Shown piece after piece: positions 1 to 64,000 of a DNA stretch of 64,000 bases. The DNA comes from Salinibacter grassmerensis (lineage in GTDB: Bacteria; Bacteroidota; Rhodothermia; Rhodothermales; Salinibacteraceae), in contig NZ_CAMTTF010000001.1 in the NCBI RefSeq assembly GCF_947077765.1, forward strand, positions 1 through 64,000, given 5' to 3'. The position numbers and the translations under genes are program-made. Numbering within the stretch: position 1 is the stretch's first letter; each line of letters starts with the position of its first letter. A model generated the notes under the pieces. The model was not told the origin of the DNA, did no database searches, and was given only the letters and a program-made list of their open reading frames with translations.

Positions 1-496
1 CCCCCAGGGACGGCCCCACCCCAATGCTCGTTGGGGGGCGGTCTCCGCCGAGTGTAGCATGTGCTCCGAGGTCCACGTACGGAGCAACGGCTCCGTCCCC
101 AATCGTGTAGCGCCCCAGCACCCGCGGTGTGTAGCGGTACGAATCCGAAACGCCTTCAATCTCAGGGTACACCTCGACTGGATAGTTTCCCCCTTGCACC
201 CCCACCCCGAGGGCCCACTGCGGAGAAAACTGGTACCCTACCTCCCCGACGAACACAAACGGCGGCCCGGCCTCCTTGGAGAACGCTCCTCCCCCAAACG
301 GGTGCGACGGGCGCCACGACGACAGGTCGCCCGTGAAATCGGAGAGCCCCCCGCCAAGCCTGCCGTAGAACACCCCGTCCGCCGGTTGGGACTGAGCGTG
401 CGCGGACGGCAGGAGGACGCCAAGCAATAGTCCCACGAGAAGCACCGTGGGCCCCGCCGACAGCACGATCGTGCGCACAGAACGAAGTGCAGCCAT
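1..496 (-). CDS. Outer-membrane beta-barrel protein, N-terminal part (runs off left edge)
   Basis: Reading leftward from ATG at 496, the frame stays open to base 1 (165 codons), so the C-terminus lies outside the window. Residues 1-35 form a signal peptide ending in AHAQ. The mature part has repeated Gly-rich, aromatic-alternating strands typical of 8-stranded OmpA/OmpW-like barrels. It aligns well by eye with the barrel of the protein at 54028-55512: FYGRLGGGLSDFTGDL against FYGKLGAGLSGYTGDL, and DSYRYTPRVLGRYT against DSYRRYTSHLLGRYT. The two are therefore paralogues. Whether this copy also carries PKD and SPOR domains cannot be seen. Location in the outer membrane is inferred from the signal peptide and strand pattern. 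Its substrate or role is unknown. Confidence 0.75.
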   Translation of the reverse strand, partial: MAALRSVRTIVLSAGPTVLLVGLLLGVLLPSAHAQSQPADGVFYGRLGGGLSDFTGDLSSWRPSHPFGGGAFSKEAGPPFVFVGEVGYQFSPQWALGVGVQGGNYPVEVYPEIEGVSDSYRYTPRVLGRYTIGDGAVAPYVDLGAHATLGGDRPPTSIGVGPSLG

Positions 497-1103
497 AGAG
501 ACGATCAAAAATCAACAGGCCGAAAGCAGTCGCTGCCGAAAGTCATCGACGATCCACGTTTTCATCTGTGTCCGACTCCGCACGGGTCGTTCCGAGTGGC
601 TTGACGCTGGGACGTAAACAATTAGAGCAAAGATCTTGCCTCTTCGTTTAGCGGCCACCGTTGATCGGTCGTCGGCAGGGAATACTTTCGCCTAAACTTG
701 CTCTCGCACCTTGTGCCTTCGATATGGCATGCAGATGGAGAGATCGGAAATTCAGACCACGAGAATGGCCGCGATGAGCATCGCAGAGACCGCGGCCAGC
801 ATGAAGTCATCGAAGTTGGACGCGTCGTGGAGACGGTTCTCGCGAGCGTGGGTCATGGTGGAAGGTAGGCGCTGGGTCTGAGCAGGTGAGCGAATGTGCG
901 GGGGAGGCGCGCGGAATAATACCTCGCGGTTGGTCCTCGCCTCCTCGCGTGGGTCTGACCGGGCCACACGGCTGATGGATTCGGCCTCTCCGGTGAGCCG
1001 GTGGATTTGCGCGACGAGCGAAATGAACCAGACGATGAGTCACTGCCGCGGGCCAAGCTGCACGCAAAAAGGACGATCATTTCAGGCCCTTCACGCCTGA
1101 TGG
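497..1103. other. Largely non-coding stretch upstream of the outer-membrane gene
   Basis: Apart from the possible 34-codon reading frame at 752-856, no frame here has convincing protein character. The open frames are Arg/Ser/Pro-rich and conflict with each other. The segment should hold the promoter of the leftward outer-membrane gene, but I could not identify a clear -35/-10 pair for it. Confidence 0.4.
752..856 (-). CDS. Possible 34-residue single-span membrane protein
   Basis: A short leftward frame from ATG at 856 encodes 34 residues: a charged N-terminal half (THARENRLHDASNFDD) followed by a hydrophobic helix of about 18 residues (FMLAAVSAMLIAAILVV) that ends the protein. This is the shape of a small C-tail-anchored membrane peptide. 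The frame can be extended upstream, but that part is Arg/Pro-rich and looks non-coding. There is no obvious Shine-Dalgarno sequence. The gene stands alone between the outer-membrane gene and the FAD protein, with no recognised family. The amphipathic layout favours a real gene, but at this length chance cannot be excluded. Confidence 0.35.
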   Translation of the reverse strand: MTHARENRLHDASNFDDFMLAAVSAMLIAAILVV

Positions 1104-1136
1104 TTGACACCCCGGGGGAGAATTTTCTTAGCTTGA
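1104..1136 (+). promoter_or_regulatory. Promoter-like element of a short transcription unit
   Basis: TTGACA at 1104-1109 is followed 19 bases later by TAGCTTGA (1129-1136), which resembles the Bacteroidota -7 consensus TAnnTTTG. The spacer holds CCCCGGGG and AATTTTCT. The same CCCCGGGG / AATTCT / TAnnTTGA order occurs at 50195-50219 in front of another hairpin terminator. The spacing is wider than for a standard sigma-70 promoter, so this is tentative. Confidence 0.4.
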
Positions 1137-1141
1137 AGGAT

Positions 1142-1199
1142 CGAATTTTGAATGGCAAGAATAGGCTCGCCTTATGCTCCACGGGGGCGAGCCTTTTCT
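1142..1199 (+). ncRNA. Candidate very short RNA or attenuated leader
   Basis: If transcription starts just after the TAGCTTGA element, it would run about 25 bases before meeting the strong hairpin at 1164-1193 and its U-tract, giving an RNA of about 55 nt. The next gene (ATG at 1249) begins about 50 bases beyond the hairpin. The unit could be a free-standing small RNA or a terminator-attenuator controlling that gene. There is no sequence match to a known RNA family that I recognise. Confidence 0.35.
1164..1197 (+). terminator. Intrinsic terminator
   Basis: A perfect 8-bp stem, GGCTCGCC (1164-1171) with GGCGAGCC (1186-1193), is followed directly by TTTT. It lies between the promoter-like element at 1104-1136 and the FAD protein gene, so it terminates a very short transcript or attenuates that gene. 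Confidence 0.65.
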
Positions 1200-1248
1200 G
1201 CGTCCATTCTTCGTCCTCCTCCCCACACAGAAGCGCGAATACACGCCT

Positions 1249-2286
1249 ATGAGCCTCCAAGTGGGCATGGTCGGCGCCGGGGCCGGGGCCGCGGCGGCGA
1301 CATACACCCTCTGCACCTCCCGCTCTGACGTTGACGTTACGGTCTTTGAAAAGTCGAGAGGGCTGTGTGGCCGCGCTGCTGCACGGCGCCGGGACAGAAC
1401 GGTCTACGAGTACGGCGCGAATTACCTCAAGGACGCTGGGGGCCGGGTCAGTTCCCTGATTACCGATGCATTCGACACGGGGCTCGTGGAGGTGGACGGT
1501 CCCATCTGGACGTTTGACGCCGGCGGCACCGTTTCGGAGGGGCGCGACGGAGACGCGCGCCGGTGGACGTACGAGGACGGAATCACGCGCCTAGCCAAGC
1601 ACCTCTTCGGCGCGACCGACGCAGAGATTGAGCGCCAAACTCGAGTCTCGGCTCTCCACCGCGACGACGGCTGGCGCCTTGCAACGGCGGATGGAAGCAC
1701 ACACGGGCCGTTCGACGCGCTTCTCCTGAATCCACCCGCGCCGCAGACGGCTGAGCTTCTGGAAGGGACCGGCATTGACGCCATAGATCGTCTGGGCGAG
1801 GCGGCCGCCACGGTGACGTACCGGACAGTCTGGACTGCCGTCCTCGGGTACGACTTTGAGATCGACGCCCCCTACTACGCACTGGTCAACGCCGACAAGG
1901 ACCACGAGGTCGGCTGGATCGGACGTGAAGAGTGCAAACCCGGACACGTGCCGGATGACAAATCGGTTCTCGTCGTGCAGGCGAGCCCCGACTGGTCAAC
2001 AGCGCGGTACAATGCCCCCCCGGAAGACAACGTTGCGGATCTCGCCCGGCACGCCGCGAACATCATCGACGACCAGCGCCTCACCGATCCCGACTGGACA
2101 GACCACCAGGGCTGGCGGTACGCACTTCCCGATGACGGCCTCCGAGATGGAGTGCATCAAGGGGCTGCCCGGGAAGACGTGTACGTGACGGGCGACTGGG
2201 TGGCAGGAGCGGCACGTCTCCACGCCGCGGTTCGAGATGGCCTGGAGACCGGCGAGCACATGGCGTCCTCTTTGGCGGATGGATGA
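1249..2286 (+). CDS. FAD-dependent amine oxidase / renalase-like protein
   Basis: 345 residues. The N-terminus has the Rossmann dinucleotide fingerprint GAGAGAAAATYTL (about residues 8-20) followed by VFEKSRGLCGRAAARR, the FAD-contacting signature of the renalase/amine-oxidase group. The C-terminus has VYVTGDWVAGAARLHAAVRDG, the usual second FAD-binding segment. I chose ATG at 1249 because the Rossmann motif begins seven residues later. An upstream in-frame ATG at 1174 lies inside the terminator hairpin and is unlikely. The protein is presumably a soluble oxidoreductase. Substrate unknown. The gene is monocistronic, facing the convergent hypothetical gene at 2314-2742. The family call is firm, the precise reaction is not. 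Confidence 0.8.
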   Translation: MSLQVGMVGAGAGAAAATYTLCTSRSDVDVTVFEKSRGLCGRAAARRRDRTVYEYGANYLKDAGGRVSSLITDAFDTGLVEVDGPIWTFDAGGTVSEGRDGDARRWTYEDGITRLAKHLFGATDAEIERQTRVSALHRDDGWRLATADGSTHGPFDALLLNPPAPQTAELLEGTGIDAIDRLGEAAATVTYRTVWTAVLGYDFEIDAPYYALVNADKDHEVGWIGREECKPGHVPDDKSVLVVQASPDWSTARYNAPPEDNVADLARHAANIIDDQRLTDPDWTDHQGWRYALPDDGLRDGVHQGAAREDVYVTGDWVAGAARLHAAVRDGLETGEHMASSLADG

Positions 2287-2313
2287 GCCGACCCGGGACG
2301 GTCGCGTCGGGGG

Positions 2314-2742
2314 CTATGCTTCTACTTCTTCTCCATCGAGCACGTCGACCGGGCGCACGTCCCACAGAAGCATCGTCTCGATGTCGACGTAATCCTCCTC
2401 TACGGCCTCCTCTTCGTCGCCGTAGTCATCGACGAACTTGTAGTCCCCATAGGTGGAGCGCTGAAAGGGAGGAAGAAGGTGCCACTCCGTTCCCTCCCGA
2501 TCGATGAAGTGATCCGGGAACGGGCTTTCGACCTCGTAGCTGGGGTGGTAGGAGTGGTATGTTTTGCGCGCCTCGTGGATGGCGGCGCGGCGGGCCCCCG
2601 CCTTCGTTCGGCTCTCTCCCTCGACGCTAAACGGAGAAATTTCGATCTTGGCCGTGATGAAGCCGTCGTCGTTCTCGTAGTAGGTCGGCCGCATCACTTC
2701 GAAATCACTCGGCTCGGGATATGCACTACTTTCGTCGGCCAT
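2314..2742 (-). CDS. Hypothetical acidic protein
   Basis: 142 residues, no recognised family. It is rich in Asp, Glu and Tyr with a very acidic tail (YGDEEEAVEEDYVDIE at about 106-121). It has no signal peptide and no transmembrane segment, so a soluble cytoplasmic protein is expected. The middle part (AKIEISPFSVEGESRTKAGA, then a Tyr/His-rich stretch) reads like a compact alpha/beta domain. The composition matches the halophilic signature of neighbouring genes, which supports it being real. It is convergent with the FAD protein, with 27 bases between stop codons. Confidence 0.65.
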   Translation of the reverse strand: MADESSAYPEPSDFEVMRPTYYENDDGFITAKIEISPFSVEGESRTKAGARRAAIHEARKTYHSYHPSYEVESPFPDHFIDREGTEWHLLPPFQRSTYGDYKFVDDYGDEEEAVEEDYVDIETMLLWDVRPVDVLDGEEVEA

Positions 2743-3399
2743 AGGGGAGAGACAAGTCTAGATGAGGGGTACACGTGACAGCGGTCTCGTGGAGCCACCG
2801 CCGAATAGCATTCACATTACGACCGGCTCCCAAAGAGGATTCCATGGGAGTCGGGACAGTTACTGCTCTCGTCCAGAATTCGTACAGATCCGTCGGCGGT
2901 AGTCACTAAACATCGCTCTACCGCTATTAACAACGGCTGAGGGGCTCAGTCTCCTGACGACTTGTGGACGGGGATGTGGATAACTTTTTCCGATGGCTCC
3001 ACATTGGCTGAGACGTACACAATAACAGATTTTGCCACCAGTTTTTGCCCCAAAAACCCCGTTTCATCGCCGACAGATGAGTTTCCGTTATTTATAGAAC
3101 GGAAATCTACACGTGGATGAGTTGTGGACAACGGAGGTCCTCAGTCCCAAAGTCCGCCCCTGGTGAGCGTCAGGAATCATTTGGATGACTGTTATTTCTG
3201 TTGTTAGTGATCGGTCTCGTTCGTTTCTCCTTCAGTCGGCGAACGTGGCGTTCTTTTATGCAGGTAGAAACCTGTTGTCTTTTCGACGCTGGACGTTATA
3301 CTTGGGCCGTTTCGGCTGTCTATGAGTTCCACTTTTGATGCCCGGTCCTAGTGCCGAAGAGTAGGGGTCCCGTCACTTCTAACCTACGCAGATCTTGCC
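2743..3399. other. Long intergenic region with scattered DnaA boxes
   Basis: No convincing gene in 657 bases. The stretch is AT-richer than its surroundings. It contains one perfect DnaA box on the minus strand (TGTGGATAA, 2975-2983) and near matches: TTGTGGACG at 2962-2970, CGTGGATGA near 3112-3120 and TTGTGGACA at 3122-3130. It lies about 4.7 kb upstream of dnaA. It may be a DnaA-titrating site or an accessory part of the origin. The much denser cluster at 20.5-20.9 kb is the better origin candidate. Confidence 0.45.
3275..3302 (+). promoter_or_regulatory. Promoter of the three-gene envelope operon
   Basis: TTGTCT (3275-3280), 16 bases, then TATACT (3297-3302), continuing TTG, so it fits both a sigma-70 -10 and the Bacteroidota TAnnTTTG form. 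Predicted start is near 3310, leaving a 5' leader of about 90 bases before the ATG at 3400. Confidence 0.5.
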
Positions 3400-4023
3400 A
3401 TGTCTGCACCTCGGTCGATCCTCTTTCTGGTGGTACTCTTTCTGTCTGCCACGCTCAGTCACGCCCAAACCACCGCCTCCGATTCCACGACGCTTTCGCC
3501 CGAGTCGGTCCGTGCCCTTCAGACGACACTCAGTAACCTCCAGGAGTCACTTGATGCTCAGACTCAATCCGCATCGGGGACGTCGTCTTCTGCGCGCAGC
3601 GGAATGGACCGCACCCAGGTCATCAACGTGCTCTTTCTGGTGCTCGCTCTCTCCCTCGTGTTCGAGTCGGCCATGTCCGTGCTCTTCGACTGGCGCCTCT
3701 TTATCCGCTACTTCGAGGGCCGTGGCGTCAAGACTCCGCTCATCATCGCGGTCGCCTTTCTGGTGTTTCTGAACTACGACCTTGACATCGTCGCCGAGCT
3801 TCTAAGGGGCTTTCCGGAAATTCAGGCGCAGAACATCGGGGGCCCGACCCTGCCGGGACAGCTCCTCACAGCCCTTCTCATCGCAGGGGGAAGCGGAGGG
3901 GTCTTCCGAATTTTCGCCCGTCTCGGCATTCGAAGTCCCGAGGAGCGGAATCGGAAGGCCCGTAAAGAACGAGCCTCGATGACGGAAGGCCCGGAAGAGT
4001 CACCCTCCGGCGCAGACTCGTAG
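3400..4023 (+). CDS. Hypothetical membrane protein with signal peptide (operon gene 1)
   Basis: 207 residues, unrecognised. Residues 1-23 are a signal peptide ending in SHA/Q. A Ser/Thr/Gln-rich exported segment follows to about residue 68. Three hydrophobic helices come next, around 74-92 (VINVLFLVLALSLVFESAM), 110-127 (PLIIAVAFLVFLNYDL) and 150-172 (LLTALLIAGGSGGVFRIFA). The tail is basic then acidic (RNRKARKERA...), probably cytoplasmic. The last helix with its GGSGGV turn resembles small holin-like or accessory membrane proteins, but I cannot place it in a family. It heads an operon with the lipoprotein at 4050 and the helical protein at 4592, with short gaps of 26 and 53 bases. Confidence 0.75.
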   Translation: MSAPRSILFLVVLFLSATLSHAQTTASDSTTLSPESVRALQTTLSNLQESLDAQTQSASGTSSSARSGMDRTQVINVLFLVLALSLVFESAMSVLFDWRLFIRYFEGRGVKTPLIIAVAFLVFLNYDLDIVAELLRGFPEIQAQNIGGPTLPGQLLTALLIAGGSGGVFRIFARLGIRSPEERNRKARKERASMTEGPEESPSGADS

Positions 4024-4049
4024 CACATCGTCTCATCCCTTCGACACCC

Positions 4050-4538
4050 ATGCCGCGTCCTGCGTTGTTTTCGCGTCGCCGTCTCCTGGTACTCGTCCCT
4101 CTCGCGGGGAGGACCGCTCTCTTGGGACTTCTGCTGCTGGCCGTCACGGCCTGCAGACCCACCATCTCCGAATTTAATGCTCGAGCGTACGAGCACGCCA
4201 CCTCACTAAAGGTGGAAGCACTGGCCCTCATGGACAGGGCGACTGCGCCCTACACGGAGCATGCCGACGCCGTTCAGCACTTGAAAACCGAGTTGGAGAA
4301 AGCCCACGAATTCGCGAAGGGACGCCCCAACAACGAGATCTCAGCCCGCCAGTGGCGCATTCTCATCGATCCAGAACGGGACCTTTTAGGGGGATTCCTA
4401 GCCGACTGGAGGGAGCGCTCTTCGTTCTCCGTGACGTTCGTTGAGGAAAAGAAGACACAGGTCACCCAAGCCTTCGATACGATCATCGAGCTGGAAAGCG
4501 GAAAGAAAACGCCCGAGGAGGTTCCCGACGGCCCGTAA
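4050..4538 (+). CDS. Putative lipoprotein (operon gene 2)
   Basis: 162 residues. A long basic N-region (RPALFSRRRLL) and hydrophobic core end in a lipobox, AVTAC, with the lipidated Cys at about residue 35. The mature part is predominantly helical, charged and without further membrane segments. The C-terminus (SGKKTPEEVPDGP) is disordered. It is unrecognised. Its position between a polytopic membrane protein and a small helical protein suggests the three products form one envelope complex, with this one facing the periplasm or outer membrane. That is inference from gene order only. Confidence 0.72.
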   Translation: MPRPALFSRRRLLVLVPLAGRTALLGLLLLAVTACRPTISEFNARAYEHATSLKVEALALMDRATAPYTEHADAVQHLKTELEKAHEFAKGRPNNEISARQWRILIDPERDLLGGFLADWRERSSFSVTFVEEKKTQVTQAFDTIIELESGKKTPEEVPDGP

Positions 4539-4591
4539 ACCCGCATCGCACATCCTTCCCGCCTCCCTTCATCGATCCAGCCCCCGGACTG

Positions 4592-4918
4592 ATGCCCGAC
4601 ATTGACGCATTTCTCGACGCCCTCCGAGACGAGATCACCGACCTGGCCGGGACGCATCTACAGGAGATGCAGGAGGCAGCCCTCAAGGACGGCGAAGCGT
4701 TCCTGAACCAGACGCAGGACAACCTGAAACGATGGGGGCGCTTGCTAGAGCAGGGGGAGCTCTCTCAGGATGAGTTCGAGTCGCTCGTTCGGGGCCAGAA
4801 GGACCTGGCCGAGATGGAGGCACTCAAACAAGCGGGGCTTGCCGCCGTCCGGGCCGAGCAGTTTCGGGACGCGCTGATCGATCGAATTATTGGCACCGCC
4901 GGCCGGATTCTCCTGTAG
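4592..4918 (+). CDS. Hypothetical helical protein (operon gene 3)
   Basis: 108 residues, mostly amphipathic helix with many Asp, Glu and Gln (about residues 1-85), ending in a short hydrophobic C-terminus (LIDRIIGTAGRILL). No signal peptide. It could be a membrane-associated cytoplasmic subunit docking through its C-terminal helix. It follows the lipoprotein gene by 53 bases on the same strand and probably shares its transcript from the promoter at 3275. No known family. Confidence 0.68.
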   Translation: MPDIDAFLDALRDEITDLAGTHLQEMQEAALKDGEAFLNQTQDNLKRWGRLLEQGELSQDEFESLVRGQKDLAEMEALKQAGLAAVRAEQFRDALIDRIIGTAGRILL

Positions 4919-5352
4919 GCACCACTGGTCTCTTTTACCGGAGACGCCCTTGCGTGAATCGTTCGACGCCGGTGTGCCGACACGAATCTCTTCCAGACCG
5001 TGAGGCAACCAGCCCCCCAATGTAGGAGCGACCGGACGAGAACGGCACTGCTTAGCAGGGTTACGGAGCGGAGTGCTTTGGAAAGCGCCTCTAGGAGAAG
5101 CCCATCCCGAGCGGGACTGAAAGAGTTGCCTTCCGGTCCAGTGCCTGAGGTCTGGTTCAGCCCCCCGGATGCTTACATTTAGGAGGTCCATTTCTGTGGC
5201 GGTTTTGTTTTTCTCAAAGTTGCCCGCTCGAACAATTTTCAGTACCAGGGTTTGTAGACTGTGTCCACGGGGGTCGAACGTCCGTCGAAGAGGTCACGTC
5301 GTTGCGTCTTCCGCCCCGTCCCCTCGCCTTTTTGAAAAAAGCGCTTCCATCC
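4919..5352. other. Intergenic region, no gene seen
   Basis: Open frames across these 434 bases are short and Arg/Ser-rich on both strands. I find no strong terminator for the upstream operon and no clear promoter for the dioxygenase gene. A T-rich patch near 5193-5215 may mark a promoter. Confidence 0.4.
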
Positions 5353-6321
5353 ATGAGCGACCCAGTTTCCGGTATTCACCACGTCACCGCCTACGCGCAC
5401 GACCCACAGGAAAACCTTGACTTCTACACGGGCGTCTTGGGGCTTCGCCTCGTTAAGCAGACGGTCCTTTTCAACAACCCTTCAGAGGCATTCAAGGGAC
5501 CGACGATGTACCACTTCTATTACGCTGATGAGACGGGCACGCCCGGCACCGTTCTTACCTTCAAACCACATCACAGCATCCAGAAGGGGCAGGTGGGACG
5601 AGGACAGGCCACCGCCACGGCCTTCACCATTCCGGAGGGAGCAGTGGATTACTGGGTGGATCGGCTAGAGGCGGCCGACGAGGCCACCCTGTATCCGGTG
5701 ACGGAGCGCTTCGGGCGGACCGTGATCCAGTTTCAGGACCACGACGACCAGCCCCTGGAGCTCATTACAGGGACGTCCGATATTGAGCCGTGGGCCGACG
5801 GGCCCGTGCCCACCGAGCATGCAGTGCGCGGGTTCCACGGGGTCACCATTCACCCCCACAATGGCCAACTGACCGCGGACGTCCTTGAGTTGATGGGGTA
5901 CGAACAGGTGGACCACGAGCCGACTCCCCAGAACGGCGACTGGACTCGATTCCAGGTGCCCGGTCCTGAACACGCCGAGTTCATTGACCTCTACAACGAG
6001 CCCAACATGCACGAGGGACGATGGGGATACGGCACGGTCCACCATGTCGCGTTTCGGGTGTCGGACGACGAGCACCAGCGGGCCATTCGCGAGCGGCTCC
6101 GCGATGCCGGCCACGACGTCACTACGATGAAGGACCGCAATTACTTTCACTCGCTCTACTTCCGCGATCCCAACGGGGTCAACTTCGAAATCGCAACGGA
6201 CCCGCCCGGCTTTCTCCACGACGAGTCCGCGGACGAGCTCGGTACCACGCTGATGCTTCCCCCATTCTTGCAGGACCGGCGGGACGAGGTGGAGGCTCAG
6301 CTCGCCGATATTTCGGTATAG
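5353..6321 (+). CDS. Ring-cleaving dioxygenase-like protein of the VOC (glyoxalase) superfamily
   Basis: 322 residues made of two VOC modules. The first opens with GIHHVTAYAHDPQENLDFYTGVLGL (quoted here in part: HHVTAYAHDPQ at about 8-18). The second contains FHGVTIHPHNGQ near 161 and HHVAFRV near 231, and ends with FRDPNGVNFEIA near 271. His residues at the strand starts and the Glu in NFEIA are the expected metal ligands of this fold. Length and layout match the MhqO/MhqE-like ring-cleaving dioxygenases associated with quinone or catechol stress. ATG at 5353 was chosen because the first VOC strand starts seven residues in. Substrate is inferred only at family level. It is a single gene followed by a strong terminator. 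Confidence 0.82.
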   Translation: MSDPVSGIHHVTAYAHDPQENLDFYTGVLGLRLVKQTVLFNNPSEAFKGPTMYHFYYADETGTPGTVLTFKPHHSIQKGQVGRGQATATAFTIPEGAVDYWVDRLEAADEATLYPVTERFGRTVIQFQDHDDQPLELITGTSDIEPWADGPVPTEHAVRGFHGVTIHPHNGQLTADVLELMGYEQVDHEPTPQNGDWTRFQVPGPEHAEFIDLYNEPNMHEGRWGYGTVHHVAFRVSDDEHQRAIRERLRDAGHDVTTMKDRNYFHSLYFRDPNGVNFEIATDPPGFLHDESADELGTTLMLPPFLQDRRDEVEAQLADISV

Positions 6322-6356
6322 CGACACCCTGCCCCAACGGATTGGTCTTCGTGGCG

Positions 6357-6398
6357 GCGTCCATGGCCTCGAGTAGCATTGGGGCCGTGGGCGCTTTT
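6357..6398 (+). terminator. Intrinsic terminator after the dioxygenase gene
   Basis: A 12-bp stem with two G-U pairs, GCGTCCATGGCC (6357-6368) with GGCCGTGGGCGC (6383-6394), is followed by TTTTGTTTT. It sits 36 bases after the stop codon of the dioxygenase gene. Confidence 0.7.
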
Positions 6399-6560
6399 GT
6401 TTTGGATGATTTGTTTCCAGGCAGTGAGCCAAGGGCCTTCCCTTCCCCAAACATCGTGGCGCGTCCCTAATTCAAGCGGGGCATGCACTCGCTTTTTCAC
6501 GGAAGCGGTCCAGAACGACAAGACGTCGCTCACTTTCCTACCCAATCTCTTTGCCCCATC

Positions 6561-6827
6561 ATGGAAGACATGGAAGGCCCCACGCCCGAATTTATTGCGG
6601 CCACCTCGATTGCACAACTCACACCGCTTCTCTTCGACGCGGCCGAGGACGTCGACAAGCTCGGCGAACAGGCGGAGCACGTGGCCGTGGCGGAAGAGAC
6701 CGTGCGTGCGTTTTTGAAGCGCAAGAACCCCGATCTCGACCGGTCAGTGGCGACGGTGACCCGCGTGGAGGACGGCGTGGAGATTGAGTACGAGGGGCGC
6801 ACCGTCACCATCACGTACGACGAGTAA
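6561..6827 (+). CDS. Small hypothetical acidic protein
   Basis: 88 residues. The N-terminal half is helical (EFIAATSIAQLTPLLFDAAE, EQAEHVAVAEETVRAFLKRK). The C-terminal half is a short beta hairpin (VATVTRVEDGVEIEYEGRTV). I chose ATG at 6561 because upstream residues in the same frame (from 6483) look non-coding. There are no membrane segments. Soluble cytoplasmic protein of unknown function. It is isolated between the terminator at 6357-6398 and the convergent gene at 6914-7294. Composition and a clean start support a real gene. Confidence 0.6.
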   Translation: MEDMEGPTPEFIAATSIAQLTPLLFDAAEDVDKLGEQAEHVAVAEETVRAFLKRKNPDLDRSVATVTRVEDGVEIEYEGRTVTITYDE

Positions 6828-6913
6828 CCTGGGGCGCGGCCACCGCCACAACGGCGGAGCAGCGTGGAACGTGGCTGCCCCGCCGAGACGGCAGAACAGA
6901 TCGAACCGCCGCC

Positions 6914-7294
6914 CTATCCTTCTCGCGTCTCGACCGTCCCAATGGTGTATCCCTCAATCTCGCTCGTGCGGAACCGGAAGACTGAGCCCCCGAGGTTGAT
7001 GGCCTCGGCGCCGGTCATGACTTCCTGAACGGACACGTGCACGAACGTACCGTCGTCGGACGCGCCCACCTCGTCGAGCATGGCGGAGATCGAGTCGCCC
7101 ATGGCCTGTACGGCCTCGTCGTCCTCGGCCTGCTCCTGGGCCATCTCTACCATCCGAGTCGTGTCCGCCTCAAAGGTGTCTCGCGCCACGATGTGCCCGG
7201 TGACCATGTTTCCACTGACCACCAGCGTGACCGGACAAGCGGCCTGTTCTTCCGTTGCCTTTTTGCTGAGTGCTTCGATGCCTGGATCGCTCAT
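6914..7294 (-). CDS. Hypothetical protein resembling the GvpU gas-vesicle accessory family
   Basis: 126 residues from ATG at 7294 (the frame extends further upstream but that part lacks protein character). The order of elements is like GvpU: a strand pair CPVTLVVSGNMVTGHIVARDTF (in part SGNMVTGHIVA at about 28-38), a helical acidic middle, then FVHVSVQEVMTG and a final GSVFRFRTSEIEGYTIG. No other gas-vesicle gene is in the window, so a general role is more likely than flotation. The resemblance was judged by eye and is weak; it could equally be an uncharacterised family of the same fold. It sits just upstream of dnaA, on the other strand. Confidence 0.55.
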   Translation of the reverse strand: MSDPGIEALSKKATEEQAACPVTLVVSGNMVTGHIVARDTFEADTTRMVEMAQEQAEDDEAVQAMGDSISAMLDEVGASDDGTFVHVSVQEVMTGAEAINLGGSVFRFRTSEIEGYTIGTVETREG

Positions 7295-7861
7295 CAAACC
7301 GTCGAGTTTACTTGAAAGCGCATGCGAACCCGGCGCCACGCGCCGGACAGTGTAGATCGCAATATACGGGCGGTCCGGGGACGAGAACAACTCTGTTCGG
7401 ACAATCTCGTGTTGAATATTTCCCCTCGGCGGGGCGGTCTGACGGGGAGAGATTGCGCCGCATCGATTCTTGACGTTGCCGGGGGCGATGATTATCGTTC
7501 GTACTCCCGAATTTACTCAAGGCCGTCCAACGGTCCACGGTGGCGATGTCACTACGTTGCCGTGCACGCTTCCAGCGGGGCACGCGCCGGCCCGAAGTAG
7601 GCCCGTTCCAGTGGGGGCAAAAGGAAATGTCACTGGCTCAGGCGGCGCGACGAAGGACGACACCCGACCGTCGCTTCCGGGGACCTAATTTCCTGTCGGA
7701 GCACCGGACAGTTCGTCTCGAATCTCCACTCCGTGGCGTCCTTCGAACTCGTTCTGTTCGGTTCCGCACACGCCCCACAGGGCCCAACAAACCCTCTTCT
7801 CGTCTTTGTCTCCGATCACCCTGGCGAGCCTCCCCGCTCGCGAGACTGACCTTGGCCTGGA
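7295..7861. other. Upstream region of dnaA
   Basis: No convincing gene in 567 bases; the open frames are Arg/Ser/Pro-rich and mutually conflicting. It is the divergent regulatory region for dnaA and the gene at 6914-7294. I see no DnaA boxes here, so dnaA does not look directly autoregulated from this segment. Confidence 0.45.
7470..7498 (+). promoter_or_regulatory. Possible promoter reading toward dnaA
   Basis: TTGACG (7470-7475), 17 bases, TATCGT (7493-7498). The -35 is good and the -10 matches TATAAT at four of six positions. It would leave a leader of about 360 bases before dnaA, so a closer, weaker promoter may exist. Confidence 0.3.
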
Positions 7862-9448
7862 ATGGATCAGTCCGCCGACCGCGCCTGGAATGAGTGTCTC
7901 GACATCATCCGGGACAACGTGAGCCGCCAGAGCTTCACGACCTGGTTTGAACCGCTGGAGGCCCAGTCGCTGGAGGACGAAGACGACCTGCGCAAGCTGA
8001 CGATCCAACTTCCGAGCCGGTTCTACTACGAGTGGATTGAGGAGCACTACTTCTCGCTACTTCGAAAAACGGTCACGCGGGTGCTCGGCCCCGACGGCCG
8101 CCTGTTCTACGACATCGTCATCGAGCAGGACGACCCGGACGATCCCCAGCAGGGCGCCTCCATGCAGTTGCCAGCCCGCCCAGCCGGCCCGGATTCGGCC
8201 CCGTCGCAGAACGCGTCGGACGAGCCCGAAGCGCCGTCCGGTTCGTCGGAGGCTTCCGCGCCGCCCCCGGAGTCTTCCCCGTCTTCTTCGTCCTCTCCGT
8301 CCGAGGATGAGCCTCCCCCTAGTGACGCGCGGTCAGGGGCTCAGGACGAGGATGAGAAGAGCGCTCCTCCGGTCCAGAACCCGTTTGCCATCCCCGGCCT
8401 CAAGAACGCCGAGGTCGACAGCCAGCTCAACGACAGCTACACCTTTGACCGCTTCATCAAGGGGAAGTGCAACCGCCTCGCCCGCAGTGCCGCCCGCTCC
8501 ATCGCTACCGACCCGGGCGAGACCAGCTTTAACCCGTTTCTCGTGTATGGGGGCGTGGGACTCGGCAAGACCCACCTCATTCAGGCCATCGGGAATCACG
8601 TCGCGGCCCGCAGCGCCTCCAAGACCGTCTTCTACGTTTCCAGTGAGCGGTTCACCACCGACTTCGTCCAGTCGATCCAGGAAAACCAGATCGGTGAGTT
8701 TTCGACGTTTTACCGTCAGGTCGACGTGCTCATCGTGGACGACGTGCAGTTTTTCGGGGGCAAGGAAAAGACGCAGGAAGAGTTCTTCCACATCTTCAAT
8801 GCCCTCCGGCAGGCGGGCAACCAGATTGTGCTGTCGGCAGACCGTCCGCCGCGCGAAATCGACGGCCTCGAGGAACGATTGCTATCCCGCTTTCAGTGGG
8901 GCCTTTCCGCCGACCTAAAGCCACCGGGCCTGGACACTCGCATCTCCATTCTTCGTCGCAAGGCCGAGGACGATGGGATCGACCTCGACGATGACGTCGT
9001 CGAGTTTATCGCCCGAAGCATCGAAAGCAACATCCGTGAGCTTGAAGGCGCGCTGATCCGCCTCCTTGCCCACGCCACCCTCCACCAGCTCGACATTACC
9101 CTCGACCTCGCCGAAGAGGTGCTCCACGACCTCTTTCAGGAACGGGCGGCCACCCTTACGGTCGACGACATTCAACGTATTGTTTGCGAACACCTCGGCA
9201 TTTCACAGGGGAAGATGCGGGGCAGGACTCGCAAGCGAGATGTCGTCCGCGCCCGCCAGATCGCAATGTACTTCACCAAGAAGCACACGCAGCACTCGCT
9301 GAAAGACATCGGCCTCCACTTCGGCGGGCGGGATCATTCGACCGTCATTCACGCCAACAACGCGGTGGAGGACCGGATGGCGGACGACGAGTCGTTCCGG
9401 GATACAGTGAGCACAATCGGGCAGAAGCTCGAACGCCACGGCCGCTAA
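7862..9448 (+). CDS. dnaA: Chromosomal replication initiator DnaA
   Basis: 528 residues, longer than the usual 450-470. It has the standard four domains. Domain I (residues 1-90, NVSRQSFTTWFEPLEA) mediates self-association and helicase loading. The linker (about 95-175) is unusually long and Ser/Pro/Glu-rich. The AAA+ domain has Walker A GGVGLGKTHL and Walker B VLIVDDVQFF. The C-terminal DNA-binding domain has the signature GGRDHSTVIHA. It binds DnaA boxes and opens oriC. Dense boxes occur 11 kb downstream at 20.5-20.9 kb and sparse ones 4.7 kb upstream. dnaN follows after 131 bases. The extended acidic linker fits a halophilic proteome. Confidence 0.98.
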   Translation: MDQSADRAWNECLDIIRDNVSRQSFTTWFEPLEAQSLEDEDDLRKLTIQLPSRFYYEWIEEHYFSLLRKTVTRVLGPDGRLFYDIVIEQDDPDDPQQGASMQLPARPAGPDSAPSQNASDEPEAPSGSSEASAPPPESSPSSSSSPSEDEPPPSDARSGAQDEDEKSAPPVQNPFAIPGLKNAEVDSQLNDSYTFDRFIKGKCNRLARSAARSIATDPGETSFNPFLVYGGVGLGKTHLIQAIGNHVAARSASKTVFYVSSERFTTDFVQSIQENQIGEFSTFYRQVDVLIVDDVQFFGGKEKTQEEFFHIFNALRQAGNQIVLSADRPPREIDGLEERLLSRFQWGLSADLKPPGLDTRISILRRKAEDDGIDLDDDVVEFIARSIESNIRELEGALIRLLAHATLHQLDITLDLAEEVLHDLFQERAATLTVDDIQRIVCEHLGISQGKMRGRTRKRDVVRARQIAMYFTKKHTQHSLKDIGLHFGGRDHSTVIHANNAVEDRMADDESFRDTVSTIGQKLERHGR

Positions 9449-9579
9449 GCGGCGTCGAGGCCCGCTCAGGGCTGAATCTTTCGTCGCCCCCTCCCGTACG
9501 GGTTGTAGGTGCATTTATGCATTTGTTTATTTCGATATAGAATCCCTCAACACTTCCTTTTCGCAACGCGCTGACACCC

Positions 9580-10713
9580 ATGAAATTTACCGCCTCCAGC
9601 GCCGACCTTCTCGAAGCGCTCAACACTGTCAAGGGCGCCGTTCCGTCGAAGAGCACGATGCCCATTCTAGAGTGCATCCTCTTCGAGCGGGACGGAGACA
9701 CGTTGCGTCTGAGCGCCACCGACCTCGAAATCTCGATCATCCAGACCGTGCCGGTGCAGTTCGAGAAGAACGGCACGCCGGAGAGCACCCCCATTGCGGT
9801 GCCCGCCCAGCGACTGATCGACACCCTCCGGGCGCTGCCGGACATGCCCATTGAGTTCGCGGCGGACAGCGACTTCGAGATTCGGATGGACACCGATCAG
9901 GGCCACTACAAGATGGTGGGCCACGATGGATCGGACTATCCGGAGCTACCGGAGCTGGAGGAACAGCACGAGATCAACGTGGAGGGGGGGCTCCTGGGCC
10001 GCTCCATCGACAGGACGGCCTTCGCCGTGAGCCAGGATGCCCTGCGTCCCGCCATGATGGGCGTGTACTTTCAGGTCAGCGAGGACGAAACCTCGGTGGT
10101 GGCGACCGACGGGCACCGGCTTGTCAAGCTCACCCTGCCGGAGCTCCGAGCCGACACGTCTGCGGACTTCATTGTACCGGAGAAGGCCACCAAGCTGGCC
10201 GGACGCATCGTGGAGGACGACGAGATCTGTACCGTCCGGGTAGACGGCAGTCATGTGAGCTTCGAATTCAGCGACTCTCGCGTGCTGGCCCGCCTGATCG
10301 ACGAGACGTACCCCAACTACCAGTCCGTCATTCCGGACGGGAACGACCGCAATCTGGTCGTCAATCGCGAGGACATGCTCAACGCCGTCAAGCGCGTGGG
10401 GCTTTACTCTTCCAGCATGACGAACCAGATTCGGCTGGACATCACGGCCGACACCGTCACAATCTCGGCGGAGGACGTGGAGCGCTCCAGCGAGGCGGAG
10501 GAGACCATCCACTGCGACTACGACAACGAGCCGATGGAGATCGGATTCAACTCGGAGTACCTCACGGAGGTGCTCAGCAACGTCGAGTGCGACGAGGTGG
10601 TCTTCGAACTTAGCTCTCCAAATCGGGCCGGCATTGTATTGCCCCGCGAGGGTGCCGACGACGAGGACATTCTCATGCTCATCATGCCGGTGATGCTCAA
10701 CACCTACGCCTAA
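9580..10713 (+). CDS. dnaN: DNA polymerase III beta sliding clamp
   Basis: 377 residues with three tandem clamp folds. It starts MKFTASSADLLEALNTVKGAVPSK (only the first part quoted as MKFTASSADLL), the usual first strand and helix. The C-terminus ILMLIMPVMLNTYA contains the family's PM peptide that shapes the partner-binding pocket. It forms the ring that tethers polymerase to DNA. The gene follows dnaA in the classical order, 131 bases downstream, and has its own AT-rich upstream patch (9505-9545) that may hold a promoter. A strong terminator lies just after the stop. Confidence 0.97.
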   Translation: MKFTASSADLLEALNTVKGAVPSKSTMPILECILFERDGDTLRLSATDLEISIIQTVPVQFEKNGTPESTPIAVPAQRLIDTLRALPDMPIEFAADSDFEIRMDTDQGHYKMVGHDGSDYPELPELEEQHEINVEGGLLGRSIDRTAFAVSQDALRPAMMGVYFQVSEDETSVVATDGHRLVKLTLPELRADTSADFIVPEKATKLAGRIVEDDEICTVRVDGSHVSFEFSDSRVLARLIDETYPNYQSVIPDGNDRNLVVNREDMLNAVKRVGLYSSSMTNQIRLDITADTVTISAEDVERSSEAEETIHCDYDNEPMEIGFNSEYLTEVLSNVECDEVVFELSSPNRAGIVLPREGADDEDILMLIMPVMLNTYA

Positions 10714-10749
10714 TCTCGCCCGAGGCGAGATTTCATCGCGATTCGTGTT

Positions 10750-10792
10750 CGCACTGGGGACCAGCCCAGCATGCTGACCCCCAGTGCGGTTT
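10750..10792 (+). terminator. Intrinsic terminator after dnaN
   Basis: A perfect 10-bp stem, CGCACTGGGG (10750-10759) with CCCCAGTGCG (10779-10788), with an inner GCCCAGCATGCTGAC loop, is followed by GTTT. It ends the dnaA-dnaN unit and separates it from the convergent gene at 10834. Confidence 0.65.
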
Positions 10793-10833
10793 GGTGGACG
10801 GAAAGGCGGGAGGCGCTACGACTTGTTGGGGGC

Positions 10834-11838
10834 CTACGACCTGTCTCCGCTGTATTCCTGCTGAAGAGCTTTCAGGATCTCGTACGCTTTCTGGGTCTGT
10901 CGGCCTTCTCGCTGCACAACAGTCTTGAAGTGCGTCCGTGCAGCGTCAACGTTTCCTTGCGCGAGGGCGATCTTTCCGAGATAAAAGTGTGCCTCAAGCG
11001 CGAGGAACGAGTTGGGCTCCGCCTCCTCAAGGACCTGCCCAAGGCGTTTCCGGGCCTGATCGAGCCGGTCGGTGTTGTATCGGGGAAACAGCCCCAGTGT
11101 GGAAATGCGTGCGTTCTCTAGAATCGAGAGCGCCTCCAGGTACTGCTCGTCGGCCCCCGATGAGGCCTCCGGCGCCGCACCGCGCATCCTCGCATTGGCG
11201 TAGTTGTCGACGACTTGATCGCTGACCTCCATGGCGGCGAGCCGGTCGAGGGTCGACTGCGTAGAAACGCTAATTCCGTACAGCCCCCCGTACACCCCCA
11301 CGAGAACCATGGCGACGGCCACGGCCCGTGGCACAAGCCGTGGAAGCCCCCCCAACACACCCCGCCAGGAGGAGGCAGCAGTCGATGACGATGCCGGCTC
11401 CGAACTGACAGTGTCGCGCGCCTGCGCGTCCGCTCCTTCCTCAATCTCCAGTTCGTGCTCCGTGAGCGCCTCGAAGTGCGACACCGGATCGACGGCCGCC
11501 TCCGCTTCCTTCAGGCGACGCTCCGCGGCTTCCACTTCTTGCTGGAGCGCCTCATCGTCCGCAATGCGCGCCTCAAGCCGGGCGAAGGCCTCCCGCAACC
11601 GGGCCGACCGTTCTCCGTCGTGATCCAGGTGGCGCACCATCACGTAGGTGGCAAGGAGGGCATCGGAGGGAGGGCGTGTGCCCACGCTTGACGAGAGGCC
11701 CTCGACCGAACGGACGTCTTCAAGCAGGGGGGCCCACTCCGGATTTCGCTCCACATACGCTTCGATGTCCTGCCGTTTCTCTCGAGAAAGGTGGGGGTAC
11801 GAAAGGATCTGCTCCTCGACGTCATTCATGAGCGACAC
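10834..11838 (-). CDS. Putative membrane anti-sigma factor with C-terminal TPR domain
   Basis: 334 residues. Residues 1-150 are acidic, helical and cytoplasmic, resembling the N-terminal part of anti-sigma proteins but without the HxxxCxxC zinc motif. One membrane span lies near 172-192 (AVAVAMVLVGVYGGLYGIS). The outer part ends with tetratricopeptide-like helices (AHFYLGKIALAQGNVDAARTHFKTV in part: YLGKIALAQGNVDAA). It lies 220 bases downstream of the ECF sigma gene at 12059-12694 on the same strand, which is why I read it as the sigma's regulator. The TPRs could sense a periplasmic partner. Function is inferred from position and topology, not from sequence family. Confidence 0.6.
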   Translation of the reverse strand: MSLMNDVEEQILSYPHLSREKRQDIEAYVERNPEWAPLLEDVRSVEGLSSSVGTRPPSDALLATYVMVRHLDHDGERSARLREAFARLEARIADDEALQQEVEAAERRLKEAEAAVDPVSHFEALTEHELEIEEGADAQARDTVSSEPASSSTAASSWRGVLGGLPRLVPRAVAVAMVLVGVYGGLYGISVSTQSTLDRLAAMEVSDQVVDNYANARMRGAAPEASSGADEQYLEALSILENARISTLGLFPRYNTDRLDQARKRLGQVLEEAEPNSFLALEAHFYLGKIALAQGNVDAARTHFKTVVQREGRQTQKAYEILKALQQEYSGDRS

Positions 11839-12058
11839 ACTACACGACTACATGCGAAAAGAAGTCCACCGATGCTCCCAGAAGGCCCTCGGATTCTCGT
11901 GGAAACGAAAGAATAATTGGTTCCGATGAGCTGCCGCCCAGCACGGGCTAAGTCTTTCTTCCAGGAGATCGAGTAAAGAATATAGACCTATAGGGATTCA
12001 GGGAGACACTTCGAATTTACACACATAACCAGCTAAACTGAAATTTGACATTCTTTCC

Positions 12059-12694
12059 CTACAAATCGGCCTGATTTACGTACTCACGGAGACGATCGTC
12101 GGTACGAAGCTTCTTCATCGCTTTGTGCTTGTACGTTCGAACCGTCGCGACGGGCTTTCCGACGGCTTCACTGATTTCTTCAAACTCCCGGTTTTCCAAA
12201 AAGTAGAGGCGGGCTGGTTCTTGCAAATAGTTCGGAAGCCGCTCAATTGCCTCTGTAAGCGCCTCATGCACGAAACCGACCTCTGCGACGGCATTTGTTT
12301 TTTCGGACGTGAGGGTGAACCGGTTCTCTCCTTCGATTGACTCGGAGAACTGGGTACGCCGGGTGTAATTGAGAAATGTGTTTTTGCACACCACGCTCAC
12401 CCAGTTGGCGTATCGGGCCGCATTCCGCACCCCATCACGGTTCTTCTGGACCTTGCGGTAGGCTCTTGTGATCAACTCATCGGCGTCAGCCGGATTGTTA
12501 AAGGTGCCCCGGGTCGACTTCGACAGAAAGTACCGGCAGACGTAGCAGTACGTCCAGAGGTCCGCATGGCGTTTGGCCTCCGGGTCTTCCTCATCCTTCC
12601 ACCGCCGAAAGGATTCGTTCGCGGCATCGGTGTCGTCTACCGAAAACGGCAGCCGGTCGATCACGGTCCGGAGTTCGGAGGCAGGAACGGACAT
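12059..12694 (-). CDS. ECF-type RNA polymerase sigma factor
   Basis: 211 residues with the two-domain sigma layout. A sigma-2-like region runs at about 45-115 (DADELITRAYRKVQKNRD, ARYANWVSVVCKNTFLNYTRR). A sigma-4-like helix-turn-helix lies at about 150-200 (EAIERLPNYLQEPARLYFLE, FEEISEAVGKPVATVRTYKHKAM). It directs polymerase to a stress or envelope regulon not identifiable here. It has a clean sigma-70-like promoter at 12769-12797 and is followed by the TPR-bearing putative anti-sigma. The N-terminus is about 40 residues longer than a minimal ECF sigma. Confidence 0.85.
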   Translation of the reverse strand: MSVPASELRTVIDRLPFSVDDTDAANESFRRWKDEEDPEAKRHADLWTYCYVCRYFLSKSTRGTFNNPADADELITRAYRKVQKNRDGVRNAARYANWVSVVCKNTFLNYTRRTQFSESIEGENRFTLTSEKTNAVAEVGFVHEALTEAIERLPNYLQEPARLYFLENREFEEISEAVGKPVATVRTYKHKAMKKLRTDDRLREYVNQADL

Positions 12695-12768
12695 GAGAAG
12701 GCCCCGTGCGCGAAAGAGATTGAAGCGATTTGATACTAGACATTTTTGTAACTCCCGTAACGTACACG

Positions 12769-12797
12769 ATTATAAGGCCTGAGGCCAGGGACGTCAA
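12769..12797 (-). promoter_or_regulatory. Sigma-70-type promoter of the ECF sigma gene
   Basis: On the minus strand: TTGACG (12797-12792), a 17-base spacer, TATAAT (12774-12769). Predicted start near 12762, giving a leader of about 68 bases to the ATG at 12694. It is the best consensus promoter in the window, and suggests that the housekeeping sigma here accepts a classical -35/-10. Confidence 0.65.
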
Positions 12798-13011
12798 TAG
12801 CGCTTCTTTGTCACCCAGGCGGCCTCACAGAAGCAAGATTCTACGAGGGGGAGGACCTCATCCTCCGCCTGGCGGGCCGCCCGCATGACACAGCCGGCTT
12901 GAGGACTTGAGTGTGGGGGCGAGGGATCCTTGCCAACGAGGCCCGCCGCAAACTTTTGGTGCCGTTCCGGGTTCGAGTACACCGAAATTCCCAAAACCTC
13001 TTCTCGTCCCC

Positions 13012-13923
13012 ATGTCCGATATATGTTCTGCGAAGGCAGGCGGATGGTCTCGCCATCTCTTTCGCCTCGGACTGACAACGGCCCTCGCGCTGTTCTGGGT
13101 CGGGGCTTTTGCCTCGACGGCCGACGGCCAGCGGGCCAACCGTACCCCGGAGCAACTTGAGAACGTGGGGGTGGACCAGAAGCTCGGCGCGACGATCCCG
13201 AAGGGCCTCTCGTTCCAGAATGAGCAGGGGGAGCCGGTCCGCCTCGCTCAATACTTCGACGGGTCAACACCGATAATACTGACGCTCAACTACCACCGGT
13301 GTCCCCAGTTGTGCCGCATTCAGCTGCAGAAGTTCACCAAGTCACTGAGCGGCATGTCGTGGACGGCCGGCGACAAGTTTGAGGTGCTTACCGTCGACAT
13401 CAGTCCTCATGAAGGCCCCAAGATGGCCCGGAAGGCCCAGGAGCGTTACGCCGCCTCCCTGGACCGCCCCGAGGAGACGATCGACGGCTGGCACTTCCTG
13501 ACCGGCAACCAGGCAGGAATCAAGACGCTTACCGACTCGGTGGGCTTCCGGTACCAGCCCCTTCCGGAGAAAGAGAAGCAATTTGCTCATCCCGCCACGA
13601 TCATTTTCTTGAGTGGTGACGGTACCATCACCCGCTACTTTACCACCCTCGACCCGGCCCCCGGCGACTTGCGAACGGCCCTCGTGGAGGCCTCCGACGG
13701 CACGATCGGCAACATCGTCGACAATGCCTTTCTGGCCTGTGCGCGATTCAATCCGGACTCGAATTCGTACTCCGCGAGTGCGTTTAAATTAATGCAATAC
13801 GGCAGTGCCCTCATGGCGATCGTGATGGGGGCCGCGCTGTTCGTGTTCTGGCGCCGCGAAAACGAACAGCTTGAGACGGCGCACGAGGAAGGGCTCGACG
13901 CAATGATTGGCGAACAGACATGA
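13012..13923 (+). CDS. SCO1/SenC-family copper chaperone for cytochrome oxidase
   Basis: 303 residues. A signal peptide or anchor spans residues 12-38 (LGLTTALALFWVGAFASTADG in part). The thioredoxin-like domain contains NYHRCPQLCR (CxxxC, about residues 91-100) and a later His in FAHPATIIFL, the three copper ligands of SCO proteins. A C-terminal membrane helix is present near 267-283 (ALMAIVMGAALFVFWRR). It delivers copper to, or reduces, the CuA site of cytochrome c oxidase in the periplasm. No oxidase genes are next to it in this window. ATG at 13012 was chosen because the signal sequence follows directly. The gene is probably monocistronic. Confidence 0.88.
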   Translation: MSDICSAKAGGWSRHLFRLGLTTALALFWVGAFASTADGQRANRTPEQLENVGVDQKLGATIPKGLSFQNEQGEPVRLAQYFDGSTPIILTLNYHRCPQLCRIQLQKFTKSLSGMSWTAGDKFEVLTVDISPHEGPKMARKAQERYAASLDRPEETIDGWHFLTGNQAGIKTLTDSVGFRYQPLPEKEKQFAHPATIIFLSGDGTITRYFTTLDPAPGDLRTALVEASDGTIGNIVDNAFLACARFNPDSNSYSASAFKLMQYGSALMAIVMGAALFVFWRRENEQLETAHEEGLDAMIGEQT

Positions 13924-13968
13924 TGGGCTCCGGCTCGACGAGAAAACACGACGCCTGCGGGACCCAGA

Positions 13969-14892
13969 CTATTCTGGTTGCCCGTTCTCGTCCACCTCGG
14001 CGAGCCCCGTCATTTCCCGGCTGATTCCCCAGAGCCGTGCCTCGGCCTTTTCGTCGTAGGCCTCGGGCGACGGGTTCACGACCTCGGTTTCCTTGAAGTA
14101 TTGGCCTGTCACCCCTTCCACCTCGGGCGACGCCGCAAGGTAAACGACGCTGCGTGCGCCCTCTTCCGGACGCTTGTACAGCCAGGAGAAGAGACGGGCA
14201 ATCCGGGAAATCCAGCCGGGACCGCGCCAGATGTTGGTGTTGACGATCCCGGGATGCACCGCATTCGCGACCACCCCCGCGTCCTGCAAGCGACGGGACA
14301 ACTCGTGGGTGAAGAGGATGTTGGCGAGTTTCGACTGGGCGTAGGCCTGCAGCGGATTGTAGCCATCCTCCGCGTTGAGGTCGTCGAAGTCCATGCTGGC
14401 GCCCCGGTGGGCCTCGGAGCTGATGGTAACGATGCGGGCCTCCCCGGCCCGTCCCGCCGTCTCGCGGAGGCGGGGCAGGACAAGGTGGGTGAGCAAAAAC
14501 GAGGCGAGGTGATTGACGGCGAAGGTAGCCTCCACACCATCAACCGTCTCCTCTCGCGAGTCGAGGAAGACCCCCGCATTGTTCACGAGGACATCGAGCC
14601 GGTTGTAGTCAGCCCGGAGCGTCTCGCCGAGGTGATAGACTTCCTCCTGCACACTGAGGTCCGCAATGCGGAGGTCGATTGTATCGTCCCGACTGGGATG
14701 GGCCGTTCGGGCCTCCGCCCGGATTTCGGCCTGGGCCTCCCGCCCGCGCCCTTCGTCTCGGCACACCATCACCACTCGTGCCCCAAGGCGGGCGAGCTCG
14801 GCGGCTGTAGCCTTGCCGATGCCCGAGTTGGCCCCGGTCACCACGCACACCGTGTCGCTCATGTTTTTGAGGTCGGAACGCGGATTCTCCAT
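13969..14892 (-). CDS. Short-chain dehydrogenase/reductase (retinol-dehydrogenase-like)
   Basis: 307 residues. Cofactor motif TGANSGIG (about 19-26), NNAG (about 103-106) and catalytic YxxxK in YAQSKLA (about 182-188) with the preceding Ser in TISSEAHRG. The layout with an extended C-terminal part matches the retinol dehydrogenase/protochlorophyllide reductase-like SDRs. It is a soluble NAD(P)-dependent oxidoreductase; substrate unknown. A second ATG (MSDTVCVV, residue 11) is an equally plausible start, since the Rossmann strand begins right after it. Neighbours give no pathway clue. Confidence 0.85.
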   Translation of the reverse strand: MENPRSDLKNMSDTVCVVTGANSGIGKATAAELARLGARVVMVCRDEGRGREAQAEIRAEARTAHPSRDDTIDLRIADLSVQEEVYHLGETLRADYNRLDVLVNNAGVFLDSREETVDGVEATFAVNHLASFLLTHLVLPRLRETAGRAGEARIVTISSEAHRGASMDFDDLNAEDGYNPLQAYAQSKLANILFTHELSRRLQDAGVVANAVHPGIVNTNIWRGPGWISRIARLFSWLYKRPEEGARSVVYLAASPEVEGVTGQYFKETEVVNPSPEAYDEKAEARLWGISREMTGLAEVDENGQPE

Positions 14893-15011
14893 GGCCCCTG
14901 CTGCGCTCAGTGAGTAGATTCGCCGCCGGCAGTCGCAGGGTCAGTGCGGCCGCGCGGATCGGCGAATTGGGTGCTACGTAGACTTGTGTTTCCTGGCTCT
15001 CGGAGGACTCG

Positions 15012-15686
15012 TCACACCTTGAGGGTGAGCGCGTTCCGCAGGGCCTCGACATTTTGCGTTACGGACTGCTCCCCGCCGAACACGGCGCTTCCAGACACCA
15101 GCACGTCGGCTCCGGCCCGCACGAGCTCCATTGCGTTGTTCGGGGTCACCCCGCCATCCACCTCCAGGTATGCACTGGAGCCGAGCGCATTGAGCTGGCG
15201 ACGCACCCGCTGGATCTTTGCCGTCGATTCCGGGATAAAGTTCTGGCCGCTGAAGCCCGGGTTCACCGACATGACGAGCACGAGGTCGACGAAGGGCAAA
15301 ATGCCCTCAAGATGACCGAGGGGCGTGGCCGGGTTGAGTGCGACCCCGACCTTGCATCCCGCAGCACGGATCTTCTGAGCAACCCGGTGCAGGTGGGGAC
15401 AGGCCTCCACGTGCACGGTAATCATGTCCGCGCCGGCATCGGCGAACGTGTCGACGTACTGCTGCGGCTCCTCAATCATGAGATGCACGTCAAGCTGTGC
15501 GTCGTGCTCGTCGGCCACAGGCCGGAGGGTCCGCACCACGTCGGGGCCGATGGTGATATTGGGGACGAAGTGTCCATCCATTACGTCGACGTGGAGCCAG
15601 TCGGGACCGGCCCCGAGGACCTCATCGGCACAGGCGGCGAATCGCCCTGCGTCGGACGCAATAATTGAGGGAGCGAGTGTCGGCAT
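15012..15686 (-). CDS. rpe: Ribulose-phosphate 3-epimerase
   Basis: 224 residues, a TIM barrel. It begins MPTLAPSIIASDAG, contains HVDVMDGHFVPNITIGP (metal and catalytic Asp/His), DVHLMIEEP, MSVNPGFSGQ and VDGGV, all hallmarks of Rpe. It interconverts ribulose 5-phosphate and xylulose 5-phosphate in the pentose phosphate pathway. I prefer the ATG at 15686, which gives the family's normal start; an ATG six codons upstream (15704) is possible. It is divergent from the CsoR gene. Confidence 0.95.
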   Translation of the reverse strand: MPTLAPSIIASDAGRFAACADEVLGAGPDWLHVDVMDGHFVPNITIGPDVVRTLRPVADEHDAQLDVHLMIEEPQQYVDTFADAGADMITVHVEACPHLHRVAQKIRAAGCKVGVALNPATPLGHLEGILPFVDLVLVMSVNPGFSGQNFIPESTAKIQRVRRQLNALGSSAYLEVDGGVTPNNAMELVRAGADVLVSGSAVFGGEQSVTQNVEALRNALTLKV

Positions 15687-15986
15687 TGTGGGAGAGGCAG
15701 GCATGGAGAAAAAGGACGATCAGCAGCGAAAGACAGACGGCAACATTTAGAATAAAAGGCGCACTCGATTGAACAAAAAAGAAGAACCGCAATCTTTCGG
15801 TGAAAGGCCCGATGGAGCTCTCCTTGTTGACCCCTCCAGTCTCTCCGTCACAGATCTTTTCCGGCCAATGCGTCGGAGAAACATCCTTTTCTATGGGGAA
15901 GTAGGGGGGTTGTCCTCTCTCCCGAGACTCTTTCCTGCACGTACGAGGCCGCAAGCCTCAGCTCACTCATTCATCTTTTCCCTCCC
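15687..15986. other. Divergent intergenic region between rpe and the CsoR-type repressor gene
   Basis: No gene seen. On the minus strand, TTG (within TTTTTTG near 15779-15773), 19 bases, then TATTCTAA resembles the Bacteroidota -33/-7 promoter layout and could serve rpe. I could not identify a CsoR operator palindrome with confidence. Confidence 0.4.
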
Positions 15987-16265
15987 ATGCCGGTTCGCGA
16001 CGCCGACCGTGACGACATCACCGATCGCCTCAGCCGTATCGAGGGCCAGATTCGGGGCCTAAAGCGGATGGTCGAGGACGACCGCTACTGTGGCGATATT
16101 CTTGACCAGATCCACTCGGTGCAGCAGGCGCTCAAGTCTGTGGGGCGTGCCATCACCCGAAACCACCTGGAGACGTGCGTGACCGACGCAATCCGGTCGG
16201 GCGACGAGCAGGCCGCTCAGGAAAGCTACGACGAGATCATCGGGCTGCTCGAGAAGGAGTTGTAG
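15987..16265 (+). CDS. CsoR/FrmR-family metal-sensing transcriptional repressor
   Basis: 92 residues, all helical (DUF156). The copper-binding triad is intact: Cys35 (DRYCGDILDQ), His60 and Cys64 (NHLETCV). The N-terminal helix RLSRIEGQIRGLKRMVEDD is the family's diagnostic segment. In CsoR, Cu(I) binding releases the repressor from promoters of copper-export genes. No copper ATPase or chaperone is adjacent, so the target may be elsewhere or be its own operon with the gene at 16317. A formaldehyde sensor (FrmR) is less likely because FrmR lacks the third ligand. Confidence 0.88.
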   Translation: MPVRDADRDDITDRLSRIEGQIRGLKRMVEDDRYCGDILDQIHSVQQALKSVGRAITRNHLETCVTDAIRSGDEQAAQESYDEIIGLLEKEL

Positions 16266-16316
16266 CCTGAAATCGTCCCCGAGAGCCCTCGTGCGCCCAC
16301 CTGCGAAACTCGGATT

Positions 16317-16931
16317 ATGGAGGAGCTTCTTGCCAGCCGCACATCCCCGGACGACGAGCCCCCCTCCGATGGAGAACGGCGACCGGCCCATATCAAGTTC
16401 AAGCTCAGCAAGGACGCCATGGAGGCGAAGGAGGCGTTGGCCGTCCACTGGGACGTTCCGGAGCAGGAGGGCGCCGCGGTGGCGACTCAACTCACCGTGT
16501 CTTTTCTGAAGGACGAAGACGAGGATACCCGACACCGGTTCGTCGAGAAGGCCCGCAACCAGCCTCGCCCGCTCACACGGACGACCCACGTGGTAAGTCG
16601 TGACACGAAGTCGCTCTTGGAAACGACGGCGGGCAATCTCGACCTGACTCGGAATCAGTGCTTCGACGCGTGCCTTCGCCTCGCCTACACCATCGTTCAG
16701 TTTCTTCGCGAGGACCAACTCGAACGCCATGAAGCACACGTCTCTGCGCTGCGGCACCTCCTTGACCGGGCCAAAGTGATTGAGGCGGATCTTCAGGAGG
16801 AGGCGACCGACATTGATCCGCTGAAACCAGCCATCACCGCCGTTCGGCGTCAAATCGAGGCGATCGTGGAGGACGTCGAGGACGAACTGTCGCGCGGCCA
16901 ACCGCTCGGCCGCACCCACGAATTTACGTAG
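16317..16931 (+). CDS. Hypothetical protein with ribbon-helix-helix-like segment
   Basis: 204 residues, unrecognised. It starts with a disordered acidic stretch (about 1-22). The part TTHVVSRDTKSLLETTAGNLDLTRNQCF (in part HVVSRDTKSLLETTAG, about 91-106) reads like a strand then two helices of a DNA-binding ribbon-helix-helix protein, followed by a long helical C-terminus (about 120-195). No membrane segment. It lies 51 bases downstream of the CsoR gene on the same strand and is probably co-transcribed. A role as a regulator or CsoR partner is only suggested by that position. Confidence 0.6.
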   Translation: MEELLASRTSPDDEPPSDGERRPAHIKFKLSKDAMEAKEALAVHWDVPEQEGAAVATQLTVSFLKDEDEDTRHRFVEKARNQPRPLTRTTHVVSRDTKSLLETTAGNLDLTRNQCFDACLRLAYTIVQFLREDQLERHEAHVSALRHLLDRAKVIEADLQEEATDIDPLKPAITAVRRQIEAIVEDVEDELSRGQPLGRTHEFT

Positions 16932-17530
16932 TTGGAGACCACAGGCGTGCTCTCGTTTGTCTCTGGGCTCTCAGGGCATCACGTCTCTCGGCTCAATTTC
17001 TCTCTCCCCGTTCCCTCGAGGAGGGGAGTTAGCCGCGGATACACGACACTCTCCCCGACTCGGCGTCGAGAAAACGCATCCGTTCGCGTGACAATGAAGA
17101 AGAGCAGTCGCCGCTCGGCGTCGGTGCGCGTCACCGCCTCGTCTCCCTCGACCACGTCGCGAATCCGTCGGTTGATCGTGGCTGCACGCTCTCGCAGCGT
17201 CTGGAGGGTCTTCTGGTTGGCCTGGGGCGTCCATGTACCGTCTACATGGTCGGCCACCGGCGATTCCCGGCCAGCGTCGGCCCGCCTGAACACGGGCTTC
17301 AAGAAGATTCGCGGGTCAGGGTGGTGCCGAATGCGCCTCAAAAGTCGATGAGGCCTCGCTCCCTCCCCCCGAAGGAGAAGCGCGCCGGCTCGACGAGCGC
17401 GAAGCCCAGATAGGTTTCGGATGCCGACGGAGGCTGTGCTGCTCTCCGAACGACCCGTGACCCAGAGAAACGATGGTGCTGGACGGACGGGAAACGCAGT
17501 TGTCCGGGTCGATTTCTTGCCCGCACCCAT
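16932..17530 (-). other. Poorly coding stretch, possible decayed gene
   Basis: On the minus strand two overlapping frames each look protein-like over part of the region. An upstream piece (SETYLGFALVEPARFSFGG) ends at a stop near 17338. A downstream piece in another frame (TPQANQKTLQTLRERAATIN and RRIRDVVEGDEAV) continues to 16979. This is what a frameshifted remnant would look like. It directly follows the hypothetical gene at 17531-18046. I cannot name the ancestral protein, and chance remains possible. Confidence 0.25.
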
Positions 17531-18046
17531 CTAGCCGGCCGTCTCGTGACGAACTCGCCTCTCGTAGAATGCATGACGGAACGCCAGCGCAAGGTCTTCG
17601 GAGGCGTCCGTTTTCTCACCGGGCTGGTGCGTTTCATCTCGCATTTCCTCACCGGATACCGGTTTCCCCTCAGTTTCTTTCTCTGCCTCCGGCGAAACGA
17701 GGGATGGCCCTGTCGCCACTGAATCCGAAGCCCTCAGACTCTGCGGTTGTTCATCGTCGGGGCCGTTCCAGAGTTCTCCACCTGCCCCCCAAACCGCAGC
17801 GAGCGTTTCCTCAATCCACCTCCCAGTCGTTTCCGCATCCCCATTTTGGACGGGCGCCGGCTTCTCTTCGTCGCTGAGGCCCAACGATGGCCCATCATTT
17901 TGCGTCGCTCTCCGTGATGGTTCGGGGCGAGGCTCTTGCCCGTCTCCGATTCCGTTTGCTTTCCGGAAGGCAGCAACGACGAGTTGCGGCGGCGGGGGCG
18001 TTCCGGACATGGGTCCCGGTTTGTTGTCGAGGGATGCGTCGGTCAT
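17531..18046 (-). CDS. Hypothetical acidic, Pro/Glu/Ser-rich protein
   Basis: 171 residues, low-complexity, rich in Glu, Asp, Pro, Ser and Gly, with no membrane segment or signal peptide. A more ordered patch is RWIEETLAAVWGAGGELW (about 77-94), and the C-terminus is helical and basic (FRHAFYERRVRH). It has no recognised domain and looks intrinsically disordered. It may be the intact or truncated front part of a longer gene whose remainder is the degraded stretch downstream. The amino-acid composition is like real halophile proteins, which is the main support. Confidence 0.45.
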   Translation of the reverse strand: MTDASLDNKPGPMSGTPPPPQLVVAAFRKANGIGDGQEPRPEPSRRATQNDGPSLGLSDEEKPAPVQNGDAETTGRWIEETLAAVWGAGGELWNGPDDEQPQSLRASDSVATGPSLVSPEAEKETEGKPVSGEEMRDETHQPGEKTDASEDLALAFRHAFYERRVRHETAG

Positions 18047-18316
18047 GGCCTCGGCTTCAGTGAAATCGCACCTGGCAGCTCAAACAGTCGCTTCGCAGAA
18101 CCGCGTCCTTCTTCGAAGGTTCGGGCACGCTCTTCGGGTTTCGGTCCTCCCTACAGAATGGCGCAGAGCAGACTCCTCCCCATCGGAGATTTGAGACACG
18201 CCTGCCTGCGGGCTTGACGACATTTTCAGCGGGAGGCCTTCGTTCTGGGGAACTGTTCGCCAGCCACACTGTCTCACTTGATCCAACATTTCGCGGGGAT
18301 TCCCCGCACCGACAAA

Positions 18317-18413
18317 GGGCAAGTCCCGCACGGCCAGCTCCCTCTGAACCCCGTCAGGGCCGGAAGGCAGCAGCGGTAGGAGGTCGCAGCGGCGCGCTGC
18401 GGGTCGCTTGCCC
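18317..18413 (+). ncRNA. ffs: Signal recognition particle RNA (small 4.5S type)
   Basis: The universally conserved SRP hairpin core is present: CTGAACCCCGTCAGG near 18343-18357, then the GGAAGG loop and GCAGCAGCGGTAGG. The ends close as GGGCAAG (18317-18323) with CTTGCCC (18407-18413). The length of about 97 nt matches the small bacterial form lacking the Alu domain. It pairs with Ffh to target nascent membrane proteins to the translocon. It is followed at once by TTTTT, so its closing stem doubles as terminator. YajC, a Sec accessory, is encoded just downstream. Confidence 0.93.
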
Positions 18414-18420
18414 TTTTTCT
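18407..18420 (+). terminator. 3' stem and U-tract ending the SRP RNA
   Basis: CTTGCCC, the closing strand of the RNA, runs directly into TTTTTCT. Confidence 0.55.
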
Positions 18421-18567
18421 TTTGCCGTGGACTTTCACAGCCACATCCCGGTTCGTGCGAACCGGTTGTTTCCCGTCCCGTTCACTGGGTGAAGTGTGTC
18501 GTCCCTGCTCCCTGTCGTGGGGATGCTGCACTCTCTTCCCGAATTCTGATCTTCGAACACACCCACC

Positions 18568-18903
18568 ATGCTTTCTCCTCTTCTCTCGTCTCTTGATCCG
18601 ATTCTTCTCGTCGGACAGTCCGGCAGTGGCAGCGGCGGCATTGTCGGCCTCCTGTTCCCGCTGGTTCTCATCATCGGCGTCTTCTACTTTTTCATCTACC
18701 GTCCTCAGCAGAAACGAGAAGAAGAACACCAGGAGATGGTCGACGGACTGGAGCAGGGCGACAAAATCGTGACCGTGGGCGGCGTCCACGGCACCATTCA
18801 GAAGATCGACGAAGATAGCGTTCTGGCTCAGGTCAACAGCAAGGGCACGCGGCTTCGCTTCGACAAGGACTCCATCGCGAGCCTCGCCAACGACGAGGAG
18901 TAG
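18568..18903 (+). CDS. yajC: Preprotein translocase subunit YajC
   Basis: 111 residues. One membrane helix near 24-44 (IVGLLFPLVLIIGVFYFFIY) is followed by RPQQKREEEHQEM and GDKIVTVGGVHGTI, the YajC signature. It is an inner-membrane partner of SecDF in the Sec translocon. It lies 57 bases upstream of the RibBA gene and about 150 bases after the SRP RNA. Length and motif order are typical for the family. Confidence 0.95.
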   Translation: MLSPLLSSLDPILLVGQSGSGSGGIVGLLFPLVLIIGVFYFFIYRPQQKREEEHQEMVDGLEQGDKIVTVGGVHGTIQKIDEDSVLAQVNSKGTRLRFDKDSIASLANDEE

Positions 18904-18960
18904 GCCTTCCCCCTTTTCGTATCCTTTCGGGACCGAACCAAACGGGTCCGTTCTGCCACC

Positions 18961-20208
18961 ATGAGTTCTTCCCCCCACAACTCGTCCCCGTCCTCGGAAA
19001 AGCCCTTCGACACCATCGAAGACGCTCTCGCCACCATCCGAGACGGCGGGCTCGCAATTGTGGTGGACGACGAGGATCGCGAAAACGAAGGCGATTTTAT
19101 CGGGGCGGCCGAGGCCATGACGCCCGATCTCGTCAACTTCATGACGAAGGAAGGGCGCGGGCTCCTCTGCACGGCCATCCCCCCTGAACGGACCGACGAG
19201 CTGGACCTCGACCTGATGGTCGACACCAACTCGTCGCTCTACAGCACTCCCTTTACCGTTTCGGTCGACTACCGCCAGGGGACGAGTACTGGAATCTCAG
19301 CAGCGGACCGCGCAAAGACGATTCGTGCCCTGGCGGACCCGGACGCCTCTCCGTACGACTTTGCCCGTCCCGGGCACGTTTTTCCGCTCCGTGCTCGTAC
19401 AGGAGGGGTCCTGCGGCGCGCGGGACACACCGAGGCGGCCGTGGACCTTGCCCGCCTCGCCGGTCTAGAGCCGGCCGGGGCCCTCGTCGAGATTATGAAC
19501 GAGGATGGGAGCATGGCCCGCGTTCCCCAACTCCGCGAGCGTGCTCAGGCCCTGGACATGCCGCTCATCACCATCCAGGACCTGATTGCCTACCGCATGC
19601 AGAACGAGCGGCTCGTTGAGCGGGCGGCGGAGGTGGACCTGGACACTGCGTTTGGCACCTTTCGGGTCGTCGCCTACGAAGAGACCCTCACCGGCGACGT
19701 GCACCTCGCTCTGCTCAAGGGCGACTGGGCCAAGGACGAGCCTGTCCTGGTTCGCGTCCACTCTCAGAACGTATTGGGCGACGTGCTCGCCGCACGGCGC
19801 GAATCGTACAGCGAACAACTGGCCGAAGCCCTTCTCCAGGTGGAGCACGAAGGCACGGGCGCCATTCTGTATATGATGCAGAGCAACCACGGCCAGGGCC
19901 TTCTCTCGAAGCTCAAAGACCTGGAGCGCCATCAGAATCAGGACGACGGGGCTCCCGCGGACGTGTCGCTCGAGATGGACCACCGCGACTACGGCATCGG
20001 GTGCCAAATTCTTCGGGACCTCGGCATTCGCAAGCTTCGGCTCCTCACCAACAATCCCCGAAAGCGAATTGGACTAGCCGGGTATGGGCTCGAACTCGTC
20101 GAGCAGACGCCGATCGAGTTGCCCACGGAGGCCCGGGACCACCTGTCGACCGTCGCGGCCGACCGGCTCACCCCCCTTCTCATGGAGCTCATCGACGCCG
20201 GCGCCTAG
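18961..20208 (+). CDS. ribB: RibBA-like protein: DHBP synthase with degenerate GTP cyclohydrolase II domain
   Basis: 415 residues. The N-terminal half (about 15-215) is an intact 3,4-dihydroxy-2-butanone 4-phosphate synthase: VVDDEDRENEGD, STPFTVSVDYR, GISAADRA, RPGHVFPLRA and the GHTEAAVDLARLAGL block. It makes the four-carbon riboflavin precursor from ribulose 5-phosphate. The C-terminal half aligns with GTP cyclohydrolase II (VRVHS, DHRDYGIGCQIL, LLTNNPRKRIGL). However, the three zinc cysteines are replaced by Asn270, Glu281 and Tyr283, and the QEGRGIGL segment reads QSNHGQGLLS. GTP ring opening is therefore unlikely; compare the RibBX proteins described in proteobacteria. Rpe's product pool at 15 kb supplies the substrate. 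Confidence 0.9.
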   Translation: MSSSPHNSSPSSEKPFDTIEDALATIRDGGLAIVVDDEDRENEGDFIGAAEAMTPDLVNFMTKEGRGLLCTAIPPERTDELDLDLMVDTNSSLYSTPFTVSVDYRQGTSTGISAADRAKTIRALADPDASPYDFARPGHVFPLRARTGGVLRRAGHTEAAVDLARLAGLEPAGALVEIMNEDGSMARVPQLRERAQALDMPLITIQDLIAYRMQNERLVERAAEVDLDTAFGTFRVVAYEETLTGDVHLALLKGDWAKDEPVLVRVHSQNVLGDVLAARRESYSEQLAEALLQVEHEGTGAILYMMQSNHGQGLLSKLKDLERHQNQDDGAPADVSLEMDHRDYGIGCQILRDLGIRKLRLLTNNPRKRIGLAGYGLELVEQTPIELPTEARDHLSTVAADRLTPLLMELIDAGA

Positions 20209-20259
20209 CCCCAAAGCCCACACTTTTCATTCGTGCCCGTGGCTTAGTCCCTCTTCCGC

Positions 20260-20424
20260 ATGTCCAGTACTCAGATCTTCCAGATCATCTACGCGCTCGT
20301 TGCCATCTTTGGCGCGTCGCTCACGGTAATCCGCCTGCAGGCCGGAGACTGGATAGCTGCACTGTGGCCCGCTCTTATCGCCGGCTTCTGCGTCTACCGC
20401 CTCTTTACGGTTACGGAGGAGTAG
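20260..20424 (+). CDS. Small two-span membrane protein
   Basis: 54 residues: hydrophobic segments at about 8-24 (QIIYALVAIFGASLTVI) and 31-49 (WIAALWPALIAGFCVYRLF) joined by a short loop RLQAGD, ending TVTEE. It starts at ATG 20260, 51 bases after the RibBA stop and on the same strand. No family recognised. Layout and position suggest a genuine small membrane protein, possibly co-transcribed with the gene upstream. The origin-like region starts right after its stop. Confidence 0.6.
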   Translation: MSSTQIFQIIYALVAIFGASLTVIRLQAGDWIAALWPALIAGFCVYRLFTVTEE

Positions 20425-20611
20425 CCTCTGCCAGCACGTTCTTGCCGGCAACTCTTCCGGGAAAAGGCCCCCTCTCCCCCTCCGTGTGTCCACAGAGCCC
20501 CCTTTATCCACAAGATTGTGGATAACTCGTGGATAAGTAGGGGATAACGTCTGGATAATCTGTGTACAAGAATGGGACGCCCACCGGCCGTGTATAACTG
20601 GAGGGGATATC

Positions 20612-20651
20612 CACACTCATCCCCGCCTTGTGCACACTGTGGATGAGTGTG
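20612..20651. repeat. 11-bp inverted repeat inside the origin-like region
   Basis: CACACTCATCC (20612-20622) and GGATGAGTGTG (20641-20651) are exact inverted copies separated by 18 bases that contain the palindrome GTGCAC. Near-consensus DnaA boxes overlap both arms, so the element may position DnaA molecules symmetrically or form a cruciform. Confidence 0.6.
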
Positions 20652-20883
20652 CATAACTAGGTCCACAATCCCCCGTCTCTTCTTGTGGATTGCCGTGGAA
20701 ACGTGGAAAACCATCCTCATATCGGCCTTCAGCGCCGTAGACCGGCTTTAGACAAGTCCCCGTTTGTGGATAACCTCGTGAACGACCGGGGAGACTGTCC
20801 ACATCCTCTCGGCTCAGTTGTGGGGAACCCTGTTATCCACATTTCCACACGACTAACAACAACAACCACATCTTTTAAAAAAT

Positions 20884-20908
20884 CCCTAGTGCTTTATCCA
20901 TACTAGGG
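20884..20908. repeat. 7-bp inverted repeat enclosing a DnaA-box-like sequence
   Basis: CCCTAGT (20884-20890) and ACTAGGG (20902-20908) flank an interval overlapping TTATCCATA (20894-20902), a one-mismatch DnaA box. A perfect box on the other strand starts three bases further on (20911). Confidence 0.55.
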
Positions 20909-21088
20909 GATGTGGATAACTTGACTCGCGGACGATATTTTGCCCAGAACGGCTCACATATCGACAGATTTCTTCTGGGAAACTGATACTTGGCTATATA
21001 CCAGTCTTGGCCATAGGATATTCTTCTGTGGGAATAACTTAAATCGGGACTCCCACGAGTAAGAAAGATGAGTTGAGAGGAATACGTC

Positions 21089-23560
21089 TCATCTCCACTG
21101 CCAACGCCGTGTTGCTTTACCATTGGCCTTTATCCACACTGCTCCACTGGTGGCAGTACTATGCAATCGATTCCCGTGCACTTTCCATCTGCGAATCACG
21201 TTCGCGTTGGGCATTTCGTACTGCTGGTTTTGGGCTACGCTCACCACCGCGTGGGTTTGTGTCGAATCGGTAGCCGAATCCACAAATGCCGGGTGACTGC
21301 TGGTCTCGGATCCGTGATGAGGCACCTTCACCACATTTCCCTCAAGTTTCTCTCCGTACGTACGAACTAGATTTCGCTCAGCGGCTTTCTCAATGTCTCC
21401 TGGGAGGAGGACATTCACATCGCCATACGCTACCTCGAGCACGACAGAAGCATTGTTTTCTGTCTGGAAACTGCTCTGCTCAGGTGGGCTGAGAACCTTC
21501 ACCCGAATGGATGGACCTACTTGAAGGGTATCCCTTCGCTCAACGGGCTGGTGGGTGATGCTCTTCTGGCGAAGAAGACGACGCGTTTCATCGTACAGCT
21601 CCGTGTCGGCGGAACGGCCATTATGAGCAAGCCGGCTGACTTTCACCGCCCGTAGCAGTGCTGGAAGTCCTCCCAAGTGATCCTCATCGGAGTGAGAGAT
21701 CACGACGAGATCCAACCGACGAATTCCCCACCGCTTCAGAAACGGAAGAACTACGTACTCTGCAGCCGCCCCACTTGGGGATCGTGGCCCAGTATCGATG
21801 AGGATATGGTGGTCGGAGGAGGTTTTGAGAAGGACAGCATCTCCTTGTCCAACGTCGAAGAACACGACATCGAGCGTCGGTGCCGACCCACTCCCGACCA
21901 CTGGGCCCCAGACAGACCCCACCATGAAAAATCCCCCTACGATGATCCAGCGCCACCGGAGACGAGGACGCGGCCACTGTGCTACAGCAATCAGGCCAGC
22001 ACCGAGCGCCAGCAGTTCCCACACGCTCGGCGTCGGCATTCGGATGCCCGCCCAAGACCCCCATGCTGCCCCGTACTTGGACGTGGCAAGAAGTCCCCGC
22101 AGGAATAAGTCCGCCGCACTGCCGAACGAGGCAGCCGCTGTGGTCCATACGCCGCCTACTGCCACCGTCGCGATCGCCGACGTAAGAGCCAGGCCGGTGC
22201 ACGGAATCCCGACCATATTTAGGAGAAGACCGGCCACTGATACCCATCCAAAGTGGTAAAGTAGAACCGGGGCCGTTCCCAGAATGGCCGCCGCCGATGC
22301 CGTAGCAGTGGACAACGCCCAGTCCAGGGCTTCAGAGGTTCGATACCGATCTGGCACCATCTCGAGGAATCGAGGATTGAGCGTCACAATTCCGGATACG
22401 GCCACCATCGATAGCTGAAATCCGACGTCAAACAACATCGGGGGCCGCACCGCAAGCAGTATCAGGGCCGCAACGCCGAGGGTGTTCAGCGGGTGGGTCG
22501 ACCGCTGGAAGAAGATGCTGCCAATGAACAGAGTCGCCATGATTACCGCCCGCACAACCGACGGCCGCCCTCCTGTCAGCAACATATAGAGGATCAGCAC
22601 GGCGACCGTGAGTACCGCCCGAATTACTTCTGCTGCACGCCACCCTGTCCGGAAGCGCAGTAGAAGCGGGCGGAGCAGCGTATACAACACCATGCCGACC
22701 AGGAAAACATGCAGGCCCGACACCGCGAGGAGGTGCATGAGGCCGGTCTTTGCAAAGCGATCCCGCTGAGCATCAGTGATCCGGCTCCGATCCCCCAGCA
22801 GCAGCGCCGATAACACAGCCCGCCCCCCAGCGCTCGGTATATACCGGTCCACTTGGTGGCGGATATGCGCCCGTACAGAGACAAGTGCACTCTGCACCAC
22901 CCCCCGCTGATTTCCGAGTACGTCGACGTGATCAGGAGCGTCGACGTATAGGGTACAGCAAATGCCTCGTCGCGATAGGTACCCGGCATAATCAAAGCCC
23001 CCAGGATTCCGGAGACCAGGAGGACGCCGCAAAGCCCCACGAAGCCGGGTGACGTCTCCCTGGTGGAGTTCAGGAAACGACGGGGGACGATCAGCCCACG
23101 GGGACGGCTTTAGCGTAACCCGCACTCGCCCCTCCACGGCCGCCGTGCCGCGAGCCCCGAAGAGGCTGTCCACTGTCAAAACGAACCGAGTCGCCTCGTT
23201 GGTTTGCTCCGGGGCGTCTGTGATGGTCCCCTGCAGAGTCACGTCATCGTCGCCTGCTCCAGCCGCCGGGGCGAGCCCTCGGGGCGATGACGCCTGGTAG
23301 ATGCTATAGCGGGCCCCACCGGCACACCCCACTACCACAGCAATCGCCAGCACCCGCCCAAGTGGCGCGAGGGTAACGAGCCGGCTCCGGTCCCACCACT
23401 GCGCTCCTGCAAACAGCACAACCCCGCCCCCAGCGCCACTCAGCCAAACAGAAAAGACGGCCGACTCGAACATCGATCCCCCCAAGACCCCGAGCGTGAA
23501 GGCGACCGCCACGTACACGGCCGGGTAGGCGCCCCAGTGAACCGACGAGTCAGGATCCAT
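21089..23560 (-). CDS. comEC: DNA internalization competence protein ComEC/Rec2
   Basis: 823 residues from ATG at 23560, chosen over an in-frame GTG six codons upstream because GGAGG lies about 12 bases before the ATG. N-terminal membrane helices are followed by a DUF4131-like OB domain. The central competence domain has many helices (GRAVLSALLLGDRSR, HLLAVSGLHVFLVGMVLY). The C-terminal metallo-beta-lactamase-like domain has DVGQGDAVLL, LIDTGPRS and SHSDEDHLGG. It forms the inner-membrane channel for single-stranded DNA uptake, with the C-terminal domain probably degrading the other strand. All domains look intact. No other competence gene is adjacent. Confidence 0.93.
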   Translation of the reverse strand: MDPDSSVHWGAYPAVYVAVAFTLGVLGGSMFESAVFSVWLSGAGGGVVLFAGAQWWDRSRLVTLAPLGRVLAIAVVVGCAGGARYSIYQASSPRGLAPAAGAGDDDVTLQGTITDAPEQTNEATRFVLTVDSLFGARGTAAVEGRVRVTLKPSPWADRPPSFPELHQGDVTRLRGALRRPPGLRNPGGFDYAGYLSRRGICCTLYVDAPDHVDVLGNQRGVVQSALVSVRAHIRHQVDRYIPSAGGRAVLSALLLGDRSRITDAQRDRFAKTGLMHLLAVSGLHVFLVGMVLYTLLRPLLLRFRTGWRAAEVIRAVLTVAVLILYMLLTGGRPSVVRAVIMATLFIGSIFFQRSTHPLNTLGVAALILLAVRPPMLFDVGFQLSMVAVSGIVTLNPRFLEMVPDRYRTSEALDWALSTATASAAAILGTAPVLLYHFGWVSVAGLLLNMVGIPCTGLALTSAIATVAVGGVWTTAAASFGSAADLFLRGLLATSKYGAAWGSWAGIRMPTPSVWELLALGAGLIAVAQWPRPRLRWRWIIVGGFFMVGSVWGPVVGSGSAPTLDVVFFDVGQGDAVLLKTSSDHHILIDTGPRSPSGAAAEYVVLPFLKRWGIRRLDLVVISHSDEDHLGGLPALLRAVKVSRLAHNGRSADTELYDETRRLLRQKSITHQPVERRDTLQVGPSIRVKVLSPPEQSSFQTENNASVVLEVAYGDVNVLLPGDIEKAAERNLVRTYGEKLEGNVVKVPHHGSETSSHPAFVDSATDSTQTHAVVSVAQNQQYEMPNANVIRRWKVHGNRLHSTATSGAVWIKANGKATRRWQWR

Positions 23561-23788
23561 GGAATGACACGCCTCCACGCAGGAAGAACGGATGGGAAAG
23601 ACACATCTTTTGAGGGGGGCATAACGTTCGCGTACGGCACGCCAGGCTCGTCCCTAAGCAAATCCAAATTTGGGGGAATCCACGTCTCGGCCCGAACTTG
23701 ACTCGGCCTTAGAAAATAGAACTGCTGTCCACGTAGCTGCGGGCCATCTTTTCCCACTCCCCCCCAAAGTTCTCCCAAACGGTTCGCC

Positions 23789-24271
23789 ATGAGCTCCCGA
23801 CGCGACGCCCGCGAGCAAGTCATGAAGACGCTCTACGCGAACGAGCAGACCGACGGGGACGCCGAGCAAGCCCTGCATGCCCTCGTCCGAGTGCCGCTCG
23901 ACGACGATCCCTCGACCCGTGATTTTGCGGAGCACCTCTTCCGAGAAACACGGAGGACGATGGACAAGGCCGACGAGATCATCGAGGAGCACGCGGACAA
24001 TTGGGAAATCCACCGCATCGCGGCCATCGACCGATCCCTCCTCCGAATGGCAACCACGGAGCTCCTGAAGTTCGAAGAGGTGCCGCCGAAGGTGTCGGTC
24101 GACGAGGCGATTGAGATCGCCAAACGGTACAGCACCCCCCGAAGCGGCACGTTCGTGAACGGGGTGATCGACGCCATCCTGCTTGATCTCCATGATCAGG
24201 GGCGACTCAACAAAACCGGTCGCGGCCTCATCGGGATGGATACGATTCAGGAGCGAGCCGACTCGCCGTGA
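23789..24271 (+). CDS. nusB: Transcription antitermination factor NusB
   Basis: 160 residues, all helical. It starts SSRRDAREQVMKTLYANE, the basic RNA-binding helix, and contains IDRSLLRMATTELLKFE and VDEAIEIAKRYSTPRSGTFVNGVID, the conserved NusB core (quoted as separate short parts: IAKRYSTPRSGTFVNGV). It binds boxA RNA with S10 to form the rRNA antitermination complex. The C-terminal 20 residues are a variable extension. Divergent from comEC. Confidence 0.95.
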   Translation: MSSRRDAREQVMKTLYANEQTDGDAEQALHALVRVPLDDDPSTRDFAEHLFRETRRTMDKADEIIEEHADNWEIHRIAAIDRSLLRMATTELLKFEEVPPKVSVDEAIEIAKRYSTPRSGTFVNGVIDAILLDLHDQGRLNKTGRGLIGMDTIQERADSP

Positions 24272-24323
24272 GTCACGGCCCTTGAGTTGACTCTTCCTTT
24301 CTCCACACTCCAGGACACACGCG

Positions 24324-24986
24324 ATGGGACTTATAGCCGTCGGCGACATCCACGGATGCCTCGAGTCGCTCAATGCCCTCCTGGATCGGCTAAATCCCTC
24401 GTCGGACGATCATCTCTTGTTCGTGGGCGACTACATTGACCGAGGCCCCGACTCGAAGGGCGTCATCGATCGGCTTTTGGACCTGCGCGAGAACGTCCCC
24501 TGCACGTTTCTTCGGGGAAACCACGAGGCGATGATGATGGACTACCTCGACTCGGGAGCCTTCAGTCTTTGGCGCATGAACGGAGGGGTCTCGACGCTCC
24601 AGAGCTACCTCAAGGGCGAGAGTTCGGACGTCCACATCCCGGCCGCCCACGCCGAATTTATTCGGGACACGGAGCTCTACCACGAGACAGACGACTTCCT
24701 ATTCGTGCACGCCGGGCTGCGCCCCGATCTCACGGTGGAAGAAAATCTGGATCAGCCCGACGAAGAGGTGCTCATGTGGGAGCGCGGGCACCTGGAGGCC
24801 TCGGGGCTGGCCTGGGAGAAAACCGTGGTCTGCGGCCACACCCCCCAGCCCGACCCCATCAGCCACGAGAAGCTGATTCTCATCGACACCGGCTGTGTCT
24901 ACCACATGAAGCCCGGCATGGGGCGCCTCACAGCGGTGCATCTCCCGGAGCGGAAGTTTGTCGATGTCCCGTACGCTGACGGATGA
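24324..24986 (+). CDS. Metallophosphoesterase of the PPP (serine/threonine phosphatase-like) family
   Basis: 220 residues with the complete phosphatase motif set: GDIHG (about 7-11), GDYIDRG (about 35-41), LRGNHE (about 65-70), FVHAGLRPDL and VCGHTPQ. These ligate two metals and catalyse phosphate ester hydrolysis. Size and motifs match bacterial PrpA/PrpB-like phosphatases; a symmetrical dinucleotide tetraphosphatase is less likely because it is shorter than ApaH. It lies 52 bases after nusB and may share its transcript. Cellular substrate unknown. Confidence 0.88.
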   Translation: MGLIAVGDIHGCLESLNALLDRLNPSSDDHLLFVGDYIDRGPDSKGVIDRLLDLRENVPCTFLRGNHEAMMMDYLDSGAFSLWRMNGGVSTLQSYLKGESSDVHIPAAHAEFIRDTELYHETDDFLFVHAGLRPDLTVEENLDQPDEEVLMWERGHLEASGLAWEKTVVCGHTPQPDPISHEKLILIDTGCVYHMKPGMGRLTAVHLPERKFVDVPYADG

Positions 24987-25071
24987 TCCTGCGCCGAATT
25001 CGGAGCAGAAATGGCCCTGTGGGCCGCGCAATCCATCCCGGTTGTCTTTCATTTCAGGTCTCAGCCCTCCA

Positions 25072-26166
25072 ATGTCACTCCAGTGCGGCCTCGTCGGTCT
25101 TCCTAATGTCGGCAAGTCGACCATCTTCAACGCGCTGAGCAGTGCCGGGGCCGACGCCGCCAACTATCCGTTTTGCACGGTCGATCCGAATGTCGGGGTG
25201 GTGCCCGTTCCCGACGACCGGCTCCCCCGGGTTGCCGAACTAGCCGGGTCGCCGGAGACAATTCCCACGAGCATCGAGTTTGTCGACATCGCCGGACTCG
25301 TAGAGGGGGCGGCCGAGGGCGAAGGGCTGGGGAATCAGTTTCTCGCTCAAATTCGGGAGGTCGACGCCATTATTCACGTCGTGCGCTGCTTCGAGGACGA
25401 GGAGGTGGCCCACGTGGCCGGCTCGGTGGATCCGGTGCGGGACGTGGAGGTCATCAACACGGAGCTCTTGCTGAAGGACCTGGAGACGGTCGAGAAGCGG
25501 ATTGACAAGGTGGAGACAGCCGCGAAGAAGGGGGACCAGGAGGCCGCTGAAGAGCTGGAGGTGTTCGAGCGACTCCACGATCACCTGAGCGACGGTGCAT
25601 GGGCACGTTCGTTTGAGGTGGGGGAGGCCGATCGTCCGCTCGTCGACGAACTGTTTCTGGTGACCGATAAGCCGGTCCTGTACGTTGCGAACGTCGGAGA
25701 GGACGACCTACCGGGCGGCAACGAGTACGTCGACCAGCTTCGGACCATTGCACAGAACGAAGAGACCCGCGTCGTCGTCACCTCGGCGGAACTGGAGGCC
25801 CAGTTGACCAAGCTCGACCCGGAGGAGCGTCAGCTGTTTCTGGACGATGCGGGGCTACAGCGCGCTGGCCTCGAGCGGCTCATCCACGCTGCGTACGACG
25901 TACTGGATCTCATCACCTTCTTTACAGCGGACGAGAAGGGGGCGTACGCCTGGGCCATCGAAGAGGGGACCCAAGCCCCGAAGGCTGCCGGGGAGGTCCA
26001 CAGCGACTTCGAGGAGGGGTTCATCAGGGCCGAGACGATCCACTTCTCAGACTTCGACGAAGCCGGCTCGGAGGCTGCCGCCCGTGAGGCGGGCCTCCTC
26101 CGAACGGAGGGAAAAGACTACGTGGTGGAGGACGGAGACGTAATGGAGTTCCGATTCAATGTATAG
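25072..26166 (+). CDS. ychF: Redox-regulated ATPase/GTPase YchF
   Basis: 364 residues, the standard length. P-loop GLPNVGKSTIFNALS at about 7-21, switch region NYPFCTVDPNVG, G3 DIAGLVEGA, a coiled-coil insertion around 130-200, and a C-terminal TGS-like domain (FFTADEKGAYAW, DVMEFRFNV). YchF is an Obg-family protein that hydrolyses ATP and associates with the ribosome. ATG at 25072 gives the canonical N-terminus; the frame is open upstream but non-coding there. It lies 85 bases after the phosphatase gene. Confidence 0.96.
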   Translation: MSLQCGLVGLPNVGKSTIFNALSSAGADAANYPFCTVDPNVGVVPVPDDRLPRVAELAGSPETIPTSIEFVDIAGLVEGAAEGEGLGNQFLAQIREVDAIIHVVRCFEDEEVAHVAGSVDPVRDVEVINTELLLKDLETVEKRIDKVETAAKKGDQEAAEELEVFERLHDHLSDGAWARSFEVGEADRPLVDELFLVTDKPVLYVANVGEDDLPGGNEYVDQLRTIAQNEETRVVVTSAELEAQLTKLDPEERQLFLDDAGLQRAGLERLIHAAYDVLDLITFFTADEKGAYAWAIEEGTQAPKAAGEVHSDFEEGFIRAETIHFSDFDEAGSEAAAREAGLLRTEGKDYVVEDGDVMEFRFNV

Positions 26167-26301
26167 GAGAACCAAGCTCAAAGCGCGGGGCGATCTTCCA
26201 TCGTTCCGGCCCCAAATCTGCAAGACGTGCAGTCTGCACCTCTGCGTCTCGCCTCGTATGTTGACGTGTACTGCATTCCCCAAAGCGATGTCTCCCTCGG
26301 C

Positions 26302-27153
26302 ATGATTCGCGTTCGTTTGTTGCTCTTTGCTACACTTCTGGCGGGCGGCCTGCTCTGGACCGGGTGTTCGTCGGACTCGGCCTCCGACTCTGAGCCGGTC
26401 GTTTCCCCGACCGATACGATTGCGCCTGAGACGCGGGCCGACTCGGTGGCCTACCGGCTCCTCCAGGCCCACGGGATGGACGCGTGGGCATCGTCCCCGT
26501 ACCTTCGCTTCAACTTTGGCTTTGAGACGCCGGGCGGTGCCCAGACGATTGCGCGACACCTGTGGAACCGAAACACGGGCGAGTATCGGATCGAGTGGTC
26601 GGCCGGCCCGGACTCGTCGTACGTGGTGCTCGCCAACATCCGGGATCGGCAAGACGGTCGCCTGGGGGGGAGCGTCTATCTAAACGGCGAAGAGTTAACG
26701 GGAGCAGCGGGCGAAACCGCCCTCGAAGAGGCCTACGGCCGGTTCGTGAACGATACGTACTGGCTGTTGGCCCCGCTCAAAGCCTTCGACCCGGGAGTGA
26801 ACCGCACTTACGTTCCGGACTCCTCAACTGCCGACCACGACGTTCTCCATCTGACCTTCGATGAGGTAGGACGGACGCCGGGCGACCAGTATTGGCTGTA
26901 CGTGTCGACCGAGACGGGCCGGCTCGACCGGTGGGCCTACCACCTTCAGGGAATGCCGGAGGACGCCCCGCCGCAGTTCTACGACTGGACGCAATATCGA
27001 GAGCTATCGGCGCCGGGCGGAACGGTGCGCCTTGCGTCTCGCAAGGAGGCCGTCGGGGCGGATCAGGCGCTTCTCACCAATCAGTTGGCGCTGCCCGAGT
27101 CGCCTCCGGAAGGGGCCTTTTCGACGCCCGACCCAATGCTAGGCAGCGAGTAG
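26302..27153 (+). CDS. Putative outer-membrane lipoprotein
   Basis: 283 residues from ATG at 26302. The signal sequence IRVRLLLFATLLAGGLLWTGC ends in a lipobox with Cys at about residue 22 (quoted part: LAGGLLWTGC). The mature domain alternates short strands (WNRNTGEYRIEW, YVVLANIRDRQ, GSVYLNGEEL, YWLYVSTETGRLDRW), like the open barrel of LolA/DUF6503-type lipid-binding proteins; that comparison is tentative. It precedes the LolC/E-like permease by 75 bases on the same strand, which supports a role in lipoprotein or lipid traffic. No close family recognised. Confidence 0.72.
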   Translation: MIRVRLLLFATLLAGGLLWTGCSSDSASDSEPVVSPTDTIAPETRADSVAYRLLQAHGMDAWASSPYLRFNFGFETPGGAQTIARHLWNRNTGEYRIEWSAGPDSSYVVLANIRDRQDGRLGGSVYLNGEELTGAAGETALEEAYGRFVNDTYWLLAPLKAFDPGVNRTYVPDSSTADHDVLHLTFDEVGRTPGDQYWLYVSTETGRLDRWAYHLQGMPEDAPPQFYDWTQYRELSAPGGTVRLASRKEAVGADQALLTNQLALPESPPEGAFSTPDPMLGSE

Positions 27154-27228
27154 TTTTGTGCCCCCCAGAGGGCGCCGATGTGCTCAGGGCCCGTTCCGTG
27201 CTGATCGACCGATGACAAACGACCCACC

Positions 27229-28488
27229 GTGGACTACCGGTTGCAGATCGCTCGGCGTTATCTGGCCAGCCGACGAGAGGTGTCGCTCATCTCAATCATC
27301 ACCGGTATCTCGACGGTGGGGGTGACCCTCGGGGTCGCGTCGCTCATCGTCGTGCTCTCGGTGATGAACGGGTTCTACGACGTCGTGCGGGACCTTCTCG
27401 TGTCGCTTGACCCGCACGTCCGGGTCGTGAGTGCAGAGGGGCAGGGCGTCGCCAACGCAGACTCGCTTCTTCGTGTCGCCCGCGAGACCCGGCACGTGAC
27501 GGCGGCGGCGCCCTACGTGGAGGGGAAAGCTCTGCTGATGAGTGACAACACGGACGAGGCCAATCGGGTGGTCCGGGTCCGGGGTGTTGAGGCGTCTATG
27601 ATGAAGGCTGCGGCCCCGACCATGGCAATGGGGCGCTTTGATTTGAGTCGAAGTGCGGACGAGGTGCCGGGGATTGTACTGAACCAGCGACTCGGGCAGC
27701 GCGCAGGGCTTGTGCCGGCCCGCCGGACGCAGTCGGCCTCTGCCGTGGGATTGCTGTCGGCGCCGGCCGTCGAGCGCACACTCACGAACATTTTTGGGAG
27801 CCCACCGGTGCAGCGCTTCGAGGTGCGGGGCCTCTTCCAGTCGCAGGGGGCCTCGGAGAGCCAACGCGTCTTCGTATCGCTGGAGGAGGCGCAGCAACTG
27901 TTTCGCACGGAGGGCCGGGTGACGGGGGTTGAGCTCCGTCTCGACAACCTGGAGCGGGCGGCGGGCGTGAAGGCCGCCCTGCAGCAGAAGCTCGGGACCG
28001 ACCAGTACACCGTGCAGACGTGGTACGACCTTCAGCGGTCGCTCTACGACGTGATGCAGCTGGAGAAGTGGGGAGCGTCGGCCATTCTCGGGCTCATCGT
28101 GATCGTGGCGGCCTTTAACATCGTCGGCTCCCTGACGATGGTGGTCATCGAAAAGCGGGCCGACGTGGGGGCGCTCCAGGCCATGGGGGTGTCTCGGGGG
28201 GATGTGCGCCGCATCTTCCTTCTGGAAGGGGCGCTCGTCGGCGCGCTCGGGACCGGGCTGGGGCTCGTTCTGGGGCTGGGGCTCGCCTTTGTGCAGCAGT
28301 ACTACGGCATTGTGCCGATGGCCCAGGCCGAATCGTTTCTCATTGACGCCTACCCTGTGTCGGTACAGGCCCTCGACGTGGCACTTATCGCGGTCGTTTC
28401 GTTTGGGCTCTGTGTGCTGGCCGCCCTGTACCCGGCCGCTCGGGCGGCCGCCATCGAGCCGGCTCGGGCCGTGCACCTGGACGGCTGA
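27229..28488 (+). CDS. LolC/LolE-family lipoprotein-releasing ABC permease
   Basis: 419 residues from a GTG start at 27229; the nearest ATG (27212) is out of frame. One N-terminal membrane helix (ISTVGVTLGVASLIVVLSVM in part, about 26-45), a large periplasmic domain (about 50-280) and three C-terminal helices (LGLIVIVAAFNIVGSL, GALVGALGTGLGLVLGL, VALIAVVSFGLCVLAALY) give the FtsX/MacB-like fold of LolC/E. The signature YDVMQLEKWGASAILGLIV matches. With an LolD ATPase (not in the window) it would extract lipoproteins from the inner membrane. The lipoprotein gene upstream may be a partner. Confidence 0.88.
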   Translation: MDYRLQIARRYLASRREVSLISIITGISTVGVTLGVASLIVVLSVMNGFYDVVRDLLVSLDPHVRVVSAEGQGVANADSLLRVARETRHVTAAAPYVEGKALLMSDNTDEANRVVRVRGVEASMMKAAAPTMAMGRFDLSRSADEVPGIVLNQRLGQRAGLVPARRTQSASAVGLLSAPAVERTLTNIFGSPPVQRFEVRGLFQSQGASESQRVFVSLEEAQQLFRTEGRVTGVELRLDNLERAAGVKAALQQKLGTDQYTVQTWYDLQRSLYDVMQLEKWGASAILGLIVIVAAFNIVGSLTMVVIEKRADVGALQAMGVSRGDVRRIFLLEGALVGALGTGLGLVLGLGLAFVQQYYGIVPMAQAESFLIDAYPVSVQALDVALIAVVSFGLCVLAALYPAARAAAIEPARAVHLDG

Positions 28489-28602
28489 GCCGGCGGTCAT
28501 TGGACGAAAATCGGACCCGGTCCCCTCCCAGTCGCATTAGAACCTTTTGTACGGCTGTTCGGCCAAGCGTCGTCCTTCTTTCCGCCTTGTGCACCGATTC
28601 CC

Positions 28603-29424
28603 ATGACCAACGACGCGTTTGATCTCATCGGCCTTCCGGACCGTCCCGAAAAGCCACGGGACCGGGGGCTTACCCACATGTTGGACAAGGGCCTGTCGGC
28701 CCGAGAGGTGGAGAATGTCCTCAACGGAGCCGCCCACATCATTGACGTCGCCAAGCTCGGGTGGGGAACGGCCGCCGTCACGAAGAACCTGGAGACAAAG
28801 CTGGATGTCTACCGGGACGCCGGCATTCCCTTCTTTTTCGGCGGTACGCTCTTCGAGGCCTACTTCCTGCGGGACCAGATCGACGACTACCGCCGCCTCC
28901 TTGACGACCTGGACGTGCACCACGTCGAGATTTCCGCCGGGGCCGTCGCCATGGCACACGAGGACAAGCTGGACTTCATCGAGCTCTTCGCGAAGGACTT
29001 CACCGTTGTGAGCGAGGTCGGCTCCAAGGACTCCAGCGACGTGATGGCCCCGTACAGGTGGGTCGAATTCATGCAGGCGGAGCTGGAGGCCGGAAGCTGG
29101 AAGGTAACTGCCGAGTCGCGGGAGGCCGGCACTGCCGGACTCTTTCGGCCAAATGGGGAAGTGCGAACGGGCCTCGTCGACGAGATTCTGTCCCGGGTCG
29201 ACCCGCACGACATCATCTTTGAGGCCCCCAACAAGAAGCAGCAGGTCTGGCTCATCAAGCACCAGGGCGCCAACGTCAATCTCGGCAACATCCACCCCGA
29301 AGAGGTCGTCCCGCTTGAAACTTTGCGCCTGGGCCTGCGGGGAGATACGCTCTTCGAGTTCCTCACGCCGGGGATTACGCCTCACCTGTCGGGGGGAACC
29401 CCCTCGGGGGACGGGCATTCCTGA
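28603..29424 (+). CDS. comA: Phosphosulfolactate synthase (ComA family)
   Basis: 273 residues, a TIM barrel. Motifs include DRGLTHMLDKG (about 20-30), VAKLGWGTA (about 50-58), GIPFFFGGTLFE (about 75-86), VHHVEISAG, VVSEVGSKD and LFRPNGEVR, as in phosphosulfolactate synthases. The family adds sulfite to phosphoenolpyruvate to give (R)-2-phospho-3-sulfolactate. In methanogens this leads to coenzyme M. In a Salinibacter-like bacterium it more plausibly feeds sulfolactate or cysteate for sulfonolipids. No other sulfonate gene is adjacent. The name is shared with an unrelated competence gene; it is not linked to comEC. Confidence 0.88.
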   Translation: MTNDAFDLIGLPDRPEKPRDRGLTHMLDKGLSAREVENVLNGAAHIIDVAKLGWGTAAVTKNLETKLDVYRDAGIPFFFGGTLFEAYFLRDQIDDYRRLLDDLDVHHVEISAGAVAMAHEDKLDFIELFAKDFTVVSEVGSKDSSDVMAPYRWVEFMQAELEAGSWKVTAESREAGTAGLFRPNGEVRTGLVDEILSRVDPHDIIFEAPNKKQQVWLIKHQGANVNLGNIHPEEVVPLETLRLGLRGDTLFEFLTPGITPHLSGGTPSGDGHS

Positions 29425-29616
29425 GCGAGCACGCACGCATGCCCTGGGATTAGCAGGAGACGGACGCCTGCGTCGAAATTGCGGCGTCTTCACGAACAAA
29501 GCCCCGCGGGTTTGCCTTCAAACCTGCCGATCTGACGCGCACAAGCCGGACGTCGGCCCGCGTCGTTCTGGAATGGCGACACGTCAACAGACACAAATTG
29601 CCCTAAAAGGTCCATT

Positions 29617-29853
29617 ATGGCTCGCAAAGATGATGTTACGGGCGAGGGTCCGGTGACGGGAAACAGCGTTTCCGACTCCAACCAAAAGACCAATCGCCGC
29701 TTCAAGCGCAACCTGCACGAGAAGCGGTTCTATATTCCTTCTCAGGACCGCCACGTGAAACTGAAAGTGTCTTCGAAAACCCTGAAGACCATTAATAAGA
29801 AGGGTATTCAGGCGGTTTTGGAGGAGGCCCGCAAGCAGGGCTACGACGTGTAG
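29617..29853 (+). CDS. rpmB: 50S ribosomal protein L28
   Basis: 78 residues with the L28 pattern: [21 protein letters not shown] (quoted part: [18 protein letters not shown], about 12-29), [12 protein letters not shown] and [17 protein letters not shown]. It is a small basic large-subunit protein near the exit tunnel region. It heads the rpmB-rpmG-DUF4295 operon characteristic of Bacteroidota and relatives. The leader from 29425 contains a hairpin-forming GACGCC/GGCGTC pair at about 29463-29491, of unknown role. Confidence 0.96.
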
Positions 29854-29930
29854 GTTGGGCCTTCGTTGCTGGATCCGCCCCCGCAACGTTTCAAAACTGT
29901 AGTTACCACAACCAACCAATCCACAGTCCG

Positions 29931-30095
29931 ATGGCCACAGGTGATCGCGTTCAGGTCATACTCGAGTGTACGGAGGAGCCGGGAACGTCGCGCTACCATA
30001 CGACGAAGAACCGGAAAAACACCTCCGATCGCATCGAGCTCATGAAGTACAACCCCGTTCTTCAGAAGCACACCCTTCACCGAGAAAAGAAATAA
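29931..30095 (+). CDS. rpmG: 50S ribosomal protein L33
   Basis: 54 residues: [40 protein letters not shown] and a C-terminal LHREKK, the L33 fold. Only one Cys remains, so this is the zinc-free form. It begins 77 bases after rpmB and ends three bases before the DUF4295 start, indicating co-transcription. Confidence 0.95.
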
Positions 30096-30098
30096 GCC

Positions 30099-30248
30099 AT
30101 GGCAGACCAAAGCACATCGGCCTCGCGCAAGATGGCGAAGCTCATCGTTGCCGAGGAAAAGGAAGACGGCAACTACGGCTTCCGCGAAAAGATCATTCCC
30201 CTCGACGACGTTGAGGAGGAGCTTGAAGAGGCCAAGAAGCTAACATAG
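30099..30248 (+). CDS. DUF4295 family small protein
   Basis: 49 residues: basic N-terminus (SASRKMAKLIVAEEKEDGNY), then GFREKIIPLDDVEEELEEAKK. It matches the Bacteroidota DUF4295 proteins that follow L33; the family core is a Lys-rich N-terminus and a YxFxEKI/V-P motif. Probably ribosome-associated, inferred from its constant position. It starts three bases after the rpmG stop. It is more acidic at its C-terminus than mesophilic homologues. Confidence 0.85.
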   Translation: MADQSTSASRKMAKLIVAEEKEDGNYGFREKIIPLDDVEEELEEAKKLT

Positions 30249-30269
30249 ATTGGTGTCTCCACCGTCTCC

Positions 30270-30346
30270 CGGGGCGTGGCGCAGTCCGGAAGCGCACCTG
30301 CTTTGGGGGCAGGTGGTCGCCGGTTCAAATCCGGCCGCCCCGACCA
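30270..30346 (+). tRNA. tRNA-Pro (anticodon TGG)
   Basis: Acceptor CGGGGCG pairs with CGCCCCG, discriminator A, encoded CCA. Anticodon stem CCTGC/GCAGG with loop TTTGGGG gives TGG. T-arm GCCGGTTCAAATCCGGC is perfect. First of a three-tRNA cluster. Confidence 0.95.
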
Positions 30347-30395
30347 ATTGGTGCCCCAAGTTCAGTGGCGCCCTGTTGCTTTAGAGCCTCGACCT

Positions 30396-30469
30396 GCGCC
30401 CGTAGCTCAGTTGGATAGAGCAGTGGACTTCTAATCCGCAGGCCGCAGGTTCGAATCCTGCCGGGCGTG
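30396..30469 (+). tRNA. tRNA-Arg (anticodon TCT)
   Basis: Acceptor GCGCCCG pairs with CGGGCGT (one G-U). Anticodon loop CTTCTAA gives TCT. T-arm GCAGGTTCGAATCCTGC. CCA is not encoded. Confidence 0.94.
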
Positions 30470-30549
30470 CTCCCCGAGCCCACACCCGGTCCCTGAGAGG
30501 AACCCGGCGGCGAACCTCTTCATTTACAGTTTCCAAACGCACCGGATGC

Positions 30550-30620
30550 GGTGACGTGGCCGAGTGGTCAGGCAGAGGCCTGCAAAGCCTCCTACGGCGG
30601 TTCGAATCCGCCCGTCACCT
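30550..30620 (+). tRNA. tRNA-Cys (anticodon GCA)
   Basis: Acceptor GGTGACG pairs with CGTCACC, discriminator T. Anticodon arm AGGCCTGCAAAGCCT gives GCA. T-arm GGCGGTTCGAATCCGCC. CCA is not encoded. Confidence 0.94.
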
Positions 30621-30625
30621 CCCGC

Positions 30626-30659
30626 AAGCGCCCCTGGGTTTGACCTGGTGGGCGCTTTT
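30626..30659 (+). terminator. Intrinsic terminator after the tRNA cluster
   Basis: GCGCCC (30628-30633) pairs with GGGCGC (30650-30655), extended by AA/TT, followed by TTTT. It ends the tRNA-Pro/Arg/Cys transcript. Confidence 0.65.
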
Positions 30660-30807
30660 CGTCGTTTATGCCTCCTACTGAGATGTTCGGACCTGAGGGC
30701 TAGAGGGCCTTGTCTCACTTTGTCCGTCGCCATGGAGAGAACGCCGACGGGCGTAGGAAAGAACGACGTTCAAGAAAGGTAAGCCCGACGACACGCCGGG
30801 CGAGGCA

Positions 30808-32403
30808 TTAAAAGGGAGCGTCGTCCTCGAACGAATTGCCGCCGCCCCCAGCGTTCCCGTCGGGCGGTGGGCCCATGGGGGCGGAGCCGTCGCCCTGGGG
30901 CGGGCCGCCCCCGGGATTGTCGTACTGGGTGGTGAGGGGTTCGAAGCGGGCATACTGGTTGACGAACGCCAGCTCGACGGAGCCGATGGGACCGTTGCGC
31001 TGCTTGCCCACGATAATTTCGGCGATGCCCTCGGTGGAGTTGCCCTGCTCGTCGACGGTGATGCCGTAGCGCTCGGCGCGGTAGATAAACGACACCACGT
31101 CGGCGTCCTGCTCGATCGACCCTGACTCGCGGAGGTCCGAAAGCTGGGGGCGCTTGTCGCCACCCCGATTTTCGACGGCACGGTTGAGCTGAGAAAGGGC
31201 AATCACGGGGATGTCGAGCTCCTTCGCGAGGCCCTTGAGCGAGCGAGAGATGTGAGCAATTTCCTGCTCGCGGTTGGCGCCGCTGCGCAAGTTGGACCCG
31301 GAGGCCTGCATGAGCTGCAGGTAGTCGACCACTACGAGCCCGAGCTCGTGCTCGGCCTTCAGGCGGCGGCACTTGGCGCGGAGCTCCAGTACACTGAGCC
31401 CTGGCGTGTCGTCAATGTAGATGTCCGCGTCGCTGAGAGCACCGGCCGCCCGGGCCAGGCGTTGCCAGTCGTCGTCCTTCATCCGGCCCGTGCGGGCCCT
31501 GTGGGCGTCCACGCGGGCCTCAGAGGTGAGCATGCGCTGGGCAAGTTGCTGCGCCCCCATCTCCAGCGAAAAGATGGCCACGCCGGTCGAGCGCTCCGGG
31601 TGCGTGGCGGCGTTCTGGGCCGATGCCAGCGCGAAGGCCGTCTTTCCCATAGAGGGCCGCGCGGCGATGATAATCAGGTCGGAGTCTTGCCACCCGCTCG
31701 TGAGGTCGTCGAGCTTGGGAAAGCCGCTGGGCACGCCCGTGATGCCGCCGTCCTGCCCGTGGATGGTTTCGAGGCGCTCCAGGGTGTCTTTCACCACCTC
31801 GTTCATCGGGGCGGCGGCCTTGCGAAGCTGATTGTCCGAGATCTGGAAGATCTTGCTTTCCGCCTCGTCGAGCAGTTCAAAGGCGTCGGCCCCCGAGTCG
31901 TACGCCTTCTGCACGACCGTCGTCATCGTCTCGATCATCCGCCGGAGCAGCGACTTCTCCGCGATGATGCGGGAATGGTACTCCACGTTCGCCGCGGAGG
32001 CGACCTGTGTGGTGAGCTCGGTCAGGTAGTAGGCGCCCCCAATCTCCTCCAGCTTGTCGCGACGCCGCAGCTCCTCGGTGAGGGTGACGAGGTCGACAGG
32101 ATTTCCTCGTTCGAAGAGATCCTGGATGCAGCCGTAGATGCTCTGGTGCTTGCTCTCGTAGAAGGCATCCGACGGAAGAATCTCGATGGCCTGCGGGATG
32201 GCCTCCCGCTCGATGAGCATGGCACCGAGGACGGATTTCTCCACGTCGACGGCCTGCGGCGGGACGCGCCCGGACTGGTCGTGGACCGCCTGTGCCTGCT
32301 CCCGCTGATTCCCGCCCGCGCCGCCCCGCATTTTTTCGAGGGGGTAGGACGACCGGGACGACTCGTCAATATTGAATCGTTGGGAGTCGTCGTTTTCAGC
32401 CAT
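30808..32403 (-). CDS. dnaB: Replicative DNA helicase DnaB with SSB-like C-terminal tail
   Basis: 531 residues. The N-terminal helical domain begins near residue 48 (VPPQAVDVEKSVLGAMLIE). The RecA-like motor has Walker A ARPSMGKTAFAL, GVAIFSLEM, LVVVDYLQLM, and ALSQLNRAVE / DLRESGSIEQDADVV. It unwinds DNA ahead of the replisome as a hexamer. The tail after the motor (about 490-531) is a Gly/Pro-rich linker ending NSFEDDAPF, closely resembling the acidic Phe-ended tip of SSB (DDDIPF in E. coli). No intein. It is the last gene of the leftward cluster, convergent with the tRNA cluster. Confidence 0.97.
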   Translation of the reverse strand: MAENDDSQRFNIDESSRSSYPLEKMRGGAGGNQREQAQAVHDQSGRVPPQAVDVEKSVLGAMLIEREAIPQAIEILPSDAFYESKHQSIYGCIQDLFERGNPVDLVTLTEELRRRDKLEEIGGAYYLTELTTQVASAANVEYHSRIIAEKSLLRRMIETMTTVVQKAYDSGADAFELLDEAESKIFQISDNQLRKAAAPMNEVVKDTLERLETIHGQDGGITGVPSGFPKLDDLTSGWQDSDLIIIAARPSMGKTAFALASAQNAATHPERSTGVAIFSLEMGAQQLAQRMLTSEARVDAHRARTGRMKDDDWQRLARAAGALSDADIYIDDTPGLSVLELRAKCRRLKAEHELGLVVVDYLQLMQASGSNLRSGANREQEIAHISRSLKGLAKELDIPVIALSQLNRAVENRGGDKRPQLSDLRESGSIEQDADVVSFIYRAERYGITVDEQGNSTEGIAEIIVGKQRNGPIGSVELAFVNQYARFEPLTTQYDNPGGGPPQGDGSAPMGPPPDGNAGGGGNSFEDDAPF

Positions 32404-32503
32404 GAACGGAGGGGAAAAGACTTGAGAAGAAGAAAAGGCGCGTCCGTTCGCGGGGCCCAGTGTTGCGAGCGCTCCCTGGACAAGGAGACCGGCGCAGGGG
32501 CGA

Positions 32504-33358
32504 TCAGGTTTCGTCCGTCAACTGGTCGTAGCGGGTGCGAAGCAGCTTAACGTCCTCCCACGTGGGCCGCTTCCACTGCGAATTACGCAGGAGGGCGGCC
32601 GGGTGGTAGGTTGCCATCAGGGGAATGCCGTAGAAGTCGTGCTCCTGGTCCCGTAGGTTGGAGAGGGAGGAGCTCCGGTCCAAGAGCGTGTTGCCGGCCA
32701 CCTTGCCCACGGTGAGAATAATTGTCGGACGGATTAGCGCGATCTGCTTGTAGAGCACCGGCAGATGCGCGTCGACTTCCTCCGATTTCGGGTTGCGATT
32801 GCGGGGCGGGCGGCTCTTCAGAATATTGGTGATGTAGACGTCCTCCCGCTCAAAGTTGATCGCGTCGAGAATCTTATCGAGGAGCTGCCCGGCCCGGCCG
32901 ACGAATGGTTCGCCCTCTTCGTCCTCGTTGCGCCCAGGGGCCTCCCCGATGATGACGAGGTCGGCCTCGGGGTCGCCGACGCCGAAGACGGGGTTTTCCC
33001 GGTCTTCGTCGATCGGCACGAGCACATTATCGGCGAAATACTGCTCCACCTCCTCCAGCGTGTCGGCGTCCTTGTACGGGGCATCGTCGGGGATGAGGGC
33101 CTCGATGCGCTCCGAGGGGGGCAGTGAGGGGTCCTCGGCGGGGTCTACCTGATTGCCAAACAGATCGTAGTTGGGCATATCGGGATCGGATGCGGCGTCG
33201 TCGGGAGCAGTGTGTGAAGGCGTGTCGGTCTCGGCGGGGGGCGCGTCGGGGGATGAAGCCGATGCGGACGCCTCTGCAGGGGGCAAGGGAAGAAGGTCCC
33301 CGTGGAGTGCCCGCTCGTGCTCAACGATGGCCCGCAGCTCGCGGAGGAGGTCTTGCAT
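32504..33358 (-). CDS. Family 4 (type IV) uracil-DNA glycosylase lacking Fe-S cysteines
   Basis: 284 residues. The N-terminal 110 are acidic, Pro/Ala-rich and probably disordered. The glycosylase core has [20 protein letters not shown] (in part [20 protein letters not shown]), [26 protein letters not shown] and the catalytic-side motif [10 protein letters not shown]. It would remove uracil from DNA. Family 4 enzymes usually carry a 4Fe-4S cluster on four Cys. This protein contains no Cys at all: KCRPP is KSRPP, and the following ligand position in the [10 protein letters not shown] helix is not Cys. Gene order is coaBC-udg-dnaB. Function is likely but cluster-independent. Confidence 0.87.
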
Positions 33359-33381
33359 CGAGTCGGAGAAAGGTCAAAAAG

Positions 33382-34632
33382 CTACGTGCCTGGGTCGTGG
33401 TGGGCGGTTAGCACGCGGTCGAGCAGGGCCTCGGCCACCTCGGCTTTCGGCATGCGGGGAAGGTCTTCGGACGCGCCGTCGGGGTGAAGGAGCGTGACCC
33501 GATTCGTAGAGGACCCGAAGCCGGCCCCCTCCTCCGTCGGGTCGTTGACAACAATCCAGTCGAGGTTTTTTTCGTCCAGCTTGTGCCGGGCGTTTTCGAG
33601 GGCGTCGTCGGTCTCCAGCGCGAAGCCCACGAGGACCTGGTCGGGACGCCTGTGCGCCCCAAGGGTTTTTAGAATATCGGGGGTTTGGCGGAGGTGCAAG
33701 ACCAGGTCTTCGTCTCTTTTCTTGCGCTTGGAGGTCGACGGATCGGCCGGGGTGTAGTCGGCCACCGCGGCGGCCATGAACACGTAGTCGGCATCTGTGC
33801 CCCGGGCCTGTACGGCCTCGTTCATCTCTTCGGCCGTCCGTACGGAAACAACCTCCACGTCCGGAGGGGGAGAGAGGGCAGTGGGCCCCGTCACGAGCGT
33901 TACCGACGCGCCGCGTGCCGCCGCCGCCTCCGCCAAGGCGTAGCCCATTGTCCCCGTCGAGGGGTTTGTGAGGACGCGCGCCGGATCGATGGGTTCTCGG
34001 GTAGGACCGGCGGTTACGAGCACGTCGTGCCCGGCAAGCGGCAAGTCCCCAGGCGCCTCGGTCGGCTCCGTTTCTGCGAGCACCTCGGCCACGCGCCCAA
34101 GAATCTCCTCGGGCTCGGGCATCCGGCCCTGGCCCACGAGGCCGCTCGCAAGCTCGCCATGGGCGGCGGGCATCACCTCGTACCCAATTTCTTGGAGCCG
34201 GTCTAGGTTGTCCTGCGTGGCGGCGTGCCGGTACATGTCCCGATCCATGGCCGGACACACCAGGAGCGGACAGCGGGCCGAGAGGGCCGTGGCCGTGAGC
34301 ATCGAGTCGCAGAAGCCGTGGGCCAACTTGGCGACCGTCTGGGCCGTGGCGGGGGCCACGACAAAAAGATCCGCCCACTGGCCCAATGTCACGTGCTTCG
34401 TCCACGACCCCTCCTCATTTTCCGGAAAGATCTCCGTCAAGACTTCCCCCTCCGAAAGGGTTCCGAGCGTGAGCGGTGTTACGAAGCGCTCGGCGTCCGG
34501 GGTCATGAGCACCTGTACCTCGGCCCCGGCCTTTTTCAGCTGACGCACGAGTGGCGCCGCCTTGTACGCCGCGATGCTGCCCGTGACCCCCAGCACCACG
34601 CATCGTCCGGACAGGTCGAGAGAGGCGAGCAT
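33382..34632 (-). CDS. coaBC: Bifunctional phosphopantothenoylcysteine decarboxylase / synthetase
   Basis: 416 residues. The flavin-binding CoaC half (1-190) has GVTGSIAAYKA, WTKHVTLGQWADLFVVAPATA (in part HVTLGQWADLFVVAPA) and CPAMDRDMY. The CoaB half (200-410) has VTAGPTREPIDPARVLTNPS and FMAAAVADYTP. Together they convert phosphopantothenate and cysteine to phosphopantetheine on the way to coenzyme A. It lies downstream of rpoZ, as in many Bacteroidota. Confidence 0.96.
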   Translation of the reverse strand: MLASLDLSGRCVVLGVTGSIAAYKAAPLVRQLKKAGAEVQVLMTPDAERFVTPLTLGTLSEGEVLTEIFPENEEGSWTKHVTLGQWADLFVVAPATAQTVAKLAHGFCDSMLTATALSARCPLLVCPAMDRDMYRHAATQDNLDRLQEIGYEVMPAAHGELASGLVGQGRMPEPEEILGRVAEVLAETEPTEAPGDLPLAGHDVLVTAGPTREPIDPARVLTNPSTGTMGYALAEAAAARGASVTLVTGPTALSPPPDVEVVSVRTAEEMNEAVQARGTDADYVFMAAAVADYTPADPSTSKRKKRDEDLVLHLRQTPDILKTLGAHRRPDQVLVGFALETDDALENARHKLDEKNLDWIVVNDPTEEGAGFGSSTNRVTLLHPDGASEDLPRMPKAEVAEALLDRVLTAHHDPGT

Positions 34633-34817
34633 CGGTGGGGGCGGAGCGGCGAAGAAGCAAAAAATCCGGTCGACGGGTCCCTGCTCTGCGGGTCCGCAGG
34701 AAGGGAATCGCCAGCCGGATTCGGGGACCGGTGCGGGGACGGGTCCCCGATCAAGGGACGGGGAAGTCCTGCACGCGCTCTCCGTATCTCACAGACGCGT
34801 GCAGCGAAGCAGAAAAC

Positions 34818-35111
34818 CTACTCGTCGTCGGGCTTGCGGTAGTAGATCTTATCCTCGAGAAACTCGTCGATGGCGACCTCCGTCGGCTCGGGCTCTCGCT
34901 CGTACTCGAGGGAGACCTTCTCCTGCTCCTCTTGCATGCGGGCGTCCTCCATTTCCGGCCCAAAGCCTTCAAAGTAGGACAGCTTGTCGTCCAGCTCCGA
35001 GCGTGTGTCGGAGGCCACCTGCCGCGAGCGCTTCGACAGAATGGCGACGGTCTCGTAGAGGTTGCCGGTCTTTTCGGCCAGCTTGTCCAGGTCTAACGTT
35101 TCAATTGCCAT
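34818..35111 (-). CDS. rpoZ: RNA polymerase omega subunit (Bacteroidota type)
   Basis: 97 residues from ATG at 35111. The core TGNLYETVAILSKRSRQVA (about 15-33) is the conserved helix that clasps the beta-prime C-terminus. The tail PTEVAIDEFLEDKIYYRKPDDE (in part EFLEDKIYYRKP) is typical of the Bacteroidota form, which ends in a YYR motif. It lies between gmk and coaBC, matching the gmk-rpoZ linkage common in bacteria. Upstream in-frame residues to 35162 look non-coding. Confidence 0.9.
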   Translation of the reverse strand: MAIETLDLDKLAEKTGNLYETVAILSKRSRQVASDTRSELDDKLSYFEGFGPEMEDARMQEEQEKVSLEYEREPEPTEVAIDEFLEDKIYYRKPDDE

Positions 35112-35243
35112 GGTAGAGCGGGGCTGCTTCGAAAAAAAGTGGGGGCTCAGGGGCGTGGGCACCGGTGCCGGTGCGGCCTCACAAACAGGTGTTCAGGGAC
35201 GCACCCATTCCGTCTCGCCCACGGACACATATTTGGTCTGCCG

Positions 35244-35810
35244 TTACGAATCTAGAAACTGACGAATTCGGGTGAGGGTTTCCTCGACCGCGGTGTCCAG
35301 GTCATCATTCACGACCACCGTGTCGCAGTCGTCGGCCTTGTCCATTTCCTGTTCGACCCGGTCGAGGCGCTCCTGAAGGGATTCGCGGTCTTCGGTGCCG
35401 CGTCCTTCGAGCCGGCGCCGCAACTCGTCGAGAGACGGGGGGGCGACGAACAGTACGAGGGCGTCGTCCCCGAAAATGCGCTTGACGTTGAGGGCTCCCT
35501 TGACGTCAATGTCGAGCAGCACGGGTCCGTCGTCGGCCTGATCTTCGACCTCTGAGCGGAGCGTGCCGTAGAACTGATCGGGGTACACCTCTTCGTACTC
35601 GAGGAGGTCTCCGGTGTCGATCCGGGTGCGAAATTCCTCCGGGGAAAGGAAGTGGTAGTCCACCCCGTCTGTCTCGTCGGGGCGGGCCGCACGCGTTGTG
35701 GCCGACACGGAAAACTGCATGTCCGGCATCGCCTCCAGCACCCGATGGGCAATGGTGGTCTTGCCGGCGCCGCTCGGGGCCGTCAATACGACGATGTTGC
35801 GGTCGGGCAT
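35244..35810 (-). CDS. gmk: Guanylate kinase
   Basis: 188 residues. P-loop APSGAGKTT (about 11-19), GMP-binding SVSATTRAARPDETDGVDYHF (in part SATTRAARPDE) and VLLDIDVKGA. It phosphorylates GMP to GDP. It lies 89 bases downstream of yicC and 132 bases upstream of rpoZ, a frequent bacterial order. Length and motifs are standard, with an acidic C-terminal helix. Confidence 0.97.
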   Translation of the reverse strand: MPDRNIVVLTAPSGAGKTTIAHRVLEAMPDMQFSVSATTRAARPDETDGVDYHFLSPEEFRTRIDTGDLLEYEEVYPDQFYGTLRSEVEDQADDGPVLLDIDVKGALNVKRIFGDDALVLFVAPPSLDELRRRLEGRGTEDRESLQERLDRVEQEMDKADDCDTVVVNDDLDTAVEETLTRIRQFLDS

Positions 35811-35899
35811 GGTGGGGTTAAGGGGTGAGTGTTCGGGGGAGATGGCGGGGCGAGCCGGTGCTCAGAACGTTCAGCGCCCAGCCTTCGACGCCCGACGGG

Positions 35900-36784
35900 C
35901 TATTCAACATTGCGAATCTGCTCCTTAATCTTTTCGATCTCCTCCTTCATCTCCACTGCCTCCCGAGAGATGACCTCGTCATCGGCCTTGGCCCCGATCG
36001 TGTTCGCCTCACGGTGGATTTCCTGCGTAATGAACTTCAGCTTCCGCCCCGATGGCTCGTCGGCGTCGAGGGCCTCCCGAAACATCTTGATGTGGGAGTG
36101 AAGGCGGACGCACTCCTCGGTTACGTCGAGCTTGTCGGCGAGGAGGGCAATCTCGGTTTCGAGACGGTCGGGATCGAGATGCTCGTCGTCGATCAGTTCT
36201 TCGAGGCGGTCGCGAAGCTGGGCCTGACGCTCCTCGACCCGAGCCGGGGCCCGTGCCTCGATGGCGTCGAGGTGCTCGTCGATGGCGCGGGTGCGCTGCT
36301 CCAGGTCGTCGCGCAGTGCGTCGCCTTCCTCGCGCCGCATGGCCCGTAGGTCGTCGATGGCGGCGTCGAGGGCCTGCGTTACGGCCGGCCACGCGCGCTG
36401 GATCTTGGCGGCCTCCCGCTCCTCTTCCGCCGCGAAGATGTCCTCGAACTCCAGCAGGTGGTCGATCCGGATCGGTGCCTCAATCTGTGCGGCCGCGGCG
36501 AGCTGTTCCAGGCGCTGCTTGTGATGCATCGCCACGTCGGCGTCCACGTCGACCGGCAGGGCATCCGTGCCCTTGAGCTCGGCGGAGACGTTGACGTCGA
36601 ATTGGCCCCGCTCGAATGCCTCCTTCATCTGCATCCGCACGTCCGACTCCGCCTCGGGAAGCGGGTCCGGAAGATGGACGAAGATGTTGAGGTGGCGCTT
36701 GTTCGTGGACTGGATTTCCACGGTCGCCGAGGCATCGTCGGTGCTGGCGTGGCCGCGCCCGAAGCCCGTCATGCTGCGAATCAT
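35900..36784 (-). CDS. yicC: YicC-family endoribonuclease
   Basis: 294 residues. N-terminal RSMTGFGRGHAS and QSTNKRHLNIFVHLP, and C-terminal GRKLKFITQEIHREANTIGAKADD (in part FITQEIHREANTIGAKA) are the two diagnostic blocks of YicC. A long coiled-coil region lies between them. YicC proteins cleave RNA and influence small-RNA turnover in E. coli. It begins the yicC-gmk-rpoZ-coaBC unit. Strongly acidic, as expected for a halophile. Confidence 0.93.
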   Translation of the reverse strand: MIRSMTGFGRGHASTDDASATVEIQSTNKRHLNIFVHLPDPLPEAESDVRMQMKEAFERGQFDVNVSAELKGTDALPVDVDADVAMHHKQRLEQLAAAAQIEAPIRIDHLLEFEDIFAAEEEREAAKIQRAWPAVTQALDAAIDDLRAMRREEGDALRDDLEQRTRAIDEHLDAIEARAPARVEERQAQLRDRLEELIDDEHLDPDRLETEIALLADKLDVTEECVRLHSHIKMFREALDADEPSGRKLKFITQEIHREANTIGAKADDEVISREAVEMKEEIEKIKEQIRNVE

Positions 36785-36909
36785 AGGGGGAGGCGGGAGA
36801 ACGAGTGGGAAACGCGAATGAGGGCCTCATTTTCGAAATCCCGCCTTCCGGACGGAAGACGGGCACTGAGGCGGGGCGTTCGGGACGAAACGTGCTGCGG
36901 GACAGACGG

Positions 36910-36998
36910 CGGAGGGGGAGGGATTCGAACCCTCGGTACCGTGTAAACGGCACACTCGCTTTCCAGGCGAGCACCTTCGACCACTCGGTCACCCCTCC
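36910..36998 (-). tRNA. tRNA-Ser (anticodon GGA)
   Basis: Read on the minus strand: acceptor GGAGGGG pairs with CCCCTCC, discriminator G; anticodon loop CTGGAAA gives GGA; a long variable arm, as required for serine tRNA; T-arm GAGGGTTCGAATCCCTC. CCA is not encoded. Located between frr and yicC. Confidence 0.94.
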
Positions 36999-37055
36999 AG
37001 AAGGGTCGGGAGCAGCGAGGGAGCGATGCGTCCCTCAGTCCTCCCTGGTGTCTCG

Positions 37056-37625
37056 TCAGACGTCCATGATCTGTTCGGTTTTTTGCTCCAGAAGCCCCTC
37101 CACGGTCTCGGTGTAAGCGTCGGTGATCTCTTGAAGATCTTCCTCGGCGCCGTAGAGTACATCCTCGGAGAAGTTTTCCTCCTCGACGACGCTCTGGATC
37201 TCGTTCTTGGTGTCGCGTCGGATATTGCGGATCGAAATCTTCGTCTCTTCGGCCCGCTCGCGACTGGTCTCCACAAGCTCCTTTCTTCGCTCTTCGGAGA
37301 GGGGCGGAATGGGGATGCGGATCTTTTCGCCGTCGTTGTTCGGGTTTAGGCCCAGGTCGGCCTTCATGATGCCCCGTTCGATGTTCTCGATGGAGTTGCG
37401 GTCGAACGGCTGCACGACGATGAGGTCGGGCTGGGGGGCGCTCACGCTGGCAACCTGCTCCAGGGGCGTCTGGGAGCCGTAGTATTCGACCGTCACGTTT
37501 TCGAGCATGGCCGGGGAGGCCCGTCCGGCGCGAATTGTGCGCATCTCCGAGCGCAGGTACGATACCGACTCCTCCATTTCCTCGTCGGCCTCGTCCAGAA
37601 TATCCTGAATGGGATCGTCGGGCAT
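37056..37625 (-). CDS. frr: Ribosome recycling factor
   Basis: 189 residues from ATG at 37625. Motifs: RAGRASPAMLENVTVEYYG, TPLEQVASVSAPQ, VQPFDRNSIENIERGI, GEKIRIPIPPLSEERRKEL (each a known RRF block). With EF-G it splits post-termination ribosomes. It follows pyrH by 50 bases, the universal pyrH-frr pairing. Confidence 0.97.
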   Translation of the reverse strand: MPDDPIQDILDEADEEMEESVSYLRSEMRTIRAGRASPAMLENVTVEYYGSQTPLEQVASVSAPQPDLIVVQPFDRNSIENIERGIMKADLGLNPNNDGEKIRIPIPPLSEERRKELVETSRERAEETKISIRNIRRDTKNEIQSVVEEENFSEDVLYGAEEDLQEITDAYTETVEGLLEQKTEQIMDV

Positions 37626-37675
37626 GGGCGAGAGGGGCAGTTGGTGAGCGAGAGAATGGGCACGGGCGGCCTCCG

Positions 37676-38455
37676 TCAGGCCGGCACGCGTTCGGTAGGG
37701 GCCTTGGTTTCGTCCCAATGCACGTGGGTACCCACGGTTTCTCCTTCCAGGAGGCGCCGCAGGTTGTCCGACGTGCCCATGTTGAATACGGAAATGGGCA
37801 TCTTCGACTCCTGGCAGAGCGTGAGGGCGGTCATGTCCATGACGCGCAGGTCGCGGTCAATGACCTCTTGTCCGTGGATCTGTTTGAAACGCTCGGCGGA
37901 ATCGTCCTCCTCCGGGTCCGCGGTGAAGATGCCGTCCACCCGAGTGCCCTTCAGAATGACGTCGGCGTCGATCTCGAGGCCCCGAAGGGCGGCGGCGGTG
38001 TCGGTCGTGAAGTACGGATTGCCAGTGCCGGCCCCGAAGATGACGACCCGCCCCTTCTCGAGGTGGCGAATGGCACGACGGCGAATGAACGGTTCGGCGA
38101 TCTCCTCCATCTTGATGCTCGACTGCAGGCGTGTGACAAGGTCGACCTGCTCGAAGGCGTCCTGGAGCGCCATGCCGTTGATCATGGTGGCGAGCATGCC
38201 CATGTAGTCCGCATGGGCACGCGTCATGCCCTCCATGGCATGCTCCACCCCCCGAAAGATGTTGCCGCCCCCAATGACGACGGCCACTTCGGCCCCAGCC
38301 TCGACGGCGGTCTTTACCTCATTTGCGTAGGTGCGGAGGACCGTCTCGTCGATCCCAAATTCCCGCTCTCCCAGCAAGGCCTGGCCACTAAGCTTCAGCA
38401 GCACGCGCTGATGTTCGAGGGACGAATCGGATCCGTCGTCGGGGGAAGCGCTCAT
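37676..38455 (-). CDS. pyrH: UMP kinase
   Basis: 259 residues from ATG at 38455. [55 protein letters not shown] and [13 protein letters not shown] are the hexameric bacterial UMP kinase blocks. It phosphorylates UMP to UDP and is usually GTP-activated and UTP-inhibited. Downstream of tsf after a 198-base gap that may contain its own promoter. Confidence 0.97.
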
Positions 38456-38653
38456 AGGGAAGGCACCGTCAGGTGCGTGTTCGAGTTCGCTGTGCGAGCA
38501 TCGGGCATCCCCGTTCTCGGGGGGAGGAAAGAATTGAGAAGGCTTTGGGCGGACGGCACAAGCCACAAGACCGGCCTGGCCTGGACAGGACCCGTGACCC
38601 GTACACATCCCGATGCGGTGCCGACGCCAACGGGGGGCACGACATCCGCATCA

Positions 38654-39484
38654 TCAGTCGCCGAGTGCGTAGCGCGTAAAGCGGGCCACCGACAGGTCAG
38701 CATCGTCGAGCATCTTCTTCACCGATACCGACGAGTCCTTTACGAAGGCCTGCTCCATCAACACGTGGTCCTCGAAGAACCGCTCGAGCTTGCCCTCCAC
38801 GATGTTGTCGATGACGTGCTCGGGCTTGCCTTCGTTGACGGCGGCCTCGCGGGCCACCTCGCGTTCCTCTTCCTTCACCTCGTCGGGCACCTCGTCCCGG
38901 GTGACGGCGATCGGTTCGAGGGCGGCCACCTGCATGGCGACGTCCCGGCCGGTCTCCTCTGCCTCTCCGTCGCCGTGCACCTCCACGAGCACGCCGAGCT
39001 TCGACCCCGGGTGGATGTAGGAAATTACCTCTCCGTCCTCGCTTTCGAGCACGTCGAAGCGGCGAATCGTAAGCTTCTCGCCGATGCGGCCGGTGAGGGC
39101 GACCAACTCGTCCTTGATCGTCGCGTCGTCTTCGTAGGGAAAGCTTTCCAGCTCCTCCAGGTCGTCGGGCTTCTCTTCGAGCACTCGATCCGCCACTGTC
39201 TCGGCGAACGACTGGAAGTCGTCGTTGCGGGCGACGAAGTCGGTCTCGCAGTTGATCTCGACGATCGCGGCAGCGTGGCCGTCATCGGACACGGCCGTCA
39301 CGACGAGGCCCTCGTCGGCCTCCACGGCGGCGCGGTCGGAAGCGACCTCCTGGCCCTTCTTGCGGAGCAGGCTGACGGCCTCGTCGAAGTCGCCGTCGGT
39401 TTCCTGCAAAGCTTCTTTGCAGTCCATCATGCCGACGCCAGTGGCGTCGCGCAGCTCTTTTACCTGTTTGGCAGAAACGCTCAT
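38654..39484 (-). CDS. tsf: Translation elongation factor Ts
   Basis: 276 residues. N-terminal UBA-like domain [19 protein letters not shown], then [13 protein letters not shown], the EF-Tu contact segment, and a C-terminal coiled region. It exchanges GDP on EF-Tu. It follows rpsB by 63 bases on the same strand, the classic rpsB-tsf operon. Confidence 0.97.
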
Positions 39485-39547
39485 GTCTCGTCGGTTGGAG
39501 GGGGATCAGGTGAAATGGGCAGCGCGGGAGAAGGGAGGACGTTAGCC

Positions 39548-40507
39548 CTACGCGGCCGCCTTCTTCTTCTCTTCCTTCTTCATTCGGCGCTCGCGCAGGC
39601 CCTCTTGAACGGCGTCCGTGAGGGTAGACGTCACCAGCTCAATGGAGCTCAGCGCGTCGTCGTTGACCGGAATTGGGTAGTCGATGTTCTTCGGGTTCCC
39701 GTTGGTGTCGACCATCGCGATGATCGGGATGCCGAGGTTGTTGGCTTCGCTCACCGCAATGTCTTCCCGCTGCACATCGACGATGTAAATGGCACCGGGC
39801 AGGCTCGCCATGTCGCGGATGCCACCGAGCGTCTCCTCGAGCTTCTCGTGCTCGCGGAGCCGCATCAGCTTCTCCTTCTTCTTCAGCTTGTCGAGCGTGC
39901 CGTCCCGGTCCATCCGCTCAATCTCTTCCATGCGGCGGATGGACTTCCGGATTGTCTGGAAGTTGGTCATGGTGCCGCCAAGCCAGCGGTCAACCATGTG
40001 TGGCATGCCACACTCCTCGGCGTGCTCGCGGACGATGTCCTCGGCCTGCTTCTTGGTCCCGGCGAAGAGAATCTTCTTGCCGCGTTGCGCAAACCGCTTG
40101 ACCGCCTCCGCGGCCTCGTCGAGAAGGACCTGACTCTGCATCAGGTCGATGATGTGGATGTTATTCCGCTCCATGAAGACGTATTTCTCCATGCGCGGAT
40201 TCCACCGGCTCGTCAGGTGACCAAAGTGAGCCCCGGCCTTCAAGAGCTCCTCAATGGTCACGCGGTGGGACGTCTCCTCTTCCGCCTCCGGGGACGATTC
40301 CCCAGACGCATCGCCTTCGCCGTCGGTGTCCTGGGGCGCAGCGTCGGCAGCGTCCCCGTCGGGTTCAGAAGAGTCTGCCTCGGCATTTTCAGGGGCATCC
40401 TCGTCCGTCGACTCGGAAGCGGTGTCTTCCAGGGGTTGAGAGGAGTCTTCTTCAGGGGGGGCTTCGTCCTGAACGTCAGGGGTTTCCGTAGTCGTCTCGT
40501 CAGCCAT
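39548..40507 (-). CDS. rpsB: 30S ribosomal protein S2 with long acidic N-terminal extension
   Basis: 319 residues, about 80 more than usual. The extra part is residues 1-80, almost entirely Asp, Glu, Ser, Thr, Ala, Pro and Gly, without hydrophobic positions. The S2 core starts near 81 (HRVTIEELLKAGAHFGH) and includes LFAGTKKQAEDIV, RWLGGTMTNF and PIIAMVDTN. The extension is presumably a disordered acidic tail on the ribosome surface, a likely halophile adaptation. Operon rplM-rpsI-rpsB-tsf. Confidence 0.96.
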   Translation of the reverse strand: MADETTTETPDVQDEAPPEEDSSQPLEDTASESTDEDAPENAEADSSEPDGDAADAAPQDTDGEGDASGESSPEAEEETSHRVTIEELLKAGAHFGHLTSRWNPRMEKYVFMERNNIHIIDLMQSQVLLDEAAEAVKRFAQRGKKILFAGTKKQAEDIVREHAEECGMPHMVDRWLGGTMTNFQTIRKSIRRMEEIERMDRDGTLDKLKKKEKLMRLREHEKLEETLGGIRDMASLPGAIYIVDVQREDIAVSEANNLGIPIIAMVDTNGNPKNIDYPIPVNDDALSSIELVTSTLTDAVQEGLRERRMKKEEKKKAAA

Positions 40508-40701
40508 AATAGGGTCTACAAATGCGTGGGAGATTGGGTTTGCACTACTACGACCGTCTCCTGCGCAGCGAAACCGTCTTTAGCCACGGTCAACCCACTG
40601 TCGCATCGGGCCGTATGGTTGATTGATGCAGCGTTGAATGACGGAGGCCGAACGTCGAACGGAAGCCGTCCGGCGCTCGTCGCCTCGCCATTCGCAACTG
40701 T

Positions 40702-41100
40702 CTAACGCTTGCTGTACTGGCTCTTCTTCCGGGCACCGGGCTGGCCGTACTTCTTGCGCTCGACCATCCGGTCGTCGCGGGTCAGGTAGCCGGCGTCGCG
40801 AAGGGGGCCGCGCAGTTCTTCGTCGTACTCAACGAGGGCCCGGGCAATGCCAAGGCGAGTGGCCTCGGCCTGTCCGGTAAGGCCGCCGCCGGAGGCGTTG
40901 ACCTTCACGTTGAACTGACCGACCGTATCGGTCACATCGAAGGGCTGATCGAGGGTGCGGCGGCGCCAGGCGACCGGAAAGTAGTCCTCAGCGTCTCGCT
41001 CATTGACGACGAAACTGGAGCCGTCGCCCGGGCGCAAGTACACACGCGCCGTGGAGGTCTTACGGCGCCCAATGGCCTGATACTGGGTCATCTTGGGCAT
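40702..41100 (-). CDS. rpsI: 30S ribosomal protein S9
   Basis: 132 residues. YQAIGRRKTSTARVYLRPG at the start and the basic C-terminal KKYGQPGARKKSQYSKR reaching the P-site tRNA are diagnostic. ATG at 41100; a second ATG at residue 4 is equally possible. It follows rplM by 54 bases as in most bacteria. Confidence 0.97.
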   Translation of the reverse strand: MPKMTQYQAIGRRKTSTARVYLRPGDGSSFVVNERDAEDYFPVAWRRRTLDQPFDVTDTVGQFNVKVNASGGGLTGQAEATRLGIARALVEYDEELRGPLRDAGYLTRDDRMVERKKYGQPGARKKSQYSKR

Positions 41101-41154
41101 GGGGAGAAGTCAGGGATTCGAAAAAGTGCGTCGGCAAAAGGGGCGGACAAACCG

Positions 41155-41601
41155 CTACGCGTTTTCGAGCGGCTCGGGCTGCTGTGCCTCGTGGGGGTGA
41201 TCCGGGCCGGCGTAAACCTTCAACTTTTTGAACGTATCCCGACCCAGGGGGCCTGTGGGAAGCATGCCCTCCACGGCCTCTTTAATGATGTATGTGGGCT
41301 TTTCTTCGCGCATCTCCTCGGGGGAGTGCGAGCGGTCACCGCCCGGATACCCACTGTACTCGTGGTACTCCTTCTGCTGCTCCTTCTTGCCCGTGAACCG
41401 GGCCTTGTCCGCATTCACCACGATCACGTGGTCGCCCGTGTCCACATGGGGGGTGAAGGTGGGCTTGTGCTTTCCGCGGAGCACGCGGGCAATCTGAGAA
41501 GCGAGGCGGCCCACGACCTGGTTTGTGGCATCCACGATGTACCAGTCGCGCTCCACCTCATCTGGCTTGGCGTTGAAGGTCTTGAAGCTTTGCGTGTCCA
41601 T
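41155..41601 (-). CDS. rplM: 50S ribosomal protein L13
   Basis: 148 residues from ATG at 41601. [37 protein letters not shown] and [19 protein letters not shown] are L13 blocks. First gene of the leftward ribosomal operon. Upstream in-frame codons to 41691 are outside the conserved start. The C-terminus is shortly acidic. Confidence 0.97.
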
Positions 41602-41983
41602 CGGTCGGAATCCGTCGGTTGGCACAGGTCCGGGGGACAAAGCGGATGCACGAACGGGTGCAGCGCCGTGGAGAAACCGCCCGAGCACCACAGGATGACT
41701 GAGGGACCCGCCAGGGGCGAAGTCTTCAGTCGCGTGCGAAATACTCTTCGGCGGTACGTCCCCGCGTCAAAAGATTTATTGCAGTCACTGTGGCACGGAT
41801 GAGGGCGGACCAGGTTTTCGCGCCCTGAGCGGATTCCTGTAATCTTGACGGAGGAAAGAGGTGGAGGAAAGTGCCTGTGACGCGGGTGTGCCCACCGAAC
41901 ATCAGGGTATAGGGGAACTCTGACGGGGGGGCACCATTCCAACCAAGCTTTGCAAAACCGACTAAATAGTTCCGCCCGGCCGC
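41602..41983. other. Divergent promoter region between rplM and yceD
   Basis: No gene seen in 382 bases. It must hold promoters in both directions. On the minus strand TTGACG near 41772-41767 with TATTTCG about 21 bases on is a possible rplM promoter, too widely spaced for confidence. Toward yceD, TTGCAAAACCGACTAAATAG near 41950-41969 is AT-rich and may contain its promoter. Confidence 0.35.
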
Positions 41984-42487
41984 ATGCTGACCGTCGACAT
42001 CACGTCCCTTTCGACGGGCATCCATCACCTGGAGTTCGCTCCCTCGGCGAGCCAGGCTGACCTTGACCCCACTACGTTCAGCGACGTGCACGTTGACGCG
42101 GAACTGCAGTATCACCGCGACCGCATTCTCGTGAAGATGCGCGCCACGGCCACGGCCGAGCTGACGTGCGATCGCACCCTTCAGCCCTACGACGAAGCCC
42201 TGGACGGCCAGTACAACGTGCTCTTCGGGCCGCCGTCCATGGTGGGGCAGGAGGGAGAAGAGTTCGAAGAGGTGCGGCCGCTCAATTCCTCCGACCGGGA
42301 GATTGATCTCACGGACATGGTCCGCGACACGCTGCTCCTCGCCATTCCTCAGCGCCGCATTGCTCCGGGGGCCGAGGACGAGCCCATCGAGCGGGAGTTT
42401 GGGGCCACGGACGATGCCGACCCGGACGGCGACACCCCCGTTGATCCACGCTGGAGTGCCCTGGAGGAGCTGAAAGACGACGAGTAA
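41984..42487 (+). CDS. yceD: DUF177 / YceD family protein
   Basis: 167 residues. Strand-rich N-terminus (LTVDITSLSTGIHHLEF), then RILVKMRATATAELTCDRTLQPY, the DUF177 core in which CxRxL is the usual motif, and DLTDMVRDTLLLAIPQR. The C-terminus is acidic and disordered. It precedes rpmF by 171 bases, the conserved yceD-rpmF-plsX order. In plants and E. coli the family helps 23S rRNA/50S maturation. Confidence 0.88.
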   Translation: MLTVDITSLSTGIHHLEFAPSASQADLDPTTFSDVHVDAELQYHRDRILVKMRATATAELTCDRTLQPYDEALDGQYNVLFGPPSMVGQEGEEFEEVRPLNSSDREIDLTDMVRDTLLLAIPQRRIAPGAEDEPIEREFGATDDADPDGDTPVDPRWSALEELKDDE

Positions 42488-42658
42488 CGACGTGGTGCCC
42501 TGTACGGAAAAAAACCCTGAGGTATAAATTCTGGGCGAAATGAGACCAGGCCTTTGAACACCGACGGCGATCCTTCCATCATACGGGAGCCTTTACCGGA
42601 AGTGCTTGGCGCCATTCCGCCACGAATTCGACGTTCATTGTTTCGACGACTCTAAGCC

Positions 42659-42856
42659 ATGGCTGTCCCAAAACGACGACATTCAAAATCACGCACTCGA
42701 AAGCGCCGCTCGACCTATTATAACGAGCTGGAGCCCCCTCAGCTCATGGAGTGCAACAACTGCGGCAACCCGAAGGTGATGCACCGAGCATGCAAGCACT
42801 GTGGGCACTACCGCGGCCGACAGGTTATCGAGCCGTCCGATGAGTTGATCGCGTAG
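42659..42856 (+). CDS. rpmF: 50S ribosomal protein L32
   Basis: 65 residues. MAVPKRRHSKSRTRKRRS at the start is diagnostic. A zinc ribbon follows, with CNNCG and CKHCG near 33-50, so this is the zinc-binding form. It lies between yceD and plsX, as in many bacteria. Confidence 0.97.
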   Translation: MAVPKRRHSKSRTRKRRSTYYNELEPPQLMECNNCGNPKVMHRACKHCGHYRGRQVIEPSDELIA

Positions 42857-43132
42857 GGGACGAACGGGCAGTCGCCCGGCACATCCCCACTGGTGAGGCC
42901 CGTGTTCGGGGCCGGCCGATCCTACACGTCGCGAATCTCAGTCCAGGCCGGCTGCTTTTTTGTCGGGTCTTCGTTCCGAACACGGAAGCGCGCCCGGCGA
43001 TTGTCTCTGCGTACGCCTATGTTTCCGCCGGAGCAGTGTCGTCCCCCCTGGGGAAAGCAGTGCTCTCCCGCCCGGCGGGACGGCAACTTTCTCTCCGGCA
43101 CGCATGTTCTGGCAGACACACGGACGGTTCGT

Positions 43133-44149
43133 ATGGCAGCATCGCGTATCGCAGTGGATGCAATGGGGGGTGACGACGCCCCGGAAGCGGTCGTGGAGGG
43201 GGCCATTCAGGCCCTCCACCAGACAGAAAATGACCTGTCGGTGCTCCTCGTGGGCCCCGAAGATCAGCTCCAGCGTCTCCTGGCGTCGCGCCCAGAGGCC
43301 CCCGAGGAGCGCCTTCGCATCGTCGACGCCCCCGAGGCAATTGGCATGGGGGAGACGCCGTCGACCGCCGTCAAGCAGAAGACCAACTCGTCCATCCACC
43401 GGGGCCTGGCGGCCCACCACGACGACCACGCCGATGCCTTCGTGAGCGCCGGCAACACGGGCGCCATCATGGCGGCGTCCATGTTTATCCTGCAGCGAAT
43501 CCCGGGTGTAGAGCGCCCGTCCATCGCCGGATTCTTCCCGACCCTGAAGGGGTCCTCCGTGGTCCTCGACATCGGAAGCAACGTCGACTGCAGGCCGGCT
43601 CATCTCCTCCAGTTCGCCCGGATGGGCACCGTCTACGCACAGCAGGTCCTCAAGACCGATCCGCCGTCGGTGGGGCTCCTCAACATTGGTGAAGAGCCGG
43701 GCAAGGGCAACGAGCAGGTAAAGGCCGCCCACAAACTGCTCCAGGACGCCGACGACGTGCACTTCGTCGGCAACGTGGAGGGGGGCGATCTGCTCTTCTA
43801 CGCCGCCGACATCATCATCTGCGACGGGTTTGTCGGCAACGCCCTCCTCAAGTTTGGGGAGAGCATGTCGACGGTCCTGTCGGAGATGTGTCAGCAGGAG
43901 ATGGAGCATCAGGGCCTCGCCCCCGACGAACAGCAGCTCGTGGCGGGGGTGCTCGACGAGGTGCGCGAGGGATTCGATCCGGAAGCACTGGGGGGAGCGC
44001 CGCTCCTTGGGGTCAACGGGAATGTGCTCGTGGGGCACGGGCGCTCCACGGCGGATGTGATTGCCCAGATGATCCACTCGGCCCGCACCATCGCCACCGA
44101 AAACGTCGCCCAGGCCCTGGAAGAGGCATTCCAGTCGTCCTCCGCGTAG
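43133..44149 (+). CDS. plsX: Phosphate acyltransferase PlsX
   Basis: 338 residues from ATG at 43133, where the family's RIAVDAMGGDDAPEAVV begins; open frame upstream to 42893 is not conserved-looking. Other blocks: SAGNTGAIMAA, KGSSVVLDIGSNVDCRP, GNVEGGDLLF and DGFVGNALLKFGE. It makes acyl-phosphate from acyl-ACP for phospholipid synthesis. First of the lipid cluster plsX-fabH-fabD-fabG. Confidence 0.96.
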   Translation: MAASRIAVDAMGGDDAPEAVVEGAIQALHQTENDLSVLLVGPEDQLQRLLASRPEAPEERLRIVDAPEAIGMGETPSTAVKQKTNSSIHRGLAAHHDDHADAFVSAGNTGAIMAASMFILQRIPGVERPSIAGFFPTLKGSSVVLDIGSNVDCRPAHLLQFARMGTVYAQQVLKTDPPSVGLLNIGEEPGKGNEQVKAAHKLLQDADDVHFVGNVEGGDLLFYAADIIICDGFVGNALLKFGESMSTVLSEMCQQEMEHQGLAPDEQQLVAGVLDEVREGFDPEALGGAPLLGVNGNVLVGHGRSTADVIAQMIHSARTIATENVAQALEEAFQSSSA

Positions 44150-44192
44150 CGTCCGAGCGGGTCCCGTCATCTTCGCACTGTCCGTCTGTCTC

Positions 44193-45197
44193 ATGCCTTC
44201 TTCCTCGTCCTCTTCCCCTCAGGCCGCAATCACGTCTGTTGGCCATTATCTTCCCGAGACGCGACTCACCAACGGCGACCTGGAGGAAATGGTGGAGACC
44301 AGCGACGAGTGGATCCGCACACGAACCGGCATTCAAGAGCGACGCATTCTGGGCGACGACAGCAAGGCAACGGCCTTTATGGCGACGGAGGCCGCCCAGG
44401 AGGCCCTTGACAAGCGCGGAATTGAGCCGGACGCGGTGGACCTGATCGTCGTGGCCACGGTGACGCCCGACATGCTCTTTCCGTCCACGGCCTGCCTCGT
44501 GCAGGACAACCTTGGGGCGTCTAATGCATGGGGGTTTGACCTGTCGGCGGCGTGCAGTGGCTTTATCTACGCCCTCACGACGGGGGCCCAGTTCATCGAG
44601 ACGGGCCAGGCCGAGACGGTGCTCGTGATCGGGGCCGACAAGATGAGCTCGATCGTCGACTACACGGACCGCACCACCTGCATCCTCTTTGGGGACGCGG
44701 CGGGGGCAGTGGTGCTGGAGGCCGACGAAGAGGCGGGGTTCCACGATGCGGTCCACCATGTGGACGGGGAGCACCGCGACCTGTTGTGCATGCGGGGCGG
44801 CGGCAGCCTCAACCCGCCGACCCACGAGACCGTCGATGCGCACATGCACTACCTCAAACAGGAGGGACGGCAGGTCTTCAAACTCGCCGTAAACCGGATG
44901 GCGAACGTGTGCGAGGAGGTCCTGGACCGCAACGGCCTCGACGCGGAAGGCGTAGACTACCTCGTGCCGCACCAGGCCAACCAGCGCATCATCGACGCGA
45001 CGGCCAACCAGCTCGGGCTCTCGCCCGACCAGGTCATGGTCAACATCGACCGCTACGGCAATACCACGGCCGCGACGATCCCGCTGTGCCTGTACGACTG
45101 GGAGGACGAGCTGGAGCGGGGGGACGATGTCGTTGTGACGGCCTTCGGGGGCGGCTTGACCTGGGGCGCTGGCCACCTCACTTGGGCCTACGGATGA
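44193..45197 (+). CDS. fabH: Beta-ketoacyl-ACP synthase III
   Basis: 334 residues. Catalytic Cys in DLSAACSGFIYAL (about 115-127), His in VPHQANQRIID (about 260-270) and Asn in IDRYGNTTAATIP (about 286-298). It condenses acetyl-CoA with malonyl-ACP to start fatty-acid synthesis. It begins 43 bases after plsX and is followed by fabD. Confidence 0.97.
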   Translation: MPSSSSSSPQAAITSVGHYLPETRLTNGDLEEMVETSDEWIRTRTGIQERRILGDDSKATAFMATEAAQEALDKRGIEPDAVDLIVVATVTPDMLFPSTACLVQDNLGASNAWGFDLSAACSGFIYALTTGAQFIETGQAETVLVIGADKMSSIVDYTDRTTCILFGDAAGAVVLEADEEAGFHDAVHHVDGEHRDLLCMRGGGSLNPPTHETVDAHMHYLKQEGRQVFKLAVNRMANVCEEVLDRNGLDAEGVDYLVPHQANQRIIDATANQLGLSPDQVMVNIDRYGNTTAATIPLCLYDWEDELERGDDVVVTAFGGGLTWGAGHLTWAYG

Positions 45198-45279
45198 CGG
45201 CAGTGAGGCCGACACGGACCCTTGCCGCCCGTGCTCCTCTGATTCCGAACGCAACTCTCGAACCTCGCTCGACCTTGAC

Positions 45280-46218
45280 ATGGCAACTGCATTTCTCTTT
45301 CCCGGACAGGGCTCACAGGCCGTGGGCATGGGGCACGAGCTCTACGAACAGCACGAAGAAGCCCGGGCCCGCTTCGAGGCCGCCAACGATATCCTCGACT
45401 TTGACCTCCTCTCGCTGATGTTTGGGCTGGGGGCGGAGGCGGACACGGCGAAAGAAAAGCTGAAGCAGACGGAGATCACGCAACCGGCGCTCTACACGCA
45501 CAGCCTGGCGGCCATGGCGGTGCTCGATGCAAGCGGCCCGGGGCCCGACATGGTGGCGGGGCACAGCCTCGGGGAGTACAGCGCGCTGGCGGCCGTGGGG
45601 GCCCTGTCGTTCGAAGATGGCCTGCGCGTGGTGCGCCGGCGTGGGGAGCTCATGGGCGAGGCCGGCGAGCGGCGCCCGGGCCGCATGGCGGCCGTACTGG
45701 GGGCCGACACGGCCCACGTCGAAGAGGTGTGCGACGACATCACCGCGAACGGAGACGGGGTCGTTCGGCCCGCGAACTACAACGCCCCGGGCCAGATCGT
45801 CATTTCCGGCGACGTGGGGGCGGTGGAGCGGGCCACGGAGGCGGTGGAGGGGCGCGCCATGCCCCTGCCGGTGAGTGGGGCCTTCCACTCGCCCCTCATG
45901 GAGTACGCCCGGGAGGGGCTCACGGAGGTGCTCGACGCGGTGACCATCGAGGCCCCCCGCTGCCCGGTGTACCCGAACGCGACGGCCGAGCCGACGACGG
46001 ATCCCGATGAGATTCGACGCTGCCTCACGGAGCAACTTCTGTCGCCGGTTCAATGGGCCCCCACGCTCCGTCGCATGCAGGAGGACGGCGCCACCCGCTT
46101 CGCGGAGGTGGGAACGGGGCAGGTGCTACAGGGCCTCGTGGGCCGCACGCTGGATGGTGATGTCGGGGCGATGGGGGCAGGGACCCCCGAGGAGATTGCA
46201 CGTCTGGCTGAGGCGTAG
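45280..46218 (+). CDS. fabD: Malonyl-CoA:ACP transacylase
   Basis: 312 residues. LFPGQGSQAVGMG near the start, active-site GHSLGEYSALAAVG (Ser near residue 94), and PVSGAFHSPLM with the catalytic His. It transfers malonyl groups to ACP. Downstream of fabH by 82 bases. Confidence 0.97.
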   Translation: MATAFLFPGQGSQAVGMGHELYEQHEEARARFEAANDILDFDLLSLMFGLGAEADTAKEKLKQTEITQPALYTHSLAAMAVLDASGPGPDMVAGHSLGEYSALAAVGALSFEDGLRVVRRRGELMGEAGERRPGRMAAVLGADTAHVEEVCDDITANGDGVVRPANYNAPGQIVISGDVGAVERATEAVEGRAMPLPVSGAFHSPLMEYAREGLTEVLDAVTIEAPRCPVYPNATAEPTTDPDEIRRCLTEQLLSPVQWAPTLRRMQEDGATRFAEVGTGQVLQGLVGRTLDGDVGAMGAGTPEEIARLAEA

Positions 46219-46319
46219 CGACGGGCCTGGACGGAGGAACGCGTGTCGGGGGGACGAGTGCTATACCCCGCACGTTGCAGAAGCTGAATGCCGGTCTCCG
46301 TTCCAACCGCCGCGATCCC

Positions 46320-47126
46320 ATGGGTGCATTCGCCCTGCCGTCTCCCCGCTCGTCGCTCCGCTGGCTCGTTGGGTCGTGCCTCGCCGCGATGGTTTTCGTG
46401 GGCTGCGGCGGGGGCAACACCTACTCGGTCGACGAGGGAAGGATTTCTCAGCGGTTCCTGCCGGCGGAGCGAACCGTAGATCACCATCCCGACTCCCTGA
46501 AGGCCCTGACCATTTCGGAGGCCGATAGCAAGCTCCAGTTCCAGGTCGAGCGTGACTTTGAGTCGCTCACCGAAAAGTGGTCCAGCAGTATCCAGAGCAT
46601 CGGCACGGGGCGCAGTCTCCGAAGCCGCACCTATGCGACCTTCTGGAGCCTTGAGCTCTCACTCATGTCCCTCCAGCCGGAGATGGGGGTGCTGTCTCTC
46701 CGGAAGGAGCAAGCCCGGGAGCTCCTCAATGAACGGCGCAAGGAGTACGCCGAAACGATCCACATCGACGTGTACTGGTTCGTCGGGCGGGGCCGAGACG
46801 GCATCATCACGGGGCCCAGCGCCCGCACGGAGCTTCGCGTCGGGAGGGACACGTACCGTCCCATTCAGTCGGACCATGGGCCCCTGCGTGAGGCGTTCGT
46901 GGCGGGGGGCGAGACGGTGCTGTACCGCCGCAACTCCCTCTACTTCCCCCGAAGGGTGGAGGGAACCGACATTCTTGCCGAGGCCTCGAGAATAAAGCTT
47001 CGTGTCCGCCGGACGGGCGGAGGCGGGCGGCAGGAATTTGCGTGGCGGTGGGAGGAGGTGAACACCGCTCAGAGGGCAAAAAAGAGCGCTCGTGACGGTG
47101 GTGCCGGGCACTCGGCCCGGCGATGA
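46320..47126 (+). CDS. Putative lipoprotein with GWxTD-like region
   Basis: 268 residues from ATG at 46320. Signal sequence with lipobox ending VFVGC (Cys near residue 29). The mature part has a helical segment (SEADSKLQFQVERDFESLTEKW) and then strands (TIHIDVYWFVGRGRD, TYRPIQSDHGPLREAF, VLYRRNSLYFPR). No known family is recognised with confidence. It interrupts the fab cluster, 101 bases after fabD and 181 before fabG. It is probably an outer-membrane lipoprotein co-transcribed with lipid genes. Confidence 0.65.
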   Translation: MGAFALPSPRSSLRWLVGSCLAAMVFVGCGGGNTYSVDEGRISQRFLPAERTVDHHPDSLKALTISEADSKLQFQVERDFESLTEKWSSSIQSIGTGRSLRSRTYATFWSLELSLMSLQPEMGVLSLRKEQARELLNERRKEYAETIHIDVYWFVGRGRDGIITGPSARTELRVGRDTYRPIQSDHGPLREAFVAGGETVLYRRNSLYFPRRVEGTDILAEASRIKLRVRRTGGGGRQEFAWRWEEVNTAQRAKKSARDGGAGHSARR

Positions 47127-47307
47127 GGGGGCTGTCTCCGTCATCGGATGTCTCGATCGGTCGGGGGACTCTGACGTCAATTCCCGATCGGGCCGGCCGA
47201 CTGTGTGGACCGCGTGCAGCCTTGCCTTTCTGGATGGGATTGCCAATCTTCCAGAATCGGCGGGGCCTTTCCACACCACACTGCTCACAGCACGCAGTCC
47301 CCGCACT

Positions 47308-48057
47308 ATGCAGGTCGACCTCCACGGCTCTACGGTTCTCGTCACCGGCGGCACGCGCGGCATCGGCCGCGCCCTCGTCGAAGCCTTTGCCGAGGCCGGG
47401 GCCAACGTGGCGTTCACGTTCCGCTCGTCGACCGACGCGGCGGCGGCCCTCGTCGAGTCGCTCGAAGACCAGGGCACCGAGGCGCTATCGCTGCAGGGAG
47501 ACGTGGCCGATCTCGACGCGGCCCAGGCCCACGTCAACGCGGTGACGGAGCACTTCGGAGCGCTCGACGTGCTCGTCAACAACGCCGGCATCACGCGGGA
47601 TGGGCTCCTGCTCCGCATGGGGGAGGCGGACTGGGACGACGTGATCGACACGAACCTGAAGGGCACGTTCAACTTCTGCAAGGCGGCGTACATGCCCATG
47701 ATGCGCCAGCAGAGCGGCTCGATCATCAACATCTCCTCCGTCGTGGGCACCACGGGCAACGCGGGCCAGACGAACTACGCCGCCTCCAAGGCCGGCATCG
47801 TCGGCTTCTCCAAAAGCCTCGCCAAGGAGCTCGGCGGCCGCAACGTGACGGTCAACGTGGTGGCGCCGGGGTACGTGCAGACCGACATGACCGACGAGCT
47901 CGACCAGGAGACGCGAGACTCCATTCTCGACGCGGTGCCGCTCGACCGGCTCGCCACGACCGAAGAGATTGCCGAGGCGGTCCTGTTTTTGGCGGCCCCG
48001 GCGTCCGACTACATCACCGGGCACGTCCTGCAGGTGAACGGGGGGCTCTCGATGTAG
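47308..48057 (+). CDS. fabG: 3-oxoacyl-ACP reductase
   Basis: 249 residues from ATG at 47308. TGGTRGIG cofactor motif, NNAGITRDGLLLRM, catalytic Ser in NISSVVG and YAASKAG, APGYVQTDM. This is the classic FabG sequence pattern, reducing beta-ketoacyl-ACP with NADPH. acpP and fabF, which often follow, are absent from the next positions. Confidence 0.95.
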   Translation: MQVDLHGSTVLVTGGTRGIGRALVEAFAEAGANVAFTFRSSTDAAAALVESLEDQGTEALSLQGDVADLDAAQAHVNAVTEHFGALDVLVNNAGITRDGLLLRMGEADWDDVIDTNLKGTFNFCKAAYMPMMRQQSGSIINISSVVGTTGNAGQTNYAASKAGIVGFSKSLAKELGGRNVTVNVVAPGYVQTDMTDELDQETRDSILDAVPLDRLATTEEIAEAVLFLAAPASDYITGHVLQVNGGLSM

Positions 48058-48270
48058 GCCTCGCCTCGCCGGAGGGGCCGCGCTTTTTGTATTCCGTTAA
48101 GGAATCAGAGGATCGATCGCGGAAGGACTCACGTATCACTCGCGTTGCTTTAAGGCACTCATCTTCCCCTTCTTCCCCCGGTAGTGTGACGGAGAACAGT
48201 TGACGCCTGGCCGGAGGGTTTCCCCGCCCTTTTCGACGTCCCCGGAACCCAATCCCGAGTCGTTTGCCGC

Positions 48271-49704
48271 ATGGCTGATGAAATCTCGCAGAGCAAGTAC
48301 ACGAACGTCATTGACCTGACCTCCGAGGCCCAAAAGGAGCGGCGGCGCGATAAAGTCGGGTCGGAGCTGCACGAGCCGGACCCGTCCCTCGACGAGATGA
48401 CGGTCGATGAGCTGTCCGGGCACATGGAGCAGGCGGTGCACGCCGCCGGCTGGACGGAGCTGATGGACGTCCAGCGCAAGGCCATCCCCTACACCCTCGA
48501 CGGGCGCGACCTGATCGTGCAGTCGCAGACCGGCTCGGGCAAGACCGGCGCGTTCCTGCTGCCGCTGTTCGATCTGGTCAACCCGGACAAGGAAGAGCAG
48601 CAGATCCTCATTCTCACGCCCACCCGGGAGCTGGCACGGCAGATCCACGAGGAGTTCGAGCAGATGAAAATCGCGACGCCGCGCACGAACCGGATGGAGG
48701 CGGTTCTCATCTACGGCGGCGTCGGGTACCAGCCGCAGATCGACGGCCTGAAGAAGGGGGCGCAGGTTGTCATCGGCACGCCGGGCCGCATTCTCGACCA
48801 CATCAAGAAGGACAACTTTGACGCCAGCACCCTCCGCATGCTGGTGCTCGACGAGGCCGACGAGATGCTGTCGATGGGCTTCTATCCCGACATGAAGGAC
48901 ATCGTTGAGCACGTGCCGGGGGAGCGAGTCTCGTACATGTACAGCGCCACCATGCCGCCGAAGGTGCGGTCCGTGGCACGCGAGTTCCTCGACGACCCGG
49001 GCTTCCTCTCCCTCAGCACCGACAAGGTGAGCGTGGAGGAGAACGAGTACCGCTACTACCTGGTCAACCCGATGGACAAGGATCGGGTGATGGCGCAGCT
49101 GCTGGAGATCGAGGAGCCGGAGTCGGCCCTCATCTTTGCCAACACGAAGCGGGAGGTGAGCTACCTCAACAAGTTTCTCTCGAACAAGGGCTACGACATC
49201 GACGAGATGTCCGGCGACCTCTCCCAGCGCGACCGGGAGGAGGCGCTCGATCGGCTGCGCGAGGGGACACTTCGTCTCCTGGTGGCGACGGACGTGGCGG
49301 CCCGCGGGATCGACGTGTCCGACCTGAGTCACGTCTTTATCTACGACGTGCCGCAGGACCACGAGTACATCATCCACCGCTCCGGCCGCACGGCACGGGC
49401 CGGGGAAGAGGGCACGACGATCGTCCTTTCCACCCACGAGGACGAGTACGAGCTCAAGCGGATGGCCAACACCTACGACATCGAGCTCGAAAAGGCGGAG
49501 CTGCCGAAGGACCCGCACAGCGAGGCCCGCGAGCTGCTCCAAGAGCGCTACGCGAGCGCCGAGCCCCCGACCAACGGGGAGGAGCCGGCCGTCGAGGACT
49601 TCATCCCGCTCGTGAAAGAGCTCTCGGAGGATCAGCCGGAACTGCTGGCATCCGTCATTACGGAGCTCTATGCCCGGGCGAAGCAAGAAGAGGAGTCGGA
49701 GTGA
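48271..49704 (+). CDS. DEAD-box ATP-dependent RNA helicase
   Basis: 477 residues. All motifs in order: Q-motif (DVQRKAIPYTLDG), SQTGSGKT, PTRELARQ, GTPGRILD, DEAD, SATMPP, then helicase-C FANTKREVSYL, ATDVAARGID and HRSGRTARAG. N-terminal 50 residues are an acidic extension; the C-terminus is a short acidic tail rather than the basic one of CsdA. It probably remodels RNA in ribosome assembly or decay, by analogy with other short DEAD-box proteins. Single gene. Confidence 0.95.
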   Translation: MADEISQSKYTNVIDLTSEAQKERRRDKVGSELHEPDPSLDEMTVDELSGHMEQAVHAAGWTELMDVQRKAIPYTLDGRDLIVQSQTGSGKTGAFLLPLFDLVNPDKEEQQILILTPTRELARQIHEEFEQMKIATPRTNRMEAVLIYGGVGYQPQIDGLKKGAQVVIGTPGRILDHIKKDNFDASTLRMLVLDEADEMLSMGFYPDMKDIVEHVPGERVSYMYSATMPPKVRSVAREFLDDPGFLSLSTDKVSVEENEYRYYLVNPMDKDRVMAQLLEIEEPESALIFANTKREVSYLNKFLSNKGYDIDEMSGDLSQRDREEALDRLREGTLRLLVATDVAARGIDVSDLSHVFIYDVPQDHEYIIHRSGRTARAGEEGTTIVLSTHEDEYELKRMANTYDIELEKAELPKDPHSEARELLQERYASAEPPTNGEEPAVEDFIPLVKELSEDQPELLASVITELYARAKQEEESE

Positions 49705-49776
49705 CCCGCAGCGCGTGATGCTCGAGGCTCTCCCGGTTTCGTTTTCCGTGTCCTCTCATGCCCCACGCTTCACGTC

Positions 49777-49998
49777 TCACGCATCAGCCTTGAGCACCTG
49801 TTCTGTCTGCCGGTACGCGATGAAGCCGCTCGCCGCGAAGATGACGGCGTAGATGCCGAGCGGGGTTTGTGTCTGTGCGATGGCCTGGTAGGCGAGCGCC
49901 GAGACCCCGGCCGCGGTCCCTCCGGATAGAAGAAAAACGACGACGTACAGAATCCACCGGCCGAGCGCCTGGCCCGGTGTCAGGGATTGATCGGACAT
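49777..49998 (-). CDS. Small two-span membrane protein
   Basis: 73 residues from ATG at 49998: a polar N-terminus (SDQSLTPGQALGRW), helices near 16-38 (ILYVVVFLLSGGTAAGVSAL) and 46-60 (PLGIYAVIFAASGFIAY), and a charged tail (RQTEQVLKADA). No family recognised. Inner-membrane location inferred. It is convergent with the helicase gene and stands at the edge of a long gene-poor stretch. Confidence 0.65.
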   Translation of the reverse strand: MSDQSLTPGQALGRWILYVVVFLLSGGTAAGVSALAYQAIAQTQTPLGIYAVIFAASGFIAYRQTEQVLKADA

Positions 49999-50194
49999 GA
50001 GGGCGTAACTTGGTGGGCGGAAATCATGGACCGTGAACCTAGCAGGACCGGGGGATAAGGGCAAACAGTCAGCATGGCGAGAAGCCGCGAGCGGGTGGCT
50101 TCGTCAGAGAAGTGCAGATGGGAGATGCGGTTCCGGAGCAACTTCCTTTTCTCCTCGTCTACGTTACAACATTGTTGCGCTGAGTTTAAGCGTA

Positions 50195-50219
50195 CCCCGG
50201 GGCAATTCTGCTACATTGA
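50195..50219 (+). promoter_or_regulatory. Promoter-like element matching the one at 1.1 kb
   Basis: CCCCGGGG (50195-50202), CAATTCTGC, then TACATTGA (50212-50219). The same order, CCCCGGGG, AATT..CT and TAnnTTGA, is found at 1111-1136. A consensus -35 is not evident; TTTAAG at 50185-50190 is a weak candidate. Confidence 0.35.
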
Positions 50220-50224
50220 TGGTA

Positions 50225-50270
50225 CGTGTCGAGCGGAAAAACGCGTCCTCATCAAGAGGGCGTTTTTTCT
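50225..50270 (+). ncRNA. Candidate very short RNA
   Basis: Transcription starting after TACATTGA would reach the terminator hairpin within about 15 bases, giving an RNA of roughly 45 nt that is mostly the hairpin itself. No gene follows for over 700 bases, so an attenuator role is unlikely here, unlike the twin at 1.1 kb. Confidence 0.3.
50237..50268 (+). terminator. Intrinsic terminator in the gene-poor region
   Basis: AAAACGC, a GT bulge and CCTC pair with GAGG and GCGTTTT around loop ATCAA (50251-50255), followed by further T residues. It is a strong hairpin with a U-tract. Confidence 0.65.
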
Positions 50271-50992
50271 GTTTGGGATCAAATTTTCCCCTCCCGCTGG
50301 TCCGCCGGCGTCAATTCCACTTCTTTCCGGGGCTCTATCAGTTTGTTCGCTCCGTTCCCCAATCCCGTCTCAACGCCTGGAATCGGCACTCTTCACGCTG
50401 ATTGGCGTCCAAAGTGTGGAGTACAGGGCGTGCTCGCGTCGATCTGAGTGGGTACTCCCCTTGCAGCAGGCAACGAGTTGGCTCTAAGCGGGCCTAGATC
50501 GTTGGGTGCTTACCGAAGAAAGGCCTGCGTCGAATAAGCCTTCGGAGACCTGTCGACTTACGGTGCGTTTTCGTCTGCGGTGCCGAGACGAGTTTGATCC
50601 ACTGGGAAGGGCGCCCAGCGTTACCGTCTCCGTTCTCCGGGCCCTGACAGTCCCCCCGGCGATTGTCTCTTCGGGGAAAGTCGCTGTCGCTTCTTCTGCA
50701 TCGTGTCGTTGCTGCCGCGCGTCTGAAGACCGGGCGAGGGCGATTCGCTTTTCGCCCGTTGTCAAGTCGGCCGCCATCGTTTCGCAGCATCCGCGGACGT
50801 CGTTTCTCGGTGGACGCTGGATCCTTTTGGTACTGCGAAGTCAGGCCTCGGATGCATGAACGTGTACCTTCTGCGGTGCACAGGCCTCCGAGCACCGCTG
50901 AGATCGAAGCTCTTAGGGCAATTGCGATCCGCCGCCGGCCTCAGTCTGGACAGGAGGCTACGCCCCGCTACGCACGCCCCCTGTTCTTAGTG

Positions 50993-51445
50993 CTACGCCG
51001 CCGGGCGCCGGGGCGACCCCGGCACGACCGAGGCCGGCGGCCGTCGCCACTTCGCGTCTAGCGACCACCGTCCACTCCCGAACACGCACACGAGCAGGAG
51101 CAGGAACAGCACCAGCGCCGAAAACTCTAGGGACTGGTCCGCCGACAGCAGCCCGTCCCGCCAGTGTACCAGAAAGACCGCCCCGGCGAGGACAGGCAGC
51201 TGGACGAGAGCGGCGAGGCGCGTGTAGAGCCCCACGGCGAGGAGGGCCCCACCCACGAGGTGCGCCGCGATTACATACACGGATAATCCCGTGAGCCCGA
51301 GGCCCGGTTCCGTGGTGCCCAGTAGCTGCTGCAGCCCGCCTTTCGTCGTGAGCAGGACAAGCCCCCGAAAAAACAGGCCCGTGCCCAGGTACACGCGAAG
51401 GGCATCGAGGACGAGGTCGCGCTGGGCTTCGAGACTGCGAAGCAT
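50993..51445 (-). CDS. DoxX-family membrane protein
   Basis: 150 residues from ATG at 51445. Four helices: LVLDALRVYLGTGLFFRGL, GLSVYVIAAHLVGGALLAVG, LAALVQLPVLAGAVFLVHW, and LEFSALVLFLLLLVCVFG, spaced as in DoxX/DoxD-like proteins, with Arg and Gly at the first helix boundary and a Leu-Thr-Arg turn after the second. Inner-membrane protein of unclear role, often linked to redox stress. The C-terminus is Pro/Arg-rich. Confidence 0.78.
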   Translation of the reverse strand: MLRSLEAQRDLVLDALRVYLGTGLFFRGLVLLTTKGGLQQLLGTTEPGLGLTGLSVYVIAAHLVGGALLAVGLYTRLAALVQLPVLAGAVFLVHWRDGLLSADQSLEFSALVLFLLLLVCVFGSGRWSLDAKWRRPPASVVPGSPRRPAA

Positions 51446-51612
51446 AGACAAGAAATGAGGGTTGGTGGATGCGGCGAACAGTTTTGTTACAAATGCCCAC
51501 CGGGGGACGATCCGTCTCGGGCCGGATGGGGCCGCCGGAACCACTTTGGCGGACCGGAGCGTGTCAAGACACCCTCTCGCCTACGAGACTACGCACCGCT
51601 GATCCGCTCGCA

Positions 51613-52182
51613 ATGGGTACGCATGGCCCGCCCCGGTCTCTCCGACAGCTTCGGGCCGAATGGCGCGAGCGGCTGCGGACGGCCCGCGACCGCGCCATCG
51701 CGCAGGTCGACGACATGGGCCTCGCGGACCTGCGGGCCCTCCGGGCGACGATCGAGGAGGAGATGGAACGGGTGGAAAAGCGCCTCCCAGATCCGGGCCC
51801 CGTCGAGACCAAGGGCCCAATGACAGCCGAGCAGCAGGCCCAGCACGTGCAGGCCGCCCTTCAGTACCACGCATCGCAGGTGCGGAAGCAGATTGTCGCC
51901 CACGAGCTGCGGCGGCGCGCCCTCGGCCCCGCTGCGGTGGAGGACGAGATCGAGGTGCCCCCCACCACCCGACACTACGCCAGCCTTGCCTGGGACGTGA
52001 TGGGGGAGACGGAGGTGGAGACCACCGCCGACGTATACCGCGAGGTGGCCCGCCGCGCGGACGAGGACGTGCACCTCGCGACCGTCGAGAAGTGGCTGCG
52101 CGAAAAGAACCCCCACCATCCCGAAGAGAATGACGGACGGTGGACGGAGCTCCGCCGGGCGGTGCTTCTGGCGTCCGCGTGA
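51613..52182 (+). CDS. Hypothetical helical protein
   Basis: 189 residues from ATG at 51613 (the frame is open back to 51469 but that part looks non-coding). It is predominantly helical: LRQLRAEWRERLRTARDRA, LADLRALRATIEEEMERVEK, QAALQYHASQVRKQIVAHEL, then a C-terminal part VEKWLREKNPHHPEEND. No membrane span or known motif. Soluble. Function unknown; not obviously linked to its neighbours. Confidence 0.65.
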   Translation: MGTHGPPRSLRQLRAEWRERLRTARDRAIAQVDDMGLADLRALRATIEEEMERVEKRLPDPGPVETKGPMTAEQQAQHVQAALQYHASQVRKQIVAHELRRRALGPAAVEDEIEVPPTTRHYASLAWDVMGETEVETTADVYREVARRADEDVHLATVEKWLREKNPHHPEENDGRWTELRRAVLLASA

Positions 52183-52224
52183 GAGCCGACACAGCAGGAC
52201 CTTTTGTTGGATCGGTCCGGTCCC

Positions 52225-52431
52225 TCATGAAGATTCATCCATGTCCGCGGCCCCTTCTTCGACGTATCCCAAGAACCTCAGAAGGGCCCCAAGCCCCACC
52301 AGGAGCCCTGCCCCGACGAGTCCCATCGTGCCCAAGGTGGTTCGGAGGTCATCGCCCGGTCCGGCCAGCGCCAGCAGCACCAGGCCGCCAACGCTGATCA
52401 AAAGAGCGAGACGGTAGGCGACGTTGTGCAC
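52225..52431 (-). CDS. Small two-span membrane protein
   Basis: 68 residues from a GTG start at 52431: helices near 7-24 (RLALLISVGGLVLLALAG) and 34-55 (LGTMGLVGAGLLVGLGALL), joined by PGDDLRTT, ending in an acidic tail (YVEEGAADMDESS). No family recognised. Convergent with the helical gene upstream. A terminator-like hairpin lies just before its start on the genome. Confidence 0.6.
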   Translation of the reverse strand: MHNVAYRLALLISVGGLVLLALAGPGDDLRTTLGTMGLVGAGLLVGLGALLRFLGYVEEGAADMDESS

Positions 52432-52759
52432 GGAACGGGGCCTGAGGCACGAACTGGGACAAAGAAGGTCCCAAAATACGAAAAGCCCGCCCTGTAGGGC
52501 TGGCTTTCTTTTTTGACAACATGCCTACTCCTATAATACGAAAATCGACCCCCGGGTTGTCAACCCTTTTCGTTCCGAACACGTGAACACGTCGTTCAGA
52601 AAAAGTGAATAAAACAGGCAGCCGCAGGATAGGGCCTGTGAGGCCCGTGCCGAGAGGGGGGCGAACACGAGACCGGCCCGACCGTGAACCGCTGTGGGTT
52701 GCCCTATCAGCACCCCTCCGCAGGCGATCGACTGTCTTTTTCCGCATCGAACACGTGTT
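52432..52759. other. Intergenic region upstream of the M29 aminopeptidase
   Basis: No gene seen in 328 bases. It holds the hairpin at 52481-52517, a shorter hairpin GGGTT/AACCC followed by TTTT (52554-52570), and the direct repeat GAACACGT (near 52577-52592). A TATAAT at 52532-52537 has TTGACA only 13 bases upstream, too close for a standard promoter. Confidence 0.4.
52481..52517. terminator. Bidirectional intrinsic terminator
   Basis: AAAGCC-C-GCCC pairs with GGGC-T-GGCTTT around loop TGTA, with A residues on one side and a T-run on the other, so it can work in both directions. Confidence 0.6.
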
Positions 52760-53827
52760 ATGGACGAGCGCATTCAGGAACACGCCCGTACTCTTCTCGA
52801 CTGGTCGACGGACGTTCAGCGTGACGACGACGTCGTGATCGCCGCCGGCCCCGAGGCCCACGACCTCGTGGTGGCCCTTCACCGGGAGCTCGGCGACCGC
52901 GGGGCCAACCCGATGACCCTGTACTCCTCGGGGGAGGCCTCCCGAGCGCACCTCAAGGCCCACGACGGGGACTTCTCGCTGCCCGAGCACACGCTTGCCC
53001 TCTATGAGGCGTGCGACGTGGCCATCCACGTGCGGTCGTCCCCGAACCTGGCCGCCCTCAACGACGTCCCCGGCACGCGTCTCGCGCAGCGGTCCCGCGT
53101 GCACAAGCCCATCATCGAGGAGCGCCTGTCGAAGCGGTGGTGCCTCACTCAACACCCCACAAACGCGCACGCTCAGGCCGCGGACCTGCCGCTCGAGGCG
53201 TACCGCGACTTCGTCTACGGGGCCATCCTGCGCGACTGGGCGGCGGTCGAGGAGTACCAAGAGGAGCTCCGCCGGCGGCTCGAAGAGGCGAGTACAGTGC
53301 GCGTGGTAGCCGGGGAGACCGACATTCAGATGAGCGTGGAGCACATGCATGCCATCAACTCGGCCGGCCGCCACAACATGCCGAGCGGCGAGGTCTTCAC
53401 CGCCCCCGTGCCCGACAGCGTAGAGGGGACCGTGCTCTTCGACAAGCCGCTCATCCATCAGGGGCGCGAGATGGAAGGCGTGCGCCTGCGGTTTGAGGAG
53501 GGCGAGGTCGTGGAATCGGCCGCCGAGCGCAACGAGGAGGTCCTCGACGACCTGCTCGACACCGACGACGGGGCGCAGCGCCTCGGAGAGCTCGGCATCG
53601 GGACGAACCGCGACATCGACCGGTTTACCAAAAACATGCTCTTCGACGAGAAGATGGGCGAGACGGTTCACCTGGCCCTCGGGCGGGCCTACGACGCCAA
53701 TGTGGGCGAGGGGCAGACCGGCAACGACAGCGCCGTGCACGTCGACATGATCCTCAACACCAGCGCCGGCCGCATCGAGTTTGACGGAGAGGTAATCCAG
53801 GAAGGCGGGCAGTTCGTGTGGGAGTAG
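52760..53827 (+). CDS. M29-family aminopeptidase (thermophilic aminopeptidase type)
   Basis: 355 residues from ATG at 52760. The N-terminal domain binds the peptide. The catalytic domain carries the M29 ligand set: Glu in SGEVFTAPV (about 210-218), Glu in LGELGIGTN, His and Tyr in GETVHLALGRAY (about 304-315) and His/Asp in AVHVDMI (about 327-333). It removes N-terminal residues from peptides using two metals. Cytoplasmic, no signal. It is a standalone gene. Confidence 0.92.
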   Translation: MDERIQEHARTLLDWSTDVQRDDDVVIAAGPEAHDLVVALHRELGDRGANPMTLYSSGEASRAHLKAHDGDFSLPEHTLALYEACDVAIHVRSSPNLAALNDVPGTRLAQRSRVHKPIIEERLSKRWCLTQHPTNAHAQAADLPLEAYRDFVYGAILRDWAAVEEYQEELRRRLEEASTVRVVAGETDIQMSVEHMHAINSAGRHNMPSGEVFTAPVPDSVEGTVLFDKPLIHQGREMEGVRLRFEEGEVVESAAERNEEVLDDLLDTDDGAQRLGELGIGTNRDIDRFTKNMLFDEKMGETVHLALGRAYDANVGEGQTGNDSAVHVDMILNTSAGRIEFDGEVIQEGGQFVWE

Positions 53828-54027
53828 TGCCTCCCCGGCGCGTCCCGGAGCCGCCCGCCGGGGCCGTGGCACGCGTCCAGGAGCATGCCGACCGGTCCGG
53901 AAATCGCGTCAGGGCTTAACGGCCTCCGCACGACAGCGATAACAAGACCCTGAACGCCCCCGCAAAACGTTCGGCTCACGCCTTAGGCCGGCCCGTCGGG
54001 GGAACGACGAATCAATCTGGACGCGTC

Positions 54028-55512
54028 ATGCACCTCCGCAGTCTCAACGTGCCCTATCCGCGGGGCGGCCGTCTCGTGCTCCTCGGGGTCGCGCTCGTGC
54101 TCTCGGGCGTCGTGTGCACCGCCCAGGCCCAGCACCTCAAAAACGGGTTTTACGGCAAACTCGGTGCCGGCCTCTCGGGGTACACCGGCGACCTAGCGGG
54201 CCAGCGGGCCGGGGCGCCCCAGGACTTCGGCGCAAACGCGCTGAGCCACCTTCCCCTCGTGGCGGCCGGGGAGCTGGGATACCAGCTGTCCCCAAACTGG
54301 GGCCTTGCCCTCGGCGGGCAGGCCGGGAGCTACGTGTCGGTGGGCAACGTTGCCCCCGCGACCGATTCGTACCGCCGGTACACGTCTCACTTGCTGGGGC
54401 GCTACACGTTTGGCGCGTCGGACCAGCGGGTTGCATTTTACCTGGACGCTGGCCTCAACGTGACCGCCGGCGGGCCCACGCGCACCGGGATCGGTCCCTC
54501 CGTGGGGGGCGGAATCGACATCCGGGCCAGTCGGGCCGTCTCCATCTACGTCGAGTCCCGCGTCAATGCGACTCTTCCGGATGATGCGGTGGACGGGGCG
54601 GGCCCCACTCGGGCCTCCGTGGGCGCAGGGGGGCGCCGCGCCGACGAGGGCCGGTCGTTCGACACCCTCAGCCAGCTTCTGGGCTTCGGGCTCAGGTTCA
54701 GCCTCACGACGCCGATCGCGCCCGAGATCATTGCGCTCAACGCTCCCGCCGAGGTGCAGGCGGGCACGACGGCCACGTTTACGGCGACGATCAACGAAGA
54801 CGAGGCGGCCCGTCCGCTCGACCGCCGCTGGCGCTTGGGGGACGGGTCGGAGAGCACGGGCCGGACCGTCACCCACACGTACAGCCGGCCGGGCACCTAC
54901 CCCGTGACCGTCTCGGCCCACAACGAGGCCGGGACGGCGACCGCGTCAACGACAATTCGGGTCACCCGTGCGTCGCCCCCGAGGGCGCCCTGGGTCGTGT
55001 CGCTCACTGCGCGTCCCAACCCGGTCCGGGTGGGCGAGCCGGTGCAGCTCCGGACGGCCGTGGAGGGGGAGGAGCCCTTTACCTACCAGTGGACCGTCGA
55101 CGGCACCACGTCCACCCGGGGGCCTGCGCCCACCTACACGTTTGACCGGCCGGGCCGGCACACGGTCCAGGTCCGGGTCTCCACCGACGGGGGAACGCAG
55201 ACGCGCTCCATGACGGTGCACGCCGACCGACGAACGGCAGAGGAGACCGCCCCCCAACCGGCGGCGGGATCGTGGGCGGTCGGCGTCGCCTCGATGCGCG
55301 GCAGTACGGGCGCAGAGAGAATGGCCCAACGGTACCGGGATCGGCTTGCCGACGCGCCGGTGTCCGTGCGAATCGTCGAGAGCATGCTCGACCAGGAGCG
55401 TCACCTTCGGGTCGTCGTCGGCCGCTACGAGAGCCTTGAGGCCGCACGACGGGCCCGCAAGAGGTACCGGCAGGCGCTGCCCCCCGAGGCGTGGGTCGTG
55501 CGGCTTCAGTGA
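54028..55512 (+). CDS. Outer-membrane barrel protein with two PKD domains and a SPOR domain
   Basis: 494 residues. Signal peptide 1-35 (ending TAQAQ). Barrel at about 38-232 with FYGKLGAGLSGYTGDL and LLGRYTFG. PKD 1 at about 235-313 (WRLGDGSESTGRTVTHTYSRP) and PKD 2 at about 318-397 (YQWTVDGT, PTYTFDRPGRHTVQV). SPOR-like C-terminus at about 410-494 (GSWAVGVASMRGS, RVVVGRYESLEAA). SPOR domains bind denuded peptidoglycan, so the protein may tether the outer membrane to the wall or septum from a barrel. The periplasmic order (barrel first, then PKD-SPOR) is inferred. It is paralogous to the truncated gene at 1-496. Confidence 0.82.
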   Translation: MHLRSLNVPYPRGGRLVLLGVALVLSGVVCTAQAQHLKNGFYGKLGAGLSGYTGDLAGQRAGAPQDFGANALSHLPLVAAGELGYQLSPNWGLALGGQAGSYVSVGNVAPATDSYRRYTSHLLGRYTFGASDQRVAFYLDAGLNVTAGGPTRTGIGPSVGGGIDIRASRAVSIYVESRVNATLPDDAVDGAGPTRASVGAGGRRADEGRSFDTLSQLLGFGLRFSLTTPIAPEIIALNAPAEVQAGTTATFTATINEDEAARPLDRRWRLGDGSESTGRTVTHTYSRPGTYPVTVSAHNEAGTATASTTIRVTRASPPRAPWVVSLTARPNPVRVGEPVQLRTAVEGEEPFTYQWTVDGTTSTRGPAPTYTFDRPGRHTVQVRVSTDGGTQTRSMTVHADRRTAEETAPQPAAGSWAVGVASMRGSTGAERMAQRYRDRLADAPVSVRIVESMLDQERHLRVVVGRYESLEAARRARKRYRQALPPEAWVVRLQ

Positions 55513-55555
55513 CGGCGAAGGGGGATTAGCCGCGACGTCGAGCGACTTGAGAAAG

Positions 55556-55584
55556 AGAGCCTGCAAAACCTAAACCTAGGCTCT
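55556..55584 (-). terminator. Likely terminator of the leftward tRNA pair
   Basis: On the minus strand AGAGCCT pairs with AGGCTCT (55556-55562 and 55578-55584), followed by CTTTCTC. The U-tract is imperfect. It lies downstream of tRNA-Val. Confidence 0.45.
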
Positions 55585-55658
55585 GCTCGGATCTCCTTGC
55601 AGTGTCCCCGAGTCAGACTGACTCCTTGAACATCAGAGGGACGCTGAAGGAAAAGAAG

Positions 55659-55732
55659 TGGGCGGTGCTGGATTTGAACCAGCGACTTCCTGCTTGTAAG
55701 GCAGGTGCTCTAAACCGCTGAGCTAACCGCCC
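55659..55732 (-). tRNA. tRNA-Val (anticodon TAC)
   Basis: Minus strand: acceptor GGGCGGT pairs with ACCGCCC, discriminator A. Anticodon arm CTGCCTTACAAGCAG gives TAC. T-arm GCTGGTTCAAATCCAGC. CCA not encoded. Confidence 0.94.
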
Positions 55733-55744
55733 GCAACGAGACGG

Positions 55745-55816
55745 AGCGGGAGACGGGGATCGAACCCGCGACCTTCAGCTTGGGAAGCTGATGCTCTGCC
55801 ACTGAGCTACTCCCGC
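55745..55816 (-). tRNA. tRNA-Gly (anticodon CCC)
   Basis: Minus strand: acceptor GCGGGAG pairs with CTCCCGC, discriminator T. Anticodon stem TCAGC/GCTGA with loop TTCCCAA gives CCC. T-arm GCGGGTTCGATCCCCGT has one mismatch. Twelve bases separate it from tRNA-Val. Confidence 0.93.
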
Positions 55817-55988
55817 GTTGGAAAACGCGCCCGATTCGAATGTAGATCCGGGCCATCAGTTCCGGGGGGCAGGCCGGGGTGCGCCCGCATCTTGACCGTG
55901 TCTTTGTCGCGTGGGGGCAAAACAAGACGGCGCCCCCGCCGTTAGGACCTGTTGCAGCAATTTTTCACGCATCGACCCTACCGTCGTC

Positions 55989-56153
55989 ATGGCGAAGCGT
56001 ACCTACCAGCCCAGCCAAAAGAAGCGCAAGAAGAAGCACGGCTTTCTGGAGCGCATGAAGACAAAAGATGGCCGAAAGATCATCAAGCGGCGCCGCAAGA
56101 AGGGGCGCGACAAGCTCTCGGTGAGCGACGAAGACTCCGGCAAGCCCGTGTAA
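55989..56153 (+). CDS. rpmH: 50S ribosomal protein L34
   Basis: 54 residues: [20 protein letters not shown] then [21 protein letters not shown], the diagnostic L34 pattern, with a short acidic C-terminal extension ([11 protein letters not shown]) not usual for the family. It starts the rpmH-rnpA-yidC-mnmE order that surrounds many bacterial origins; here dnaA is 46 kb away. rnpA begins six bases after its stop. Confidence 0.97.
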
Positions 56154-56159
56154 CCGACA

Positions 56160-56600
56160 GTGTCCCAGGCTCCCGACCGCGTCGAACAGCGACGCCTCAC
56201 GTTTCCTCCGTCGTATCGCCTGAAGCGACGACGCCTGATCCGGTCGCTCTTCGACCGGAATCGGGACGACGTCCAGACGGTGGCGGTGGGCTGCGTGCGG
56301 CTCCTGTACCGCGTCGTGGACCGGGAAGCACTCGGGCACGACGTGCCGCTCCAGGTTGGGTTTGCGCCCGGCTCACGTGCCGAGAGCGGCGTTGAACGAA
56401 ACCGGATCCGTCGGCTCCTCCGAGAGGTCTACCGGGTGCATCAGTACACCCTGGTAGACCCTTTCGTATGTTGCCCCGAGGCCCTCATCGTCATGATTCT
56501 GTTTCGGGGCGCTCCCGAGCAGGCCGATGACTGCATTGGGCGCGACCTGCCGCCGGCCCTGCAACGCGCGGCCGCCTCGCTCGACGAGGGCCCCGAATAG
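56160..56600 (+). CDS. rnpA: Ribonuclease P protein component
   Basis: 146 residues from a GTG at 56160. YRLKRRRLIRSLFDRNRD and the RNR-type motif AESGVERNRIRRLLREVYR (in part ERNRIRRLLREVYR) are the conserved core; the central cleft residues look intact. It binds RNase P RNA for tRNA 5' processing. The start is the GTG six bases after rpmH; no ATG gives the full domain. Confidence 0.92.
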   Translation: MSQAPDRVEQRRLTFPPSYRLKRRRLIRSLFDRNRDDVQTVAVGCVRLLYRVVDREALGHDVPLQVGFAPGSRAESGVERNRIRRLLREVYRVHQYTLVDPFVCCPEALIVMILFRGAPEQADDCIGRDLPPALQRAAASLDEGPE

Positions 56601-56778
56601 GAGGGGCCGTGCCGGCCGCAAAAATTCTACGCCGATTTTGAAACGGCGTCGGGCACGCCGAGCCCGGCCGCTCGTTTCCCAGCCTGTTACATTGGCCCTG
56701 CCGTGGCCCTGAGCACGGCGCCGCACGCCCGGCTCCGGCCTACACTGTGAGAACGATTCACCAACCCGCCCCCGTCCC

Positions 56779-58743
56779 TTGGCTTCTCCGCTCCGCAACA
56801 ACCCCGAGCCGGAAGATCAGCGTAACGTGATCATCGCGACCATCCTGGTCGCCGTGATCATGTTCGGCTGGATCTTCTGGTTTAGCCCGTCGCCCCAGCA
56901 GCAACAGTCCCAGCAGGCCGCGGCCCCCGCCGACACCGCCCAGCAGGCCGAGCCGCCGGCCCCCACGGCGGAGACGGACACGCCGAAGTCCTCATCGGAC
57001 ACGACGCCGCCCTCGTCTGCGGACGCGGGCAACGAGGCGCCGCGGGCCGACGCGAACCAGCCGAAGGCCCCGGCCCCGGACTCCGTGACGGCCGCGGCCC
57101 TGGAGGGCACGGACCGCACGATCGTCGTGGAATCGGACCTGTACACGGTTGTCCTTTCCACCAAGGGTGGGACCATCGAGCGCTTCACCCTCAAGGAGTA
57201 CGATCAGTTCAACCAGAAGGACCCCGTCCAGATCGTCGATACGACGGCGGGCGGCACCCTGTCGGTGTCGTTTACCACCCCCACTCGGCGCCGCGTCGAC
57301 ACCCGGTCGCTCTACTTCTCGGCCAGCACCGAGGCCGACACGGTACGGATCGAGGACGAGTCGAAGACCCTCACCTTCGAGGCGCAACTCGGGGACGGGG
57401 CGCTCCGCCAGTCCTACACCTTCCACCCGGACGACTACGACCTCGGGCTCGCCATCGAGCAGGAGCGGCCCCGCAGCTTCCTCACGAGCGACGGGTACGA
57501 GCTGGCCTGGCACGGCGGCATGCCCTACTCGGAGGGTGGAGAGGAGGACGAGCTCCGGTATACGGGCCTCTTCGCCCGCAACGGCGAACAAATCCAAAGC
57601 CTCTCGCTCTCGGATGCGGACCGGAACGAGAAGCGCATCGAAGGAGACGTGTCGTGGATGGCGGTCAAGAACAAATACTTCACCGCGGCCGTGATGCCGG
57701 ACCGCCCGGAATCCGCCCTCGGGGCCTCCCTGACCGGACGAAAAGAGGGGCGGGCGGCCAGCGAGGCGGCGTTCAAAGACCTTACGGGCCGACTCCAGAT
57801 GCCCCTGCCGCGAGAGACCACTCACGTCGATAAATTTCACCTCTATGCGGGCCCGATCGACTACTACAGCCTGGCCGACTATGGCCGCAACCTGTACGGC
57901 ATGGTCGACTACGGGTGGGACTGGTTCGAGTGGCTGACCAAACCGCTCGCCGAGTACGTCTACATTCCGATGCTTACCTACCTCGGGGGCGGGCTGCCGT
58001 CGTGGCTCTTCGGGGGCGGGCTGCCGTACGGCGTGATCGTCATTCTGATGGCCGTCCTCATCAAGACGGTCGTCTACCCGCTCACGAAGTCGTCGTACCG
58101 CAGCATGGCACAGATGCGGGAGCTGCAGCCGAAGATGCAGGAGATCAAAGACAAGTACGACGACGAGCCGGACAAGCAGCAGGAGGAGATGATGCAGCTG
58201 TACCGCGAGACGGGCGTGAACCCGCTCGGGGGCTGTCTGCCCATGTTCTTGCAGTACCCCATCCTTATCTCGCTGTACCAGTTCATTCCGAAGTCCATCC
58301 AATTGCGCCAGGAGAGCTTTCTGTGGGCGGCGGACCTCTCGGCGCCGGACAAGATTCTGCAGCTGCCGTTCGAGATTCCGTTCTACGGCGACTACGTGGC
58401 GGGCTTCACGCTCCTGATGGGGCTGGCCATGATCGTGACGATGCGGGTGCAGTCCACCGGCGGGGGCGCGGCCGGCGGGCAGGCGAAGATCTTCATGTAC
58501 GCCATGCCCGGGGTCATCTTCTTCATCTTCAACCGGTTCGCCTCGGGCCTGAGCTTGTACTACCTCTTCTACAACATCGTCACGGCGGCCCAGCAGAAGT
58601 GGATCAACATGCAGCTGGAGAAGGAAAAGGACGACGACGGCAACCTTACGAACGGGCGCTCGGACGGGGATGCTGAGGGGGAGCAGGGGTTCTTTTCCCG
58701 GCTCATGGAGCGGGCGGAGGAGGTCCAGAAACAGAAGGGGTAG
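56779..58743 (+). CDS. yidC: Membrane protein insertase YidC
   Basis: 654 residues from a TTG start at 56779, with no better ATG nearby. N-terminal signal anchor (NVIIATILVAVIMFGWIFWF, about 16-35), an acidic Pro-rich stretch, a large periplasmic domain (about 115-370), and the conserved YidC/Oxa1 core with PYGVIVILMAVLIKTVVYPL, the Arg-containing groove helix, GCLPMFLQYPILISLY and AMPGVIFFIFNRFASGLSLYY (each in part). It inserts and folds membrane proteins with or without Sec. Normal length for the Gram-negative type. Confidence 0.95.
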   Translation: MASPLRNNPEPEDQRNVIIATILVAVIMFGWIFWFSPSPQQQQSQQAAAPADTAQQAEPPAPTAETDTPKSSSDTTPPSSADAGNEAPRADANQPKAPAPDSVTAAALEGTDRTIVVESDLYTVVLSTKGGTIERFTLKEYDQFNQKDPVQIVDTTAGGTLSVSFTTPTRRRVDTRSLYFSASTEADTVRIEDESKTLTFEAQLGDGALRQSYTFHPDDYDLGLAIEQERPRSFLTSDGYELAWHGGMPYSEGGEEDELRYTGLFARNGEQIQSLSLSDADRNEKRIEGDVSWMAVKNKYFTAAVMPDRPESALGASLTGRKEGRAASEAAFKDLTGRLQMPLPRETTHVDKFHLYAGPIDYYSLADYGRNLYGMVDYGWDWFEWLTKPLAEYVYIPMLTYLGGGLPSWLFGGGLPYGVIVILMAVLIKTVVYPLTKSSYRSMAQMRELQPKMQEIKDKYDDEPDKQQEEMMQLYRETGVNPLGGCLPMFLQYPILISLYQFIPKSIQLRQESFLWAADLSAPDKILQLPFEIPFYGDYVAGFTLLMGLAMIVTMRVQSTGGGAAGGQAKIFMYAMPGVIFFIFNRFASGLSLYYLFYNIVTAAQQKWINMQLEKEKDDDGNLTNGRSDGDAEGEQGFFSRLMERAEEVQKQKG

Positions 58744-58873
58744 GGCCTCAAAAGGGAAAAGCCCACGGGCCGCCACTGGCAAGCGCCGATGTACGGCACA
58801 GGGATGCTTCCACCCGTAGTGGTCCGGAGGTGACGGCCAACGCAGTCTCCTGTTCACGTGTCCACGCCGACCG

Positions 58874-60259
58874 ATGAGTCAGAGTGATACGATTGCGGCC
58901 ATTGCCACGGCGCGGGGGCGAGCGGCACTGGCGATCGTGCGTACGTCTGGGCCGGCGGCCATCGAGATTGTCGACCGGTGCTTTCGGGGCGACGCCCTGA
59001 CGGACGCCGACAGCCACACCGCCCACGTCGGGGTCCTGATGGACGAGGAGGGGACCGACATCGACCAGGTGGTGGCCACCGTCTTCCGCGCGCCCAACTC
59101 GGCCACCGGGGAGCACGTCGTCGAGGTCTCGTGCCACGGCGGCGACCTGGCGCCGAAGCTGGCGCTTCAGAGCCTGCTCGACCACGGGGCCCGCATGGCC
59201 GAGCCGGGCGAGTTCACCGAGCGTGCCTTCCTCAATGGCAAGATGGACCTGGCCCAGGCCGAGGCGGTGGCCGACCTCATCGACGCCACCTCCACGAAGG
59301 CCCACCAGGCGTCGCTCACCCACCTCAAGGGCCGCTACTCCGACCTGCTCGGGGACCTCCGCGAGGAGCTGCTCAACCTCTGCTCGCTCGTGGAGCTGGA
59401 AATCGACTTTTCGGACGAGGACGTCGAGTTTGCCGACCGGGAGCGGCTGGAGGACCTGCTGGACGAAACGGAAGAGATTCTCCAGGATCTGCTCGACACC
59501 TACCCGACGGGGGAGAAGCTGAAGGACGGCGTGCAGGTCGTCATCGGGGGGCGCCCCAACGCGGGCAAGTCCACCCTGCTGAACGCGCTCGTGGGCCACG
59601 ACCGGGCCATCGTCAGCGAGACGCCCGGCACTACGCGCGACGAGATCGAGGCGGAGGCGGAGATTGAGGGCGTGCTCTTCCGCTTCGTCGACACGGCGGG
59701 CCTGCGCGACACGGCCGACGAGATTGAGGCCGAGGGCGTGCGCCGCGCCACCGCGTCCATCGAAGAGGCCGACGTGCTCTTCTACCTCTACGACCTCACG
59801 GTAGGCCTCGACTCCGACGAGATCACCCTTCTCCAAGAGCTCGCCGACGACGGGTCGGACGTGCAGCCCGTTCTTCTTGGCAACAAGGCCGACCGGGCGC
59901 CCGACCTGCCCGTGGCCGATCTCGACGGCCTCACGTCGCTCAAGCTCTCCGCCCTGGAGGCGCGCGAGGACGCCGACGAGGTGCAGCCGCTCCTCGATCA
60001 CCTCACAGACACGGTCGCCGAACACCTGAGCCGCGCAGAGGCGTCGCCGGTCGTCATGAATCAGCGCCACCGGCAACACCTCCAGGATGCGCTCGAAGCC
60101 GTGCAGCAGGCCCGTGAGGCGCTCCACGCGGGCGTCTCCGGCGACATGCTCACGCTCGACCTGCGTGCGGCCCTCCAGGAGCTGGGCGCCATCACCGGCG
60201 AGATTACGAACGAGGACGTGCTCGACCAGATCTTCTCCCGCTTCTGCATCGGAAAGTGA
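58874..60259 (+). CDS. mnmE: tRNA modification GTPase MnmE
   Basis: 461 residues. N-terminal tetrahydrofolate-binding domain (TIAAIATARGRAALAIVR, GEFTERAFLNGKMDLAQAEAV in part). G domain with GRPNAGKST (P-loop), TTRDEIE, DTAG and NKAD. C-terminal helical part ends in CIGK, the family's CxGK motif. With MnmG it modifies the wobble uridine of several tRNAs. It follows yidC by 130 bases; mnmG starts 2.8 kb downstream at 63072. Confidence 0.96.
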   Translation: MSQSDTIAAIATARGRAALAIVRTSGPAAIEIVDRCFRGDALTDADSHTAHVGVLMDEEGTDIDQVVATVFRAPNSATGEHVVEVSCHGGDLAPKLALQSLLDHGARMAEPGEFTERAFLNGKMDLAQAEAVADLIDATSTKAHQASLTHLKGRYSDLLGDLREELLNLCSLVELEIDFSDEDVEFADRERLEDLLDETEEILQDLLDTYPTGEKLKDGVQVVIGGRPNAGKSTLLNALVGHDRAIVSETPGTTRDEIEAEAEIEGVLFRFVDTAGLRDTADEIEAEGVRRATASIEEADVLFYLYDLTVGLDSDEITLLQELADDGSDVQPVLLGNKADRAPDLPVADLDGLTSLKLSALEAREDADEVQPLLDHLTDTVAEHLSRAEASPVVMNQRHRQHLQDALEAVQQAREALHAGVSGDMLTLDLRAALQELGAITGEITNEDVLDQIFSRFCIGK

Positions 60260-60360
60260 CGGGGCGGCGCTCCATTCCCGTCGAGACGGGCGGGCGTCTG
60301 AGAGCCGGCCCCTCACGACCCCGGCTTCCGTGTCTGCACTCCGCCGCGTCCCCACGCCCC

Positions 60361-60993
60361 ATGCATCTCTTTGAGTCAGGCCCTTCGCATCCGTCGGCCC
60401 CGGACGACGAGGTACGGTGGACGCGACTTGAGGTCGCGTTTACCGTCGGGATCGTCGGCTGTCTCTTGTTTGCCACCTGGCAGCTCGGGGACCTGCTGGT
60501 GCGCGACTGGCTTGCAGGCTGGGTGGGAGAGAGTGCGCTTCGCGAGGACCTCGTCTACTACGGCGTGGCCTTCACGGCGGCCCTGGCGGCCCTCGGGGGG
60601 ACGACGCGGTCCCTGGGCCACACGGGCCGATTCCGGCGCACCGTGGGGCGCTCGCTTCTCTGGTACGGCGCCCTGCTGCTCATCAGTGCCTCCGGGATGG
60701 GGGCCATCGAGTACCTGCCGGAAGTGGCGGCCGGCTTGTTCGGGGCGGGGGTGCTCATCGCGGCCGTCTACGTCCTGCAGCGGCGGTACTTCACGCGGGA
60801 GCGTGTTCGCCAGCGGCGCCTCCGCAACGACAATTGCCCCCGGTGTGGGAGTGGCCTCCGTCCGGGGGCGCACTACTGCTCGCAGTGCGGGCGTCGCGTG
60901 GGGGAGGACTGTCCTGAATGCAGGGGCTATCTGCGCCGCTCCGACCAGTACTGCGCGGCCTGCGGATGGGAGCGCACGGGTGGAGAATCGTAG
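60361..60993 (+). CDS. Membrane protein with double zinc ribbon
   Basis: 210 residues from ATG at 60361. Helices near 20-37 (LEVAFTVGIVGCLLFATWQLG), 62-80 (LVYYGVAFTAALAALGG), 98-115 (SLLWYGALLLISASGMG) and 123-142 (EVAAGLFGAGVLIAAVYVLQ). The C-terminus carries two zinc ribbons: CPRCG...CSQCG and CPECR...CAACG (about 157-205). The ribbons probably face the cytoplasm. No family assigned; it could be a sensor or scaffold. It lies between mnmE and the other accessory genes, not in a conserved order. Confidence 0.68.
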   Translation: MHLFESGPSHPSAPDDEVRWTRLEVAFTVGIVGCLLFATWQLGDLLVRDWLAGWVGESALREDLVYYGVAFTAALAALGGTTRSLGHTGRFRRTVGRSLLWYGALLLISASGMGAIEYLPEVAAGLFGAGVLIAAVYVLQRRYFTRERVRQRRLRNDNCPRCGSGLRPGAHYCSQCGRRVGEDCPECRGYLRRSDQYCAACGWERTGGES

Positions 60994-61267
60994 CTGTACC
61001 GGTCTCCGAGCTCGGGCCCCGAACCCGTTCGCCTGAGCGCTGTTTTCCGGGGTAGCTTCACGATTGTGCCGCCCAACAGCTGTGGAGAATGCTCGCCCCC
61101 TCCGCGCTCTGCACCGTGCTCGTGAATCGCCTGGAGGCCACGAGGCCCACCGCTCCGCCGAAGAGATCTTCCGACTGCTCATAAACCTACGGAAACCCGC
61201 CCCGATAGATCTGTCCTTCCTCTAATCCAGTCCCACCGGCCTAGACCTTGATCACGTCCCTCAGCCG

Positions 61268-61759
61268 ATGACCAGTCAAAATAAGTCCGGAAACGCCTCA
61301 GACGAAAATGCGCCCCGCCGCTTTGGTATTTCTCAGTTCCAGCGCTGGATATCCGCGTCCGGCCTCGTGGCTCTTCTTTTGGTCTACGGGACGAACTATG
61401 CCGATGGAGTGGTGGCCATGGAGTGGTCGGAGCTGGCCCTAGATGCCAGCCTCGTGGCCGGAGTCGTTCTCGCTGCTTTCAACGGTTTCCGGAAGGAGGT
61501 CCTGGTGGGAGAGAACGAGATTCGAAAGGTCCAGCCGCTTTGGACGGACCAGTCCGTGCAGATCAGTGAGATCCGGCGCGTCCACGTTCCGACGACTGAG
61601 AGTGGCCTCTGGCTCTACACCGACCCGGACGGAAATCCGGCGCTGACGATCGGCGGGGGACTCGAAGCCCCCGATGAGCTTGAGGAGCTGGTGATTCAGC
61701 ACGCCCCCTCCGACGCAGCGGTGACAGGGCTGGGGCACCGGGCAAACGGCACGTCGTAG
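61268..61759 (+). CDS. Hypothetical membrane protein with PH-like domain
   Basis: 163 residues. A polar N-terminus (to about 22), two possible membrane segments (ISASGLVALLLVYGTN, about 29-44, and LALDASLVAGVVLAAF, about 57-72) and a strand-rich C-terminal part (VLVGENEIRKVQPLW, SVQISEIRRVHVPT, GLWLYTDPDGNPALTIGGG) reminiscent of bacterial PH domains. The resemblance is by eye only. Separate from its neighbours by 270 bases or so upstream. Confidence 0.6.
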   Translation: MTSQNKSGNASDENAPRRFGISQFQRWISASGLVALLLVYGTNYADGVVAMEWSELALDASLVAGVVLAAFNGFRKEVLVGENEIRKVQPLWTDQSVQISEIRRVHVPTTESGLWLYTDPDGNPALTIGGGLEAPDELEELVIQHAPSDAAVTGLGHRANGTS

Positions 61760-61950
61760 ACCGACCTGCACGCTCTTTGGTTCGAATCCACTGCGTGGGA
61801 GAGGGCGGTCATTGCCGACTACAAAGCCTCCCTCGGCTGATGCGGCACCTGGCGGGCACCTGACCGCCCGACGGCGTGAAAGCGCCCGCCTGAGAGGGTA
61901 TAGCCAAGGGGGGCAGACACACACCCATGTGATTTCCCGCTGATCGAGCC

Positions 61951-62430
61951 ATGGCCACCGACCCGCTTCGTCGCCTCGGACGTCTCGAAGAGGGCGGCTT
62001 TCGTCGCCTCGCCGCCCGCCTCGCGCTCCTCCGGGCCTACGCGCGCCGCCGAGACACAGAAGGACTCTCCGACGCCCAGGCCCAGACAGCGATCGCCGAG
62101 GCCTTCGACCAGCGCACCGCCGCAGTGGACGATTGGGTCTACGACGTATACGAGTCGGTCACGGCCCGCACGCTGCGGCGCTGGGCCCATCAGTTCCGGG
62201 AGGACGGGCTGCAGGGCCTGATCGATGAGCACGGGCGCCGGAGCGGGCGCTCCTACGAGTCGTATTTCGGCGCGGGCTCGGAGCTGCGCAAGATTGCGCT
62301 CCACTACCTGGCCGACCATCCGGACTGCACGAGCACGGAGCTCCTGGACGAGCTCGCCCAGCACGTCAACGACGAGGCACTGCCCACCCGCCGCACGGTG
62401 CAGCGCTTCCTGCGGAAGATGGGCGGCTGA
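61951..62430 (+). CDS. HTH protein resembling the N-terminal part of a Mu-type transposase
   Basis: 159 residues. Helical N-terminus, then a helix-turn-helix segment VTARTLRRWAHQFREDGLQG with GLIDEHGRRSGRS after it, and a second helix-turn-helix-like part STELLDELAQHVNDEALPTR / RTVQRFLRKMGG. This is how Mu/Tn552/IS481-type transposases start, but the catalytic DDE domain is missing and the frame stops at 62430. Either a truncated transposase remnant or a domesticated DNA-binding protein. No terminal inverted repeats or target duplication could be identified. Confidence 0.6.
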   Translation: MATDPLRRLGRLEEGGFRRLAARLALLRAYARRRDTEGLSDAQAQTAIAEAFDQRTAAVDDWVYDVYESVTARTLRRWAHQFREDGLQGLIDEHGRRSGRSYESYFGAGSELRKIALHYLADHPDCTSTELLDELAQHVNDEALPTRRTVQRFLRKMGG

Positions 62431-63071
62431 GTGGGAGTGTCGTGTGCACGGGGCACGTGAGCGTTTGCGTGTATGGGACCTGGAGACTGCCCGGGGCGAT
62501 TCCGTTGTCGCCTCGAGCCGGGCACAGGGCCCGTCCGGCAGTCAACGGCCTCCACACACTTGCCTGGGCTGATCTCCATGCGAGCGAAGCGCTGGGGGCG
62601 ATGGCGACCGGGCAGTCACGGGGCTGCGCTGAGACCGAAAGGACCGACCTCTTCTGGGGTGCGAAGACCGAAGGTCAGGCCCCTGCGGCCTTCACGGAGT
62701 ACGTCGAGTGTGGAGCGACAGCGTGGAAAACACCTCCTTCCGAGGCTCCGCCCGGTTTTGATCGGGGGGCTCAGGTGTGTGGCTGGGTCTGCGGGGCCGT
62801 CATGTTCAACGGAGCAAGACGGAGCGCCAGCGTAGGGGGGCGAAATGAAAGCGCTCCGGACAAAACACGTGTCGCCTGCATCGTCGCTGGTTCGTCGCCT
62901 GGAAAAACCACATGTCGTCCCGCTCTCGGGCCCCCAAACGCGGCTTTACAGGGACGAGAGGCGGTTTTCCGGGGGCGTCGGGCACACGGCAGGCCGTGTC
63001 CCGTTAGGGGCGCACGCCGGATTCACTCCGGTCCCTCCCGCAGGTTTTCGCGCACGAGTCCGCTTCGGATC
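62431..63071. other. Intergenic region between the HTH gene and mnmG
   Basis: No convincing gene in 641 bases and no recognisable transposase fragment in any frame, so the catalytic half of the element upstream is not simply frameshifted. The frames are Arg/Ser/Pro-rich. The mnmG promoter should lie near 62950-63060, but I could not single it out. Confidence 0.4.
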
Positions 63072-64000
63072 ATGCATCAGGATTACTTCGAGCACGACGT
63101 CATTGTGGTGGGCGGTGGGCACAGTGGCAGTGAGGCCGCGGCCGCGGCGGCCAACATGGGTGCCGACACGTTGCTCATCACCATGAAGCTCGCAGACATC
63201 GGGCAGATGTCGTGCAACCCCGCCATTGGCGGCATCGGCAAGGGGCACATGGCCCGCGAAATCGACGCGCTTGGCGGCATCATGGGCAAGGCCACCGACC
63301 GGGCGGGCATTCAATTTCGGATGCTCAACAAGAGCAAGGGGCCGGCCGTGTGGGGGCCGCGGGCCCAGTGTGGTCGGCGCGCCTACGCCCGGGCCATCCG
63401 GCAGGAACTGGAGGCCATCGACAACCTGAAGATGCGGTCGGACATGGTGAAGGAGATTCTGACCGACGACGCGGGGGAGACGGTGACGGGCGTGCGCACG
63501 AACCTCGGCAAGGAGTTTCGCGCGCCGTGCGTCGTGCTCACTACGGGGACGTTCTCGAACGGCGTGATCCACGTCGGAGAGCAAAACTTTGGTGGGGGGC
63601 GCATTGGAGAAAGTGCCTCACACGGCATCACGGGCTGCCTCCACGACCTTGGCTTTGAGAGCGGGCGGCTGAAAACCGGCACGCCGCCGCGCGTAGACGG
63701 GCGCTCCATCGACTACAGCGTGATGGAGAAGCAGCCGGGCGACCCGGACGCGACCGCCTTTTCGTTCCTGACCGACGACCTGCCGTCGGTGGAGGATCAG
63801 CTCTCCTGCTGGCTCACCGACACCACGCCCGAGACGCACGAGGTGCTGCGCACCGGCTTCGACCGGAGCCCGATGTTCACCGGGGCGCTCGACGCGGACG
63901 GCCCGCGTTATTGCCCGTCCATCGAGGACAAGATCGACCGCTTCTCGGAGAAGGACCACCACCAGCTGTTCATCGAGCCGGAGGGACGCGACACCCACGA
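63072..64000 (+). CDS. mnmG: tRNA uridine 5-carboxymethylaminomethyl modification enzyme MnmG (truncated by window end)
   Basis: 309 codons visible from ATG at 63072; the family has about 620, so the second half lies beyond the window. FAD-binding DVIVVGGGHSGSEAAAAAAN (about 8-27), MSCNPAIGGIGKGHMAREID (in part), GPAVWGPRAQCGRRAYAR (in part) and LKTGTPPRVDGRSIDY are MnmG hallmarks, including the catalytic-site Cys in the MSCNPAIGG and TGTPPR surroundings. Works with MnmE on wobble uridines. Confidence 0.97.
   Translation, partial: MHQDYFEHDVIVVGGGHSGSEAAAAAANMGADTLLITMKLADIGQMSCNPAIGGIGKGHMAREIDALGGIMGKATDRAGIQFRMLNKSKGPAVWGPRAQCGRRAYARAIRQELEAIDNLKMRSDMVKEILTDDAGETVTGVRTNLGKEFRAPCVVLTTGTFSNGVIHVGEQNFGGGRIGESASHGITGCLHDLGFESGRLKTGTPPRVDGRSIDYSVMEKQPGDPDATAFSFLTDDLPSVEDQLSCWLTDTTPETHEVLRTGFDRSPMFTGALDADGPRYCPSIEDKIDRFSEKDHHQLFIEPEGRDTH

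Follow-up and report, generated by a model that had tools for sequence, protein, structure and literature searches.

The role of the [4Fe-4S] cluster in DNA glycosylases is a matter of dispute, the candidates being structure, redox sensing and charge transport along DNA. Family-4 uracil-DNA glycosylases remove uracil from both single- and double-stranded DNA. In the family-4 uracil-DNA glycosylase (UDG) of Thermus thermophilus (Tth UDGa; structures 1UI0 and 1UI1), the cluster is held by C13, C16, C84 and C100, and roles have been assigned to E41, G42, E47, F54, N80, N89 and H155 (PMC5387724). The cluster stabilises the family-4 enzyme and the loop between the anchoring cysteines, but catalysis does not require it in the characterised enzymes: when Cys is changed to Ser in Pfu and Afu UDG, about 40% of the activity is lost (PMC5295032). 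Several family-4 homologues occur in Halobacteria, and the majority of them are inactive (PMC5295032). UdgX of Mycobacterium smegmatis has a family-4-like fold, a cluster, a KRRIH loop and a GEQPG motif (PMC10359453).

A search of the open-access literature found no report of a natural cluster-free family-4 UDG. Natural loss of [4Fe-4S] from a base-excision glycosylase is reportedly the subject of a 2016 paper by Trasvina-Arenas on MutY homologues without an iron-sulfur cluster. MutY differs in belonging to another superfamily (helix-hairpin-helix). The original prediction for the locus studied here, which lies in Salinibacter grassmerensis, was of a cluster-free family-4 UDG, perhaps stabilised by an acidic halophilic surface and safer in oxidising, high-light brines. 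The observation was confirmed and the interpretation was half right, in that this is a real, old, clade-wide cluster-free family-4 UDG variant for which the environmental reason was unsupported. The cluster appears dispensable for uracil repair in a group of marine and salt-loving bacteria, as judged from their genomes.

A cysteine-free UDG gene between coaBC and dnaB

The gene occupies positions 32504..33358 of the 64-kb window, by which we mean the whole stretch of S. grassmerensis DNA that was analysed. This zero-Cys ORF had been pointed out previously with no strand given; it lies on the minus strand, as do all features of the window described below. Translation from the ATG start codon, from which residues are numbered, gave 284 amino acids (aa) and 0 Cys. 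Family 4 had been proposed from the motifs GEAPG and HPAALLRN, and this assignment held. The family-4 signatures GE(A/G)PG and HPAA were present as GEAPG (motif A, residues 138-142, 32933..32947) and HPAALLRN (motif B, residues 252-259, 32582..32605), and both the alignment and the match to a solved chain equated E139 with Tth E41 and H252 with Tth H155. The protein matched Pfam PF03167 (E=4.6e-36), scored 181.1 bits against NCBIfam TIGR00758 (UDG_fam4; cut-off 125.3), and had 1UI0, the T. thermophilus family-4 UDG, as its nearest solved chain (E=5e-38). The family match spanned the whole core with no stop, which ruled out a frameshift or a broken gene.

An AlphaFold2 model of the protein had pLDDT values mostly of 93-99 in the core. 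This predicted structure best matched 1UI0 (Z 28.8, rmsd 1.5, 185 residues, 42% identity over the structural alignment), in agreement with Foldseek, and a model of a Balneolota UDG matched 1UI1 and 1UI0 with Z 29.1. AlphaFold often gives a holo-like fold with or without the cofactor.

The conserved neighbours, identified by Pfam and neighbourhood comparison, are the replicative helicase gene dnaB downstream (30808..32403) and the flavoprotein gene coaBC upstream (33382..34632). The gene order coaBC-udg-dnaB is common to many cluster-bearing and cluster-free relatives, and Balneolota retain the dnaB side. Because gene order at the locus is retained, the cluster-free and cluster-bearing UDGs are orthologues. 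In a profile search this was the sole PF03167 gene found in the 3.78-Mb, 99.7% complete S. grassmerensis genome. Searches of the same genome for family-1 Ung (TIGR00628) and for other UDG-superfamily genes found no match, and the idea of a second UDG performing repair in this organism was set aside for lack of any such gene among the search results.

All four cluster ligands are replaced

The Tth ligands C13, C16, C84 and C100 aligned with N111 (33026..33028), V114 (33017..33019), S182 and H198 (32765..32767), respectively. The first 16 residues of the Tth UDGa reference row in this alignment were entered by hand; the CxxC column of that row was the same in other cluster-bearing rows, which were taken from genomes. 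Relatives have T, N, S, A or V at the first former ligand position and I, V, T or L at the second. S182 belongs to the segment KSRPPRN (residues 181-187, 32798..32818), and our reading of the translation agrees with the earlier statement that KCRPP has become KSRPP in this protein. The segment also contains N187, which aligns with Tth N89, the catalytic Asn of motif 3 (PMC5387724). The fourth position was His in all 61 proteins of the group that carries Ser or Thr at position 84 and His at position 100 (Tth numbering; the S-H group), and Ser in 40 of the 41 proteins of its sister group, in which the two residues are exchanged (the H-S group). Thus, the original prediction of a cluster-free variant was borne out in the sense that this UDG, which is very probably active, has lost all four ligand cysteines and would be unable to hold a Cys-ligated [4Fe-4S]. 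Under a definition of family 4 that requires the cluster, the protein would be a cluster-free variant standing next to the family and outside it.

Since Cys is rare in the S. grassmerensis genome (about 1% in long ORFs of the window, giving p ~0.06 for none in 284 aa), the zero count alone is weak evidence, and other zero-Cys ORFs also occur in the window. Unlike the zero count, the loss of every one of the four ligands cannot be put down to chance as judged from the alignment, because it was found in 96 of 99 class orthologues and was fixed differently in two subclades. Chance absence of Cys was therefore ruled out as an account of ligand loss.

Ligand loss predates Salinibacter

The 99 class orthologues comprised 58 with S/T84-H100, 38 with H84-S100 (one with G), 2 with CCCC at the four ligand positions and 1 degenerate sequence. 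Cys was missing from all four positions in each of the 96 cluster-free orthologues, whose cores contained no more than 3 Cys. Roseithermus sacchariphilus and Salinivenus fall in the S-H subclade, that of the S. grassmerensis order, and Fodinibius sediminis, a Balneolota, falls in the H-S subclade. Outside the cluster-free groups, 115 relatives retained Cys100 (104 CCCC, 6 CCSC, 4 CCHC and 1 SCCC).

In a tree built from an alignment stripped of its ligand columns, the cluster-free proteins grouped together without exception and with moderate support (SH-aLRT 83); within this group the S-H and H-S subclades had values of 94 and 99. The two CCCC genomes of the same class (L033 and L034) were placed elsewhere with weak support. 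One old cluster loss is apparently the simplest reading of this topology, although two separate losses may have taken place. With 8 changes at position 84 and 1 at position 100, the tree indicates that position 84 is labile and that Cys100 was lost once. The original prediction had called for an alignment with other Rhodothermota to date the loss. Because ligand loss is common to the whole order, Roseithermus included, and to the Balneolota sister group, it predates Salinibacter, and by this comparison the cluster-free UDG is no Salinibacter quirk.

Three-Cys forms (CCSC and CCHC) were found among the relatives, in Gemmatimonadota, Bradymonadaceae, a gammaproteobacterium and three other families of the phylum. 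These UDGs resemble the cluster-free subclades in having Ser or His at position 84 but retain the other three Cys, and they probably hold a cluster whose fourth ligand is not Cys. Four Gemmatimonadota proteins (L156, L164, L173 and L181) have KHRPP with the other three Cys retained and are candidates for a His-ligated [4Fe-4S] cluster.

A zero-Cys UDG of the family-4 type, and hence without any ligand cysteine, was also found in six haloarchaeal plasmids (L264 292-837; L270-L274) of Halobaculum, Halomarina, Natribaculum and Salinibaculum. The core motifs are kept in these proteins. The four ligand positions read L, V, V or I, and W, so that they differ from the S. grassmerensis UDG in having V or I at position 84 and W at position 100, and they have no Asp at position 19. 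They probably represent a separate cluster loss. Since most family-4 homologues of Halobacteria are inactive (PMC5295032), activity of the plasmid proteins may not be presumed.

Two other unusual family-4 sequences were noted. Genome G069 has a degenerate copy (L133; GGAPG, KFRPSKSE) and no Ung over the cut-off, and a freshwater phage record (MW462191.1; L265) has a family-4 UDG in which two of the four ligands are lost and KCRPP is replaced by IPWRPP.

The cluster-free UDG is probably active

The residues corresponding to Tth E41, G42, E47, F54, N80, N89 and H155 were kept in 60-61 of 61 S-H proteins and in 41 of 41 H-S proteins, with Gly or Ala allowed at position 42; this position is Ala in the cluster-free UDGs, as in most of the family. 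Core dN/dS for the S. grassmerensis UDG against its nearest congeners was ~0.02, a value that points to strong purifying selection on the core.

A family-4 UDG scored over the cut-off in 120 of 127 class genomes. Ung did so in 3 of the 127, all of one genus. Two of these three genomes were examined (L137/G034 and L138/G013; the third is G131), and each contained a full-length family-4 ORF without GEAPG, N80, N89 or HPAALLRN. The dead copies matched PF03167 just over the cut-off, and the place of the L138 ORF between coaBC and dnaB was confirmed. As read from these genomes, the gain of Ung together with a dead family-4 copy is a natural exchange and constitutes the best functional evidence, counting as one event and not three. 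Four other genomes of the 127 had neither a family-4 UDG nor Ung above the cut-off, so not every member of the class has a UDG. We consider it likely that the S. grassmerensis UDG is cluster-free and active. In all likelihood it is the ordinary housekeeping uracil-DNA glycosylase of the cell, a UDGa orthologue that works without [4Fe-4S].

The dead copies raise the alternative that glycosylase activity was lost in S. grassmerensis as well and that the protein was kept as a DNA-binding or replication accessory factor. Full-length ORFs without an active site do exist at the same locus in the Ung-bearing genus, their N-terminal helix outlasts the active site, and inactive family-4 homologues are known from Halobacteria (PMC5295032). 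However, the S. grassmerensis protein has all of its catalytic residues, it combines a core dN/dS of ~0.02 with the absence of any other detected UDG-superfamily gene in the genome, and the dead copies are located exactly where Ung was gained, all of which make loss of activity highly improbable. A uracil-DNA cross-linking function of the UdgX type was also considered, as the model shares its fold with UdgX structures and TIGR03914, the UdgX model, matched the protein at 112.7 bits. This score is well short of the cut-off of 189.95, and the protein lacks the KRRIH loop, GEQPG motif and cluster that UdgX has, motif A being GEAPG. Membership of UdgX was rejected, its probability being negligible.

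An active housekeeping UDG without a cluster would bear on the dispute over cluster function. If true, such an enzyme cannot locate lesions by cluster redox signalling. With a large, old, naturally cluster-free clade, three-Cys intermediates and cluster-bearing sisters that share one gene position, the role of the cluster and the residues able to stand in for it can be tested directly.

Residues that may stand in for the cluster

When columns were compared between cluster-free and Cys-bearing proteins, the five strongest contrasts were the four ligand positions and Tth position 19. At this position, which is D117 in S. grassmerensis (33008..33010) and Met in Tth UDGa, 101 of the 102 cluster-free proteins carry Asp and 1 carries Glu, and Asp is essentially absent there from the Cys-bearing set. 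This extra Asp and a 110-residue N-terminal extension are further differences from Tth UDGa. Asp, His and Ser thus co-occur in and next to the vacated site, His and Ser having traded places between the two subclades. Because this exchange happened once in evolution, it offers no independent repeat of the covariation.

Uracil excision would proceed as in Tth UDGa, with N178 holding uracil, H252 stabilising the leaving group and N187 positioning water. In other family-4 enzymes the cluster anchors either end of the loop that carries the residue equivalent to N187; here that loop would be held instead by hydrogen bonds among D117, H198 and S182, and packing at the former CxxC would add to this hold. 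Loss of the cluster was probably eased by Cys84, which has repeatedly changed to Ser or His in three-Cys relatives. In general terms, the cluster may have been superseded by a few other conserved residues. That this set is an Asp-His-Ser polar network is a serious possibility, though short of probable. Our fuller proposal is tentative: the structural [4Fe-4S] of the main uracil-repair enzyme may have been replaced clade-wide by an Asp-His-Ser site, whose residues would form a triad-like hydrogen-bond network or bind a single metal and in which His and Ser have swapped positions between the two daughter lineages.

Taken by itself, the idea that the vacated site binds one metal ion (e.g. Zn or Fe) via D117, H198 and S/T182 is distinctly unlikely. 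In its favour, the cluster-free clade is the only one in which Asp, His and Ser are fixed together in and next to the old site, and Gemmatimonadota relatives retain three Cys plus a His. On the other hand, Ser and Thr are poor metal ligands, no fourth conserved ligand was found, and the Balneolota exchange which position carries His. The original prediction had accounted for the loss differently, suggesting that halophily or photo-oxidative stress in oxidising, high-light brines drove it, with an acidic surface replacing the cluster and a fragile cofactor being avoided. In keeping with this explanation, the cores are acidic in S. grassmerensis's own family (the only such family among the members inspected), many Balneolota are halophilic, and the zero-Cys homologue of haloarchaea exists. 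However, about 70% of cluster-free cores lack net acidity (69% of S-H and 71% of H-S proteins), and the loss is order-wide, extending to the marine thermophile Roseithermus, in which the core has a net charge of -1.2 per 100 aa. Moreover, the cluster motif C-X6-C-X2-C-X5-C is complete in both Nth and MutY of S. grassmerensis, and the genome also has SufB/D genes, indicating that clusters are not being avoided in this organism. Halophily or oxidant stress is thus an unlikely driver, and this part of the original prediction was not supported. Because haloarchaeal plasmids encode a zero-Cys homologue, salt may still favour cluster loss in some lineages. As a separate observation, Nth of Fodinibius sediminis (L229; genome G300) has a C-terminal Cys motif in which the spacing differs from the usual one (CKARISEPPEHPLCEKYGIRCEC).

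The N-terminal extension

The original prediction had also described a disordered, acidic N-terminus of 110 residues. Its acidity was confirmed, residues 1-110 containing 27 D+E and 5 K+R. Disorder was only partly borne out, low model confidence being found mainly at residues ~21-60, an acidic linker rich in Ala, Pro and Ser (33179..33298) with pLDDT of 41-51. Residues 2-19 were predicted to form a helix (33302..33355; pLDDT ~93-88), and structure was modelled with confidence from about residue 70 onward. In alignments the helix is similar in most relatives and is kept even in the catalytically dead copies. The linker region also carries the motif DLFG (residues 65-68, 33155..33166), which occurs in 22 of 58 S-H group linkers of the order and 0 shuffled sequences, a count inflated by related sequences. 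Motifs of the form QxxLF are repeatedly seen in H-S proteins, as well as in those relatives within the phylum that bear Cys. We take DLFG and QxxLF to resemble the bacterial sliding-clamp-binding peptide, and DLFG is thus a putative clamp-binding peptide of this UDG.
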